From Arthonia radiata (lineage: Eukaryota > Ascomycota > Arthoniomycetes > Arthoniales > Arthoniaceae): a DNA stretch of 64,000 bases. The stretch is taken from assembly GCA_002989075.1 (NCBI GenBank), contig PSQN01000002.1:1701245-1765244 (forward strand), given 5' to 3'. Position numbers and translations under genes: made by a program. Each line of letters opens with the position of its first letter. Position 1 is the first letter of the stretch. This document shows, piece by piece, positions 1 through 64,000 of the stretch. Below the pieces are notes generated by a model. That model was given only the letters and a program-made list of their open reading frames with translations, was not told the origin of the DNA and searched no databases.

Positions 1-182
1 TGTACAGCTTCGCGCCACGCTCATTCACGCTGCCGTCAATGTCTACATTCAGAGACGGGCCGTCTCTACACGCCTATGAATCCCTCGTATGCCACTCCAC
101 CGCGTGGGTTCGAAAGCCTCAATTCGTGTGCTTGCGAGAGCCTATTTGTTCCTGTGACTTGTGGTGTCCCTTTTCAATGAGC

Positions 183-2453
183 TTAGTGTTCATCCGCAGA
201 ACAACGTTTGCTGACACGTTTGCGTATCAACACCTTCATGAACGGATTCGGCAGCCTGGCTTTGCCGAACACTATGTAAGGACGCGCTTGCGGATTCGAC
301 GGCTTGATCTCGTAGTCTGTAAGGAGATGTGCGAGGAACATCTTCAGAACGATGGAGACGTAGAAGCGAGCGGGGCTGCGGGCGACAGTCTGCATCAGTC
401 GTGGACTATAATGTGGGAAGGAGACTCGGAGTCTCGGGCAGCAGATGCAACAGTCCACTCACCAGGCATGCTTGATGGATCCCCAGAAGGGAAACTCGTA
501 GCTCGCGTGTGTGAAGCGGCACAGGGACGTCCCGTCTTCTTCGTTGACGAAGCGAAACCCTTCGAAGGATGAAGCTTGTGGCCATATGCGTTCGTCGCGC
601 ATCAGTGGGAATTGAGGGATGGCAATCCAGTTGCCAGTAGGGACATGAAAACCACTAGGAGAGGTATACGGGGCCATCACTGTGCGTGGGGCGGTCACTG
701 TTCGAAGCGCATGAGGTCAGCAGGCGCTTTGTGTATGAAACAAGACACACGACTTACTCAATGGACCTGGGCTCAGGCGAGCAGTCTCTTTTATGAAGCT
801 GTCGAGATAAGGCATCTCTCGATTCATCGGATCGAGGGTGATGGCCTTGCATCGCTCAGCTTCCGCGGTTAGCGTTTCGTGATAGTTCGGGTATTGGCAA
901 AGGCTGTGGATGCAGAATTGAGCGACCTGGTTCAATACATTAGATCACATGTGGTGGAGGCTATGCGAGCTTCATACCAGCGGTATCTGGAATGCACTGG
1001 CATAGATGAGCCCAAGTGTGATCTTGGCGATCTGAGTAGCATCTTGAAGCCGGGTCATCTCGACTGCCCACTGAGCAATGCACCCTTTCGCATCCTGGTG
1101 AATGTGTGAGTCCCTGCATGGTGTGGTTGTCGCCTGGATGGCTTACCTTCTGGGAATGTTCTTTGCCGTCTCGGTCTGTAGCCTGGTTGGTGAGACTAAG
1201 CAGGAGATGGTAGACCTTCTTCCGTGTGATGCCGAATCCCATGGCCACTGGGGCAATGATACTAGTAGCTGGTGAGTTGTGGCTTCTCGTGGAAAGACTA
1301 AATGGTCTCATTGCCGCAGGATAATACTTACGGGAAGAGGACCCGGGGCATAATGCTCAAAACCGGGAAAGCCTTCACACAGCTTCCCCAGAAACTCATC
1401 AACTCGTCAAAGACATCGGAGCCCTCGTCTAGAGCATCGTGTGAGAAGCAGCTCATGTTTCGAAATGAGAGACTTCTGCGGGGACTTACCTTGCCTCTCG
1501 CCAACGAAAAATGAGAACAACGAGGCGGGTGAAGATGCGTAGCAAAGCTGGCGCGAGTCGCACCTCGACCCAGTCGTCGATTGCAATCATATCATCCGCT
1601 TGACTCTGGCTTAGTAAAGACACTCCAGTCTCAGCCAGTCTTTCGTGCTCACCAGTCGGTCTGGATGTCTCCAAAGCCACGGCCTCTTCAATGCTTTTGC
1701 GGAGGGCTTTGTTCATTAAGGGAAAACTCCTTCGAAGCTTGTTCTTCAACACCCCAACATTCACGCGGAACCCTTCGCTTTGCTTGTCATCGATAGATGG
1801 CGCTACTTGATGATGGCCCAGTATTGGCGCCGTGTAGGCGAGCTTGTGTACGTCAGTCTTGGTGTCGTTCGATATTCATGCTGGAGAGCAAACGACATCA
1901 TACCTGATGTAGTGCAACCTCCATTGAGAGCCGTGGGTCAGCTGTTCGATTGAGCTGATCGAGCTGACTGCGGTCCTGTACGAACACAATCCAGCGGTCG
2001 GTCATGGGGATGGCGAAGGGTTTCCCGTTCGACTAGACACGTCAGCGTTGTTGAGACCAGTAATTGGATTTGTACCGACTGAGTCATATGCTTGCTGCAA
2101 TAGCCTTTCAGAGTCGAAGATCATGCGTAAGGCTGTCAGCCATCTACCGAGAGGAGTAGGGTAGGCTGCAATCATGATGCCGGACTAAACACCTGTCAAC
2201 AAGACTGTCGGCGATGGATGGCCTCCATGAAACGCACCGGTGCTTTCCACCAGTACTTCCAGAGGAGGGCTGCTGTCTGACATAGCAGAATCAAGTAGAG
2301 AAGAAACATCCACTGCCAGTGGAACGATTGTGAGAAGGCAACGGAGCTAATTTGTGGCACTGCGGATGAGAACAGGCGAGGGATAGAAGAGTAGGCCTCG
2401 TAGCCAAGTACTGTGGTCACTGTCTCCGTACCCATGGTGAGTTTTCTTGACAT
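183..2453 (-). CDS. Cytochrome P450 monooxygenase, multi-exon
   Basis: Haem-thiolate monooxygenase, probably ER-anchored. The first exon (ATG at 2453, alternative at 2435) carries a hydrophobic anchor (WQWMFLLYLILLCQTAALLW). Later exons give NGKPFAIPMTDRWIVFVQ, an I-helix-like stretch (QWAVEMTRLQDATQIAKITL) near 1000-1080, the K-helix ExxR motif (KETARLSP) near 760-780, and FEGFRFV near 560. The haem loop is split by an intron at 376-462. Joining gives FWGSIKHACPAR, with the cysteine ligand created at the junction. This departs from FxxGxxxCxG, with Ala where Gly is usual. The C-terminus (MFLAHLLTDYEI) is P450-like. I count about eight exons; the junction near 2190 is unresolved. The layout resembles fungal ent-kaurene-oxidase-like P450s of secondary metabolism. 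The substrate is unknown. Confidence 0.85.
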
Positions 2454-3916
2454 AGAAAGATGGAAATACGATGGAAGGAGGTACTATTTCATTCTTGAGC
2501 AATCTCCATTCTTGTTCAACCAAGTACGATATTTGTACGTAAGTCAATGGGGCATATGTCATGGCCCACGACACTTTTCAGACTATAGCTGACGGAGTTG
2601 ACCTACGGATTAGCTGCCTATGCAAGGCGCTTCCCCGTTGTTTGGAAGCGGGAAGGACCGCATCTGTGCGTAAGCGAGTAAGAAATATGAGGGCCGACGA
2701 CCTGCCCCGCCCGAATCGTTGACCTGATGCGGCTGTGGGACGCGGCTCGATGCCCGCAATTACAGGGTTCAATATGACCTACGACATAGGTCTGGAACTT
2801 CAGCACGCCCGAGCCATCCCCTGCGTCTCGTTTAGAGTCACTGATCCCCAAGTTTTCGACGCCATCCCTGCTTCGAAAGTAGTTTTGATCTCTTGCAAAC
2901 GTGAATCAACGAAAGGATGGAATGACATGTCGATAGGGTTGGCATAAGAAACCCACGAAAGCAGCGGGTGTCTACGATTCGAAGTGAGAAGTGAGCAGTA
3001 AGATCAGGTCCTAGAAGATGGCATTGCCTGCGATGTCAAAAGATTGGACGAACATTGCTGCTGATAATTGCTGCGCGGTCTGACCCCTCAGATTGTCATC
3101 AGGCAGAAAAATGCCGCGCATTAGTTTGCAGGGCGGCTGTCCGTTGGAAGGGGCCTGAGCGTGATCGAGAGAAACAAAACAAAGACGGAGTGCGCCTATG
3201 CGGGCTCGTAGAGATCTGCATGGGTTACGAGTACAGGTAAGTACTTTTCACGCGCGACCCCCACTGAGATGCAGGAGGGAGGCACGGGAGGCACGGGAGG
3301 CAAAAGCCAGCTAAGCGTGCCAAGTCCATTTATACTTGATTCGGCAGTTCGGTACACGATCACCGCTCATCACATGAGACTCCAGTGTATGGGTTGTATT
3401 CGAGTGCCACATGCTGACATACATGGCTCGCCAAGACGACGGTCAGCGAGGCAACGACTGGCTCCACTCCTGCAAGGCGTAGTCATCCGTTCCTTGCTCT
3501 CCTCTGCAGCAGCTCCATGCATTGACACTCACGTACATGATGGGATCGATTATGGGCCGTCGAGTGGATCAGGAGGCCAGTGCGAACGCTTGCACTCGAC
3601 CTCAAAAAGCCCAGCCTTTCTACAGCCGCGGCTGTGCCTGCTTAAGGGCACCATCAACGCCGCCGCACACGTGCATATCTCGATTTGACGATCGACGCTG
3701 ACGCACACAATACCTTCCCGTGTCTTGATGGCGCAAGCTTTCATTGATCTCATTGGATACCACCATACTTGATCGATTCCGAAGAGTTACTCGCTTGAAT
3801 ATTTGGTGTTCATTGGACGTAACGAGCGGATATATATGATTTGATTGCCAGCACTTCCAAGTTCTGTCCCCAGAGACTGCCGTCGTATCGTGTTTTCATC
3901 CACTCTTGCATTGGCC
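2454..3916. other. Intergenic region between P450 and 7TM gene
   Basis: No gene can be supported. Several overlapping ORFs of 60-140 codons occur on both strands, with no recognisable domain and no consistent splice signals. A short direct repeat of GGCACGGGAG lies near 3280-3303. A TATATA stretch lies near 3832, upstream of the 7TM gene start. Confidence 0.5.
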
Positions 3917-5885
3917 ATGTCAGCTCCAAAATCCAACTTTGATCCACAGGTGATAGCGAATATTCCGCCGGACCTCCTCAAGACGCTGCCCGCTGGTCAA
4001 CCTCCCCCGGGTCTTTCATCGAACTTTGCGCACCCCCCTACACGGGTCCCCGTCATACTTGGTATAAGCACGACCTTTCTCGTTGTCGCTGTTTTCTGCT
4101 TCATTATTCGCATCTATACGAAATCTTTTGTATCCAAAAGGTGGAAGTGGGATGACTGTCAGTATCTATCTCATTCCACACGGAAGGACTCGTGATCTGA
4201 CAAAGACTACAGTAACTTGTTCATTGGGCTTCGTAAGCTGTTCATGGGCCATGTACGATGGTGTCGCTCAAATCTGACGTCATACTTCAGGCATGCAGTC
4301 TTGTGCATTACGCGTTTGTGTTCAACGGTAAGGAACGATTTGACTCTGCGGGTATCGTGTAAGCTGATAATCATCAGGGTGCATCAATGGTGCTGCGGGT
4401 AGACATGGCTGGGACATCAGCTTGTACCGTGTCCTTCATGAGGCTTCCCTTCTGGTGAGTGAATAGAGAACATTCGTCTGTTGCTGCTCGGCGATGGATC
4501 GACCTCTCACGTCAATCTCCGAGAGTAAGAAGACGAGCAGCACCCAGTAGTCGTGCAAAGCACTTCACACAGCAATCAAAAAGACGCCGGAGATAGAGCC
4601 CTCGGGATGGCTCACCTGCAGCTGTCTTGCCTTACGTGTAATGCTATGACCTGATTACGCACCGACTATTCTACGGCAGATTATGAGAATGACATTGACT
4701 TTGGTGTCCATCTCCCAGTCATATACTAACTTTCAAAAGCAAAACTATGTCACTGTCATCACAATCACGCCAGCTCTGGGACTCATAAAATGTAGCCTCT
4801 TCATCCAATATTACCAGCTTTTCCGCATCCTGCGTTGGATTAGAGTCAGTGTATGGGTCGGCGCTACCGTCGCTGGGCTGTTTTATACAGCCGTCTCGAT
4901 CACAGCGTTCATACTGCAAAGCCCATGGCCAGGAGAGTCACTCTTGGATGTAAGTCTCACAGCATTTGTGCATCGACCTTGTGATTGGTGAGACAAGAGG
5001 ATAAGCCCGGGAAACTGGCGCTGCATCAATGGATCCTACTCAGAGTCCGAGACCGTCGGTGTGCATGACGTCTGGACTTGCCAGGGCTGACGTTGCTACA
5101 GGATACTTTCTCGAAGCATTATCTCAGATTTGCCAACGTCTCCATCCCGGTCGGCGTGATCGGCATGCTTGTCGACTGGTATCTCCTCATACTTCCCATT
5201 CCAGCGGTCCTCACCTTACAGATGTCCATTGCAAAGAAAGTTGGCGTGCTGGTGGTGTTCATGACTGGTGGCCTGTAAGTGACAAATGTCGTTGAAAGCA
5301 CGCGCCTCAGTCAGAGTCGCTCCAACAGACTAATGCAAGGCAACCCACAGCGCCGTAATCGCATCGACTGTCAGCCTTTACTATCGTGTGAGGCTCCAAA
5401 GCCATTACAGCGATGTGACATGGGAGGTGGGTTATGTCTTGCTCTGGGCGTAAGTAGCATTCAATCTGTGCAAGCGTCTTCGAGAATGGCTGACGCAGAA
5501 GGAAAGGCAAGTTGAGATGTTCGCAGGCGTTGCAGCCGCGAGCATGCCCACGGTCCACCAGTTTTTCACACGCCATACATTCAGAGTTCCTTCTTGGGCC
5601 TCCTCGCCCAAAGCCAGCTTCACGAATTTACTCCGCATCCGCAGTAGTCGTACCCATGAAAGACTTTCAGAAGACAAGCCCGGACTGACCAATTGGAGCG
5701 CTGTTCAGGCCCGCGCTGTCACTAACGGCGAGGAGCACCAACTTAGAAACTTTGGCAGACTTGGTGATCGCCGGCGCGAGAGAGGAGGGCAGCGTGATTC
5801 AAGCGACTACACAATACATCTTACGCAGGAAATCTCTGTTACTGGGGACGACAGGCGACCTCGTCGCCCGGATGCAATAGTTTGA
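3917..5885 (+). CDS. Fungal rhodopsin-domain 7TM integral membrane protein
   Basis: Probable plasma-membrane protein of the large fungal rhodopsin-like (PTH11-related, no CFEM) family, often annotated as integral membrane protein. The start is the ATG at 3917; an upstream in-frame TTG is not used. TM1 is VPVILGISTTFLVVAVFCFI, followed by the typical RIYTKSFVSKRWKWDDC segment. Further exons encode ACSLVHYAFVFNG, then ALGLIKCSLFIQYYQLFRIL and a TM near 4850-4910. Next come YLRFANVSIPVGVIGMLVDW with LLILPIPAVLTLQM, and VEMFAGVAAASMP near 5515-5560. A Ser/Arg-rich cytosolic tail ends at 5885. There are about six introns. The junction near 5452-5500 does not join in frame at a simple GT-AG pair, so that boundary is approximate. 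Members act as putative receptors, but the ligand cannot be told from sequence. Confidence 0.8.
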
Positions 5886-6418
5886 CCCATGAGTGCCATG
5901 GATGGATTAGGGGAAACGAGTCAAGCTAGGCCAAATCCGGAGAGACAGAGATTTCAGTAGAAGCATAGGGTAGCTGTGTGGATTGCGCATCTCCGTATCC
6001 TATGGCGGATGGATCAATTGGGATGGCATGGGATCTCCGGAAATGGCAGCTAGACTAGTGTCTCTGGCTCTCGGATATTGCCGCGATAAATATCGGAGGC
6101 AGAGTAGCGTATCTCTGCTAGCGGCATTCGGAAAATACCTACGACCAAAGTTCCACAAGATGCCCTACATGTTTGTCACATTACCGCTTGCACCGAGCAT
6201 GCCAGCTGCACGAGATATGCGACACGTGAAGCTGCAAGGCGGATTCATGTCACACATCCTGGCATGCTTCCCCACCCATGCAGGTGTGGCGAATTGCCTG
6301 CCTTGTCTGCCTGCTTTTGCCTGATCTCGTAAGGCATGCTGATGATCTTTGACCGGCAAATATCCCCAGACCGGTGATTTCACTTGCTCTATGACCACGC
6401 TGTAGTATATTCGCTACC
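5886..6418. other. Intergenic region
   Basis: Contains only a 113-codon ORF (5983-6324) with no recognisable motif, judged non-coding. It is the likely promoter region of the FAD oxidase gene. Confidence 0.4.
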
Positions 6419-8355
6419 ATGGCAGCTTCTTCGGTCCTTACCTCAGCCGTTGTCCTGCTGCTGATCACTGTTTTCTTCCTATCAAGATTTCCCAGTCTGC
6501 GACCCTCGTCGATGGCAAAGGTAAAGCGGCAGAAGGCTGCCACCATAGCTCGTCCAATCGAACAGACTTCGCTCGGTAGAGACCTTGCTGCGGCGCTCCC
6601 TGGCAGTGTCATTCTTCCACAAGATGCCGCTCGCTTCCACCAACTAACAAGCTGCTATTGGGCCCAACAGGAGGCCGAGGCACTCCCTGAATGCGTAATC
6701 CAGCCGCAAATTGCGGAACAACTTTGCACAGCCGTCGGTATCATCAAGCGCGAGCATGACGCACGCGAGGTACAGGCAAGTAACGCAAACAGAAGTGGGC
6801 TGTTTGCTGTTCGCAGTGGCGGTCACTCTCCACTGCCTGGTGCCGCCACTCTCCACGGAGGCGTCGTGATTGACTTGGGCTGCTTTCATGAGGCGACACC
6901 GTCGAGAGACGGTACTTCGACAGTAATCGGCGCTGGCGCCAAGTGGGCAGACGTTTCGAAAGTCTTGGACAGCAGCGGCCTTGCGGTCGTGGGTGGGAGA
7001 AACTCGCAAGTCGGAGTCGGCGGTTTAATTCTTGGAGGTACGTACACTCACACACTGGAATTGAAGCTTTACGTGCATAATCATACTGTCGTACGACGCC
7101 TGTCAAAAGCAGCCATCACCCCAGACGTCATCACAAGGTTTTTTGTATAGCCATGATGCCACTTCCAGTGTTTATCTTTGCCCCAGCAGTCTTTATGCTG
7201 CTGACATTGCTTTCAACGGCTGTGTTACCAGCAGCATACAGGTCGTGAGCGTCAATATTTGCTTCTCGCCCCCATGTTGCATCACGACTTCTGTAACCCA
7301 TCGAGGGCTCTGTACTGACGGAGCATGCAGGTGGTCTTTCCTTCTACAGCCCGATCTATGGCCTCGTCTGTTCAAACGCTCTCAGCTACGAAGTTGTCCT
7401 TGCCTCTGGCACTGTCGTTACGGCGTCCGCGTCTACCAATTCTGACCTCTGGCGAGCTCTCAAAGGCGGAGGCAACAACTTTGGCATCGTCACTCGATTC
7501 ACTGTACGCAGCTTTCCGTCCTCAAGCGTCTGGAGCGGTTTTCTGTATCTAGCCCCGAGTCAGGCGACGAAGGTCCTCGCCGCTTTTCATGACAGTGTCA
7601 ACAAGGCAGATCCAACCATCACGACCACACCGGACGAGCACGCCGCCGGCCCCTTGGCGTGCTTCACGTATTTGCAGAAGCTCGGCATCCAGGCTGTCTC
7701 CGTCAATCTAGTACATACGAAGCCGCCGACCAAGTCAAAGCATTGGCCAGAAGTCTGGCGCAACTCCGGGTTTCATTCGATGTGGCGCTTTTGGAGCACA
7801 TTCAAGGTTCGCACACTCACGAGTGCGACCGATGAGCTGGCCTCCCTCAATCCTCCCGGTCAACGCCAGGTGTTCGCCACTACCACTTTCAAGAACGATG
7901 CAGCCACGCTGAAAGCTGCTCACGCGGTGTACATCGACGCTGTTGCAGAGCTACGTCCTCGCAAAGTCAGAGGCCTGTCGTTCACGTTTGTCTTGCAGCC
8001 GCTCGTCGAAGCCTGGGCGCGCAAGGGCGATACTAATCCTCTTGGACTGGACGAAGGATCACCTAGCGCGCTCATCGTTGCAGTGTTCACAGTCAATTGG
8101 CAGATGGCTCAGGATGACGACTTTGTGAAGAGCAAGACGCGACGTGCCACCGAACGGATTGATGAAGCGGCTACTGCAAGGGGAATGGGGCATCGATATC
8201 GGTACATGAACTACTGCGCAGAGTGGCAGCGGCCTTTCGAGGGCTACGGTGAAGAGAACCACAGGTTCCTGAAGGAGACAAGTCGGAGTTACGATCCTGA
8301 TGGACTGTTTCAGCGGGGATGCACGGGAGGCTTTAAGCTCTGGTATGATGAGTAG
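6419..8355 (+). CDS. FAD-linked oxidoreductase, BBE-like / VAO family
   Basis: Flavoprotein oxidase of the berberine-bridge-enzyme-like class. The N-terminus has a hydrophobic stretch (LTSAVVLLLITVFFLSRF), a signal peptide or anchor. The FAD domain shows AVRSGGHSPLPGAATLHGG, whose His is the usual 8-alpha covalent FAD attachment site. GGRNSQVGVGG follows; the second (cysteinyl) FAD site of plant BBEs is absent, as in many fungal members. A single intron (7038-7330, 293 bp, long for this genome) splits LGG|GLSFYSP. The rest follows in frame: GGGNNFGIVTRF and the C-terminal BBE segment YMNYCAEWQRPFEGYG with YDPDGLFQ. Fungal relatives commonly act in secondary metabolism or sugar oxidation. The substrate is unknown. 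The gene lies between a 7TM gene and a nitrilase. Confidence 0.88.
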
Positions 8356-8428
8356 TGAAGCAATACGCGTCCACATCTATACCCAGCATAAGTCCTAGCC
8401 AGCTAGCACCGACAGATGAGTTCAGAAC

Positions 8429-9457
8429 TTAAGGTGGCGGATCCAGATCCAAACCCTCCACCGTCAACCGAAACGCATCATTCCTGGAATAACTCCCTGC
8501 AACATCCAGATCCAGTCGTCCTCTCTCACAATCCTCAAAATTCGCCTCATGCACCAACAATCCATCCTCAACCTCCCACAGCGGCTCTTGCACCATCTCC
8601 CCCTGCGGGTCAACAATACAACTCCCACCTCTGCACACAAACTCCTCCTCCTCACCACCCTCACTCACACTCCCCTCCCCTTCCCTGATCCACCCCGGCA
8701 GATCCCTCCGCCGCACACACTGATTCCCACTCACCACCCAAACCCGCCCCTCAACCCCTACAGTCCTCATCAAACTCCCCCACGCCTCCCTCGCGTCCGC
8801 CGTCGGCGCCAACCACAGATTAACATTCTGCGCGTACAGACTCTGCCGTAACAGCGGCATGTAGTTCTCCCAGCAGATCGCACTCCCCATTACCACTCTC
8901 ACGCCTTTGATCTCCGCCACCACCGCTCTCAGCGTCTTGGGTGACCCCTGCGCCCAAATCAGCCGCTCAGACCCCGTCGGCATCACCTTCCTCCGCTTCC
9001 CGATACAGCCCCGCACGGGGTCAACAAACAGGACACCGCAGTACAAACTCCCGCCTGCCTTCTCCACCAGACCCGTCACAATAAACACGCCGCTTTCTCG
9101 AGCGATCTTCTCCAACGCCTCGCGCGTGCCGTCGCCTCTGTATTCTTTTCCCTGCGCGACAGGCAGTGTGCGGTTCAGCCAGGCGGCCTCCGCGCCAGCG
9201 GGCGTGTCGCCGAGGTCGATGGCGGAGTGGAAGTACTGCAAGAATTGGTCGCGGCCCTTGGCGGTGCGGGCGCCGACGGCGGCGCCGAAAGTGCAGGTGC
9301 GGGGGTAGCCGCCTAGGTAGGCTTCGGGGAAGAGGATGAGGTCGACGGCGTGGGATGTGCGAGCGGTGTGGACGGTGTGGGAGAGGGCGGCGAGGGTGGC
9401 GGCGGTGGTGGGGAGGGTGTGGGATTGGGAGGTTGCGAGAGTGAGGGTTTGGGGCAT
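8429..9457 (-). CDS. Nitrilase / carbon-nitrogen hydrolase
   Basis: Single-exon, 342-residue member of the nitrilase superfamily, hydrolysing nitriles to acids and ammonia. The catalytic triad is visible: Glu45 in [14 protein letters not shown], Lys157 in [16 protein letters not shown], and nucleophile Cys195 in [14 protein letters not shown]. The length and the CWENYMPL block fit true (branch 1) nitrilases rather than amidases. The gene is convergent with the FAD oxidase, with 73 bp between stop codons. Much of the reverse complement is open but of low complexity, and is a shadow. The substrate is not evident; cyanide-type or aromatic nitriles are possible. Confidence 0.92.
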
Positions 9458-9958
9458 TGTGGTGGGATGGTGGTCGTGGTTGGAGAGCGTTGATGTGGTC
9501 TTGTGTCAGTGCTGTGGAGCCTGGTTGTGATAGTCAGGGGAGAGCGCGTTCTGAAACCTGCGTTGTGCCTTCGTAGTCTCCATTAGATATGAGGTCTTTA
9601 AGATGAAGTTCATTTAGGATGCATGGATGACGTTGCAGGTGGAGAGCTCGAGCTAGCGTCCATGCAAGCTCCACGCCAATGCTGCAAGACGCCCAGTAGG
9701 CTAATATAAGCAGGCTGCTCAAAGGTGGGTTCATACGACCATAGCTGCTCACGGCGAACATGGGGATAGAAGCAGTGATTCGCTGCATTGTTCTAATAAT
9801 TCATCAATAATGTTCTCAACCCGATCGCAGTCTAGAAGAATAATGCTGTGATCTAATAATATGATCAACTCAACCTTCGGCGCAAATAGAGAACGCCTCA
9901 TGCTACTCGCTCGTCATCTTACCAATGCCGTCAATCATCACTCCCGGTCCGACGTTTT
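9458..9958. other. Intergenic region, AT-rich in part
   Basis: About 500 bp with no supportable gene. The 9780-9900 stretch is AT-richer than its surroundings, with several AATAAT/AATAAA-like runs that could serve 3'-end formation of RVS161, which ends at 9959. Confidence 0.4.
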
Positions 9959-10867
9959 CTAAACCGTCCCCGCGATGCTCAAGTCTCGGATCTCTTGCAA
10001 CACACTCTCCACTCGCTCATCAAGCTGACCTTGGGCGTACTGCTCCCGCGTGTCTGCATCGAGATATTGTTGCACTTGGGCCATGCGACTGTACGCCTCC
10101 GCACAGAAACGCAATTGGATCTTCACCAGTGCCTCGAAGCTCGGGTCGAGGTATGGCACCCGCAGATCGATAAGCTGCGGGATCTCATTGAAGAGCTGCT
10201 CGTTCAGCTGATCGTAGTGGTTCTTGGCCATAGTCTCTTCCCGCTCGGCTAGTGGTAGCTTGGCGGGGTCCTTGTCGGGCTTGTCGGTCAGCTTACGGAC
10301 GCGAGCACGGCATGCGTCGTCTGATACGTGTCAGCCCATGTGAAACTTTTGTTTACAGGTACCGAACTGATAGTGGGACTCACAGTCCAGCTGCTTGTCA
10401 TGCCTCTTCTTGATACACGCATTGATATCCGGGAAGTAGCTGCAAAACTTCCCGATCGGGTCCAGCACCGTCTGTCTGTACGGTCCATCCAACGCTTTGA
10501 TCGTCTCGGCATCAAGATCTTCCACTGCTTGCTTGTAACTTCTCGATACGCCGTCTCTTGCTCCACTGTCGCCATAGAATGCATCTATGGTCTCTGCTAT
10601 GCGCATCTGTGACTGCGTCATAGCACGAAGAGCATCGAGATAGCCTTTCGCTTCTTTCTGCAAGCGGGTCGCTGAGTTCTCAAGCACACGGTATCGTCGC
10701 TCTTCGAGCTCATAGTCTTTGTCGGAGGAGGCTTCTACACGGCCGGTCTTGACTTTGGCTGTGGTGATGATGCGGCCGGTGGACTTTTTGAGGCCTGAGA
10801 TTGATTAGTCTGATGCGAACTTCAGCCGAGCATGAAGATGGACTTTCGACGTACCATTCCACGACAT
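9959..10867 (-). CDS. RVS161: BAR-domain protein Rvs161/Hob3 orthologue
   Basis: N-BAR amphiphysin-like protein that bends membranes in endocytosis and links to cortical actin. It usually pairs with Rvs167. Three exons give about 261 residues, the usual family length. A 13-nt first exon (MSWN plus one base; ATG at 10867) is followed by an intron at 10795-10854. Exon two gives LQKEAKGYLDALRAMTQSQM, IAETIDAFYGDSGARDGVSR and VLDPIGKFCSYFPDIN. An intron at 10321-10383 splits LLDY-type LD|YDACRARV. The last exon holds LIDLRVPYLDPSFEALVKIQ and ends IRDLSIAGTV. No SH3 domain follows, which separates it from Rvs167. It is divergent from the TrpRS gene. Confidence 0.96.
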
Positions 10868-11182
10868 GTTTGCCGGTTTGTAGGATCGTCCCCAGGCAAC
10901 CGTTGATCAAGGCGGGGTGACAGAAAGATGGACGCTTCAAATTTAGATCTTGAGATGTTTCTTCGGGCAGGTGGAACGCAGGAGGGCGTAGAATTTGGCC
11001 GCTTGGCTTGTCACCGGCCTTGATTGTGATTGATTGTCTGGATGATGGTACAAAAGGCTGGTAGGTTGACGAATACAATTAAGCGGCGGAGCAATGCATC
11101 CTGCGCACGGGCCACTCACGTGCTAGCGCGAGATCCACGTGTAACTCTCATCTCAAACTCTTCATCTTCAATCTGAATATGA
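10868..11182. promoter_or_regulatory. Divergent promoter region RVS161 / mitochondrial TrpRS
   Basis: A 315-bp interval separates the start codons of two divergently transcribed housekeeping genes, so it must hold both promoters and 5' UTRs. I see no clear TATA box. The overlapping open frame on the minus strand (10710-11078) is a shadow. Confidence 0.5.
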
Positions 11183-12496
11183 ATGCAAATGTCATTGGCA
11201 CTGTCGAGATCAAGATGTTTGAATTCGTCGAAGCAACTGGGTCACAACAGAGTCGCGAGTGGCGTGGTACGGAGAAGTTTCTCTTCTACCACCCCAAGGA
11301 GCGCCCCTGAAACAAGCAATGCCCGCAAGACACGTACAATATTCTCCGGTATCCAGCCGACCGGGGTTGCGCATCTGGGCAACTATCTGGGTGCCATACA
11401 GCCATGGGTGAAGCTGCAGAATGAATCTCAGCCCGGTGACAAGCTGTACTACAGCATCGTTGATCTGCACTCTTTGACCTCTCGGTCACAAGAGGCAGCC
11501 GAGAGAAGGCAGGCTAAGAAGCAAACGTTAGCTGTATTGCTAGCAGCAGGTCTCGATCCGCAGCGATGCACGCTTTTTTATCAGAGTAGCGTCAAGCAAC
11601 ATGCTGAGCTGTATTGGATCTTATGTTGTGAAGCTGGTATGGGTTGGCTGAGCCGCATCCCGACCTGGAGGGAGAAGCTGCTGGTTGAGATGGGCAATAC
11701 TGATCAAAGTGATGGCAATGTCAATATGGACATTTCGTCGATCTTGCAGCCTTCTCCGAACCCGAAGAGCACTGAGAGATTGAAGCTAGGCTTGTTTGCA
11801 TATCCAGTGCTGCAGGCGGCTGATATCTTGCTCTACAATACCACACATGTGCCCGTTGGCGCTGACCAAGTACACAACATTGAATTCGCTCGTGGCGCCG
11901 CTACAACCTTCAACGCTATCTACGGCGGTGGCGGCGAAGTTGACCCCGTAACAGGCCGCAAACAGAAAGGCCGCCAGATCTTAACGCCCCCAGAAACCAT
12001 GTTCAGTAGTGCCAAGCGCGTAATGAGTCTCACAGAGACAGGCAATAAAATGAGCAAAAGCTCACGGAACGTCAAAGGCCGCATTCTCATCACAGACTCT
12101 GACGATGAAATCAGAATGAAGTTCAAAGGCGCCTTGACAGACTCGTTCGATCAGCAAGGGGAAGGCATCAGCTACGATCCGGAAAGAAGGCCTGGTGTCA
12201 GCAATCTGCTAGAAATTATCGCGCATGTTGAAGAAGCAGAAGGCCGTCCGCGTGAGCCGACCGACATCGCTGCAGAGTCCAAAGGCCTTCGAGTCAAGGG
12301 TAGCATACTTCGTCTACTCAAAGAGCGCGCAGCAGAGGCCGTCATTGCTCATCTTCAGCCTGTACGGGACCGCTACTTCTCCCTCATCGCCGACTCAAGC
12401 AACACCCTCAACACAATCGCCGAAGAAGGCGCACACGTCGCCTCACACCAAGCCGAAGAAACCATGAAGACCGTCCGTGAACTCATTGGCCTCTGA
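11183..12496 (+). CDS. MSW1: Mitochondrial tryptophanyl-tRNA synthetase
   Basis: Class I aminoacyl-tRNA synthetase that charges mitochondrial tRNA-Trp. It is a single exon of 437 residues. The first ~40 residues are rich in Arg and Ser (SRSRCLNSS, VVRRSFSSTTPRSAP), fitting a mitochondrial presequence. The HIGH-type signature is GVAHLGNYLGA (HLGN at residues 64-67) after the family start TIFSGIQPTG. The KMSKS loop is exact at residues 289-293 (NKMSKSSRN). Other bacterial-type TrpRS blocks are YQSSVKQHAELYWIL, FAYPVLQAADILLYN and VPVGADQVHNIEFAR. The bacterial-like core and presequence distinguish it from the cytosolic enzyme. Its stop lies 15 bp from the stop of the convergent SARAF gene. Confidence 0.96.
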   Translation: MQMSLALSRSRCLNSSKQLGHNRVASGVVRRSFSSTTPRSAPETSNARKTRTIFSGIQPTGVAHLGNYLGAIQPWVKLQNESQPGDKLYYSIVDLHSLTSRSQEAAERRQAKKQTLAVLLAAGLDPQRCTLFYQSSVKQHAELYWILCCEAGMGWLSRIPTWREKLLVEMGNTDQSDGNVNMDISSILQPSPNPKSTERLKLGLFAYPVLQAADILLYNTTHVPVGADQVHNIEFARGAATTFNAIYGGGGEVDPVTGRKQKGRQILTPPETMFSSAKRVMSLTETGNKMSKSSRNVKGRILITDSDDEIRMKFKGALTDSFDQQGEGISYDPERRPGVSNLLEIIAHVEEAEGRPREPTDIAAESKGLRVKGSILRLLKERAAEAVIAHLQPVRDRYFSLIADSSNTLNTIAEEGAHVASHQAEETMKTVRELIGL

Positions 12497-12511
12497 ACGT
12501 CCATCTTAACA

Positions 12512-13621
12512 TTACCGTCTCCTCGTCCCTCCAAAACCAGTACTTTCATACCTCTCCCCAGAAAAGCTCGAGCCCGGACTCCCCGACCCAGAACTACTCC
12601 GCCCAAACGTCCGCGAGCTATCCGTTCTCTGCACCGGCGGCTGAGGCGCCGGCCGCTGTGCCCGGTTCCCACCACCGCCCATCAACCCGTCAAACCAACC
12701 CCTTCTCTGCTGTTGCGTCTGCGGCGGCGCCTGTTGAGCTTGCTCCCTCTGCTGCCGACTCGCCGCCGCATTCGCAGCCATATACCCCGCGGCCCCGCCC
12801 GCCGCCGCGCCCGCGCCAAAAGACTGCCAACTCGGCCTTTGCTGGTTCTGCGTCCCCGCAGCGCGACTGCTGCTCGCCCTCGAACTTGACGCCGGCGCAT
12901 CTTTCGCGGCTTTCGGCCGTGGAGCCCGAGCTGAGGCGCTATCCCGGTACGGCGAGTACGGCGGCGGCGGGTCGTCATTGTCGTCGTCGTCCCAGCCGCC
13001 GCGCCAGCCTCGGCGTGGGTTGTCGCGGGGCGTCCGCGGTGTGGCGTTTGGTCGGAAGATGGATTGCCAGAGGGAATACAGGATCCAGCCTGCGATGGCG
13101 GCGAAGATGAGCCAGAAGACACCAGCTGCCAAGGTCGCGCCGCTATCGCCATTGCTATTGCTGGAAGACGAGCCTTTAGTCTTGGCATTCCCGTACCGCT
13201 CGATCCCGGCATCTGTCAAGAGCAAGCGATACTCTAGCCCACAGCTGCCTTTGAGCACGTACTCGTCATCGGCGTTGTCGTAGCCCTCGCAGATGACGTC
13301 CGTGCTTCCTAGCTTGAACTCTGAGGGCAGCGAGGCTTTGCACGTCCATTCGACGTCGGAGCTCGAGTACGAGGACCCGGAGTTGGTGCAGCGGATTGTG
13401 TCAGGCGTATAGTACTGACAGGCTGAGCCGGCGCAGGTGAGCTGCGGTATGGGCGAGACGCGCCGGGCTGTGGTGCCAGCGTTGGCGCGGAAGGTCAGGG
13501 CGGAGATGGAGGAGAGCTTGATGGCGTCCTTTTCTTTGGTGAACCTTTTGGCGGCGGCCGTAGTAGAGAGTAATAGTATAAATAAAGGCAACAGCATTCT
13601 TTTCTGCTTGTGTCTGCGCAT
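12512..13621 (-). CDS. SARAF-like ER membrane protein (store-operated calcium entry regulator family)
   Basis: Single-exon, 369-residue type I ER membrane protein of the SARAF/TMEM66 family. It has a signal peptide (MLLPLFILLLSTTAAAKRF). The lumenal Cys-containing domain includes LTCAGSACQYYTPDTIRCTN, DVEWTCKASLP, STDVICEGYDN and YVLKGSCGLEYRLLL. One TM follows (LAAGVFWLIFAAIAGWILYS), then a long Pro/Gln/Ser/Gly-rich cytosolic tail with RRGW, PPPPYSPY and QQR runs. In animals SARAF tunes STIM-Orai calcium entry. The fungal role is not established, so calcium handling is family-level knowledge only. The low-complexity tail makes strong shadow ORFs on the other strand. Confidence 0.88.
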   Translation of the reverse strand: MRRHKQKRMLLPLFILLLSTTAAAKRFTKEKDAIKLSSISALTFRANAGTTARRVSPIPQLTCAGSACQYYTPDTIRCTNSGSSYSSSDVEWTCKASLPSEFKLGSTDVICEGYDNADDEYVLKGSCGLEYRLLLTDAGIERYGNAKTKGSSSSNSNGDSGATLAAGVFWLIFAAIAGWILYSLWQSIFRPNATPRTPRDNPRRGWRGGWDDDDNDDPPPPYSPYRDSASARAPRPKAAKDAPASSSRASSSRAAGTQNQQRPSWQSFGAGAAAGGAAGYMAANAAASRQQREQAQQAPPQTQQQRRGWFDGLMGGGGNRAQRPAPQPPVQRTDSSRTFGRSSSGSGSPGSSFSGERYESTGFGGTRRR

Positions 13622-14115
13622 AGTGATGGTTCTGATGTAATTAAGGTGAAGAGACTCGTTTCAAGATGAGACACGACCGCGCAAGACAGCTGTTTGCGGT
13701 AGGTGTGATGGAAGGAGGGATTGACTTTGTGTGAGGCGGTGCGCACGTCCAAGCCACCGTGTCCTCTTCGGAGATCATCTGGTACGCTAAGAGAGGCGCT
13801 AGTCTCTTTCGGACGTCCACAGGACAGATCCCGTCTCACTCGTCGAGCCTCCATGCCATCATATTGCAGACTTGATTTTCAAAATTAGCGTAGAAACTTG
13901 ACCTTTGCGATGTTACTCAGTAGAATCAGCAAAATTGGTGAAGGTCTCATGCCGCTGCCGATGTCCTCGGATTGATTGAACGGTGCGGGCGCTAAAAGGC
14001 TAGTGCGTTATGTACAAAATGGTGATGAAGACGGCTTATAGTGGAAACGTAGAACTCAACGTGGTATGTTGACTGGAGCTTTTCGTATCTCACTGGGTAC
14101 GAGAAGAAAGTCATT
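13622..14115. other. Intergenic region
   Basis: 5' region of the SARAF gene and 3' side of the PD-(D/E)XK-like gene. No ORF with coding character was found. Confidence 0.4.
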
Positions 14116-15745
14116 CTATTGTGCAGTCTTTCTATCCACATCAAGTTTCCCAGGATCTTGCGAAGAGCTTGAGTGGCACAAAGATGTGACCCGCGCAAGC
14201 CTGCTTCTTAGCACCATGCCTGTGGAAGGTTGCCTGGAATGCTCCTCTTCGATTGCTTCTCCGGGTTGCTGGTGCTCTGGACGTCCTCTTTCAGTACCCA
14301 GCTGTGGCTTGGAAGCGCTGTCTCCTTGTCGCTTAAGCTTCAATCCACTGCGCGTCACCATTTGGAGGATGTCAGTCTCCCCCCCCCTCTCTGTCTTCTT
14401 CCGTTTCTTGGGCCGACCCCGCTTTGATGAAGCAGTAAGTTCTACCATGTCCTTAACAGCAGAGGGAAGCCGTGGGAGTTTGCCTTTCGCATCGAGCGCG
14501 CTGCCGAGGAGCATAAGATATAGTAGCGCTTGCTTCGTTGTGATGCCAATGGGAAGTTCTTCCGCGACTATTGCGGGATTTTCCACGGCGTGTTGCGCGG
14601 CTCTGTTCGGTGCTTGAACAAGATATCCACGGTCCACCATAACGGGGGAATAACATAAAATCGGACGGCTTGAAAGAAGATGTCAGCACAGCTTTTTGTA
14701 GGATTTATTGAGCTATCAAACAAAGTCTCTTGAGAAAACGCCAGCGCACTGGCTGTCTCACACACGGTTTGAGGCAATTGAAGATAACGTGCGGATGCTC
14801 TAAGACTTACCTAGACAGGATGTCAGCAGAGCCCCTTATGAAGTCTGTTCCATTTTGAATCATGTGTTATGAGGCAGCGCCGGCGCGCTAGCCGCCGGAC
14901 AAAACCTTTGCGACAACAAATTGTATGGAGTGAATGCTCTAGAACTTACCCGGCCTGTCCTTCGAGCTTCAGAACTATCGTTTCCTTATATGTGGATATG
15001 AAAGCATGCCTGCAGCCGAACATCTGCATATACACCAAAGTCTGGCCTATGTGTCTGCAAAATCAGTCAAACGCTATTGAAGTCTCACGTCAATACGCAC
15101 CGAGAGCATGACTAATATCGCGCTGGGTTCTGCGTTGCTGATTCTCGGGATCTCGAACAACGTGACTATTCTCTCGGCGATGTTCTCCATGGTCCAGTGC
15201 GTCTTCATCTCGCCGACGACACGAGCATACCTGTCTTCGCCATGAACCGACGCTATTAAGAAGTCTGGCTGCCGTCCAGCACCCACCTGACGCCAAAGGC
15301 TACGGTGCCGATGACGAGCTGGAACCATTGCACCGCCGTTGACACGCATGTCTGCAAGAAGCTCGTTGCCGGGAAGCTCTCTAATCAATTGGAAAGCGGC
15401 TGAGGCCGGTGCAAGAGCGTTGTTGTTGAACCTGCCCTGCTGGGCGTGTTCGTCAGCAACGGCCACGTGTTCATGATGCAAAATAAATTCGTGAGCACCT
15501 CCCACTCGGACGAGATCCTCTTGCGCCCAGTCTCGGTCAGTGAGGCGAAGGCCCGCTCTTTCTAGTATAAGCTGTTTAGCTTCGTGGACGAAACCTCCCC
15601 AAGGTTGAAGAGCAGTGAAGTCAGGAAATACGACATCGTCCATTGCTGCGGTTCGAGTCCTTGCGCCATTCCGTTCCGTCGCAAGTGTGGGCAATGCACG
15701 GCACGCAAATTGGAGAGCAGTGTCAAGTGGTGGGTTGTGAGCCAT
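14116..15745 (-). CDS. Fungal PD-(D/E)XK nuclease-fold-like protein with a doubled intron
   Basis: Not assigned to a named family. The structure can be read: exon 1 15745-15097 (ATG at 15745, MAHNPPLDTALQF), exon 2 15046-14950, exon 3 14668-14116. Exon 1 ends with GRQPDFLIASV, then VVGEMKTHWTMEN. This PD...ExK arrangement is typical of PD-(D/E)XK nucleases. Exon 2 gives QTLVYMQMFGCRHAFIST and YKETIVLKLEG, like the conserved tail of many fungal hypothetical proteins that neighbour or fuse to FunK1-type kinases. Exon 3 begins GRPILCYSPVMV, has TTKQALLYLMLLGSALD and ends with an AT-hook-like SKRGRPKKRKK and a disordered tail. The 281-bp second intron consists of two similar intron units. Upstream exons to about 16250 may belong to the same gene. 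A kinase-like gene lies nearby on the opposite strand. Confidence 0.6.
14669..14949 (-). repeat. Tandemly duplicated intron (introner-like candidate)
   Basis: The intron between exons 2 and 3 of the PD-(D/E)XK-like gene is made of two abutting units, 14949-14811 (139 nt) and 14810-14669 (142 nt). Both begin GTAAGT and continue with nearly the same bases (15 of the first 18 match). Both carry TGCTGACATC about 10-13 nt before a terminal AG. The first unit's CTAG directly touches the second unit's GTAAGT, so no exon lies between them. Joining 14950 to 14668 keeps the reading frame. Confidence 0.7.
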
Positions 15746-15954
15746 GTACAGATCGATTGAGCGCAGCACAGACAATGAGCTGTTTACACGTCAAATGCCA
15801 ACGTGTACGTCGGAAGTAAACAGCTGTGAAGTGTTGACTTGAGCACTGCTCATACAGAATGGTGAGGTGCCTGGATCACATTCGCAGAGCTGGCGCCCCC
15901 CGGCCATTTCATGCGCTTGAATGTGCGCGTACATAGTCATGGGCGGCGTGCAAT

Positions 15955-16250
15955 ACTTACCACTATTGGACGTGTCGTGTGCGAAGAAAATGTCCAGAAA
16001 CAGCGGCGAGCAGGCAAGGTATCCCTTCCGAGTGAACAAACGGTATCGGGAACTTTCTGGGCTCAAAACGCCATCCCACGAGACAAAAAACACTTCCAAA
16101 GGGACCACGGCTGAAGGTATGTTTGACCTTATCGAAGTCATCTTCGTGTTGTGTTCGCGAGCCTGACGCGTCCACGGCACCTTCGCTCATTGCAAAGTCG
16201 TCCATCAAGCATCGGACCATGATCATGAGGTTCTGAAACCTTCCTGCCAT
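15955..16250 (-). CDS. Possible exons of an uncertain hypothetical gene
   Basis: Weakly supported. From the ATG at 16250, MAGRFQNLMIMVRCLMDDFA continues to about 16110. A second frame then gives VPLEVFFVSWDGVLSPESSR and GYLACSPLFLDIFFAHDTSN, ending at a good donor (GTAAGT, start 15960). This may be the 5' part of the PD-(D/E)XK-like gene, spliced to an acceptor near 15785 (TAAACAG). It could also be a separate small gene. No domain was recognised. Confidence 0.3.
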
Positions 16251-16978
16251 GCTTGTCAACGGTCAGCGTGAGACCTGGCATGCAGAGGCAGCATTTTGAG
16301 GGCGAAACGCTTTTCGCGGCGACATGTCGGGAAGAACTATGGACATCCGCTAGGTATGAAGTATCTGGTACACGGCAACTGCTGGCGAATATTATCGACA
16401 AAAGCATGAGCGGCGAAGCAGCTGGGGGCTCTCTGCCTCAGGCACCCCTCGGCTCTGAAAACTTTGGGGGGCTTTAGAGGGATAAGCTGTGGACGGATAG
16501 CGCCGGGCCGAGAATTTCTAAATATCGATAGTAGTGCCTTTCATATATTTCCGACCTCTTTCTCCAACTTCTTAACGGCCTGACACCAGGCGTGCACCCC
16601 TGCGCACATTCCTCAACTTCCATGCGGTCACAGCTGCAAGATGAAGTGACAAGCAAATGTCGCGTAGCCTTCCGTTCAATCCCTCCCAAGCCGTTTTCGG
16701 GTCTTTCTTTGGCTTTGGCAACAGTCGAAGCTTGTCTCAAAATACAAACTCAAAGCGAGTCTCTTTCTGTCAATTTCGGCACAGTGGGCAAGAGCTTGAG
16801 TCAACGCAGACCGGCAAAACGAAGCCATTCCGCATGTTTCGAAAAGTGGCAGGAATGACCAGGCGTCGAAATATGTCCCATACATTACCTCAGGCGCTCA
16901 CATCTCTATGATATGTAGTGCCCCTGATTAACACGATCAAGTTCACAGCCCACTACACATGCCATAGATCCCGATCTC

Positions 16979-17810
16979 ATGCATCACGACCTCTTTCAAG
17001 ACCATAGCTTCATAGGACATACAGTGGAGTTTCAAAAATCTGGTCCCTGGAGATTGCAAGCATTGTTGAAGGCATCTTGCCATCACCATTACGAGCACCT
17101 CGCCTTCGCAGAATCTGCTGGAGTCTACGTAGCAATCGCATGCAGCACCACCGCAGTCGCAAAGAAGGGTACTGAAGCCATATTGAAGATGTGGCTTGAG
17201 CATGACCCACGGCACATTCGCAAAAAGGGTCGTCGAGGCCTCCGTGGTCCTTTCCCTCAATCTAGTGCTCACCAAGAGCACGCTTGGCTTCAACTTCTGC
17301 AAAAGCGTGGCTGCACACATGTTCCCCAGTGGAGTGAATGAATTCCGCACACAGACCGAGGGAATGCCTTATGAGCCCCAAGGCTTTTGGAACTGTGTCG
17401 TTGAACAGAAGTTGCCTGGAAGAGATTTGTCGGATTTTTGGAAAAGATATGACGATGCCGAGAAAGATAGGATTAGAAAAGCGTTTGCGGACGCTTTGAA
17501 GTTAGTTCAGAGTCATTTGTCCGATTTGACCTCATCTTCAGCAGAACGCTAACAATAGTCAGTAACATGTTGGAAACACGGATCTATCACGTCGATACCG
17601 CCGCCAGAAACGTGCTGTGGGATGCTCAGGGTGAGAAATGGTAAGGTCACACTTTCGCAGCAGCAGTCAGTCACGTTGTCAGCATCAGATCACTGACCCA
17701 TACACAGCTATCTCGTCGACTTCGAGGACTGTGACTTCGAGGACTGTGACGAGTGTGAGTATTCCTGGGATGTTCTCGATGTCCGACCATTCCTTTGCAA
17801 AGACAGTTGA
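16979..17810 (+). pseudogene. Kinase-like (phosphotransferase fold) gene with an apparent frameshift
   Basis: Resembles fungal kinase-like proteins of the aminoglycoside-phosphotransferase/FunK1 group. Frame A (ATG at 16979) gives ILKMWLEHDPRHIRKKGRRG and HAWLQLLQKRGCTHVPQW, then stops at 17338-17340. Homology-like sequence resumes at once in another frame: GFWNCVVEQKLPGRDLSDFW and DAEKDRIRKAFADALK. The break lies in a GAATGAAT duplication, which suggests slippage. After an intron ending near 17562, the catalytic-loop-like YHVDTAARNVLWD appears (HxDxxxxN). After another intron, YLVDFEDCD follows, the DFG-position motif (DFE). That motif lies in a perfect 15-bp tandem duplication. The gene ends at 17810. 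It could be a functional gene with an unseen splice or a sequencing error. The N-terminal half is not recognised. Confidence 0.5.
17721..17750 (+). repeat. 15-bp tandem duplication within the DFE motif of the kinase-like gene
   Basis: TTCGAGGACTGTGAC occurs twice in perfect tandem (17721-17735 and 17736-17750). It duplicates five codons (FEDCD) of the metal-binding DFE motif without changing frame. Confidence 0.95.
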
Positions 17811-18510
17811 CCGAGCTCGTAACAGCTGCCCGTCACATGCGTTGCGACGAATCCTGGCTGAAGCAGTATGGGCTACATCACTCCAATGCGCCAGGCTATG
17901 TGATGTAAGACTACCCCGAAACTCTTCGCCCAGATCTCCCGTCACAAAGCTGACCCATCGGTAGGCCCAAGGAAGAGTTTGTGCGACTTCAGCGAGAAGG
18001 TATCTATGCGTAGTCATATCACGACTTGGATTCTTGGGCCGTTGCGAAAAGTCTTTCGGTCCGCCTCCGTGCTGGCGATGCCGTGGAGTACGCATTGGGT
18101 GTCTACTTGTACGTTATGAAGTCGAGCTAAGCCCTGATAATGGGGTAGATACTCAATACGCACTCCACAGTAATCTCTATAATCGAATAAGGAGGAAAAA
18201 TCAACAAGACCCGCTCTTCGACACAAGACCTTCTTTCCGTCGAAAATGTGGCAGCCAACAGTGTAAGGGACCAAGCAGTCTCGGGGATGTCATTGCTCAG
18301 AGAATTGCTTAGAGAATAGTCACTCCCAAAGCCAATGGCAACGCCGCATGAATGTCGGTAAAACTGATTTGGATATATGCAAACGATAGAGTGTGCTCGC
18401 TCCATGCTAGACTATGATATCAATGTCATTACACATTCAAGAATCTAGTCAATATACAATATACATATTTCCGCACCTCACACTTACACATCCACCCTCA
18501 TCTCACACCG
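17811..18510. other. Intergenic region
   Basis: About 700 bp. Overlapping small ORFs on both strands have no coding character. No repeats stand out. Confidence 0.4.
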
Positions 18511-19482
18511 CTACAACAACACGCCCCCACCCAACGCAAACAGCACCACCACAAGCGCAACCATACTCCCACCCTCCTTCCCCGTGCTCCCCACGCCTCT
18601 ATACGCCGTCCCGCTCGGTTGCGGCGGCTCGCCACCGCCACCTGTACTCCCTGGCCCACCGCCCGTCGGCCCCGGCCCAGGCGCACCTGCCCCATTGCCG
18701 ACGCCCAGCGCGCCACCAGGTGCAGTCCCCGTCGGCACGACCATGTTGGGCCCTGGTCCGCTTTGTGACGAACCACTCGACGACGAAGGCTTCTTCGGCG
18801 CATAACCCGGCGGACACGGCGTCGGCGGCACCGCCCATGGCGAGTCCGCAGGCGCCGTGCCGAACGAAAACGGCGCGCTCGTTTTGCTGCTAGGCGCGCT
18901 GGGATAGCTTTTACTGCTTGAGTTCTGCTGTGGCCAGAAAGCTGACCAAGATGAGGCGGTGTTGGAGGAGCTGCAGAAGGGGTAGCGGCATGTGTAGGCT
19001 TGGCCGACGACGCCGTAGGGGCCTGTGGTGGAGGGTGTGATGGTGGCCATGAAGGTGTAGGGGTTGTTTATTGTGGTTGGTGAGGATGTGGTGTGAGGTG
19101 CGGAAGGTGGTGTGTTGACGGTGGAGCCGTTGATGAAGTATTCGCGGGCCGGGGTATGTGTTGTGGAGGAGGTGGTGGAGGAGATGGGTGCGCTGGGAAG
19201 ATGGCCGTAAGAGCCGCCGCTGCTCAAGTAGTCGCGTGGTGTACAGGTTACGCATGCGGATGATGCGGAGGTGGTTGAGGATATGGGTTGAGAAGAATAG
19301 CCGAGGGCGCCGTAGCCTTGGGATTGTATGTTCGAGGTTGCTGGCACGGAGATCTTGGGGAAGGTGATTGGTGGTACTGAGACTGAAGGGATGGAAACGC
19401 TGGGCTGGTAGTTTGATGCGAGACCTTGGAAGGCGCCCGGGGCGTCATAGCCAGTGGGTGCGGCCAAAGAGGATGAGATCAT
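18511..19482 (-). CDS. Ser/Thr/Pro/Gly-rich GPI-anchored-type cell surface protein
   Basis: A 323-residue low-complexity protein, probably a wall or surface mannoprotein. It has repeated SSTT/STTS blocks, a mid-region TCRYPFCSSSNTASSWSAFW with cysteines, and a Gly/Pro stretch (GPTGGGPGSTGGGGEPP). The C-terminal hydrophobic tail MVALVVVLFALGGGVLL has no charged residue after it, as in GPI-attachment signals. From the ATG at 19482 the N-terminus MISSSLAAPTG is too short for a signal peptide. Immediately upstream the frame reads LPTFLTV behind a possible acceptor (GATAG at 19504-19508), so a missed 5' exon may supply the rest. No enzymatic domain is seen. Confidence 0.65.
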   Translation of the reverse strand: MISSSLAAPTGYDAPGAFQGLASNYQPSVSIPSVSVPPITFPKISVPATSNIQSQGYGALGYSSQPISSTTSASSACVTCTPRDYLSSGGSYGHLPSAPISSTTSSTTHTPAREYFINGSTVNTPPSAPHTTSSPTTINNPYTFMATITPSTTGPYGVVGQAYTCRYPFCSSSNTASSWSAFWPQQNSSSKSYPSAPSSKTSAPFSFGTAPADSPWAVPPTPCPPGYAPKKPSSSSGSSQSGPGPNMVVPTGTAPGGALGVGNGAGAPGPGPTGGGPGSTGGGGEPPQPSGTAYRGVGSTGKEGGSMVALVVVLFALGGGVLL

Positions 19483-20509
19483 GACGGTGAGGAAGGTAGG
19501 TAACTATCAAGCGCGAAGGTGGTGGATGGCGGTCGATCCCGGGTCGTCGTTCTAGAACGGCTATCCGACGACAGTGGACGCTGTTAATGTGATATTATTC
19601 AAAGTGAGAGTTGGATTGTGCATGCACTGGAAGGCCGAAGGAAGCGATGGCTGAAACGACGGGTGATAGGTCTCGTCGGAGTGGCATGTGGAACGCTGCA
19701 CAGTGAGACCCCCCCAAAGAGACGAGCCAGCTCAAGAAGTGAAGTGGAATTAAAGAGAGACCAATGTAGCAGTGAGCGACAATTCAACGAGGAATGACAG
19801 TACGAGCGGGGCGTTCCTGGACGGTGATGCCCAAAAGGATTGTAACCGAGAGAGTAAGAAAGAAGCCACAAGCGGACGAAAGAGAAGAGTCTGACCAAGT
19901 GGCCTTCCATGCTGACACTTTTGAAGCGTGGGTGCGGGTCATCATCGTGCACAGGTGGCACGTCGGCTGGAATGCGGCTCAAAGAGTGTTTCATGTTGGG
20001 GCTGCTCCATACGGGAGCTGAGAAGAGGCGCGGCCCGTCCCGCTGCAGTCGTATTTTTAGATACATTTTACTTAATGTCCGTAGTGGATAGATCATTGGA
20101 GTCTGTATAATTATTGTGTCAGCGGTGCTTTCGAGTAGTGCTAAAAGATGGTCTTACTGGTATGACTTCCGGGGTAGCTTGACCTTGGCATTGAGCCGCT
20201 TTCAAGAGACGATCAAATACCTTGGAGCCAGTTTTCCAGTCATCAATGCGCGAGCGAAATCGGTTCTGCTACACCGTGAACCATCAATTTTTTCAGCCAC
20301 GCAGGGAATGTTGCGGTCGTGGCGGCCAAGTGCTACCCTTTTGCAAATCTTGTGCGGTTCTCAATGGATCCAAGAACTTCGAGGATATGTCGGGCAGACT
20401 GTCTCGCACCGGGTTGGTATGTCAACCTTTGGCCCGAACTGAAGCTAAAGCACCTTCCAGTGCCATTCATGATGCTGTACAGCATCGCGCTCTTGCCATG
20501 CGCGTTCGA
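19483..20509. other. Intergenic region
   Basis: About 1 kb between a divergent gene start (19482) and the AOS1 stop (20510). A 165-codon minus-strand ORF (19599-20096) and several plus-strand ORFs lack motifs and splice logic, and I take them as chance. Confidence 0.4.
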
Positions 20510-21718
20510 TCACATCGTCATAAATGGCACCAGTGCCAGCACCTCGGCCTTACCTTCCTCGCCGTTGAACAGCATAAGGTTTTGACAAGGTTGCTGTTTG
20601 CCTCCGAGCACATTAATAACGTCTTGTGCGAGTGCGGCTCCAATGAAGGCGCTAGTGGGTACCAGTTCAGTGTAGGCATTTTGCGCAAAGGTACGCAGAA
20701 ACTCAGCGTTGACGTGTCCGCCTGGAAGCTGTAGGTCTGTGACCTTTAATGTCACTAGTTCAGTGAGCTTCCGGAGGTCTTCCGAGCTCTCTATGCTTGG
20801 GCCGGCACCGCCGTGCAAGTTTTCAAAATCCCAGACGGCTCGTAAGCATGGTAACAGTGGCGAGACGGCATGCAGTCGACGGGGTTTAGAGCGAATGTCC
20901 GAAGGCAGTGGCGCTGAGTTGACCAGGATTAGAGGTTGGTAGACTTCCTGCTTCTTCACGAGCTCTTTCTTCTTCTCCGCAGAGTCAACTCGTTTGACAT
21001 CGACAATCGTGCGTGTCGTGGTCTCGGCATCGCCTGGCTTTAGTGCGGAGTTCGAAGGGTCGCGCTCGTAGCTGAAGGTGTGTCGAATAAGGTCGGCAAA
21101 CATGTAGCCATATATGCCATGCGAGCCTGAACAGTAGAATGGGGTGTTGTTGACGCGACACGCGGCGTTGATCATATTGAGTGACGCTACTGGGAGGTCT
21201 GTTGCGATGACAATGCTGTATCCGTTTAGGTAAGAGGCGTCCTGGGCAGTTAGTGGGTCGATAGGTAATATTGAGCAATTGACCCTGGGATTCAGCTTTT
21301 GCATCTGCGGAAGGCAAGCTTCGGCGCGCTGTAGCTCAATGGTCAGTACGGAGGGAATCTACCAACAAAGTTCTGACTTACATTTTTGCCCACGTCTTCC
21401 TCTGTCAAGAAGAATTGGGCACCAAGATCTTCTGGCGCGACAGGCGATAGATCACTGATGGTAAGGGAGTCAATGCCGGCCAAGACGAGATTCTTTGCGA
21501 TCTCATTGCCCAGGGCTTTCACCGTGACCAGCAAGATCTTCGCGTTGCGGATGGCATTTTGAGCTTCCATGCCCCAGAGTCGGATCTGACGGTCGTACAG
21601 CGCGATCTCATCTGGGAGGGAGTCAATTTCGTTTTTACACGTGCACAGAACCCAACTCACCTTTGCTAATCCCGGTAGCGGCGCCGTTGACAGCTACCGG
21701 CGCCTCCGTTACCTCCAT
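20510..21718 (-). CDS. AOS1: SUMO-activating enzyme subunit 1 (Aos1)
   Basis: Non-catalytic half of the SUMO E1 heterodimer. With Uba2 it adenylates SUMO in the nucleus. Three exons (21718-21661, 21611-21382, 21328-20510) give 368 residues. The first exon is MEVTEAPVAVNGAATGISK. Introns are 49 and 53 bp and join in frame (K|DEIALYDRQIRLWG and GKN|RAEACL). Adenylation-fold blocks are LYDRQIRLWGMEAQNAIRNA, LLVTVKALGNEIAKNLVLAG and ISDLSPVAPEDLGAQFF. The C-terminus has the family block PTSAFIGAALAQDVINVLG and ends with LMLFNGEEGKAEVLALVP. No catalytic-Cys domain is present, as expected for this subunit. Confidence 0.95.
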
Positions 21719-22461
21719 CGCTTGTTCAAAGTTGGGTACCCAATGCGTAAATGCTGGTGAAGGGCCTCAAAGTTGTGGTGCGCGGTGGCTATACGGAAGG
21801 ACCGAGCCCCGGAGAAGCGATGTCTTCAATGTGAAGACAACTTCGCGGAGACAGCCGAAGTCCGAATCAGATGACGCGAAGATGGAATTGGCTGTGAAAC
21901 TTGAGCGAAACGATGATGATCGTCAACGATCTTTCCAGCTAGTGGGTCGCATTTGCCAAAGGCGAAGAAATTGATTCCCACTGATGATTCGCAAAGAGCT
22001 TCAATTGTCACTCTTTGCTTTTGGTGATCACGACTAACTCCCCCTTCGCAAAGGGAACGGAGGTTTGAGTGCCACAAGTTACGCGCCGCAACTAGTTTCG
22101 TACTCACAGCTTTCGATGCGCGATATCGACTTTGGAAAAGCTTTAAAACTTGACTGGGACCTACAATGCCGCGTGCCCTAGTAAGATGCCGAATCTTTCC
22201 CAAGCTGGTCTGAATTGAAGGTGAAAGAGCGAAAAACGTTATGGAGGTGCTGAGTCAGGGGCTTGGTGTCATGAATCGTAGAGCCGCATGCCGGGCCGAT
22301 CGAAAACATTGTGATCTAGGCTAACCGTTGCTGACGCTAAGTTCTGTGTCAGTAATCAGAGCGCATCCTTGTGACGAGGAAACGACTCTGACGAGCAAGC
22401 TGAGTCGTCTGACCTTTGTCTTGCCTCAGCACACTCACAAGTATGTTCATCAGCTGCTTCC
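21719..22461. promoter_or_regulatory. Divergent promoter region AOS1 / DOC-like gene
   Basis: A 743-bp interval between two divergent start codons (21718 minus, 22462 plus). The only sizeable ORF (21826-22203, minus, 125 codons) has no recognisable motif. The interval presumably contains both promoters. Confidence 0.4.
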
Positions 22462-24750
22462 ATGTCTGACGGCCGTCCTCTCTCCAACGCGGTATGCATT
22501 GTTGCATCCCGTAGACTTGACTCCGGCTGACCTGTCTTACTTGTGCTCAAGGCCGGCCAATATGCCTTCTCCTCAGCCTCTGAATCCTCCAACACCAGTG
22601 TTCCGGCGTACGACTTTGACGCCATTCCACCCAGACTGCACACTCTTCGCCAGAGATTGACAGATGAGCGCTTTCGAGCGGCTTTCGACTTCGAGATTCC
22701 CCGCACTCCCACACAAACCCCACCAGCCATGCCTCGCTCGCCGTCAGAGTCCCAAAACCGCATGAGAAGCGTTCTCCGCACGCTTCATGAGCGAGAAGGC
22801 TCTCCGTCATCGGATTTGGCTATACCGTCAGCTCCACCCAGCGTTGGCTCCATGGCCCCTCCGGCTCGCCGACAAGCGCAACCCTCGGCACGCTTCCAGA
22901 TGCTGACTGGTCAAAGAGCCAGGAGATTGCAAAGAATGGAGGAGGCAGCTGATAACACTTTCAATCTTCAAGAGGCCAGTCAGAGGCTATCTCGACAGAA
23001 CATCAGCTTACGGCAGCTCCTTGACGAGCCGCTTGAAGATGAAAGCGAGCCCAGCAGCCGGCGTTCAGTCCCCGCCGACGACATGATCCACACATCAGAG
23101 TCCCAACATCGCCGTAAGCGAAGACGCACAAAAGGGCCGTCGCGTAGCAAATCGCCACCAGTTCATCCCGTTGCTTATGGATACCATGGTCAAGCTCGGC
23201 CCGGCCCACTGAACATGGATATTCGTCATTCCGATGGTGGCGATCTGCCTTTCTCGTACGACATTAGCAATGGCTGGGCTGACTTGGAGAGTCTCGGCGT
23301 CAAGAATATATTGAAGGATGACTCGAGCGAGTATCATTCCCGGCATCGGCGTACGAACATTGTCATGCAGCATCCCGGTGAGAGGGTTTTCACATTAAAC
23401 AGGCTGGTCATCAAGACGCCCGACACAATAGAAGATGATTACGTCCTTCAAGGCCTTGTCTTCACTTCCCGCGAAATCGACGCCACTTTCGATCGCACAG
23501 CCCACTACCAGATCCACCACCTTCCAGCAAGTCGCTTCAACGCTCAGCAGCGCGTCGGACCCGGCGGATTGAGGAACTACCTCCGTTCAACGGGCCGCGG
23601 TCAAGAAACACCTCGACATCTCCCGCCCCTAACCGACCCCGACGACATTCATCACCACCACCAAATCTCCGCCGACTGCGACGCCGAGTCCGTGGCATCA
23701 GATTCTGACGATAGCTCTGATTCCCGCCGCCCTGGCAACGTTGTCGGTGAACGTGCGCCCTCGTACAATTCCGAGAGCGACTCAGATTCCGGCCTGGCAT
23801 CGCCGGATGAACTCGCCTTTCCCGGTGTCTCACCGCGACCGCCAGCACACCGTCCCGAATGGTCCCGCTCATACATGCGTAGGGGACTCTGGCACGAGAC
23901 CGGCCTCGAAGCTCCCGAAAGCGAAGATCTCGCTGACAGCCTCAACGATGATCAAGAGGATTACGCAGCACAAGTCGACTTCGACGAGGTTCTCCGCCGC
24001 GGCGCTGCTGCATCCGCTGATCGGAGACGCAGGCGAGCAGTAACGCGTGAACGCGTGCAACGACAACGCCTGCAAGGCCGCTCGGCAGCTTCTGATCAAC
24101 CGCTCACGCCTCCGTCTGACTACAGCTCCACGCGTGCCAACGCCAGCGTCCGCCTCTCAGATCTGCACCCAAGATATCTGGATGCCGTCGAGCCCCCGGC
24201 AAGACCCGAGGACGCACGTTGGCTTGACCCGCCAAGGACAGTGTACTCCGACCCGCCACCTGCATATCCAAGCCACGTGCAAACGCATGTCGACCCGAGT
24301 GAATTGCACAATCAGCTTGGGTATAAATTACTCGAGCCCGCGGCGTTCTTCAGTACGAGTCGGCAGGCGCGACACCGGTATTCGACTCGTTCCAGGCCGT
24401 CCTCCGATCAGGGCAATCCGTCCAACCTGTCACATGCACCCGAGCCATGCAACCCATCCGCCCCATCCAAACCAGCTAAACCCACACCAGCCCCTCCGCA
24501 GCAAGACCCGCTCGTCGACCCAAAAGACGCAGTCATCGTCTCCTACAAGCCGAAGAAGTACGGCGGGCGTATCACGATTGATTTTGAAGCGCCAATGAGC
24601 ACGCGATATGTGATGCTGAAGCTCTGGAAGAGCCGACGGGGCAGGAACCCCAGGAGAGAAGGCGATGGCGCGGATTTCGTGCGGTTGAGTCGCGTGAGAG
24701 TTGAGGGACTTTGTGGGCTGCGTTGGACGCCGGCGGTGGAGACGGCGTAG
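22462..24750 (+). CDS. Conserved fungal protein with a split discoidin/DOC-like domain and disordered insertion
   Basis: About 742 residues. The ATG at 22462 encodes MSDGRPLSNA. A 60-bp intron (22492-22551, branch GCTGAC) then leads in frame to AGQYAFSSASESS. Without this splice the frame has no ATG near its 5' end. The N-terminal 220 residues are polar and disordered with RRKRRRTKGPSRSK, a possible nuclear signal. At residues ~230-325 a folded segment reads NGWADLESLGVKNILKDDSS, GERVFTLNRLVIKTPDTI and YVLQGLVFTSREID. At residues ~670-740 a second reads YGGRITIDFEAPMSTRYVML and DFVRLSRVRVEGLCGLRW. Together they look like the two halves of a galactose-binding/APC10-DOC beta-sandwich, separated by ~325 disordered residues. 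That fold call is inference. Function unknown. Confidence 0.7.
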
Positions 24751-25733
24751 TGGAGTTTGATTGTGGGCAAGTGGGATGGATGGGTTGTGGTGACGGCAAG
24801 ATGTGGGGAGGTGCTGGAGCGGAACGATACGGTCGTGTCTAAAATGACAAGACGTGGTCGCGGCATCAACGAGGTGCAGGACGTGAGACATGATAGTAGA
24901 TATGCACAGATGTCCAGCAATAGACAGCATATCATCTTCACGATACTCTTGATGCACCTTGCATTGCGTTATACCGTTGCTTGGCCTTCTTAATCCCATG
25001 CCTTTTAATACTGCTTGGAATCCATAACACATTGCACATTGGACAGATTCTACGCTAGCACTAGCTCCTTGGCATCGTCTCCGTCAACGAATCCGCTCCC
25101 ACGCCCGCCACACCAACGCTATGATGACAACAATGTCATATTCGAGCTTTTCGGCAAAATTCGAGGGGAGCGGATGCCAGTACGGTGAGCACGTGCATTA
25201 TTTGCTTGCTGCGCGTGAGACGTCTTTTCGGTGGATTCTTGCGCTAGTGAGCTAGTGCTCGATTAGCGTGCTATTGGATATATCTTCGGAGGCGTTGCAG
25301 GTCAAGGGTGTTGGAATGGCTGTGCGGGCGGTTGCAATCGCAGACGATCCAGCCTCGCGCGTGAATTCCATGCAAGAGTACGAGTCACACGTTATCAACA
25401 GAACACGCTCTAGAGGGCAATCGTCAGCAGATGTCAAGAATGAGACGCTGTTTCACGTCTATAAACACTACGGAGTAGAATAAGCTCTTGGTCGCCGCAG
25501 AGAGCCACAACGCCTTGCTCATGTCGTGAATCGTCCAAAGTCATCCGCCGTCGTAAGTCGTAGCCCGTACGCTCTGTGCCGGACATGCCCGCTCTTGCAC
25601 CCTTCAGAGGCATCACTGCACCAACGTCGAAAGAACCAGCCCTGAACGCATGCCACCCTGGCTCTTGCTTCCCAACCGCAACCGCACCACCTCTCTCTTC
25701 TCACGACTCGACGCCGTCTGCTCCAACCCCATG
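24751..25733. other. Intergenic region (3' ends of two convergent genes)
   Basis: No gene supported. The plus-strand frame at 24757-24993 and the small ORFs at 25252-25616 lack motifs. Both flanking genes end here. Confidence 0.4.
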
Positions 25734-27824
25734 CTATCTGGCACCAACGCCACCACCAAGCTCACCCCCCAGCACCCTCCCCCGACATCGCCCATGCCTC
25801 TCCACAACCTCACAATGCCGCTCCCGCGCAATATTCCACGCCATGCGCCACTTCTCCTCGTCCCTTAGCGCTTTCTCATAGCTCTCCCAGTTCCCCAGGC
25901 CGCCCGCTTCCCCCACCGCGCCGATCCAGCCGTCCGCCATACCGCCGGACGGCCCGTCGAGTTTATGCTGAAAAGACACGGCGGATTGGGAGAAATGCGA
26001 TACCATAGCGGCGTTGAAAGAGGCATAGGCGCGCATGTACTGCGAAATGGCATTCAGATAGAGCGACCAGGTGGATTGCGTGAGGTGCGTGGGGATATTC
26101 GGGGGTTTTGGGGGCAGAGGAGGGTCCGAAGGGGAGATGGTGCGGTGGGGTATGTTTTGCTGTTGAGAGTGGTTGGTGGAGTCTGAGTGCGCGGTCTTTG
26201 GGAGATTGGAGGCGAGGTCGTGCATACTGTTCAGGCCGGTGGGGGAGGTGGTGGTTGTATTCGGGGCGCTTTGGTGCTGCTTTGAGTGCGGGAGATTGGA
26301 GGCCATGGAACCCAGGTCGTCGAGGCCTGTGGCGGGCTCGTCGACTTCCATTGGGTCGGGGGTGGGGGTGCGATCTTTTTGCTGTTGAGGTTGTGGTTGC
26401 TGTTGAGGTGGGGGCTTGGATTGCTGATTTGGTTGAGGAGGTTGCTGTTGTTGTGGAAATTGCGATTGAGGCTGTGGCTGTTGTGGTTGGTGTTTCTGAT
26501 ATGGAGGTGAGCGCATGCCGTTAGTATTGCCGTTCATACCCATATTTGCGAAGCCCGATGTTGCGCTCTCGACGTCCGAGTCCGACTGTCCATAACTGCT
26601 CGGTGGACGGCTGCGAGGGCTGTTCGAGTCAGGTGACCGCCCAGCGCTCTGTGCGCGTTTGTGTGAAGGTTCCTGCTGCTGTTTTCTGGCCGCCTCTTGC
26701 TGCGCGACGCGCGTCGCATCTCTAGTGCTTGCGCTGCGCCGGAGAGCATCACTATCGAAATATATTTTCTCCCCCGGGTGCTGTGTATACGGAGTCGCAT
26801 GTCTATATTTGTCGTTTTCTTCGCTACTGCTTGAATTCTGCTGTTGGTGCCCACGGCGTGCGCTTTCTGGATCCAGTCCTCCGTTCATGTGTGAAGGCGG
26901 CGGGCCTTGCTTGAAAAACGGTGGTGGCGGATAATTCGCATTCGCTGAACGCGGTGGCTGCGGCGGCGGCATGCCTCCTGGTGTGGATGGCGGTATGCCC
27001 GCAGTCCCTGGCGTGCGAGGGTCATTGGGAGAGGGTGCGCCAGGATTGAACCCCGGAAACGGTGGTGGAACTCTAAAACCTGGCTTTCCTCTCATACCTG
27101 GTGCTGGAGGCATTCGATCGCCACTGCTCGAGGGTCGTCCAAAGGCCCCAGAGGCCGGTGGTATACTCTCTGCTCGGCCGCGCGTTGGACCCTCCGGTCG
27201 ATGCTGACCTTCGGGTCGTCGAGGAGGTGGCTGAGGTGGCTGCTGCGATGCTTCTGGTCGAGGTGGATGGGGATACGGTGTCTGGCTCTTGTTCGCATAT
27301 CGCATGTTCTGCCATGTGTTGAAAACATTTGCCCGTTTTTGCGCGTCAGCCTTCGAGCTGGTGTTAGCAGCGCGTGGCGGAGGCGGCGGACCTTGATTCG
27401 GCCAATTGCTGTATCTGTTAGCTCCAGCGCTGCCGGCTGAAGTACCATTAGGATGTGGTGGTGGTGCAGAAAAGCGATTCGGGTCAGGACGTTGAGCTGT
27501 GTAGCGAGGGTCATTACGGCGGGGAGGTGGGTCAAAGGTAGTACCCGTATTAAAGGTAGGATCTTGCCGACGAGACGTATTGGCCTGACGGGGGAATGAA
27601 GACTGCTGAGGAGTGCGCTGTCGGGTCAAATCATATTTGCGTCGCTGCTCGGGGTCAAGCAAAACTTCGTGAGCGGTTCCGATGGCCTGGAAGCGTGGGA
27701 CGACTTCACCCTCTTTGCCGGGATGACGGTCGGGGTGATACTGCAGCGCGAGCTTCTTGTACTGGCGCTTGATCTCATCGGCGGTAGCATCGGGCGTGAG
27801 CTCGAGCTCGGCATAATAGTCCAT
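25734..27824 (-). CDS. J-domain (DnaJ-like) co-chaperone with Pro/Gln-rich linker
   Basis: Single-exon, 696-residue Hsp40-type protein. A canonical J domain occupies residues ~1-68: YYAELELTPDATADEIKRQY, the HPD motif at 30-32 (LQYHPDRHPG), then EVLLDPEQRRKYDLTRQR. It can thus stimulate an Hsp70 ATPase. No Gly/Phe, zinc-finger or DnaJ C-terminal domain follows. Instead ~480 residues are Pro, Gln and Ser rich (QQQPQPQ-type runs). A folded-looking C-terminal module follows: STWSLYLNAISQYMRAYASF, WESYEKALRDEEKWRMAWNI and ARERHCEVVERHG. This layout is known from fungal J proteins of unassigned client. The other strand shows long shadow ORFs because of the Gln repeats. Confidence 0.9.
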   Translation of the reverse strand: MDYYAELELTPDATADEIKRQYKKLALQYHPDRHPGKEGEVVPRFQAIGTAHEVLLDPEQRRKYDLTRQRTPQQSSFPRQANTSRRQDPTFNTGTTFDPPPRRNDPRYTAQRPDPNRFSAPPPHPNGTSAGSAGANRYSNWPNQGPPPPPRAANTSSKADAQKRANVFNTWQNMRYANKSQTPYPHPPRPEASQQPPQPPPRRPEGQHRPEGPTRGRAESIPPASGAFGRPSSSGDRMPPAPGMRGKPGFRVPPPFPGFNPGAPSPNDPRTPGTAGIPPSTPGGMPPPQPPRSANANYPPPPFFKQGPPPSHMNGGLDPESARRGHQQQNSSSSEENDKYRHATPYTQHPGEKIYFDSDALRRSASTRDATRVAQQEAARKQQQEPSHKRAQSAGRSPDSNSPRSRPPSSYGQSDSDVESATSGFANMGMNGNTNGMRSPPYQKHQPQQPQPQSQFPQQQQPPQPNQQSKPPPQQQPQPQQQKDRTPTPDPMEVDEPATGLDDLGSMASNLPHSKQHQSAPNTTTTSPTGLNSMHDLASNLPKTAHSDSTNHSQQQNIPHRTISPSDPPLPPKPPNIPTHLTQSTWSLYLNAISQYMRAYASFNAAMVSHFSQSAVSFQHKLDGPSGGMADGWIGAVGEAGGLGNWESYEKALRDEEKWRMAWNIARERHCEVVERHGRCRGRVLGGELGGGVGAR

Positions 27825-28450
27825 GTGGGCGAGGAATGAGACAGACGGAACAGAGTGTGGGCTATGACAAGGCAGGCATCTGGCGCAGTGGTGGTCGCGA
27901 TGAGGGTCGAGCGAGGGGAAAGACGCGACAAGGGGAGGCTGATCGGGCTTTGATGCGTCAGCAAATGATTAGCGAGTGACGACAGAGACAGCAGACAGTA
28001 GTCAGTGGTGGATGGAGAGCAGCAGGTACGAGGTACTTTTGAACACCTGGATCTGGCCGGCCGAGAGCCCCGGCCCACTCGATTGTGTGCTGTCACGCTA
28101 GTCTTCTTAGCTTCGGATCTTGTTCGATATATATCTACGTACATGCTGAGCTGTCATTAGTTCGCTTTGCTTTCCCTTCATCCTAAGACTGTCACTAGTG
28201 TAAGGGCGCTCATTATTCGAACAATTCTGGAAGTGAGGCGAAGCGAAGACATCAGACCAACCACAATTTCCTAATCGATTTCCGAGCAGCAGATGGAAAG
28301 CATGGTAGGCGTCGCGTACAACATGCTTGTGCTTTTATCACAAGTTAGTCTTGTGTAACATGTTCCCTCGCCAATTCCTTGTTCACGTTCACAGAAACAT
28401 GATCATCTCTTTCCACGCTTGCTAGCTCAAGCACCCGATTGATCGCATCA
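27825..28450. other. Intergenic (divergent) region
   Basis: About 625 bp between the starts of two divergent genes. The ORF at 27626-28144 is an out-of-frame extension of the J-protein gene and is rejected. Nothing else seen. Confidence 0.4.
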
Positions 28451-29458
28451 ATGCGAGGTCTCTTCCTTGTGCTAGATACCAAATCAGTCTTGCTGAAACC
28501 ACATAGAGTAGCGCCCCGCATTACTAACGCGGCTGTAACTCTCAAGCCTTCGCTCAAGCCGGTCCATGTGCAGCTCAAACTAAGGCTCAGCGAGCAGCAT
28601 GGGGCTGCGAAGTATCAAGCATCTACCGGCGGGAGTGCCAGCACAAGCGACAGTACGAATTACAAGCAAGTGCATGAACACCCATGGCTCGACCTAGCTA
28701 GGACGGCATGGCTATCTCAGCCAGGTCTATCACCTCAAATGTTGTGTGACTTGCAAGAAGTGTTGCAAAGCGAGAAGTTTCAAAGTCGAGTTGAGCGAAT
28801 CCTTCATGACGTTCGAAGAAAAAAAGGCACTTATTCGCAGTTCTGCCCAGACGCTTTCAAGCTCTTCGAGGCTCTGTCAAACATCAAACGCCAGCCAAAA
28901 GCAAGTTTGGGTAGACACTGGAACGATACTATTGTTTGCACTGTTGATCACCCGATTCACGGCAGTAAGGAGGTTATCGGCACACAATATCTCTCAAGTC
29001 GGTTCCCATTTGCGGAGCCGCAGATGTTAACCAGTAGCGGTCTGAGTGACTATCTTGACATCGACGCCGTCACGTCCCTGGAATGGATTCGCGAGAGACC
29101 ACTTGCTGTCTTGGATGAGGTGCTTCACTGGCGCTCCTTGTGCCGTCAAGAATACCCATGCATGCAAATCGAGCAATACGTGCCGGCCATGGTGGCTAAG
29201 TCAACGGCTTACGGCTTTAGTGCCGCCTTGAGAGGATTTCACTTCATCAGGGTTTGCGAACGCCAGCTTACAGCGCGCGAGACTGCGCTGACTCCTGGCA
29301 CTACTATCGACAGCCTAACTAAATTACCGTCCTGGCAGGCACCGCCTTTGCCTTCTTTTCAACGGCTTGCCCACATGTGGTCGAGATACGCTAGAGATGA
29401 AATCCAAAGAGAGAGAGCGTACAGATGGGACCCTGAACTTCGGCGTCTTGAGCGGTGA
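28451..29458 (+). CDS. Hypothetical protein, single exon
   Basis: A 335-residue protein of unknown function. The start is the ATG at 28451 (MRGLFLVLDTKSVLLKPHRV); the in-frame TTG 12 bp upstream is not used. The sequence has ordinary globular composition. It includes LARTAWLSQPGLSPQMLCDL, RVERILHDVRRKKGTYSQFC, ALSNIKRQPKASLGRHWND and WIRERPLAVLDEVLHWRSLC, with a basic C-terminus (ARDEIQRERAYRWDPELRRL). A weakly amphipathic, Arg/Lys-containing N-terminus is compatible with mitochondrial import but proves nothing. No domain recognised. Confidence 0.6.
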   Translation: MRGLFLVLDTKSVLLKPHRVAPRITNAAVTLKPSLKPVHVQLKLRLSEQHGAAKYQASTGGSASTSDSTNYKQVHEHPWLDLARTAWLSQPGLSPQMLCDLQEVLQSEKFQSRVERILHDVRRKKGTYSQFCPDAFKLFEALSNIKRQPKASLGRHWNDTIVCTVDHPIHGSKEVIGTQYLSSRFPFAEPQMLTSSGLSDYLDIDAVTSLEWIRERPLAVLDEVLHWRSLCRQEYPCMQIEQYVPAMVAKSTAYGFSAALRGFHFIRVCERQLTARETALTPGTTIDSLTKLPSWQAPPLPSFQRLAHMWSRYARDEIQRERAYRWDPELRRLER

Positions 29459-29736
29459 AACAGTGCGCAAGAAGCGTGCACCGCTCGGTCGACTGTTTGA
29501 TTTTGTGGGACGCGCGATAACATGTCACGTGGCATTCATGGCAAACATCAACGTAGCGTCGCAAAGCATTTGCCACAGAGCATTTGTGCTTAGTCAGTGA
29601 AGACCACAAGGCGCGACAAAGGCTCGATGTAATATGTAAGAAGCTCGAGGGAGAAGTAAGAGCTTTTCAAGATGAGGAACTCGCTCCGTGCTTACGCCTT
29701 CTACTAAAGACTAACTCGATGCTCTCTGCTGGTTCA

Positions 29737-30174
29737 TCATCGGTAAGGCCAAGCTGCGTGCGTTGATGGGGCGGTTGCAAGGTCTTTGTAAGCTTTCAGT
29801 GTAAGCCAACAGCATCTGCCCCCGAATGAGATTGCATGAGCGCCTTCAGGCACTCCGAGGAAGTATTCACGTTTCGTGAACGATACTCGGATCTTTGTTT
29901 GTGTGATCATGCTTAGTGCGAGGGAGCCCTTCGTATGAACAAACAACATCTTAGGGTCTGCACATCTTATGGTCTGCCACATTCTGTCGTCGAACCGTGG
30001 GCGCTCCTCGCTCTGCATTTCAAAACCACAATGCTGCAATCTCAGTGAGTAGTCTAGGAAGGTCGTTGCTGAGGCGCTAAGACTGCGCCCAATGGTACTA
30101 TCTATCGCCAAACAAGTAATACTCTTGATAAGTGTGCGAGCGCAAAGTCGGAAAGCCAGTCTTTGGCAAAGCAT
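29737..30174 (-). CDS. Possible small hypothetical protein
   Basis: A 145-codon ATG-started ORF. It contains MWQTIRCADPKMLFVHTKG and RVSFTKREYFLGVPEGAHA, which read like protein, but there is no known motif and no splice evidence. It lies in the ~1.4-kb gap between the hypothetical gene ending at 29458 and the PBN1 stop. The rest of that gap (29459-29736, 30175-30880) shows nothing else. Confidence 0.3.
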   Translation of the reverse strand: MLCQRLAFRLCARTLIKSITCLAIDSTIGRSLSASATTFLDYSLRLQHCGFEMQSEERPRFDDRMWQTIRCADPKMLFVHTKGSLALSMITQTKIRVSFTKREYFLGVPEGAHAISFGGRCCWLTLKAYKDLATAPSTHAAWPYR

Positions 30175-30880
30175 ACCAGATCTGCGTGAAGTACGTGTAG
30201 CTTCATTGTAGACGTCAGCTCTAGTAGACCGTCTGAGGCAGCACCCGGGTAATGGATCGGGGATTTTGAAGAAATAATAGAGTGGAAGCTCAGAAAGCGG
30301 CTGTCAATGAAGAGGGTGGCACATGGGTGGCAAGTCTACACTCGACCGCGCCTTGACACCAATGATCGGCCTGACACTAGTAATCGTGGATGAAAGATGG
30401 ACTTTGAACCTGTTGATTGTTGCCCCACGCAGGTGGCATCAATCGCAATCGCCATCGAGCAGGATAAACGCGTACGTCGAGCAGCCTAAGCGTTCACTAT
30501 CTCAGCTTCCAAGTGCGAAGAGCTGATTGTCCAATTTCCACTATACGTGCACGGCCAACTCTAATTTTTTACGCTTCGAGTATGAGTGGTACATATGCAG
30601 GGCAGCCTCCCTAGCTGACATGAAGCCGTCGATTGCCTCCTTGACGATCCCGACGGCCACCATAAAGCTACCACTCGAATAGACGAACAACTAGCGATGT
30701 ACAGACGGAATACAGTGACCCCGGAGACGTATTATCGAGATCATCGAATCATTAAGGCCAACAAATGAGTGTTTCGAGCAACGATAATGTCGTACAAGCG
30801 CAGCGTAATTCATCAGATCAACATGTCGCTTCAAGAAAATCACGAGACTAGGGTTGGTAGTTTTCCGGTTATTGATCCGG

Positions 30881-32670
30881 CTATTGATCCTTCTTGCGTC
30901 CACTGCCCTTCATTTCCCCTTCGTAGTTGCCTTTCTGATGTGGCAGAGGCCTCACCAACCTCCACACGATCCACACAAACCCCGCCATCACCACAGCCAT
31001 CGTCACGCTCTCAATCCACGGCGTCGTCACGGCACTCGTATTCAGCACGGGCACCTTCACATTCAACATCAATCCTTTCCCATCACTCCCATTCACATCC
31101 CCCACCACACCAGCCACACCCTCCCCACTCCTTTCTGTCGCTTGCGGCCCCAAAAAATACAACCCCGTCCGTTCCCCAAACAACCCCTCCAACCACCCCA
31201 CACCATCAAACGGCCCACTCGCAAACCGCGGCCCCTCCTGAGCATGACACGCTAGAAACACACTCGGCGGTCCCACCTCCACATCCCTGTACCCGCCCTC
31301 AGCCGGCTTGAGATAGCGGAGATGCAACGGCACTGTCGCACCCTGCACACCTGCCGCAACCTCAAGTAAGGCAGCAGAACCCCACTGCGGGACCAGCCAC
31401 TCCGGCAGTTCGAGGTCCATGGCGCCGGAGATGGCGTGCAGAGCTGTGAGATTGTGGGATTGCAGGAAGAGGGCGTCGCGGAGGGTGTAGCGGTCGAGGA
31501 AGAGGGCGGAGGGGAGGGTGAGGGCGATGTGCAGTCTGCAGCTGGCGTCGGGTGGGTGGGGGACGGTGGAGAACGTGAGGCGTAGGGTTGGGTGAAGGCC
31601 TGTGGGTTGGTCGAAGGAGGTTGTGAAGGTTTCGGGGACGGCGTGGTGGCGGGAGGGGAAGGTGAGGGTTGTGTTTTCGGTTGAGGGTGTGGTGGAGGGG
31701 GTGAGGGTTGTGAGGGTGCCGGTTAGGGTTGTGTAGTAGGCACTGTTTGAGTCTGGGTTTGTATTATGGGTGAGGACGCCGAGCTCGGTTGAGATTGGGG
31801 GGGTGAGAGCGTAGGAGTCGGTGTGGAGGGTGGGATGGTTGTAGGTTGAGGCTAAGAAAGAGGAGGAGATGGCGGAGTAGGTTAGTGAGAGTGTGCTGGC
31901 GCGGTTGAGATCGGTGAGTGTTCGGCGGCAGTCGTCATCATCAGAGGTGCCGGATGCGCAAAGGACTGGTCTCAGCGTGGCGGCTAGATGGCTGAGGTTG
32001 TGGAGAGGGCTGTAGTACTGCAAGTTCGGTATCGAGGCGAAGCGCGTGGAGAGGATGGGTGGAGTCGTGAAAGCGTCCTTCATTTTGTCAGCACTGCCTC
32101 GCACACCTGTATGCAATGCATTTAGTTGTACTAAGTCGAACGAACCCTTGAATCGCATTTCAGCTCCGCCGAGAAATACTTCCTCAACGCAGCGCAGACG
32201 TTCCTTCAAGGTGTGAGCATGGCCTATCTGCATCTCCGCCACCAATACTCACAACTTCTTCACATCGGTATCTCCAGCATATTTCGATGGCGTCCAGAGT
32301 ACATGCAAACCAGGCGTTCCTCCGGCAGCGAACGGTGGGACGGCTTCGTAATTGTACGGAGCTATCCAGCGTATTCGGAGTTCGTGGACTTGCTTGAAGA
32401 TGTCAAAAAGCTATCGCCTGTTAGCGCACCCTTCGCAATATGCCTTCACTGCTGCGTTATGTCTCGCCGTGCTGCGATGCAAATACGTGATGCTGCACTT
32501 ACCTCACTGGCCCTGTCATCTTGACCCCTGATTAGCTCGTCCAGGCTTGCAGTGATTTTGTCCTCCTTCGCGGCGCTGACGTGTACACGAAGCGCGTCGT
32601 CTGATACGTGGAGAGCGTCATCTCCGATGTTGGTATCGCTCGCTGCGACGTACGTTATCCTGCGTTTCAT
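30881..32670 (-). CDS. PBN1: GPI-mannosyltransferase I accessory subunit (PIG-X/Pbn1)
   Basis: ER membrane protein that stabilises the Gpi14/PIG-M mannosyltransferase, which adds the first mannose of GPI anchors. Exon 1 (ATG at 32670) gives MKRRITYVAASDTNIGDDAL and KEDKITASLDELIRGQD. Exon 2 starts after acceptor GATAG near 32415 and gives HELRIRWIAPYNYEAVPPF and GGTPGLHVLWTPSKYAGDT. The splice after that is unresolved: frame reaches TGA at the GTGAGT donor. The long last exon has FTTPPILSTRFAS, the lumenal beta-rich domain and the PIG-X signature LHLRYLKPAEGGYRDVEVG with PPSVFLACH. One TM follows (VTMAVVMAGFVWIVWRLVRP) and the C-terminus is KKDQ, a KKXX-type ER-retrieval signal. Confidence 0.88.
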
Positions 32671-32939
32671 GTTGGGCGAGTTGGAAGAGAGTCACGTGCA
32701 ATTAGGAAAGTGAGCATGGCAGGGTTGTCAGGCAGGGCATAGTTTCACCACAAGACGAAGTGCATCCACTTGAACTTATGTTATGCCAGATGTTCGTATC
32801 TGTAGACTGGAAATTTTTCACAAGATGCCATTGGAGTGCGGTTGCTGCTCGATCAAATACACGTGACACTCACTGGACTCATAAACATCATTGCTCGTCC
32901 GTGTCCCAGGGTGCGAAGCTCAATTCTTGGCCACGCCAT

Positions 32940-33901
32940 TTACGATTCCTTTCTCCCCGTCACACAGATGATGAAGTAGATCACATACAGCCCCTTCTCA
33001 GCCTCCTCCTCCATCGCCGCAACCAATTTCGCGTCCTCCTCCTCGCTCTTCTCTAGTGGAGGCACCTGTCCACGCATCGCTCGAAACTGTTTCTGCGTTC
33101 CCTCTAGCGTCGCAGCCTGCAGCTTCGTCGCCGTCTTGCTAGCCTCCATGCCCAGCCGATCAGACGCCACCGTGTCCGTGTCAATACTGCCGAAACCACC
33201 ATGTTCGAACGCCGCAACGAGCTTCTCCGGCACGTTATATCCACGGTCACCTGCCATGTTGATGTAGAAATTCGTGCCGCGCTTCCAGGCTTCGGAGCTC
33301 ACGGAACCTGCTGCGCCGGCACGCGCGTGCCGCATGGACGTCGTAAAGTCGCCTTCTTCCCATTGGAGCCAGCCGCCAGGCTTGAGAAGGGCAGATACAT
33401 TCGTAACGGCCGTGTTCCAAGATTTTTGGTCGGACATGGCGAAGACGAGGAGGCGCAGATGAACGACATCGAAGCGGCCTTGGAGATCAGCAGGAAACGA
33501 CTGACGGAGATCGTGCGTCTTCAAGATCACGTTGGCAGGGAGAGTTGAGCTTGGCGGGTACTGCGCGTTTGAGATGTCGAAGCCGGTGATCTTGTAGTTG
33601 GGTTTGACTTTCGCGACACCGACTGGCCAGGCTCCGGTTCCTGTGGCAACATCTGCGATCTGCGCCGTAGCTGGGAGCTTGGCTGCGATGGAGGGGTGAA
33701 TGAGATAGTCGAGGGTGCTGGTGAGAGTTAGAATGCCCGCGAGTGAAGAGAATAGACGTGAGCGCGTACTCGGTCCAGAGCTTGTGCTGCACTTCGAGTC
33801 TGATGAAGCGAGTGAATCAGAAAGGTCTTCGGAATGTTTGAACAGTTGCCTTACCTCCTGGACTCATCCGAGTCTCTGTTGAGCAAGTACTCTTCAGACA
33901 T
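32940..33901 (-). CDS. SAM-dependent small-molecule methyltransferase
   Basis: Class I methyltransferase of the type common in fungal secondary metabolism (UMTA/LaeA-like superfamily). The ATG at 33901 begins MSEEYLLNRDSDES; a short intron near 33800-33855 joins R|RLEVQHKLWTEYA. Another intron lies near 33720-33745. Motif I is DVATGTGAWPVGVA, followed by KITGFDISNAQYP, then VILKTHDLRQSFP and RFDVVHLRLLVFAMSD. The post-I block ALLKPGGWLQWEEGDF is typical. The C-terminus ends near the chance-like YVIYFIICVTGRKES. The substrate is unknown and there is no backbone synthase in the window. Confidence 0.85.
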
Positions 33902-34216
33902 TCTGTCAGGTTGTGTAAGGCAGCGTTGAGTGGTGATAAAGCCAAATGTAGCTCAGCGACTAGCAGACTAATTTGTGTGAGAAGGTTGTGCGCTAGAAGA
34001 GCGAGTAGCAAAGTGTCGAACCTTATACTGGTCAACCAAAGCATTTTGTGGCGCGGTGCATATTCGCCCCACCGAGAGCTGCAGGTACGACACCAGCATT
34101 CCGCCCGATCCTTGTTCCCTCTGCGCTGAGTCTATCTCAACGCCCCTGTATGGTTCAGTTCGGCTCGGCGACTTGGGCCGCTGCAGCTACGAAGGATTGT
34201 GCTGACAATCCTTCGC
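33902..34216. other. Intergenic region
   Basis: A 315-bp gap between the methyltransferase start (minus strand, 33901) and the stop of the patatin-GTPase gene (34217). Serves as the methyltransferase promoter and the patatin-GTPase 3' end. Nothing else seen. Confidence 0.4.
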
Positions 34217-34372
34217 TCATTGCCCGGCCAATGACTTCTGTAAGGCCTCATTCAGTTGTTGCTCCTCCAGCGACCGCGTCATAGCATCCATATAATGCTG
34301 CTCCTCCAAAGACCGCTGCATCGCACTTCGGAAAGCGTCATCTTCGTCTGTTGGACGTCTTCTTAACATAGC
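34217..34372 (-). other. UIM-encoding last exon of the patatin-GTPase gene
   Basis: The frame after acceptor TTTGCAG encodes three ubiquitin-interacting-motif matches in tandem: EDDAFRSAMQRSLEE, EEQHYMDAMTRSLEE and EEQQLNEALQKSLAG, ending at TGA 34219-34217. A fourth related helix (EEETQMRIAQELSRQE) lies at the end of the preceding exon. A TAA inside a TACTAAT branch-like site separates the two in the same frame. I could not find a good GT donor of matching phase, so the splice is uncertain. Confidence 0.6.
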
Positions 34373-37300
34373 CTGCAAATCAAATTAGTATAGGGCGTTC
34401 ATAGGCGTCGAGGCTTGACTCGCCTCCTGACGACTAAGCTCTTGCGCAATACGCATCTGCGTTTCCTCTTCGAAGCTTGGCGCAGTATGCCGAACGGCCT
34501 CCGGTGAATAAGGAGGCGCTGGTGAGGGCATAGTCGTCGCAGATCGAGCCACGGGACTTCCTGCCATCTCAGGGATAGATGGAGTGTGAGGGAGCGATGA
34601 GCGAGTCGTCGTCGAAAGGCTAGGAGACGACCCGTGCAGGTCTGGCGGCGCAGAATGCACTGATCTGTTGTCCTCAGAGCTTTGATGAGGTCGCGGCGTT
34701 ACACTGCCCGCCTGGCGCAGTGAGTTGGTCGCGTCGTTGGAGTCACTCGCGCGCATTAAACGACTTCGGCGCCTTTGAGCACGGGCAATCCTAGGATTTG
34801 CTTCTCGAAGATCGGGGCTGTCGTGGCTCCTCACAGTCTGAAGGCTTTCGATCTGCACAAGCGTTCGTGGAAAGCCGCTGATGGGGTGCTGTTCGCCCTG
34901 CTCTGTCAACTGCACAATCACTATTGACGCCGCTGTTGGCTTTGTGATCGTAAATACCATCCTTGGGCCAACAAACGCAGCCCGCGTGATCATCCTAACA
35001 CCGCGTAAGTAGCGTCCAGAGAGCTTGTTGATCGATACTCACGTTTGTATCATCTGGTCAGAGATGGACGTCTTGATCAGCTGAGCGTCCTGCTCTGCTT
35101 CGTATAGGAAATGCGGCTGGAAGCGTGCGTTTTGACCAGACATGAGGATCTCACCGAGGCGACGAAGCTAATGGTCAAATTGTCAACTTGAAGCTCCGAA
35201 GCGCGGACATTGCTCACTCACCTCCTCTGTATCGTCCGAGAACCGACAGCGAACTACAGCAGTCAGATGATGTCCAGCATCAGAGACGATGTTGTTAGCG
35301 ATATGTAAATAGAAGCTGCTTGCAACCAATCGATGGGCAATGTATTTGATGTCACTTTTGTGACTGTGCAACTCTCGCTGCATATAGTTCTGCGCGGCTC
35401 GCTGAACGTCGTGAACTTTGTCTTTAGCATCCAAGCGCGGGACCGGGAACCCGAGGTCTGGGTTGATGCGGTGATAGCGACGACGGTCGATGTTATATCT
35501 GAGTCATAGTCAGTACAGCGCCTATTGCACTTGAACTGGCCATGATTGCTTCTGTCTTGAGGCCAAATCACTGAGATAGCCAATAACGTCCAATTGCAAG
35601 TGCTCCTCCCCCCTACTGCTGGCTTCGATTGAGAGCGATAAGTCATTAGGGTAGAATGAACAAGACTTACGGGTCTGTAACAATAGTCTTGCGGAAGCGA
35701 TGCCAGGTCTCCTCTGCGCTCATGATGTTGTCAAGTCGGTTACGCATACCACTGAGAACACTGCCTAGCTTCGGAATTTTGGACCACGATTTCGGGCCCT
35801 TTGTACGATCCTGGGGCTTTGGTAGATTATCTAGGTTGGTGCGATCGCGGACTCGACGCCGAGTCGGACCCCTGCTCGTGTTCTGAAAAGGACCTTTCGC
35901 TTCTCCGTGGTGGCCAGTCCCTATGGAGAAGAGGATATCAGGATGCATGTGAGCGTCTTCGGGCCACAACAGCTTCCGCTCATCGTTTGCCACCTCCACA
36001 GGATTATTGTGATAGAGCGCGCCGTCCAGATAGCCTTGATGCGTCCTCGAGTTGACAAAAGGCTTGAAGTATGTGGGCGCTGCCGACGTAGCTCTCGCTA
36101 CCTCCCAAAGCTTGAGCTCACGATCAGGATGCTCAGGACGTTCGAAACGATACGTAGCATCTTCTTCTAAGTCTCGGTTGTAATTGCCGAATACGACAGC
36201 TTCATCCCAAGTCTCAGTCGTCGCTGTCACAGCCACCTTGTTGACATATGCATTTGTTGTCTGTTGTCCACCGAAAAGGTATTTCCCGGGCTCGAAGACT
36301 TCTTGCAAAGCTTCAGTCAAAGCGGTGGTCCGATACCGTCCGCCGTGGTGCAAAAGAGCCAACGCCTTCGTCTTATGAGCTGTAAAGGCCCTGTCGCAAA
36401 GGTAGAGGAAGCTGCTGATGCACTCTTTGACAGGCCAACGCTCTACACCGAGACCAAGTGCGATGATGCCGCCCGTACTAGTGCCCACAATCAAGTCAAA
36501 GAACTCTCGGATGGGAATGTGACCACCCAGTGCCGTCTCAAGACAGCGGAGAACTTCCAGCTCTACAATACCACGCACGCCGCCGCTGTAGAGGGTCAGA
36601 CCAAAGCTAAAGCCTCAATTAGATGTCCACTCACCCGTCCAAACAAAGTATTCGGGTACCGGCCAAAGGTGGCTTCTGAGCAATAAGCCAAGGCGATGAC
36701 CACCGCGTCTCTGGCGGGTGGAGGGGACAACTGGTCATAGAGATATAAGTCGCCTGATGATCCGAAGCGTAAGCTTTTATGCAAGAAGCGCATAGAACAT
36801 GCCCACACGGCAATGGGTGCTTTGGTATCTCCCGGAAACAACAGAGGCAAATTGCGTTACTCAAATATCGTGAGGCACCTATGTTTCGGTCAGTACATGA
36901 AGTGATTCGAATAGCAAGTAATTCAGCAATGATCTGGTCGGAAAGACGCGTTCTGACGCAACGCGGGGGGTTTTGTAAGTCTCCGGACCTTCTCAAACGC
37001 GCGGCTGACGGCGCTGACACTGTTCCAGTCTCAAAGTGATGCAGGCTTGTGATTCGGACACAGACCGCTGAACAGCGTTCAACACGGTGTCTTGGAAGAG
37101 TGAAACCATGTGCCTTGGGTCTCCGCCAGTGCGCTGGCCACGTGTAGTGCTCTGAAAAGCATGGGAATGCGTGCGTGTGCTGTGACTCACCTCCGTATTG
37201 ACGGTAGAACATGGTCGCCTGGCTGAGATGGTATTCGATGACGACCCCCTCTTCGAGCAGATTGGAATTGGCATCAAATTTATATTGAATGCTCCGCTGG

Positions 37301-39949
37301 ACATCTGCGACATCAACCTCTATGATGTTGAGCCATTCGTCGATGAAACTTTCGTATGTGAAGTCGGATTCGAACGCGCCATTACCTATTATACGACCTG
37401 AAGACTCGATGTCAGCAGCAAGCACACGCAAGGGCCATATTTGAACAGAGCCGCTGGATTAGGAGAGCACCAGGGTATCGGCTGCCAGGAGCTGTTATGA
37501 ATTCTATAGGAAAGACTGGAGAAGTGCTGTTGCGGAGGATCGTACCCTTGGCATTTTGGTGCCCTTTATGCTCATGCGTATTGCGCTTGTTTACGCAGCG
37601 GTCACCTTTATCCGAGGTATATGAGCAGGGCCAAAAAAGCTCGCAGAAGTCGTCTAGAGCCAGGTCGCAGTAGTTGAAGTATTCATCCTTGAGTAGATGC
37701 TCGAGCGTCCCTGGTGCGCGGCTGTTAGCACAGCGTGCAACATGGCGTTGGTAGCTTAGACTCACCCCTTAGCTTCCGGCGTACCGTATCAAGCATAATG
37801 CATGACGCTACGAGTGAGCTTACGGCTCGAAAAAGCCACGGACCGCCTTTGTGTGGATAAAACTCATGGAGGTTTCTGACGAGGTTGAGGATGTTACCAC
37901 CGAAGTCAAAAGGGATCGGGTTCGCTCGTAGCGACGCTTCGACAAAGTTAAATGGCTGGTCTAAGTGTGTAGAAAAATGATCAAAAGCTGCTTGCAGGTA
38001 GTTGTTGAGCTCGTCTGTTGTAGACAGCATTCTTGCCCGCCTCTTGGTCTCCGTGGACTTGTTGCAGCAAGTTACGATAGTCGAATGCAACTTGTCGATC
38101 TGCTTGTCTAGCAGCATATAGCGCCCTTGAGCAGGTACTCGTACAACTTTCACGGAGGCGTAGTACCGCAGCAGCAGGTCCTGTACATTTCGGATGTCGT
38201 ACCCTCGCTGTCTCCAGAATGCGGCCAGGTGATGGAACTTGGGAACCTGCTCGACGGATTCAGCTACACTCGACATGAGGTTTGCGGTGGCGTGTTCCGG
38301 GTCCCATTCGTCTTGATGCACTCTGACATCTGTAGCGTTGAGAACAATGACAGCATGTGGCAATGCTGGCTGGTTGATGGACTTCTCTAGGGAAGCGTGC
38401 GCCCTACGCTTGGCTTAGTACATGTTCGTGCTGGAGTCATTCGATCATCAAGGGAAACGCTCACCAGTCAAGGATTTTCTCCAGAAGCGTTGCTTCGAAT
38501 GATCTGTACAATACGTGTTAGATGGCGCTGGTGCAGTAATGTCGACACATGGCAAACTGACCTGACGTTGCGAATCACAAAAACGACTGTGTCTGAGAAC
38601 GTATAGAGCAGGCGTGGGTAGAGCTCAGCAACAGCGTAGCCTCGCTTGCGCGTGTCCTCATTGATTGCCCATTCAAGACGGCGCGCGTCATTGCGCTTTG
38701 ATTTGCGAAGTTTGCTTTTCGAGTGTGGCTCTGCATCTGGCTTGGATCCTCGACGATCGGTAGACCATTCAGCTGCATATTTGCTGTGATCATGCACCCA
38801 GCTGGTCTTCTCTGGCTTCTCCTTCTTCTCAGTTTCGCGGTACATGGCACCAATAGGACATTTCTCTCCGCCCTCGAGGCCTTCGCAGTCCGCGTAAAGT
38901 AAGGGATATGGTCCCCAATACGTACCAGGGTCTGAGTATAAATGCACATCGCCCGACGTGGGAGTGTGTTCGTTCGCAACATGTCCCACTATTGGAGAAG
39001 AGAACTGCTTGTCAGTATGGGCAAGGAGTGGATAACGGCTTTCTTGCTGCTCGATCAACATCCGCACAAGCGTGCTCTTGCCAGCTCCGGTCTGGCCGAT
39101 GAAGGATACCAGCCGCGGATACTTTGGTCCATCTTCGATCGCGCGACTATCTGTTAGGATTGTGGCAAAGCGCTGGAAATCACAGAGTGTGGGATTGTCG
39201 GCGTCATCTCGGGAAACTCCAAACCACGTGGTATCTTCATCCATTCTATGCTGTTTGGACAGCTGGTCCGGGGTGTGCTTCGGGTTCAGTGTACCTCGTC
39301 TATAAGAAAAAATATGAGTACTTGGTCAGGGCCATCATCACGGGCCACGAGGGAGTAGACCGAATCGATCTTCTACTTACAACCGATTTAGCACATTCAG
39401 ATCTGCTTTCTCATGCTCCAGCCCATCGTCGCCAACTTTGCCGGGCTTGTGTGCAATCTGTCTTTCCCCTGAAAGATTCGTCAACTATCAATCAGAGCAC
39501 TCTTTTGATTGCTCCAGAACCCTACAGCAGTCACTGCAAATAGCTGATCCAGAACAGGACACGCAGTGATATACCGTGCGCTCGGACGTTGCCTCCTTCT
39601 CGCACGACTCGCATCGCGCAGGACTTGCAGCTACGAGAGGAGCTGAGTTCGTCGGCATATACTCATTGGCACCACTGCGATCCAAATCCAGAGAAGTCAT
39701 ACGCGTCTGTTCGGGGGAGTTGAAGCGGCCGGGTGGCGCTCGCGTGGGTGGGAAACTGGAGTAAGGAGTGAAATACTCATCCATTGAGCCCGTTGCCCGC
39801 GAGCTTTGCGTCGGTAGAGGAGGAGATACTGGATAATGTGGTGACTGAGGTACGGCCGGAAGTGCTCTTCTTGCCGACGATGCTCGTGATGAGCCTCGCA
39901 CACGGTCGACACGCGAAGTAGGCGACGGGGGTGAATGGATTGACGACAT
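34217..39949 (-). CDS. Multidomain GTPase-patatin protein with zinc, RING-like and UIM modules
   Basis: One gene of about 12 or more exons, roughly 1500 residues. Order from the N-terminus: Ser/Pro-rich region; zinc motif CESC...CVSC...CSDC and a conserved LEHEKADLNVLNRL linker; P-loop module with Walker A GQTGAGKSTL, YADCEG, DTVVFVIRNVRSFEA and VIVLNATD. An intron ending CGTAG near 38398 keeps the frame there. Next is a Cys/His cluster (CVNKRNTHEHKGHQN), then a RING-like segment CLCC...CGHVLCASC. The patatin lipase domain follows: oxyanion LDGGGVRG split by an intron, nucleophile GTSTGG, and catalytic YLDGALYHNNP. A C-terminal region has YNIDRRRYHRINPDLGFPV, then disordered sequence and UIM-type motifs. 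Fungal FabD/lysophospholipase-like proteins share this core. A membrane-lipid hydrolase controlled by an NTPase is likely; a defence role is inference. The exon chain near 37040-37200 and the last splice are unresolved. Confidence 0.8.
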
Positions 39950-40843
39950 CTGTAGAGATCAGCAGAATGTTGATATCCGTGAGTGGGAAGAAAGAGTCAG
40001 TCAAAATGGAGTAGCGGCGGTGATTAAAAAAGCTTTCACCAAGTACTTCGTCGTGCTATCGTAAGAGCCGCATCTCAGACCCCGCGAGCCGCGGGACATG
40101 ACTACAACAAGCTACGGGCAAGCGAATGGAATACATGAACCTAACAGCAGGAAAGGAAGCCATTGGCTTTCGATGCAGAGTTGTCCAATAAGCATGTGCA
40201 GGGAGCGCCGTAGCCTTATGCCTACAGTTGCCTTGCAGATGGTAGTGCGTCCTTTTGCGTCTGGCCCGACCTCAGACCTGGGGCCACAACGGGCCTTGAC
40301 AAGATCATCGGTCCGCTTTTGGCGTCCTTCATCGCGTGATGTCTCCAAGAAAGTCGAGAGTGCATTTGGAAAACACTGAGAAAGAATTTTCATGATAGAA
40401 CAAAACGAGTTTCTTGAGCATCGATCTGGTCTTGCAGTACATGTACAGGATAATGAGGGGTTCGCAAGGCTTTGGCGTCTTTGCATACAGCCGCCAAATA
40501 TAGGGCAATCGAGCGTTTTCGAGTGACAATGTACATTTTGCAGACCATCAGAAACCTCAGGAACCTCTCAGGATGCACGATGAAGTACGGAGAGTAGAAG
40601 CAGAGCCGGACGAAATGAGAAGAAGTGAAGTGAAAACAAAAGTCACTGGTGCCGGACAAAACCCAAGGGCGCGTCAAACCGCGCTATCACCTTACGAGGC
40701 TTGATTGGAGGCCCGTGCTCCATCATGGGGACGACGTTCAATGAGCTGTCAATCGTCCCATCCGCGAGCACTTACACATCATTTTGAGAACTCCACATTG
40801 CCACAAACGCGCCGTAACCCTGACCGCCAACTCTACCGCGTTT
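39950..40843. other. Intergenic (divergent) region
   Basis: About 900 bp between the starts of the patatin-GTPase gene and RIM1. ORFs on both strands (for example 40112-40486) lack motifs. It should hold both promoters. Confidence 0.4.
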
Positions 40844-41481
40844 ATGAACAACACTATGTCCCTCGCCCGCCCCCTCTGTCCCATCTCCCGCACCACCTCC
40901 ACCCTCCTCCCCCGGACTCAACGCCGCACCCTCGCGCGCATGACCCTCATAGGCCGCCTCGCCGCGCCTCCCGAAACCATCTCCACGTCCAACGGGCGCG
41001 AGCTCCTGCGCTACGCCCTCGCCGTGTCCACGGGCACGCGCGACAACCCCGATACCTCCTTCTTCCGCATCACTAGCTTCCCGCAGAGCGACGCGCAGAA
41101 GCAGTTGTTACAGGGGCTGGGGAAGGGCCAGCAGCTGTATGTGGAGGCTGAGGGGAAGATGACGCGCGTGGAGGCGAGGGAGGGGGAGGACGGGCCGAGG
41201 AGACGGTTGGATTTGGTGCAGCGTGAGTTTGCTTCTCTGTCGCTGGGATTGGGTGGGAGGGGCAGTGGTGGTGTGATGGGTGTGGTGAGGAGGAGTGACG
41301 ATATGGAGTGACGAGATCGAACGCGGGTGCGGTCATTAAGTTGTGAGCTGACGTGATGTTTACAGGGAGTTTTGAGCTATTGGCGCGACCGAGAGAACAG
41401 GCGGAGAGTGGTGAGATGAGCGCGCAAGATAGGGCGGCTATGAGCGCTGGTTCAGAGGCGGGAGATGAGGCTGTGCGTTAG
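40844..41481 (+). CDS. RIM1: Mitochondrial single-stranded DNA-binding protein
   Basis: OB-fold SSB protecting single-stranded mtDNA during replication. ATG at 40844 (MNNTMSLARPLCPISR); the first ~32 residues are Arg/Ser/Thr rich with no acidic residues, a mitochondrial presequence. The SSB core is MTLIGRLAAPPETISTSNGR, LLRYALAVSTGTRDNPDTSF, FRITSFPQSDAQKQLLQGL and GQQLYVEAEGKMTRVEAR. One intron (41223-41365, 143 bp) joins DLVQ|RSFELLARPREQAE, matching the family end of the OB fold. The C-terminal tail ends at TAG 41481. If the intron is retained, the protein runs into a Gly/Val-rich nonsense tail. Confidence 0.92.
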
Positions 41482-41822
41482 GTGGAGAGAAGAGAGGCAG
41501 GCGTGGTGTTGTCGAGAGGTAGGGCTGTGCAGACCACAAGAGCCACGTTCTGGAGACGCCGTAATCAAAAAAGCAAGAGGTGGTCTCATTCCACTATGTA
41601 CAGAGGCGTATGTTTCGACAAAATGTATATCTACCACGAACACCTTTAGGACGATAAACTGGAATGCAGACCCGCGATCTGGCGCGTTGTTGCTACACAG
41701 GTGTGCTATCGGTCTTCTGACTGTACAGTCTATTGTCGCTGCGTCATGCTTACGTGTTGCGGAGTAGGTGTTAGCTGACCATCACGGTACTCAGGCTATT
41801 CAAAACCTCTGATGGCGCTCCT

Positions 41823-43059
41823 CTACTGCTGTAAATCGAGCACCACACGCCCCAGCAGCTGTCCCTTCTCCATCTTCTCAAACACGCTCTTGAGATTCTC
41901 CATCTTCTCAGTCGTGTAGTGCATCTTGACAATCCCGCGTGCTTTTATGTCAAAATGTCAGTACATTGTCTTCTGGACCACAAAGACTTCAGAACATAAT
42001 CAGGGGACAACACAACTCACCTGCCATGTCAAGAGCTTCTATCGCATCTTGACGGTCACCCACAGCAATACCACGAATGCTCAACTCCTTCCCCGCCATC
42101 ATCTGCGGGTCCGCCTGCGCAATCGGCTGCACCTTGCCCTCGGGCAGGCCGACCACCATCAGACGCCCACCGACACCTAGCATGCCCAAAGCCGTGTCAT
42201 ACGCCTTTTGGCTCGATGTCAGCGCCAGCACCGCCTTGACACCCGCGTTCTGCGTAACTTTCAGCACCTCCGCGGCCGTATTTTCCACCTCGTCGATCGC
42301 GATGAACTCCTCGGCGCCGCTCTCTTTCACCAAGTCCTTCTTGCTGCTGTGATCAATACCGATCACGCGCAGCCCAAAGCCGCGGCTCGCCAGTTGACAC
42401 GCAATGTGGCCAAGCCCGCCGCCGGCGCCGAGGATGGCGATGCGCTGACCGGGCTTGGCGTCACTCTTGCGGATCGCCGCGTAAGTGGTGACGCCGCCAC
42501 AGAGCATGGGAGCGGCCGCCGCGGATTCGAGGCCTTCGGGAATGTGCGTTACGTATGCGGCGGGACCCAGAGCGTATTGCTGGAAGGTGCCCGGAGTGTA
42601 GTAGCCGGAGATTTTCATGTTGACGCAGACGGCGTCGTGGCCGGAAAGGCAGGATGCTGGATACATGCGTCAGCTTGGGTTCCTGTAAGGGAATGGGATG
42701 GAAAAGAGAATGAGTAAAGACATACGGCAGCCTCCGCAGGCACTGCTCAGCCACTTGATGCCCACGCGGTCACCGATCTTGCAGTTGGCGTCTGCGCCTG
42801 GGCCGAGCTTGACGATCTTGCCGACACCCTCGTGGCCGCCGACTTGGCCTGCTGGAGTTGGAGCTGGGAGGAAAGACCACCCATTGAGCATGACAGACAG
42901 ATCGGAGTGGCAGACGCCAGAGTGGGTGAGGTTGATGAGGACCTCGCCCGGACCGGGCTCCGGGGTACTGATCTCATCGATCTTGAGAGAGAGGGTGCCC
43001 GGGTTGTCGTAGAGAACGGCTTTATGGGTGGAGGGAACTTGAACGTCGGCGGTGGCCAT
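41823..43059 (-). CDS. Zinc-dependent alcohol dehydrogenase
   Basis: Medium-chain ADH of the yeast ADH1 type, oxidising primary alcohols or reducing aldehydes with NAD(H). ATG at 43059 (MATADVQVPSTHKAVLYDNP). Catalytic zinc ligands lie in SGVCHSDLSV and GGHEGVG. The structural zinc loop is CGGCPSCLSGHDAVC; its third cysteine follows the junction of an intron beginning at the donor GTATGT near 42725. The Rossmann motif is GAGGGLGHIACQLA. The last intron (about 41945-42020) precedes RGIVKMHYTTEKMENLKSVF and the C-terminus LLGRVVLDLQQ. About 350 residues, the normal length. Confidence 0.95.
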
Positions 43060-43991
43060 GGTGAATTGGGATGTTTGGTTGTCTGAGGAGCGGTTCTGGA
43101 TAGAGTGGATGATGGGGTTGTGATTGAAGATCAGGCGAGGTTGAGAGACGAAATGAGAAGGCGAATCAGTCAGAGGGGCATCTTTTGTAGCATGTCCAGG
43201 CGGGGCTGAAGCCTTAGGAGCGTTGTCGACGCGGTCATTGCGGGGTACAGAGTGAAGGAGCGGTACGAGGGGCACCAATGCCCAGCTCGACCGAGAAGCT
43301 CGGCAGTCATCTCCAGCTTCTTCCAACGACGAGCTTGGCGTACACGAAGCTCCATCACTGCGAAGAGTGCTGAGTGGGAATGCAGCGAGGCACGTCGAGG
43401 GTGACGGTCAGAAGTTGAGGTCTCACGATGCTCGTGCTCACCGCGTGTTTGACTATCCTTGTCTCACACACGCCGATGGGTCACAGGGCTGAGCTAGTCC
43501 AAATGGGTAACGCGGCGCGCCAAGACAGTGGACGTCTCCAAAATCTTCTCAGCTTCAACAAGACCAGAACATCTAAAACGGCGGCGCTGCTTCCGTATGG
43601 TGTTTTGCGCGCACTGTCGAGTGCAGCGAAGGCTTCTTGGTCCTTTTGGACCGCAAGATCGCGTTGGGATATCAGTCGACATGCGCTGATGATGCCCTTC
43701 AACTCCCTGTGTGCTTCGACGTCCATGCTCGTACGAAGAGCCAGTTTTCCCGAAGCATGGCGCGACTATGCACGGGCTGTACTTCAGAGTCCAGATCCTT
43801 GTGGCTAAACACGCACACTTCTACCTCTCTCGCCTCACCCTTAATGTCTCATCTTTAACCGTAAATTCCCGGGCCTGCTTCTGATTTGGCCGGAGTATCT
43901 TGAAAGCATCCCTTCTCACGTTCTACAGTGTCCATAACGACCGCTCAGCACCTCTCAGCATTCACGACATTCTTGCTTTCTCACGCTGAGA
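43060..43991. other. Intergenic region before the paralogue array
   Basis: Promoter side of ADH and left border of the tandem array. A minus-strand 81-codon ORF (43481-43726, ATG start) and a plus-strand 126-codon ORF (43428-43808) overlap each other. Neither has a known motif, and neither shows the LPxELL motif of the array. Confidence 0.4.
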
Positions 43992-44563
43992 ATGCAAGCT
44001 ACGTCAGTCCCGTCTCTGGTAGTCGATCCCGAACCTCGTTCAAAACATTGTTCAGCGTACCAATGTCTCACAAACGTAACGCTTCGTCCAGTAACAGCTC
44101 AACAGTCACCGACATTACCGGCAGAGCTACTGGACCCGATCCTTGATCATATCATCGATTTGAGCATTTCTCACTTTCGCATATCGCTACGACGCACTTA
44201 CCCGCGCTTTAAACACGACTTTGCGCTTCCGCAGTTCGTCTCGACCTTGTTCCAGCTTACCGAGGTCTGTCGGCGTACCTCAAGCTTCCTATCATCGAGG
44301 CTTGTGCTGCTCGAGAGCCAGACCGCAGATTGTGTGAACGAGATCAGCGATAATATCAGGAGAGACTAGGACAGTGGCAGTTTACATGGTGTATGGCTCT
44401 TGAGAATGGCACTTTACCTGGTGACAATAGTCGGAAACCTGAGATCTGTAGAGCAGTAGAGAGGGCCGTCCTGGAGGAATATATGGTTCGAGATGCACTT
44501 CTCGTCGCGAAAGTCGCTAAAGAACGTATAGAGAAAGCAAGAGCTGGAAGCCTGATTGCTTGA
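43992..44563 (+). CDS. Array member 1: small LPxELL-motif protein, probably two exons
   Basis: First copy of the array. ATG 43992. The motif LPAELLDPILDHIIDL is followed by LRRTYPRFKHDFALPQFVST and a CRRTSSFLSSRL segment at the place of the CK motif. The first frame stops at 44367-44369. A 47-bp intron (donor GTGAAC at 44334, acceptor GGCAG at 44380) would join ESQTADC to FTWCMALENG in frame. It would lead to a C-terminal helix (AVERAVLEEYMVRDALLVAK) and a stop at 44563, giving 174 residues. The donor is acceptable but not strong, and a frameshift is the alternative. Most like member 2. Function unknown. Confidence 0.5.
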
Positions 44564-44928
44564 GTGAGGGCTCTGAGGAATTCGCCCACGGCTCAGAAGA
44601 ACATAAATGACGGTCAGCAGAAATTCGAGACGCGGCTAACTTTCCAGGACTTCCTAAGGTATCTGCAGCTTCAGCCTTTGACCGCCCATTGTTTGACTGC
44701 TACTTAGCCGCCGCCACCAATGTTTTTCCCAGTCATCGGTTCGTTGTTGAACAACAATGCCCAATTCTGGCAAGACATAAACTGGTAATGATATCATGTT
44801 TTGAAGTCTCGAAACGCTCTAGTGCTCCACGATTTGCCACCGCTTATCGTTTTCAAACGTCAAACAAGAGACATAACCATTAATTTAGATCAAACCCATT
44901 TTCGACACCTTCACACATTTTTCTATCC

Positions 44929-45399
44929 ATGATGATGAGCAAGCAATCCAGAAAAGCTTATGCAGCAGATAGCATTTCATCAAGCACCTCGATAAAGCAG
45001 CCGTCCGCTCATCACACAAACACACTGCCACCAGAGCTTCTCGACCCTATACTCGAACAAGCAATCCTGTCCAGCCTCGATGCCATACACCAAAAGTTCG
45101 ACGCTACCTATCCCTTCCACGAAGAGTTCGAGCTGCCCAGAATCCGGCAAAACTACATGATCAACGTCGTCAAGCTCGTTGGTAGAACACTTTGCGATGA
45201 GCTTGAATTTGTGGGTGCGGAGGGGAGCCGTGCGGTGCGAGCTTTCAGAGAGCATCGAGCGGGTTGCATAAAGCCGTGGCTGCCGATGTGCAAGGATTGT
45301 TGGAGGTTGAAGAGGGCTTGCTATCGAGCGGATCAGTTGTGGAGCGCGGTTCGCAACGCGGGTGAAGAGGTCAAAGAGACGCCGCTATATGGACTTTGA
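44929..45399 (+). CDS. Array member 2: small LPxELL/CxxC protein
   Basis: Intact 156-residue, single-exon protein. A polar Ser/Thr/Lys N-terminus (MMMSKQSRKAYAADS) precedes LPPELLDPILEQAI. The central segment is RQNYMINVVKLVGRTLCDEL, and the C-terminal cysteine motif is PWLPMCKDCWRLKRAC, followed by a short helix (ADQLWSAVRNAGEEV). No signal peptide or TM. The LPPELL start resembles the first helix of an F-box, but the rest does not convincingly fit. It shares ELLDPIL with member 1, suggesting a recent common origin. Confidence 0.65.
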   Translation: MMMSKQSRKAYAADSISSSTSIKQPSAHHTNTLPPELLDPILEQAILSSLDAIHQKFDATYPFHEEFELPRIRQNYMINVVKLVGRTLCDELEFVGAEGSRAVRAFREHRAGCIKPWLPMCKDCWRLKRACYRADQLWSAVRNAGEEVKETPLYGL

Positions 45400-45819
45400 G
45401 CCGCATCAGCCTTGCCAGTTGATCATATCCTGGCAAGCAAAGGTCCGCACGACATCGTAACATGAGCAGCCACGTATGTCATGTGAGGTCGTGCAAGTCG
45501 ACGATCAGTGCTCCGTTGGGAATTCGACTGACAGAAGCTGTGAGTTTGCAAGGTCTCGTTTGATTAGAGCTGTTCGTTCAGGCGTACGAGGATACCTCTT
45601 TGCGCCGGCGCAGTCTTGAGCCAACTGGGACAGGCTCTCCACCTTTCCCTACAATCAGCTAACATGGGGCGAAAATGGTGGGGCGAGACGGGCCGTAGGT
45701 AGTCGCATTTTCAGACTCCATTTTTAAGCATCATTCTGACTCAAATAAAAATACAACGAAAGCCATCAGCTTCAGGTTTGCCGTTGCTGAATCAAACACT
45801 TGTTGTGGCGGCCTCAGAA

Positions 45820-46356
45820 ATGGCGAAGCCAGATGTTTCAGCTTGGTCACGCAACCAAAGTCAAGCCGCGAAGCCAACTTATCGACCCCTTCCAGTCGAG
45901 CTATTCCCCACCGTGATCGATTACGCCCTCACTCAATACCTCGACGACGTATGTCAAGCAATACAGCATCTGTATGCGCAACGAAAACACCTGAGATTCG
46001 CCAATCCCGTCCGAGAGAAGTTCACTTTTGAGATCCTAAGTATCGCCTCCACCTGCAAGTTCGCGCGACACCACGTCTTGCAAGCTTTGCTGAGGCGCAT
46101 CGACCTCGCGCAACAGGAATGGGGTCTGCTATTTGCAGTAGTCATGTGTGCCGAAAGAAGGCTAGAGAGGTGTCGGTGCGGCCGCTGTCCAGAAGTTGCA
46201 AGGGAACGTTTCGTCCACCAGCAATTGGTGGCGGTACTGATAGAAACAGAGTACGTCGTCAAACGTGAGGCGGACATCCTGGGAAGCACGGGCGCGGATT
46301 CACATGGTCGGACACTACGATCTATCGCTGAGGCGCAGCTGGCGCATGACGGATGA
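45820..46356 (+). CDS. Array member 3: small LPxELL/CxxC protein
   Basis: Intact 178-residue single-exon protein from ATG 45820 (an in-frame TTG at 45778 is ignored). It has LPVELFPTVIDYALTQYLDD, then FTFEILSIASTCKFARHHVL, the clearest example of the central CKF motif. The cysteine cluster is ERCRCGRCPEVARERF, followed by a long helix (HQQLVAVLIETEYVVKREAD). It is the best reference copy for judging broken members, because both the FTFEI block and the CxC/CxxC cluster are in one frame. Confidence 0.65.
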   Translation: MAKPDVSAWSRNQSQAAKPTYRPLPVELFPTVIDYALTQYLDDVCQAIQHLYAQRKHLRFANPVREKFTFEILSIASTCKFARHHVLQALLRRIDLAQQEWGLLFAVVMCAERRLERCRCGRCPEVARERFVHQQLVAVLIETEYVVKREADILGSTGADSHGRTLRSIAEAQLAHDG

Positions 46357-46558
46357 GGAAAGCGGTCTTGATATCCTGCTGCCTGAATAAGGCGTCCAGA
46401 CCTTCCCTTTCTCACTGCGGGAAAGGTCAAGAACATCAAACTAATCAGTCTCACCCTTTCAGCTGTCGTCATTTTCACACGATTCCTTCACAAGAAAGAT
46501 CGTCAATGCTCCGTCGCTGTCTCAAGTATCGCAGTGCAGTGCAGCACTTCCGAGCATC

Positions 46559-47067
46559 ATGTCTCAGTCAAATACGCACGTCTCTCAGCAACCCGGTTCA
46601 TCAGGGTGTGCAAGTCGCAAACGACCGGCACTGCCACGCGAGCTTCTTCCGATGGTCATCGACCATGCGCTCAACCTACACCTCGAAGTCGCCATCGACG
46701 CGCAACACAATAAACATGATGTGCTAACGCAATACGAGATGCAGAGAAAGTTGCGAGACGTCGATTCACGCTTGATATCATCAGCCTCGCATGCGTCTGC
46801 AAACACGCGCTGCAGCACTTGCTGGTGAAGGTGCCCGCCCTTATGACAGAGGTTCAGCGAGACTTTGGGGTGAAGACTCATGCAGCTTTTGCACGCTTGG
46901 CTTCTTTGCGATGTTGTATGGGCCCAAATGATCGTGAGGAAGAGTGCGAACACTGTGGGTATATTTACAGGGAGGTTGTGGATGCTGAGTTTGTGAGAGA
47001 AGTGATGGTGGATGTGGACAGGGCTGTGAAGAAGGTGGCACACGTTGCGTTTCAGGACTCGCAGTAG
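46559..47067 (+). pseudogene. Array member 4: frameshifted LPxELL/CxxC gene
   Basis: ATG 46559 opens a frame with LPRELLPMVIDHALNLHLEV, running to about 46760 (EMQRKLRDV). The homologous continuation RRFTLDIISLACVCKHALQH lies in another frame from about 46757. It goes on to DREEECEHCGYIYREVVDAE and stops at 47067. FTLDIISLACVCK aligns with FTFEILSIASTCK of member 3, so the shift is inside coding sequence. A 35-bp GT-AG interval (ending TCATCAG near 46790) would be phase-compatible, but it is shorter than usual introns and would delete the conserved block. A one-base indel is the simpler reading. Confidence 0.55.
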
Positions 47068-47447
47068 CCTGAGGCTCGACAACTCCATGTTGATAGCAAA
47101 GGCAAAATTGTTCTATGATCCCGGCCATTCAGGTATAAGCAGGGAGTGTGGAGTCGAAGACGTGAGGCGACGAACCTTCAAGTGACCAGCTCACTAGGAT
47201 ACGATCGACGCTATTTGAGTAGAGAGAGGGTCTCCCCTTCTCTGACGCTTTCACCTCAATCCATTCCACCTCACCAAAACTTTTGCGCACAATCTGCGTT
47301 ATTCTCGCCTTGTAACAATTCCGCTCTAGAACCCGACCATCAGCGATTTCCAATTGCATGCTTTGGCGCTTCGTGCATCAATTCCCGACGTTCATAGGCT
47401 GAGCGCCGCCCCCGGAACACCATCGCCCTCCACTTCGCACGATAACC

Positions 47448-47885
47448 ATGCCAGATTCTCGTCCACGGAAGGATCTGACACTACCCCCAGAACTCCTACC
47501 AGCCATCATCGATCATGCACTCGAGCTGCAGGTCAAATATCTCCGTGAGCTTCTGTGCGGCGCACGCAAGCAGTACAAATACAATTTAGCCAAACATCCC
47601 GCGATATTGCAATACCGTCAACAACCCCTTGGACTTGCCGGAGCCTGCAAATTCGCGCTACGCCACGTTTCACGGCGGCTTGACGACCTATACGACGACC
47701 ATGAACGAGATTACAAGGCTGCTGTGGAAAAGCTTCAAGCACACTCTAGCACCTTTCCTTACTGTTACACAGACGTTGTGGATAATTGTCAATGTGCGCA
47801 GTGCTCTGGAGCTTATGCTTCAGTGATGGATTGTCGTCATGTGAGACATGGGTTGGAGATGGCGATGCGCATGATGAAACGATGA
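47448..47885 (+). CDS. Array member 5: small LPxELL/CxxC protein
   Basis: Intact 145-residue single-exon protein, the most compact copy. MPDSRPRKDL leads straight into LPPELLPAIIDHALELQ. The centre is LGLAGACKFALRHVSRRLDD, then a charged helix (LYDDHERDYKAAVEKLQAHS). The cysteine motif is DNCQCAQCSGAYASVMDCR and the end is HGLEMAMRMMKR. The leader SRPRKDL is shared with member 9, marking these two as close relatives. Confidence 0.68.
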   Translation: MPDSRPRKDLTLPPELLPAIIDHALELQVKYLRELLCGARKQYKYNLAKHPAILQYRQQPLGLAGACKFALRHVSRRLDDLYDDHERDYKAAVEKLQAHSSTFPYCYTDVVDNCQCAQCSGAYASVMDCRHVRHGLEMAMRMMKR

Positions 47886-48009
47886 CAGAGAACTCAAACG
47901 CTGCGACAGATAGAACAACGTCACGGAAGGAGCACCTGTGAAATTGGGAGAGGCGGCGGCCTTGTGCAACGATGGTGAACAATAGCAACTGTCATTGCAA
48001 TTTTGTCGC

Positions 48010-48500
48010 GCCTGCAAATGTATACAATTGCCAGCAATTATGTCTTTTCCTCACCACAATTTGTTGCGCTCATTAGCGCATATATATGCTGCAAATATAT
48101 TGCGGTAGGACAAAATTACAAGATTACCCTATACTAAAGGCTTCAAGATAGGACGGTTACGTAACCGTTGTCGGGGGCAACGCGCTAGGGTTAGCTACCC
48201 TTAGACCTCTAAATTAGTAACTAAGCCGCTAGTCTCTATAAATTTAGCCTATTACTTATATAATTATATTAGTTATAGGTAATTACCTTACTACTATTAT
48301 TAACTCTGTAAGTATACTTTATTGCTACTAGCCTACTATACCTACGTAATAAAAACTCTACTAAAAGTAGGCAATTATAGATACATCTGTATATAATTAT
48401 AGATTAAAAGATATGCCTGTAGTAAATATAGATAAGTGTAATTGTATACATATGCTAGCAACTTTATAGACGTGTAGGCCGATTTGGCTACAATTGCCCG
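48010..48500. mobile_element. AT-rich degenerate insertion, probable mutated element remnant
   Basis: From about 48120 to 48475 the sequence is very rich in TA, TAT and ATAA, unlike the GC-rich surroundings, and has no ORF. This is the usual look of transposon DNA mutated by RIP (C-to-T) in fungi. A 10-bp direct repeat, TACAATTGCC, flanks it (48023-48032 and 48489-48498) and could be a target-site duplication. The only GC-richer patch is around 48150-48200. No coding remnant or long terminal repeat can be read. Confidence 0.5.
48153..48168. repeat. 16-bp perfect palindrome
   Basis: ACGGTTACGTAACCGT reads the same on both strands. It sits at the left edge of the AT-rich segment, next to the GC-richer patch. 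Confidence 0.9.
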
Positions 48501-48689
48501 TTCCAGAAATGCGCCGACAGCAACGCCAAACTCGGTACATGCTTGGCAATCCGACCCCTGAGAAGGTGAGGCGGCATCAATAAGAAGGGATAGCAAACTG
48601 CATTCAACTCCGGGCGATTACTTTGTTCCGCTTTCTGCTATCTTCGTCCGCTTCTAGAACTCAACATTATCAGAGCATTGCCATCGACA

Positions 48690-49193
48690 ATGCCCGCAAA
48701 TTCGCACCAGACACCTGGTCGAAACCCTCCATCAACGATGCCCAATAATGACGGCTCTCCTTCATCATCAGCAAAAACCGAACATTTAACATTACCACTC
48801 GAACTTCTCCCCGCCATCATCGACCATACCACAGCCGCTCAGATCACTGCGATTAAAAAAGCCGCCTCGGGCTACCGCAAATTCAGCACGATGACGCCCA
48901 AAATGTATGGCCGATACATGATCCCGATTCTTAACGTCGCCCGTATCTGCAAGTTCTCGCTGCAGTATGCCCAAACAATCATGCCGAAGGTTGTCGCTCG
49001 CGCGCAGCAGGATGACGAAGATGATTTTGAGGCTTTTGGAGCACGCACGGAGCACTGGTACGGCAACGCTAGTCCATCTGAACTCAGAAGGCGTTATTGG
49101 GGATCGTTCCATACAGCTCGGGCACTGGAGATGACTTTGACGGTGTTGGAGAGTATGACGTGCATCATGGAAAAGAGAGGAGGATCCAGGTAG
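48690..49193 (+). CDS. Array member 6: small LPxELL protein lacking the CxxC motif
   Basis: Intact 167-residue single-exon protein from ATG 48690 (MPANSHQTPGRNPPSTM). It has LTLPLELLPAIIDHTTAA and a central IPILNVARICKFSLQYAQTI. A very acidic DDEDDFE segment follows. Where other copies carry CxxC, this one reads HWYGNASPSELRRRYWGSFH and has no cysteine pair. It ends with a helix (ALEMTLTVLESMTCIMEKRG). It lies immediately after the AT-rich insertion. It is either a diverged copy or one that has lost the metal-site-like motif. Confidence 0.6.
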   Translation: MPANSHQTPGRNPPSTMPNNDGSPSSSAKTEHLTLPLELLPAIIDHTTAAQITAIKKAASGYRKFSTMTPKMYGRYMIPILNVARICKFSLQYAQTIMPKVVARAQQDDEDDFEAFGARTEHWYGNASPSELRRRYWGSFHTARALEMTLTVLESMTCIMEKRGGSR

Positions 49194-49533
49194 CTGCACA
49201 ACGTCTCTTTGACCTGTAGAGATGGATGCCCTCCAATGGGATGCGAGGGTTGGAGTTGGTGACAGCGAAGGAAGCATGCAGAATGCCGCCAATTCGCCCT
49301 CTTTGCAATAGACTGTCAAAACTGTCCCTAGGAATACCTTTGTAAGAGGAAGAACGGAGGCATCCCTAGCTTCTCATTCCATCTGGTAAGCCTAGTCTAT
49401 ATTGAGAAGGTCTTGCCGTGTTTTCCGCATCTTGCAGCCTCACCTACCCTCCCAGCCCAACCTCATCAATCAACAAATATCTTGACGTTTATTCTTACAA
49501 TACACTTCAACCTCAACCCACGACGTCTTCAGT

Positions 49534-50057
49534 ATGTCGACGCAGCTTTCCCCGTCTCAGCCTTAGCTGCCGTCGCAATCGATTACAGAGTCGAGCGTCT
49601 CCGAGCCATAGCCGCCATGCGGTCTTACGCTGCCACGCGAGCTTTTGCCCCATATTATCACCATGCCTTGTCTTCCGAAATCGACGAGGTATTTAGAATG
49701 TCTGCTCAGACTGCCAAACAAACTACACTGCCACCAGACAACAGTAACTACCCTTCTATCCGTCACTTCATCTCGACCGTCGGAGCTTTAGCCAGCGTCT
49801 ACATAGTTGCTCGTCGCATAGTCGAAAAGACCGTGAAGCAGCTCGACGCTTGCTTGGAACAGGAAGACAGCGAGACACTGTCAGCGATCGTCGCACACAG
49901 GGACACACATAAGCATGCGGATCTTAGCCTCATGGAATGCGGATGTGGAGAGTGCATGGAGCTGAAGACGACGATTTTTGGACGTTGGAATTTGGAGCAT
50001 GCAGTAAAGGGAAGCGGAAGGGTGCTGGGTCTAGCAGGCCTGTGGTGTGGATCGTAG
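49534..50057 (+). pseudogene. Array member 7: degraded LPxELL/CxxC pseudogene
   Basis: Three lesions. ATG 49534 (MSTQLSPSQP) reaches TAG at 49564. A second TAG at 49609 stands where members 8, 10 and 11 have the Trp of WPPNGLTLP; this copy reads stop-PPCGLTLPRELLPHIIT. At about 49660 the frame shifts: HALSSEIDEVFRMSAQ continues one frame over. From there the frame stays open through HFISTVGALASVYIVARRIV and CGCGECMELKTTIFGRWNLE to the stop at 50057. TGG to TAG is a G-to-A change, compatible with RIP or ordinary decay. Without this alignment, the long open frame could be mistaken for an intact gene. Confidence 0.7.
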
Positions 50058-50381
50058 TGAGGAGCGGAGAACGGAACTACCAGATCGAAGAAACTGCGAG
50101 GGAACCCGCCATTCAAGTGTTCGGTATCAATTCCCGCCGAAATCAGATGATACGGAATGCAAAGACGTAGCGGTCACTCAACACGATATCCACGCTTGCA
50201 CCTCCTCTTTTTGCCAACACTAGCGCCGCTAGCATCTGAGTCGCCACACCTGTTTTGCATCTACAACAACGCTTTGTCTCTTCCATATGGCTCACGCAAA
50301 CACGCACCACTCACTTCAACTCCAACAAAACTCTAAACCAAATCTATCACTCACCGTTCGCTATTGGAGCGACTACACGCT

Positions 50382-50960
50382 ATGTCATCACTCTGTCTTT
50401 GCGATCATGCTCGTCAGGACCGATCATCATCACAATCGCCGTCACAGAACCCATCAACGCCACAAGCACCATCGACGCCACAAGCACCATCGTGGCCGCC
50501 GAATGGACTTACGCTGCCTCATGAGCTCCTCCCCAAGATATTCGAGCACGCTCTATCATTCAGCCTTGACGCGGTTCGTCAAGCCCTCGGAGTTTCCAAT
50601 GATATCACTCTGGGCCAGACCGTCGATAAAGTACCGTCCATTTGCCACTACATCTCTACAACCAAATCACTTGCGAGGGTCTGTAAGCACGGTTTGCGGA
50701 TTGTGCAGCGGACGCTCTCACCGCTCATGACGCAGGTGTTGCGTGAATACACGGAATCGATAAGCACAGTGCGCAGACACCAGCAAGGCGGGTGCAAGCG
50801 CCATTATACTTGGTCTTGGTCGCCCTGTCAAACTCCTACATGCCTCGCGTTCTATGAGAAGGCCGATGAGTTGTGGACCGTCCAGGCTGCAGTGGTTGCA
50901 GCTCATGTGGGATTGATCAATGCATGGGAAATCTGTCTCAGGAACATGAGTGAGGGTTAG
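50382..50960 (+). CDS. Array member 8: small LPxELL protein (WPPNGLTLP subgroup)
   Basis: Intact 192-residue single-exon protein from ATG 50382. The N-terminus is Ser/Gln/Pro rich, with a doubled STPQAP unit from an 18-bp repeat. Then WPPNGLTLPHELLPKIFEHA, central SLARVCKHGLRIVQRTLSPL, and a Cys/Trp region YTWSWSPCQTPTCLAFYEK. The last helix is WTVQAAVVAAHVGLINAWEI. WPPNGLTLP links it to members 7, 10 and 11, so the right half of the array probably grew by recent tandem duplication. Confidence 0.66.
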   Translation: MSSLCLCDHARQDRSSSQSPSQNPSTPQAPSTPQAPSWPPNGLTLPHELLPKIFEHALSFSLDAVRQALGVSNDITLGQTVDKVPSICHYISTTKSLARVCKHGLRIVQRTLSPLMTQVLREYTESISTVRRHQQGGCKRHYTWSWSPCQTPTCLAFYEKADELWTVQAAVVAAHVGLINAWEICLRNMSEG

Positions 50961-51428
50961 GAGCCGATTTCATGAATTGGCGAAAGTCTGCGACGCGCAG
51001 CCGAGAGCCTGGTTGCATTGTGAGATACTCTCGAGGAGACAGATGATCGCAATAACACAATACAAACAACGAACTGGTCAAGCACGCGACTCACCTTCTC
51101 ACAATCCGTAATCCACTTAAAACGAGCTAGCGCCACTACCTTCACACCAATCGCCGTGCACTCCCCTCAGCAGAACCGCAAAGTTTACAGCTGATCGCAA
51201 CGCTCTCGACTCTTTCGCCACTGACTCCTTGCACCGCACGCTTCCACCTGCCTCTTAAATCAACGTCTTATATCAACTTTTCCACCCACCTTCCACCCAC
51301 CTTCCTCACCAACAGACCGCGCATCTCTTACATCCACAATCCGCCCACATTCTGTCCAACATCACCAACCTCTTCGCCTCAAAGTCATCATCCACGTTCG
51401 GCTCATCACAGCAAACGAAGCCCCGAAC

Positions 51429-52101
51429 ATGAAAACATCCTCAGCAAGTCACGAAGATACTCACAATCCCGCTCAACATCAGGCAGAAGCCGCCGTCATC
51501 AGCCCACACGTTGCAGTCAATCCGCGCACAGACTCACAGTCACGGCCTCGGAAGGATCTTGCGCTGCCATTTGAGCTCTTGCCCGACATCATCACTTACA
51601 CGGTGTTGCTGATCCAAGACGACATCGTTCAAGTCGTATTGCAGAATCTCGAGAACCCAGGCCAGAACCTCCGGAACCCAGGCCCGAACCTGCGGAACCC
51701 AGGCCAGAAACTCATCTCCAAACGCCGTGTCGCGATCAGTCAATATGTTCACGCAATTACGAATCTGTTAGGCGTGTTCAGAAGCGCTTTTCAGGTCGTT
51801 GGCCAGGTGCTTAATCCTCTTCAGGCGCACCTCTATCAGGAATGGTACGATGCGGATAGCGCGAAAAGGGTACACTCCAAGCAGGCCCATGACCACGCGC
51901 AGCGGCCCTTTTGTGCTGACTGTAGCTCGCGCCAGCGATCGGAAGACGAAGCTTGGGAAATTTTTTTTCCTACTGAAGGAGGCCATTGTGATGATGCGGG
52001 AACGCATCAATGGATTGGCGAAAAAGACAGTGGCAAAGGATGAATGCTACGGGAGTCCAGGGCTGGGAAACATCGATGTTGAGTCGTCGCGGTGTCTATG
52101 A
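51429..52101 (+). pseudogene. Array member 9: LPxELL/CxxC gene with a T8 frameshift and in-frame minisatellite
   Basis: ATG 51429; frame one carries SRPRKDLALPFELLPDIITY, a 7-residue repeat (NPGxN type), AITNLLGVFRSAFQVVGQVL and the cysteine motif PFCADCSSRQRSEDEAWEIF. At a run of eight T (51961-51968) frame one becomes FPTEGGHCDDAGTH and soon stops at 52043. The expected C-terminal helix continues in the next frame as FLLKEAIVMMRERINGLAKK, to a stop at 52101. A one-base indel in the homopolymer explains this. It could be a real mutation or a sequencing error, and in the latter case the gene is intact. Confidence 0.6.
51651..51713 (+). repeat. 21-bp minisatellite, three units, in frame in array member 9
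   Basis: Three imperfect 21-bp units (core GAACCCAGGCC) encode the heptad ENPGQNL, RNPGPNL, RNPGQKL inside array member 9. The unit length preserves frame. Confidence 0.85.
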
Positions 52102-52543
52102 TGCTATCATGCCAGACGGCATGAGCAGCGCAAGTCCCAAGATAAGAGCGGCGAATGTGTCCTGCAAGACTAGATTTTGCTGTGTCACTTCAGCGAATGA
52201 GCCATGTAGTCGAGCAGATCTTTGACACACCTCACTCCCCACTTCATGCTCCACATCAACGAGCGGGCGTCATTTCCAGGTAAATAGCCGCATACGTTCT
52301 TGGTCAGCGCACCTGAAAGCTCACTAGCAAGCGCGATGCTCTTACTATCCGCCCGATGGTCCAGAATCTCGCTTCAACATGCCCTTTTTGCTCCTCATCG
52401 TAGAGTTTGCGACACTGTTGCGTGACGCATCGCTTGCCCACTTCTTTTCGTGCGTCACTCCAATTACTCAACTCCTTCCCCGCCAATTTCAGTTTCTTTG
52501 TTACAATTCATTAACCACCATCCGACTACAGCGGACCAAACGC

Positions 52544-53107
52544 ATGATGCAGTCCTCGCCATCTGGCCACAATGGCACTCAAACAGCACAACCATCCATC
52601 ACAACTACCCAGAGCACTCCACTCATCGATGCCACCGGCCCCACCGACGCCACCCAACAAAGCGACCCCGACATATGGCCGCCAAACGGCCTCACACTCC
52701 CACTGGAACTCCTACCGAACATTATCACTTATGCCTTGGCCTCGAGCCTGGAAGAAGTCGTTCGATCCTCGCAAAAAGCGCGTGTAACACCCAGCCACAA
52801 TACAAACACTTCGGTAGCGCTCTCAAGTAGACGGTTCATTTCCCGAGTCGGGAACCTCGCAAGTGTTTGCAAATACGCTTTTTACACTATTCAAAAGAAC
52901 CTTCTCCTGGTCGAGAGGCAAGCGTTGGATGACTGGGAATGTGTAGCAAACGCAGAAATCGCGAAGGTATTTGAGAAGGGTGAGCAGGGTGTGTTTAGTC
53001 AAGCAGACATGAACCACGCAACGTTCATGAAGTCTGGTACGTACTGGGACGTGAGATCGGCTGTTACTCGACTTAGTATGTGCTTGTGTAAAGCCAAGGG
53101 GTTTTGA
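52544..53107 (+). CDS. Array member 10: small LPxELL protein (WPPNGLTLP subgroup)
   Basis: Intact 187-residue single-exon protein. ATG 52544 (MMQSSPSGHNGTQTAQPSIT) matches the polar leader of the other copies better than the upstream in-frame ATG at 52379. It has IWPPNGLTLPLELLPNIITY, then FISRVGNLASVCKYAFYTIQ (central CK motif). The CxxC motif is not retained as a clear pair: one Cys occurs in WECVAN and two in SMCLCKAKGF at the extreme C-terminus. Composition and length fit the family. Confidence 0.66.
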   Translation: MMQSSPSGHNGTQTAQPSITTTQSTPLIDATGPTDATQQSDPDIWPPNGLTLPLELLPNIITYALASSLEEVVRSSQKARVTPSHNTNTSVALSSRRFISRVGNLASVCKYAFYTIQKNLLLVERQALDDWECVANAEIAKVFEKGEQGVFSQADMNHATFMKSGTYWDVRSAVTRLSMCLCKAKGF

Positions 53108-53525
53108 TGAAAACGCTAGCGAATGTCGTTGCGGTCGGAGTTGAGTCTAGGATAGGTTACAGATAAGTAGCGTTGGTGGCCGCGAGGTTTTCATAAGACG
53201 TCTGGTGCCAATGCTGCTGATCATAAACGGTGATCGTCTGGAATGACCAAAAGCAACAGTCGTTCATCTTTCCTCCCAATGTTTTTCGAAGCGAGGCATA
53301 CGATCAAGTCGGATTCCCTCATCGCCTTGGCACTTTTCTCGTCTTGCTCCACCTGATCGCGACTTTCGTGTTATTCTCTTTACCTCGCCGGAGTACCAGG
53401 CAGCGACCGAGACTTACTTTAAATGGTGATCTTGCTATATCATTCGTGAAACTCTTCTCGCCAACTTCTACCTCTTCCTCACTACCGCACGCAACCAACC
53501 AACGACTGCTGTTCACACAAACAAA

Positions 53526-54151
53526 ATGCCCACGATGGCATCGCCATTATTGACAATCGACGTGACAAAAGATGCAGCACGAGCCAATAACGTCACCAAC
53601 AGCGTGGCACCCACTGCCGCCGCATCAAGTTCAAACCTTCAAGCATGGCCACCGAACGGCCTCACGTTGCCGCCCGAACTCTTCCCCGATGTCATCACCC
53701 ACGCGCTCTCCAATCCCTCTCAACCGTCGCGCAAGCAGCTTCCAATGGCCGCCCCTTTCCCACGTGCTCTGAGCTCACCAGGGGCGCCTTGCAGCTCTCA
53801 GACCGGCTGAACTACCTCCGCCAGATTCTCAAACTCTGCAGGATCTCCCGCTCCACCTTACGGCAAATCCATCGTACCCTCCCCTTGATGCTCGAAGACG
53901 TCGAAAGACAGCTCGATAATGCGCACGCCGACTGCGATACTCGTCGGACTCTCGAATGTGAAGGTATAAGGACGGAATACTGTCGGTATGTGTGCCTTGG
54001 GTTTCCAGCAGATAAGAGGCAGAAGCAGATGTGTGGGGAGTGCAAGAGGTGTGATGAGGTGCTTGGGGCGAGGCTGGAAGAAAAGAATGCGATTGAGGTG
54101 ACGAAGTGGGCGGTGGATAGGACGGTTGCGTGCGTTGAGTGGAAGGGCTGA
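53526..54151 (+). CDS. Array member 11: LPxELL/CxxC gene, intron or frameshift
   Basis: ATG 53526; frame one gives AWPPNGLTLPPELFPDVITH, then loses family resemblance and stops near 53810. Frame two resumes with GALQLSDRLNYLRQILKLCR, TLRQIHRTLPLMLEDVERQL and QMCGECKRCDEVLGARLEEK, ending at 54151. A 56-bp GT-AG interval (donor GTCGCG near 53730, acceptor CTCACCAG near 53785) would join NPSQP to GALQLSD in frame, so a real intron is possible. The donor is weak, however, and most siblings are intronless. Closest to member 12 (TLRQIHRTLP versus TLRQIDRTLP). Confidence 0.5.
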
Positions 54152-54509
54152 GAACGGCGTAACATGCTGCTGCAACTCAGCCGCCTGTGGTTAGAAACAG
54201 TCGTCATCGAGTTGTTGCTGTGTTAGGCTATAATAGTAGTCAGCAAACGCAAGATCTTTCCTAGACAGGACCGACGACGTACTCAGCGAGGCCAGTTTTA
54301 CCAGCACTTTTTTAGTATAGCTACCGGAAACCCAAATGAGTCTCTGACAAGCCTTTGTACATGCTACTCTACAGCATCGAGCCATCACCGCCTTTAGGTG
54401 AGAAACCGCCCCAGATTCACCGCTTATCGTGACGCTCTTGCTATACGCCCTGTGTTTCTGTCCTCAATAGTCCGCTTTATCAGCGTCTTTTACTCATCTT
54501 CATCAGCTC

Positions 54510-54670
54510 ACTTTCATTCCCTCCCTCGCCTTCCTTCCCTCCCCACCTTCTCTCCCTCACCTTCTTTCCCTTCCCAACTTCTCTCCCTCACCCTCGATCC
54601 CCCCAGCCTTCTCTCCCTCAAGTTCTCACCCTCCCCTCCTTTCCCGCAAATCCTTTCACTCAACTTCTTC
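54510..54670. repeat. Pyrimidine-rich imperfect repeat upstream of array member 12
   Basis: About 160 bp made almost only of C and T on the + strand, with recurring CTTCTCTCCCTCA-like units. This low-complexity promoter or 5'-UTR tract makes a spurious Pro/Ser/Leu-rich open frame. Confidence 0.8.
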
Positions 54671-54737
54671 CTACCACCTTCGACCTCATCACGACGACTC
54701 CAACATAGTTCGCTCATCGCAACAAGCCGAACGCCCG

Positions 54738-55327
54738 ATGGAAGCATCCTCTGCAGACCACGATGGCGCTCATCCGAGCATGAACGCCAACACCGACGCC
54801 CTTATCAGTGCTCCGTGCCCTCGAAACCGTCGCCAAGACTCCCACCACTCCCCAACGAACTCATCTTCAGAATCATCGACCACGCCCTCTCTGACCCACT
54901 CTCAAGTGCCGCGCGAGCAGCCTATTTCTACGACTACTCCCACGACTACTCCGCCATCCGGCCGTTCATCAAGGTTAGAAGCGCGCGGCGAGCCTCTGCC
55001 TGTGGGACCTACATCCGTCACGTCCTCAATCTCTGCGCCGTATCGCACACGACTCTCCGGCAGATTGACCGTACCCTTCCTGGTCTTGCTGGGCCCGCGC
55101 GGATGGACAAACACGACGCCCTTGGCCAAACCCACCTTCGGCTCGGTTGTGGTTCTACTGCGTGCGATTGTCGCAGCATCGCGATGCCGGCTTGTAGGGA
55201 GTGCAAGAAGTTGCGGGCGATGATTGTGGCGAGCCAGCTTGTGATGGACGCAGTCGAGGGGGCGGAATTCGCCGTGGGGTTGTTGATGCGGCGTTTGGGT
55301 TATGAGAGCTTGGATGCGATTGAGTGA
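54738..55327 (+). pseudogene. Array member 12: frameshifted LPxELL/CxxC gene
   Basis: Last copy. ATG 54738 opens MEASSADHDGAHPSMNANTD, a typical polar leader, but the family core is one frame away. From about 54815 that frame reads PSPRLPPLPNELIFRIIDHA, RHVLNLCAVSHTTLRQIDRT and a Cys-rich CGSTACDCRSIAMPACRECK. It then gives a C-terminal helix (VMDAVEGAEFAVGLLMRRLG) and a stop at 55327. No ATG occurs in the core frame after the pyrimidine-rich tract, and no adequate intron joins the two frames, so a small indel near 54800-54830 is likely. Confidence 0.55.
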
Positions 55328-55536
55328 GTGAGAGGGTAGGTGAGATTGAGTGAGTGAGAGGGGGGAGATCAGTGGGTGTGTGTTCTGAGAAAGGGGAAAC
55401 GGAGGACAGTAGGATGAAACGTCCAACATCCACGCCTGGTGGAGTTCCGAATGCTGTAGTACGTCCGCAACGAAATGCAGCACGATGCTTGACTCGTTTT
55501 CTTTACTTGCCTTTCACCTGTCGTCTCTATACGTCT

Positions 55537-55593
55537 CTATTACTCTCACGCACGTTTCGTCGACGTCGCTATTACTCTCACGCACGTTTCGTC
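55537..55593. repeat. 25-bp direct repeat
   Basis: A 25-bp sequence beginning CTATTACTCTCACGCACG occurs exactly twice, at 55537-55561 and 55569-55593. The copies are separated by 7 bp, just downstream of the RAD7 stop. Confidence 0.95.
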
Positions 55594-55614
55594 TTGCTGT
55601 ACACCTCGCACCAC

Positions 55615-57564
55615 TCACGCCGCCACCGCAACCGCCGTCCCCATTCCACTCACCAGCCCCACCACGCCCTCCAATCCTACACCACCCTCCCCAACCTTCT
55701 CAATTACATCCTGCGCCCTCGGAACCCCGATCAAAGCCACACCCCCGGGCACCTCCACATCCTCAATCTTGAAGCAGCCGAACGCTACCACCCTCTCAAT
55801 CGCCGGACAACACGCCCAGATCCCCTTGATCACGCTCGTGTCGACGCCCGAGCAGAAGGTGAGATTGATCGTCTTAAGTTCGGCGTAGCGCTTGCGGTTC
55901 AAAGATGGGGCGAAGACGTCGCAGAAGGCGCCGTGCGTGACTGCCCGACAAGACGCGATGTCCAGGTGTGTAAGCGTGTGGCCTGAGTGATTCATCAGGG
56001 CGCGGAAGGAGGAGTCGGCGAGGCCGTAGGGGTCTGTGGGCGGGTCGTCGGGATTGATATCGTCGGTGTCGCGCGTGCCGGAGAGGTCGAGGAAGGTGAG
56101 CGGAGGGAGGACCGAGCCGGCGTCGTCGGTGGCTGACTTTTTGCGCGTGAAGAGCTTGGTCAATGCCGCGTCTGTGACTGAGACAAAGGACTCAAGGCGT
56201 AACTTGCGGAGGCTGCGACAGTGCATGCCGAGGGCGTCGAGGAAGTCGTCGGTGAGGCTGCCGCAGTCTTCGAGGGAGAGTGTGCGGAGTTGAGGGCCGA
56301 TTGATTCGATCAAAGGAATGATGTCGTCGTTCTCGGGGGAGACGCCCATGCGGAGGGAGAGGTGCTCGAGCTTGGTGAGGGAGCTAAGTTTGGTGATGAT
56401 GGCTGGTGTGAGTTTGCGGCAGTACTTGAGCTTCAGGCGCTGGAGGTTGGTGCAGTTGGCGACGAGGCTGTCGATGACGACGTCGGTGAAAGAGGCGTCG
56501 CACCATTGGATCTTGATGGTTTCGAGAGTGGGACCCGCCGTCTCGAAGAAATTGATATATGCTTCGTCGGTGAGGAGGTTGGCGCCGTAGAGTTGGAAGT
56601 GGGAGACGTGCGGCGCTTTTTCGAGCATGTACTCCATGACGTGATCTTTGAATTGGCCGGCGTTCCTAAGTACCAGCTTCGTGATGCCCGGGTTGATGGC
56701 GAAGATCTGCTTGAAGTTGTCTGATTCGAGCTTGGCTGCGTCGTGAATCGACACGGTCTTCAGATCAGCGCGTAGGAAGAGTTGCAGCGTGCGAGAGTCG
56801 AGCACGCGCTTCTTGGAGAAGATCTGGCTGAGGCGTTCGACGAGGTCGTCTGGGAGGTCACCGAGCTCTTCCACGTCGGAGTGGTGCTGCGCAACCTTCT
56901 CGATACACAGATCTTGCAATGACTTGCTGCCAAATCTGACAAGGCCGTCGAGGCGATTGCTCTCTTGTTGACGGCGCTTCTTGCCAGTGCCGCCTTTCTT
57001 GCCCTTATTGTCTTCTTTCTTCGCGTCCTTGGTCATCTGCTTGCCGCAGGGTGTGCATAGCAGACCTCCATCGGGACCCTCCTTCGTGTACGGTGTGACG
57101 GTAAATCGTTTGCTGCAAATGTCGCAGTTCTCTAGCTGGCCGGGCTTGGGCTTGGATTTTGCGTAGATGTCCAGGTCGCTGAAGTCATCGTCTGAGTCGC
57201 TGCCCTTTTTACCCTTCTTGGCCTTCTTCTTGGCCTTCATCTTCTCCTTGGCTTTGGCATCATCGCCACGCTTGCGCTTACGAGACCGGGCGGCGGTACT
57301 GCTCTCGGCTTGTGCTGGCTCTTCTTCCTCTTCTTCCTCCTCTGCGTTTTCAACGTTCTCTGCCTCCTCAACAGGATCGGTTTGCCCAGCGGCCTGACGC
57401 TGTGCGAATGAATCACGAATCTGCTGCGCTGATATGTTGTGGGACTGAGCACCGCGTTAGCAAGCAATGACACAAGTTCACTCATATCAACTTACGGCCA
57501 AAAAGTCTGTCAGTGCAGACTGAGGGCCGCGTATCTGGCGCTGGCCATTCCGACGACCAGACAT
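55615..57564 (-). CDS. RAD7: DNA repair protein Rad7 (global-genome nucleotide excision repair)
   Basis: Leucine-rich-repeat partner of Rad16 that finds lesions in non-transcribed DNA and acts in a Cul3-type ubiquitin ligase in yeast. Two exons: 57564-57496 (MSGRRNGQRQIRGPQSALTD) and 57444-55615, with a 51-bp intron. Together 632 residues. The junction gives LA|SHNISAQQIRDSFAQRQ. Then come an acidic run (EEEEEE), a basic Lys-rich stretch and a Cys4 zinc-like motif (CDICSKRF ... LLCTPCGKQM). The block SLQDLCIEKVAQHHSDVEEL precedes about twelve LRRs, for example LQRLKLKYCRKLTPAIITKL and LRTLSLEDCGSLTDDFLDAL. The C-terminus (VIEKVGEGGVGLEGVVGLVS) ends at 55615. Confidence 0.95.
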
Positions 57565-57786
57565 GTTGTCGCGACAGGATACTGCTTGAACGAAGAACAA
57601 TTGCTGTGAAGTTTGGGAAAACAATTAAGCGCACAAGCGATCCATTGAGTAGAAGAAGCCAGGAGTCAGGAAGCATCAGCCGCGAAGCGCGTGGCAAAAA
57701 CCACTTTCGGATGTCATTGACCCGAGCGCGTCACTTTCGCGTTCAAATCCTCTGCTCAGTATACCTCCCTCCTATCTACAGACATA

Positions 57787-58800
57787 TCACAGTCTCTGAT
57801 GTCCCCTTCTGGTTTTCAGAAAGTACGTTGTGCCCTGGACTGGGGTGACAACGATGCACGACGCTATCCAAACAGACCCATACCACGCAGGGCATGTGAC
57901 CTCCCCTGCGCCTCTACTTTTTCTTGCGGCTTCAATTTCCCTTCCTGTTGCAACTGCATAGTCACCTGCATGGCTAGTATATACGCCATGACCTGCGGCG
58001 CTAGGGTCAGCACGGCTTCTGGATAAAGATGAATCTGATCGACTTACCCATTCTAAACGCTTCGCCTGCTGCATCTGAGGAGACACTCGGTGATTAACCG
58101 TCAACTTGCACGAATCCCACTGGCCCGTCCGAAAGCTAGCCCTACCACCGTTAGACCTCTGCGGCGAGTGCGCGTACCCAAGCCGATGGTGCGTTCGATG
58201 GTGCTCTGCCGTCTCCAGGTGGTTGCTGCACCACCCGACGGTCTGCCTGTAGATGTCGATGACATCTTCATGGCACTCAACTTCGCTCCCGGGGTTGGCC
58301 CTTGAATTGTTTCTGAAGGTCATCCACATGATTTTCCCATCCGTCGCAATCAAGGGGACGCTGGCGCCGAGATTTAGCAGTTCTCCGACGTATTCATTGG
58401 GCCCATCGCGTTGCTTGACCATGACGGCCATTTTTGGCCCGTCTTCCCACGTCTCAACTGTGGGACAGACTCCGCCTGTGTTGCTGTGATGGCGGACTTC
58501 CGCTGGAATTCAGTCAGTCTCGCATGCATGACAGCATCATGGCTCTGTGAATGTGTGATTGCATATGTGCAGTATGGCGTGTGTCAACGGCTGGCTATAC
58601 CGCAAGACATCAAGAACATTAGACGTACCGAAAAACCTTACACCTCTGATAGATTCTTCAGAGATCTAAATCAAAGACTGAGTCGATGTGCTACCGTTGT
58701 CCTCACCGAACACTTGCAGACTGTGGGCACCGAAGTTCTTGATTTGATAAGCGCTCTCGCCATCCTCGCGCTGACGCTGGAATACCGAAAACACGTTCAT
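57787..58800 (-). CDS. Hypothetical multi-exon protein
   Basis: No family recognised. A likely first exon starts at ATG 58800 (MNVFSVFQRQREDGESAYQI) and runs to a GTGAGG donor near 58703. A later exon gives AEVRHHSNTGGVCPTVETWE, MVKQRDGPNEYVGELLNLGA and VPLIATDGKIMWMTFRNNSR, after an acceptor near 58505. Downstream, ECHEDVIDIYRQTVGWCSNH and FRTGQWDSCKLTVNHR read like protein. The 3' end is unclear: the open frame continues to 57787, but the last 100 codons may be non-coding. The even spread of Cys, His and Gly fits a small globular protein, nothing more. Confidence 0.4.
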
Positions 58801-59584
58801 CGCGTCGTGGAAAGCGCTCGCTCTTGCTGCTCACTCTGAGAGAATCGGCACACCAGGACTGGGGAGTATGTGCTAGGTCGCGACGGAAGCTACGCAGTAG
58901 AGATCTGATGCAAGTATTTCATTGACTGAATGCTGGGTAAACGTATTTGCAAGACACGCAGGCAAACCTGTCCTCTTCCTTTGGCCATCGTATTCTGCAT
59001 GACTGCTCATTGGAGCTCTTTCTGCGAGCAGACAGCCGTACGACTGCCGCTGCTTTATGCGGTTGTATTCAGTGGTATTCTCCGATGCGCATTACGCGCA
59101 GTCTTATACTTACACCCTGCATCGGGGCACAGAGCCCATGAAGATATGTACCCATATCCTTCGTATGCAGCTGAGAAGTGCCGGCTCTACTCAAGACGAG
59201 TTGGAGCGCATGTAGTCACAACTAATGGGATTATGTGTAGGAGCATATGACTAGATTGAGGGTGATGTGCGACGAGGTCTCAGTATGAAACTGTATCGCG
59301 CGGGCACGGTCAGCGGCACCACTCACCACCTTACGTAAGCAATAGCACTGTCTTAATGTTCTGGTGGCCGTGTTGTTGTTGCAGCTAACGTTCGTTAAAT
59401 CTCGCCTCGCCGACCAACGCGTAATAGGATATGTAAGGAACGAGAAGTGGCAGGAAGAAGGGATCAGATACAGCTGAACGACCGTCAACGGTGTGTTTTC
59501 AATGCACGTATTTACGCAATCAAATCTCTCACCGGCCGTGCTTCTCCATTGTGAAATCATCAGTGACGCATCGCTTCGCTCTCT
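58801..59584. other. Intergenic region
   Basis: About 780 bp with only short overlapping ORFs on both strands. No motifs or repeats noted. Confidence 0.4.
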
Positions 59585-61238
59585 TCATCGAGCCAGAGCG
59601 CTGATAGGTGGCGTGTTCGGGTAGAAGCTCACCGGCATCGTCGGGATGGGGATACTCGCGGTCGTGCCCCAGCTGTGCGTCGCCAGATCATCCGGCATAG
59701 TTGCTGCGGTGTAGCCTGCTGGCGCTGCATTGGCAGCTGAAGTGATGGCCGGGTAGCTGCCACCCGTACCTGGCTTCAAGCAGTATCCACTGCCATACCC
59801 ACTCCGGCAGATATAGTTTTGACTGTTCCCATTCTCGGTCCACATCGCGAAGTTCTCAATGCTGACGCCTGTACATGGCGCACCATCCGCACACTTCACC
59901 TGCACGGGTCCACGAGCGCGCCCGTCGCTCTCACCACCCTTCCAGTTGCTGAAGTCGATATCTGTGAGCTTGACGCCATTGCCAGCGACGACGTCCATGC
60001 TGCTCCAGTATTGATCGATGTTGAGGGAGTAAGCGTTGTGGTGGCCGATGAAGTTAGTGAAAGAGGCGTTGGTGACCGAGCCGGAGCCGCCGTTGGACTT
60101 GATCATCATCATTTGGTTGGAGTTCTGGGTGTAGACGTTGCGGTAGGCGATGGTGGCAATGTCGGTGTTGGCGCCGAGGGAGCCGAAGGCGGAGCCGCCA
60201 GACCAGTTGCAGTAGATGTTTTCGATGAGGATGTTATGGGCGGGGGACTACGGGGTGTAAGTGTTGCTTCTTGTGAGTCCCGAGAGATATTGGGAACAAG
60301 GCTGGGGCACAAAAGCCATGGTATAGTCGTATGAAGTCACCCTCTTCCAACCTCTCTAACCACGGCAAAGGCAAGAGCAAGAGCAAAGCTGGGCTTGCAG
60401 GAACGTCGAGCAAAGCCTCGACTGCTTTGCCGCGTGCCTGTTGAGCTTGCAATGCGGGTCTTTGCTGTATTATAGAGATACAGTTCTGCTGTTAGTCTGC
60501 CACGACTTATGTTCCCCAGCCTTGGAAGTAGTTCAGGTATGGATAGAAGAGATGCTAGAATGCACTTACCTTGACAGTCACGCACTCATCCTTATTGGTA
60601 ACCATGATGTCGTGAATGTGCATGTTGTCAGACCAGACATCGATGCCATCAAGACCGCCAGAGTTGCCGCCACGAATGGCCATGTTGTATACTTCTCCGT
60701 TCTTACACGTGTCCATGCTGAAGTGGAAGCTAGGTGCGTCGACAAGCTTGATGTCATGGATGCTGAAGTCCGTGACTTGGTAGAAGCGCAGTAAGCGAGG
60801 AGCGCTTGATCCGTGGGCTTGGTAGCCAAGTCCTTGCATCGCTCCTGAGCCGTGCGAAGAGAACATCTCAAAATCGCTCGTGTGCTGAACAAAGATCATG
60901 TTGCCGCCAGCGGTGCCAGTCCTCGTGATGGTGCCGTCAAGTTGCAGCGCCCACTTGGAGCCGCCGGAAAGACTCACCCAGGTGCCGAGCGCAAAGTTCC
61001 CAGTTGGAATGACGACTACGCCGCCGGTCTTGCAGGCGTTCCACGCTGAGGTGATGGCTGGTCCGACGTCGGTCTTGCCGTCAGCTTTCCCGCCGTAGTT
61101 GAGGACATTGCAAGTCTTGATGGCGGCCTTAGCCGAGGAGGACGTCAGTGGCCCGACGCGCCCACTGAGCTGTGCATTGACAGCAGATGGGAGGAGCGCG
61201 GAAAGAGATAGAAGCGTAGAGAGAATGAAGGTCTTCAT
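59585..61238 (-). CDS. Secreted GH28 rhamnogalacturonan hydrolase
   Basis: Extracellular pectinase cleaving the rhamnose-galacturonate backbone of rhamnogalacturonan I. Two exons (61238-60570, 60247-59585), 443 residues. Signal peptide [22 protein letters not shown]. Parallel beta-helix blocks: [39 protein letters not shown] and [37 protein letters not shown] and [10 protein letters not shown] carry the catalytic aspartates. The intron (60248-60569, 322 bp) splits [41 protein letters not shown] follows. The [14 protein letters not shown] pattern matches rhamnogalacturonase A rather than polygalacturonase (NTDGFD). Genes of this kind are usually induced by pectin. Confidence 0.93.
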
Positions 61239-62492
61239 TTTCCCTGCAAATGACTTCGCTTGCGAAGATTGAACGTGAATGTAGTAAATGAGTGACTATA
61301 ACGAGCGACTTTTATCTTCTCAAAAGAATGGACGACCGAAGCACTCCACAACGATCACGAGGATGATACTCTTACTACCTGTAGTATTCGATCTGTGGGA
61401 GACGAGAAGGTAGCATGAAGTCGTGGAAGGGCAAGCATATATGTAGCCCCGACCATCCATGAGTCGAAGCCGCCTATTTGCCCCTGTGCCGGATACATAC
61501 TCATTTGAGGCTGATGAGCTGCTCTGAAAGGTAAGGTCAAAGGTGAAGAAGGTTAAGAGAGCCGCATGCATACTGACAGGCATGAAGGCCAGCAGTGGCG
61601 GCGATCCGGGGGTGACTGAGTTGCAGTTGATTTGAGGAGAGGATACGGAGGTACTTGAAACATTGTGGAGTAATGCTGACAAGGATCTGACGCGCAATGT
61701 TCCAGACCGTCAGCTGACTTTGTAAATGCGCGCGTTATACGATACTAAAGGATGTGTGCACTTGACTTTGCGACCGTCATGACAGGAATGACGAATTCGT
61801 ATATGATCAAGAATCCACCACAAAGAGGAGATTGGGGGAGAGGATGCGGAACAAGTCTTTCCCGGCGTGATCCTTAGCGCCGCCAAGCCAGACTAGCGTC
61901 TCAGCCGCGACGCCTCATTTAGAGCGCAATAGTCTCCGAACAGCATTGTCAACAGCGTTTCTGGGGGCTTTGTGTGCTCTCTTCTCACAAACGCCGGCGA
62001 ATGGACACTTGATTGGCCCACAAGATATCACAGAAGCTAATGCGTAGACGCTGTGAACTTACCTTCCAGCTAAGAATGTTAACGAGGTCTGTTGCAGCAC
62101 CCTCAACTTTCAGACATGGTCTCTGGAGCGTGGCCGAGCGGCGGATGAGACCTGGCGACGGCCTGCGAAATAGGGAGTCAGTTGAGCATCGGGCATCGAC
62201 AGCGGACACCATCGTCAGCTAGCTCAACGATCCAAAGTGGCCCTCCAAACAAACACAGCGCAGCACTGAAGATAGGGACCACAGACAGGCCTCTGAATTG
62301 CAGAGTGTTATTGACGTTCTATTGACCAAATTACTCTGCAACATATGGCCACGAGTACTTGCAATCCGCAAAGGTGTGACCCCGCCAGGCGTCCTGCTTC
62401 TCATATTCCTGTGAGCCATTGAATAAGCTTGGTCATGTTGACTTGACGGATGATCGGTAGCTCGTAACAGCTCGCACTTTCAATCGCTCTCA
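61239..62492. other. Intergenic region
   Basis: About 1.25 kb upstream of the GH28 gene. No ORF with coding character; candidate ORFs at 61320-61697 and 61985-62222 have no motif. The promoter of the rhamnogalacturonase lies at its left edge. Confidence 0.4.
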
Positions 62493-62724
62493 TCACGGAA
62501 GAACGACTTCAAGCACTGCGCCTGTCGCAGGTCCAATCAGGTGATAGACTGCACCCAATTGCGGGGCCGCTATCGGCTGCGACAGCTGTCGCTACAAGTC
62601 GTTAGCAGCAGCTATATCAAATTGGAAATGAATCGACATATGTACCTTCATCTTCTGGGATCGGTAGCGCCGTGACCCAATGGAAAGCTAGGGGCAGGAG
62701 CAGCAGCATGGACGTGAGGTGCAT
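62493..62724 (-). CDS. Possible small secreted protein with one intron
   Basis: ATG 62724 opens a clear signal peptide, MHLTSMLLLLPLAFHWVTA, followed by LPIPEDE. A GT-AG intron with a good branch site (GCTAAC) and acceptor TTGTAG ends near 62595. With the GTACAT donor, the second exon reads ATAVAADSGPAIGCSLSPDW and stops at 62509, giving about 53 residues with two cysteines. With the alternative GTCGAT donor, it reads PQLGAVYHLIGPATGAVLEV and stops at 62493. I cannot decide between them. No effector family is recognised. It may have further exons. Confidence 0.4.
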
Positions 62725-64000
62725 ACTAGTCGATTGTTGTGAAAGACTGACGGTGCGTATCGTAGATTTGACGAGGAGTACGGAATATGCTGGTAAGGGC
62801 TGTAGTAAAAGGCTTGATGTAATTAGACGGAATTCTGGAGAATGCTCTGGATGCATCCTGAGCAGCGCGATGCGGCGTATTAATGCCTTCAGTAATCAGA
62901 GTTGTACCCTGCGGTCTGGTCAATTCGAGAACGCGGTCTTGGCGCTGTGTTGCCTACATTAATGCAAGAGGACGCTCAGCACAGGCCCTCCTGTTTCAAT
63001 ACGCCTTGCTCCTGCCCCAATAAGCAAAGTGCATACGGGCATTTGGACGACGGAGTCTCAATGGTGTCTCATGATGATAACGTTTCCCCGATCTATTGAA
63101 AAGACAGGTTGGCTAAAGTTGACGTCGCTCCCCCAACTTCGTCGTGCATGGATGCTTGCATAGCTCCATCTGTTTGGTGTCAAGAATGCAGAAATAGAAC
63201 TAGATACAAAGGTTTGCCGCGTTTGAAAAGGTCTTCCTCGACATCAACGATAAACAAAGCAAAATGCATGAGAACAGCAAAAAAGACTCCCTCACCATTC
63301 GAACCGCGCCCTTCAGGTTACTTGGTTCGTCCGAATGAGGTACAGAGAACCCTCGCGGGTTTAATCTACTTGCCAAGACAAGCCGCCATCTTTCATAACT
63401 ACACCACAATGGAGTTACAAGATGACTGATCTGCGGGGCAGATCTGATAACTTACACCAGTTGGCTGGTGGTTACTTAGAAGCTGTTCCTGCTGATACAA
63501 AATATAAGCATTCAAAATCTGATAGCACCAAACAGGCTGCTCTTGCACAGCAGATCTTCATTCTACAACAGCTTCTCTGCCTCAGTTCTTCATATGTGCC
63601 TCAAGAGTTCATTCAGAGCAAGCCGCACTGCTGACATTATGGCGCTCTCTATATGTTCCGAGTATCGAAGAATTGCACCTGGTCCTGTGCTGCTCAGGCG
63701 GAGCGGATAGCGCACGGCATATACGAGGATAAAGGCACCAATGCCCACTGATAGATCGGCTGCTTGCTTTCTACGTATTGTATTGCTGTGCTAGTCCGTT
63801 TTGAGAAACAATATGCTCACGCAGCCAGACGGCGATTTTTGACTTCTCAGACCTCAGATCTTATCCAGAATGGGTTTATTCGCATGCGCTTTTCGTCACG
63901 AGTAATAACCAGCCGTGACTCGACTACCACCATCTGACTCACATCCTGTACAGTGTTTAGAGAGACGGCAGTCTCTGACGCTCAGACTTTCATAAAAGCG
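62725..64000. other. Intergenic or unannotated right end
   Basis: Only short ORFs on both strands (for example 63109-63429), somewhat AT-richer toward 63100-63650. No domain, splice structure or repeat could be supported. Confidence 0.4.

Follow-up and report, generated by a model that had tools for sequence, protein, structure and literature searches.

Diverged tandem arrays of an apparently undescribed family of small, possibly F-box-like proteins in Arthonia radiata

What is encoded by a head-to-tail run of small genes between ADH and RAD7 in the fungus Arthonia radiata, and does it belong to a family already described? The run lies in the window analyzed here, a stretch of 64,000 nucleotides from contig PSQN01000002.1 (assembly GCA_002989075.1, positions 1,701,245 to 1,765,244). 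It comprises 12 copies with an LPxEL-type motif (12/12), all on the + strand, and both flanking genes are on the minus strand, as the first-pass annotation had described; the ADH flank carries ADH_N and ADH_zinc_N spread over two ORFs. The 12 starts and the LP motif proposed there were likewise borne out. An ATG is present at all 12 start coordinates (mean spacing 977 bp), and a six-frame scan of the window with the pattern LP.EL[LFI]..[IV][IFL] returned 12 matches, all within the array and all on the + strand, with none elsewhere in the window and none in 50 shuffles. A secreted or membrane protein was rejected for want of a clear hydrophobic stretch, in agreement with the expectation of no signal peptide or TM segment: in a crude hydropathy test of the seven full ORFs, the highest 19-residue mean was 1.69, across the motif helix of copy 9, compared with at most 1.37 in the other six, and the maximum within the first 30 residues was 0.69.

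We then assessed how many of the 12 loci are genes. Although each has an ATG and the motif, only seven (copies 2, 3, 5, 6, 8, 9, and 10; 145–204 aa) have an ORF that is open from the ATG through the core (Table 1). The idea of an intact gene at every copy therefore fails: the frame is split in copies 4, 7, and 11, an ATG in frame is missing from copy 12, copy 1 is cut short by an early stop, and copy 9 shifts frame near its end, with its C-terminal helix in a different frame past a T8 run at 51961. About half of the window copies are not intact genes. Reading by eye revealed no canonical site of usable length for introns that would bridge the split frames. The breaks might instead be assembly indels in an array of 12 functional genes, as the position of the copy 9 break at the T8 run would allow. 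However, copy 7 has two stops on top of its frame change, the array holds no other runs of seven or more, and long ORFs (SARAF, PIG-X, and a tRNA synthetase) contain Pfam domains that are almost complete without a change of frame, making this explanation very improbable.

Table 1 Copies of the window array, with positions counted from the first nucleotide of the window.
Copy	Position	Strand	Observations
1	43992..44369	+	motif and following core retained; stop 84 codons past LP; C-terminal part absent
2	44929..45399	+	open ORF, 156 aa; CKDC present; lacks the ~10-residue CK segment
3	45820..46356	+	open ORF, 178 aa; CKF; C-x7-CxCxxC
4	46559..47067	+	broken; CKH/CEHC part (46753-47067) out of the motif's frame
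5	47448..47885	+	open ORF, 145 aa; CKF; C-x7-CxCxxC; AlphaFold2 four-helix model
6	48690..49193	+	open ORF, 167 aa; CKF; no CxxC
7	49534..50057	+	broken; two in-frame stops between ATG and motif; frame change directly past motif; 49659-50054 open
8	50382..50960	+	open ORF, 192 aa counted from the ATG at 50382; CKH; AlphaFold2 four-helix model
9	51429..52043	+	open ORF, 204 aa; in-frame 21-nt repeats past helix 1
10	52544..53107	+	open ORF, 187 aa; second in-frame ATG at 52379; CKY; no CxxC
11	53526..54151	+	broken; motif frame ends at 53808; rest open in another frame, 53765-54148
12	54738..55327	+	ATG at 54738 not in motif frame; motif frame 54398-55324 open, with no ATG before LP

Such damage raises the possibility that most of the window array is only the remains of a dying family without present function. 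Four of the 12 copies (4, 7, 11, and 12) are broken, two more (1 and 9) are truncated or frame-changed, and the codon score is weak, with 13 of 14 pieces scoring lower than any training gene; the coding frame scored best of the six frames in only 8 of the 14 and best of the forward frames in 12. Nonetheless, seven ORFs remain open, and the first two codon positions of the motif are conserved while the third is saturated: across a gapless 14-codon motif block, agreement among the copies is 60, 80, and 38% at positions 1, 2, and 3, indicating that the sequence has long been translated. We therefore consider the relic reading improbable. Codon-position identities derived from protein alignments (38, 44, and 31%) were set aside in favor of the gapless block, because the aligner favors positions 1 and 2. 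Similarity drops as distance along the array grows (Mantel r −0.39, p = 0.002), which, together with the several broken copies, supports the birth-and-death evolution suggested by the first-pass annotation.

The window array is not the whole family. A single-locus family was ruled out when a weak match (E 2.7) turned out to belong to a second array, and the same architecture recurs in more tandem arrays on C3, C2, C9, C11, and C16; these other arrays contribute at least 47 loci to a total of at least 59, window included. Two weak matches, C9:2311863 and C13:530888, were rejected after reading the sequence. The common architecture consists of a polar leader, a helix 1 with LPxE[LI]xxxII, a variable insert, a helix 2 running into LAxVCK/LAxVS, a long helix 3, and a last helix, with a CxxC loop between the latter two in some clades. 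For profile comparisons we used 56 members, comprising nine from the window (copies 4, 7, and 11 were left out) and 47 from outside; one ORF at 0.135 Mb on C9, with fewer than 60 residues past the motif, was also left out. The helix-1 likeness of the outside members is partly built in, because they were picked by a helix-1 pattern. The window array aligned with the other arrays over 96 columns (hhalign Prob 97.6, E 2.7e-12), and without the helix-1 motif the Prob was still 86.9; 40 column shuffles scored at most 9.9, compared with 74.4 for the arrays. Pairwise comparison of arrays gave Prob >90 in 17 of 28 pairs. Of the 56 members, 47 had their nearest relative within their own array (null at most 22), as did 44 with the motif removed (null at most 21). 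These results show array-specific descent within several old tandem arrays, so that the small proteins make up a large, apparently undescribed family spread over several diverged clusters.

Database searches agreed with the earlier view of an expanded family without a name. Neither the 12-row alignment (E≤1) nor copy 8 (E≤10) found a homologue among 5.8 billion proteins in a word-based search that may miss distant or unpredicted genes; because no family member was found there, the result suggests that entire families made up of short single-frame genes can be absent from protein catalogues. The neighboring RAD7, by contrast, retrieved Arthoniomycetes at 74%; its best named match, Coniocarpon cinnabarinum, belongs to that class and corrects the guess of a Dothideomycete. 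None of the titles listed in a literature search dealt with F-box-like arrays of Arthoniomycetes. Among solved structures searched by sequence, the 12-row profile matched none and the 56-row profile gave 11 weak matches (best E 0.34), none named F-box. In Pfam, none of the 56 members exceeded a curated cut-off. The top weak match was the unrelated Holin_2-3 (one member; 24.2 bits versus a cut-off of 27), and the commonest weak family was F-box-like (9/56), with F-box-like_2 seen in 3/56. The best scores were 15.7 bits versus 24.3 for F-box-like (PF12937) and 17 versus 21.6 for F-box-like_2 (PF13013), the latter family matching copy 1 at a sub-cut-off E of 0.0059; the F-box-like weak matches listed span helix 1 only (profile positions 2-23 of 47), and a PF13013 search of the genome listed no array members.

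Is the family nevertheless related to the F-box? The first-pass annotation had likened the N-terminal motif to F-box helix 1, and the comparison upholds this, mainly via helix 1. We compared the 56-member profile with 37 F-box domains from this genome, taken from 54 PF12937 matches (17 were left out), and obtained a score of 37.6 (Prob 93.5), far above 60 column shuffles (at most 11.2) and the reversed profile (12.1). Both helix 1 and, further along, the LAxVS segment are matched in the alignment; it needs a gap of ~25 residues in between, and the family is thus not a compact F-box of ~45 residues without a long insert. With helix 1 removed, the match fell to 13.9–14.2 (Prob 3–5%), little over the reversed control. 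An HMM built from the 37 F-boxes reached E<0.01 in 32 of 56 members, compared with 0–1 in 20 residue shuffles; without helix 1, it reached E<1 in 15 members versus 1–10 in shuffles. Individual arrays differed: the C11 array aligned with the F-box beyond helix 1 over 41 columns (Prob 78.6), as did that at 0.21 Mb on C3 over 34 columns (Prob 51.0), and both have shorter spacing than the other arrays, whereas five other groups aligned at helix 1 only (14–18 columns). The window array alone gave Prob 60, and its CK segment did not align with the F-box. An LPxExxxxI-type helix 1 is present in all 12 window copies, the outside members having been selected on it, and LPxELLxxII occurs 15 times in the genome (nine in arrays, three at PF12937 matches, and three in other ORFs), with no match to the reversed pattern.

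AlphaFold2 models, proposed earlier as a check for an F-box-like or zinc fold, gave four helices for copy 5 (pLDDT 86.6) and copy 8 (pLDDT 79.8), but the 50 matches listed per fold search were only generic helical ones, none of them named F-box. The modelled helix 1 is ~25 residues long, unlike that of a compact F-box. The CK(F/H/Y) segment, said to occur in most copies, is present in only 6 of 12; because it sits at the helix 2/3 junction in both models, it probably forms one F-box-like unit with the LP motif. A CxxC pair does occur in most window copies (8/12), but in the wider family it is confined to some clades: it was found in 16 of 53 C-terminal parts (at most 12 in 2000 shuffles; three of the 56 members were left out as too short there) and in 0 of 16 testable C-terminal parts of the large C3 array, although among its 18 members there are two with a CxxC ahead of that part. 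Given this clade limitation, a zinc-finger family was ruled out as the main reading.

The strongest competing account is a four-helix family specific to this lineage and not of the F-box kind, in which LPxE would have arisen by convergence as the start of a helix and the partner is not Skp1 (for example, each other, or a BTB/Cul3-type partner). The lack of any Pfam member over cut-off and of a PDB fold match among those listed would suit it, as would an F-box likeness that is weak past helix 1 and absent there in the window array alone, and four members gave sub-cut-off matches to DUF3420 (best 3.4e-4, 21.1 bits versus 24.9), a family that belongs to plant NPR1. On the other hand, the F-box profile score lies far over the shuffles, LAxVS is in register across the whole family, and no Pfam family recurs among the weak matches as often as F-box-like. 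We judge this account unlikely, though a real contender. We tentatively prefer, with confidence just short of even, to read the window array as one clade of a large F-box-like family of small proteins that may serve as Skp1-dependent ubiquitin-ligase adaptors under birth-and-death evolution. Helices 1–3 would bind Skp1 in the manner of an F-box, target choice would fall to the insert and the C-terminal half, the Cys loop of that half may hold zinc, and the target would be ubiquitinated by an SCF ligase and thereby marked for destruction. The set of recognition surfaces would then be renewed as copies duplicate in tandem, diverge, and decay. As a rather remote extension, the arrays could form a fast-renewing adaptor repertoire against foreign or selfish proteins, in defense, allorecognition, or toxin–antidote control, built on an F-box split by a variable insert and paralleling, in a fungus, the KSL clusters of nematodes.

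Large, clustered, and fast-changing families of ubiquitin-ligase adaptors are reported from nematodes and plants, with foreign proteins as suspected targets (PMC12680543). If the array proteins are adaptors, this pattern would also hold for a class of ascomycetes related to lichen-forming fungi, with about as many loci in one fungal genome as it has ordinary F-box-like (PF12937) matches (at least 54). Those ordinary matches resemble the fungal F-box sets reported in PMC7991009, where most named fungi have 11 to a few tens (Macrophomina 31; Laccaria is an exception); the accessible part of that survey does not describe such arrays. The family shares with F-box-like and F-box-like_2 an LPxE helix 1 and may share the LAxVCK/LAxVS segment that follows, but in most arrays a long insert comes past helix 1, and the family also has lengthy helices 1 and 3, a Cys loop in some members, and no LRR-, WD40-, or Kelch-type Pfam partner over cut-off. 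Caenorhabditis F-box expansions, as reported in PMC8665587, similarly owe their copy number to tandem duplication, although they are animal genes with an F-box by domain prediction and exon/intron changes, whereas the array members are open single-frame genes. A further likeness is to KSS/KSL of Caenorhabditis, described in PMC12680543 as having a sequence-diverged F-box-like N terminus and as fast evolving, largely species-specific, and clustered; KSS proteins have a C-terminal solenoid and demonstrated SKR-1 binding, whereas the array proteins are modelled as a small helical bundle and are putative Skp1 binders.

The first-pass annotation had placed twelve head-to-tail genes between ADH and RAD7; both genes indeed adjoin the array, one on either side, on the strand opposite to the copies. 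An ATG was present at all twelve proposed starts, in frame with the LP motif (helix 1) in 11/12, and the copies were spaced 977 bp apart on average. Six-frame translation of the 64-kb window yielded 12 matches to LP.EL[LFI]..[IV][IFL], each of them a + strand match inside the array, and 50 shuffles of the window yielded none; outside the array, a looser motif was found in 0/244 stop-free stretches of ≥80 residues. The count of twelve genes stood only in part: seven copies (2, 3, 5, 6, 8, 9 and 10) are open from ATG through the core, whereas the remaining five are split, truncated or devoid of an in-frame ATG. In copy 9, helix 1 is followed by an in-frame 21-nt repeat (3.4 copies, window 51642–51713), so the insert after helix 1 can grow by minisatellite expansion. 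Immediately upstream of copy 12 lies a CT-rich minisatellite (window 54517–54641, 31-nt period, 4.1 copies), and close to the RAD7 end of the array a two-copy 32-nt tandem repeat (window 55531–55593, 96% matches). Two other window ORFs, 18511–19482 (323 aa) and 22543–24750 (735 aa), gave no Pfam match at E 0.001.

Agreement among all copies in the motif block was 60, 80 and 38% at codon positions 1, 2 and 3, indicating that amino acids are held and silent sites saturated. A codon score trained on eight other window ORFs was weak: 13/14 array pieces fell under the lowest training ORF, whose own sequence was part of the training. The coding frame ranked top of three forward frames in 12/14 pieces and top of all six in only 8/14. 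The farther apart two copies lie in the array, the less similar they are (Mantel r = −0.39, p = 0.002; mean 0.110 for adjacent copies versus 0.075 for others), a decay that stepwise tandem duplication predicts.

Searches of the 33.5-Mb, 16-contig genome with copies 5, 8 and 10 returned nothing significant outside the window array (best 0.28). On reading, a weak match on contig C3 (E = 2.7) had the same layout as the window copies; used as a query, it led to a second array, and further searches to additional ones. Across 13 fetched loci, 47 outside members were counted as open stretches with LP.E[LIV]...[IVLF][IVLFAM] and ≥60 residues from the motif onward; two extend past the fetched piece, and some, being short, may be broken. 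Together with the twelve copies, the family comprises at least 59 loci, a lower bound because additional matches at C2 2.95, C16 1.14 and C9 1.323 Mb lie outside the count.

State of the window copies and location of the outside members
Feature	Location	Members	State
Copy 1	window array		early end
Copy 2	window array		open ORF; without the central CK(F/H/Y) segment
Copies 3, 5, 6, 8, 10	window array		open ORF, ATG through core
Copies 4, 11	window array		two halves in separate frames
Copy 7	window array		halves in separate frames, plus two stops
Copy 9	window array		open ORF through core; frame change near end, at T8 run
Copy 12	window array		in-frame ATG absent upstream of its motif
Outside	C3 1.285–1.315 Mb	18	
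Outside	C2 3.364–3.378 Mb	9	
Outside	C9 1.324–1.332 Mb	6	
Outside	C11 0.727–0.733 Mb	5	
Outside	C16 1.292–1.295 Mb	3	
Outside	C3 0.210–0.211 Mb	3	
Outside	C2 0.834–0.836 Mb	2	
Outside	C1	1	

By profile alignment, the window copies and the members of the other arrays are one family. The window array matched the 47 outside members with Prob 97.6 (E = 2.7 × 10⁻¹², 96 columns), and with Prob 86.9 once helix 1 was removed (E = 4.2 × 10⁻⁶, 53 columns); 40 column shuffles scored ≤9.9. Prob exceeded 90 in 17/28 array pairs, and the C9 array aligned with the window array almost full length (139 columns, Prob 97.5). Against the window array, support was weak for the C3 0.21-Mb group (48.9) and lacking for the two-member C2 0.83-Mb group (Prob 6.9). 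Among 56 members (the 47 plus nine window copies, broken copies 4, 7 and 11 excluded), 47 had their nearest relative within their own array (null mean 9.3, maximum 22), as did 44 with the motif excluded (null maximum 21); the arrays thus grew locally. Three C11 loci (0.7289–0.7316 Mb) are alike in their C-terminal ~30 residues (55–57% to the query locus) and diverged elsewhere, which may reflect conservation of this end or gene conversion between neighbouring loci.

CxxC, described earlier as present in most copies, occurs in 8/12 window copies and in 16/53 C-terminal parts family-wide (shuffles: mean 4.3, maximum 12). Copies 3 and 5 share C-x7-CxCxxC; in the large C3 array, CxxC is found in 0/16 C-terminal parts and, further upstream, in 2/18 members. 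A putative zinc site is plausible in some clades.

Against the protein database, the 12-row window-array alignment gave no match at E ≤ 1 (4230 candidates) and copy 8 none at E ≤ 10 (253 candidates). The adjoining RAD7 had at least 577 homologues at E ≤ 1 × 10⁻²⁰ (8000 candidates scored); among the 120 matches listed, a Coniocarpon cinnabarinum MAG supplied the best (74%), followed among named entries by Chrysothrix (57%) and Alyxoria (56%). All three belong to the Arthoniales (Arthoniomycetes), a largely lichen-forming order, so the host's relatives are present in the database; their small single-frame genes may be absent from it through missed gene prediction.

The proposed likeness of the motif to F-box helix 1 was supported, and the profile match to F-box was stronger for the whole family than for the window array alone. 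Against 37 F-boxes, fetched from the genome's 54 matches to Pfam F-box-like (PF12937), the family scored 37.6 (Prob 93.5; shuffled columns up to 11.2, reversed alignment 12.1), aligning over helix 1 and then the LAxVS segment, with a ~25-residue insert between. The 47 outside members alone aligned likewise (Prob 90.8), whereas the window array alone reached only 60.1, with the second part of the F-box matched to the residues that directly follow helix 1 instead of to the CK segment. Alignment went beyond helix 1 in the C11 (41 columns) and C3 0.21-Mb (34 columns) arrays; five groups matched over helix 1 only. An HMM of the 37 F-boxes matched 32/56 members at E < 0.01 and 52/56 at E < 1 (shuffled members: 0–1 and 1–7), a likeness in part built in, since helix 1 served to select the outside members. 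With helix 1 removed, the family scored 14 (Prob 3–5%), slightly above the reversed control, and the HMM gave E < 1 in 15/56 members versus 1–10 in 20 shuffles. Likeness beyond helix 1 is a hint, not proof. Pfam at E ≤ 1 reported F-box-like in nine members and F-box-like_2 in three, with 0/56 over either cut-off. Given this and the weak score without helix 1, we term the family F-box-like and do not class it as F-box. Pfam DUF3420 matched weakly in 4/56 members, best across the helix-1 motif of a C2 3.364-Mb member (locus L081, 5092–5460; 21.1 bits, cut-off 24.9).

The likeliest mechanism, to which we give not quite an even chance, is that the family proteins would serve as SCF adaptors through putative Skp1 binding, their variable part picking the target; this reading is slightly weakened because the CK segment of the window array alone did not align with the F-box. 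The KSS/KSL proteins of nematodes, whose N terminus is F-box-like without sequence conservation, have been shown to bind SKR-1 (PMC12680543). The parallel lies in an F-box-like N terminus and in fast-evolving, largely species-specific clusters (PMC12680543).
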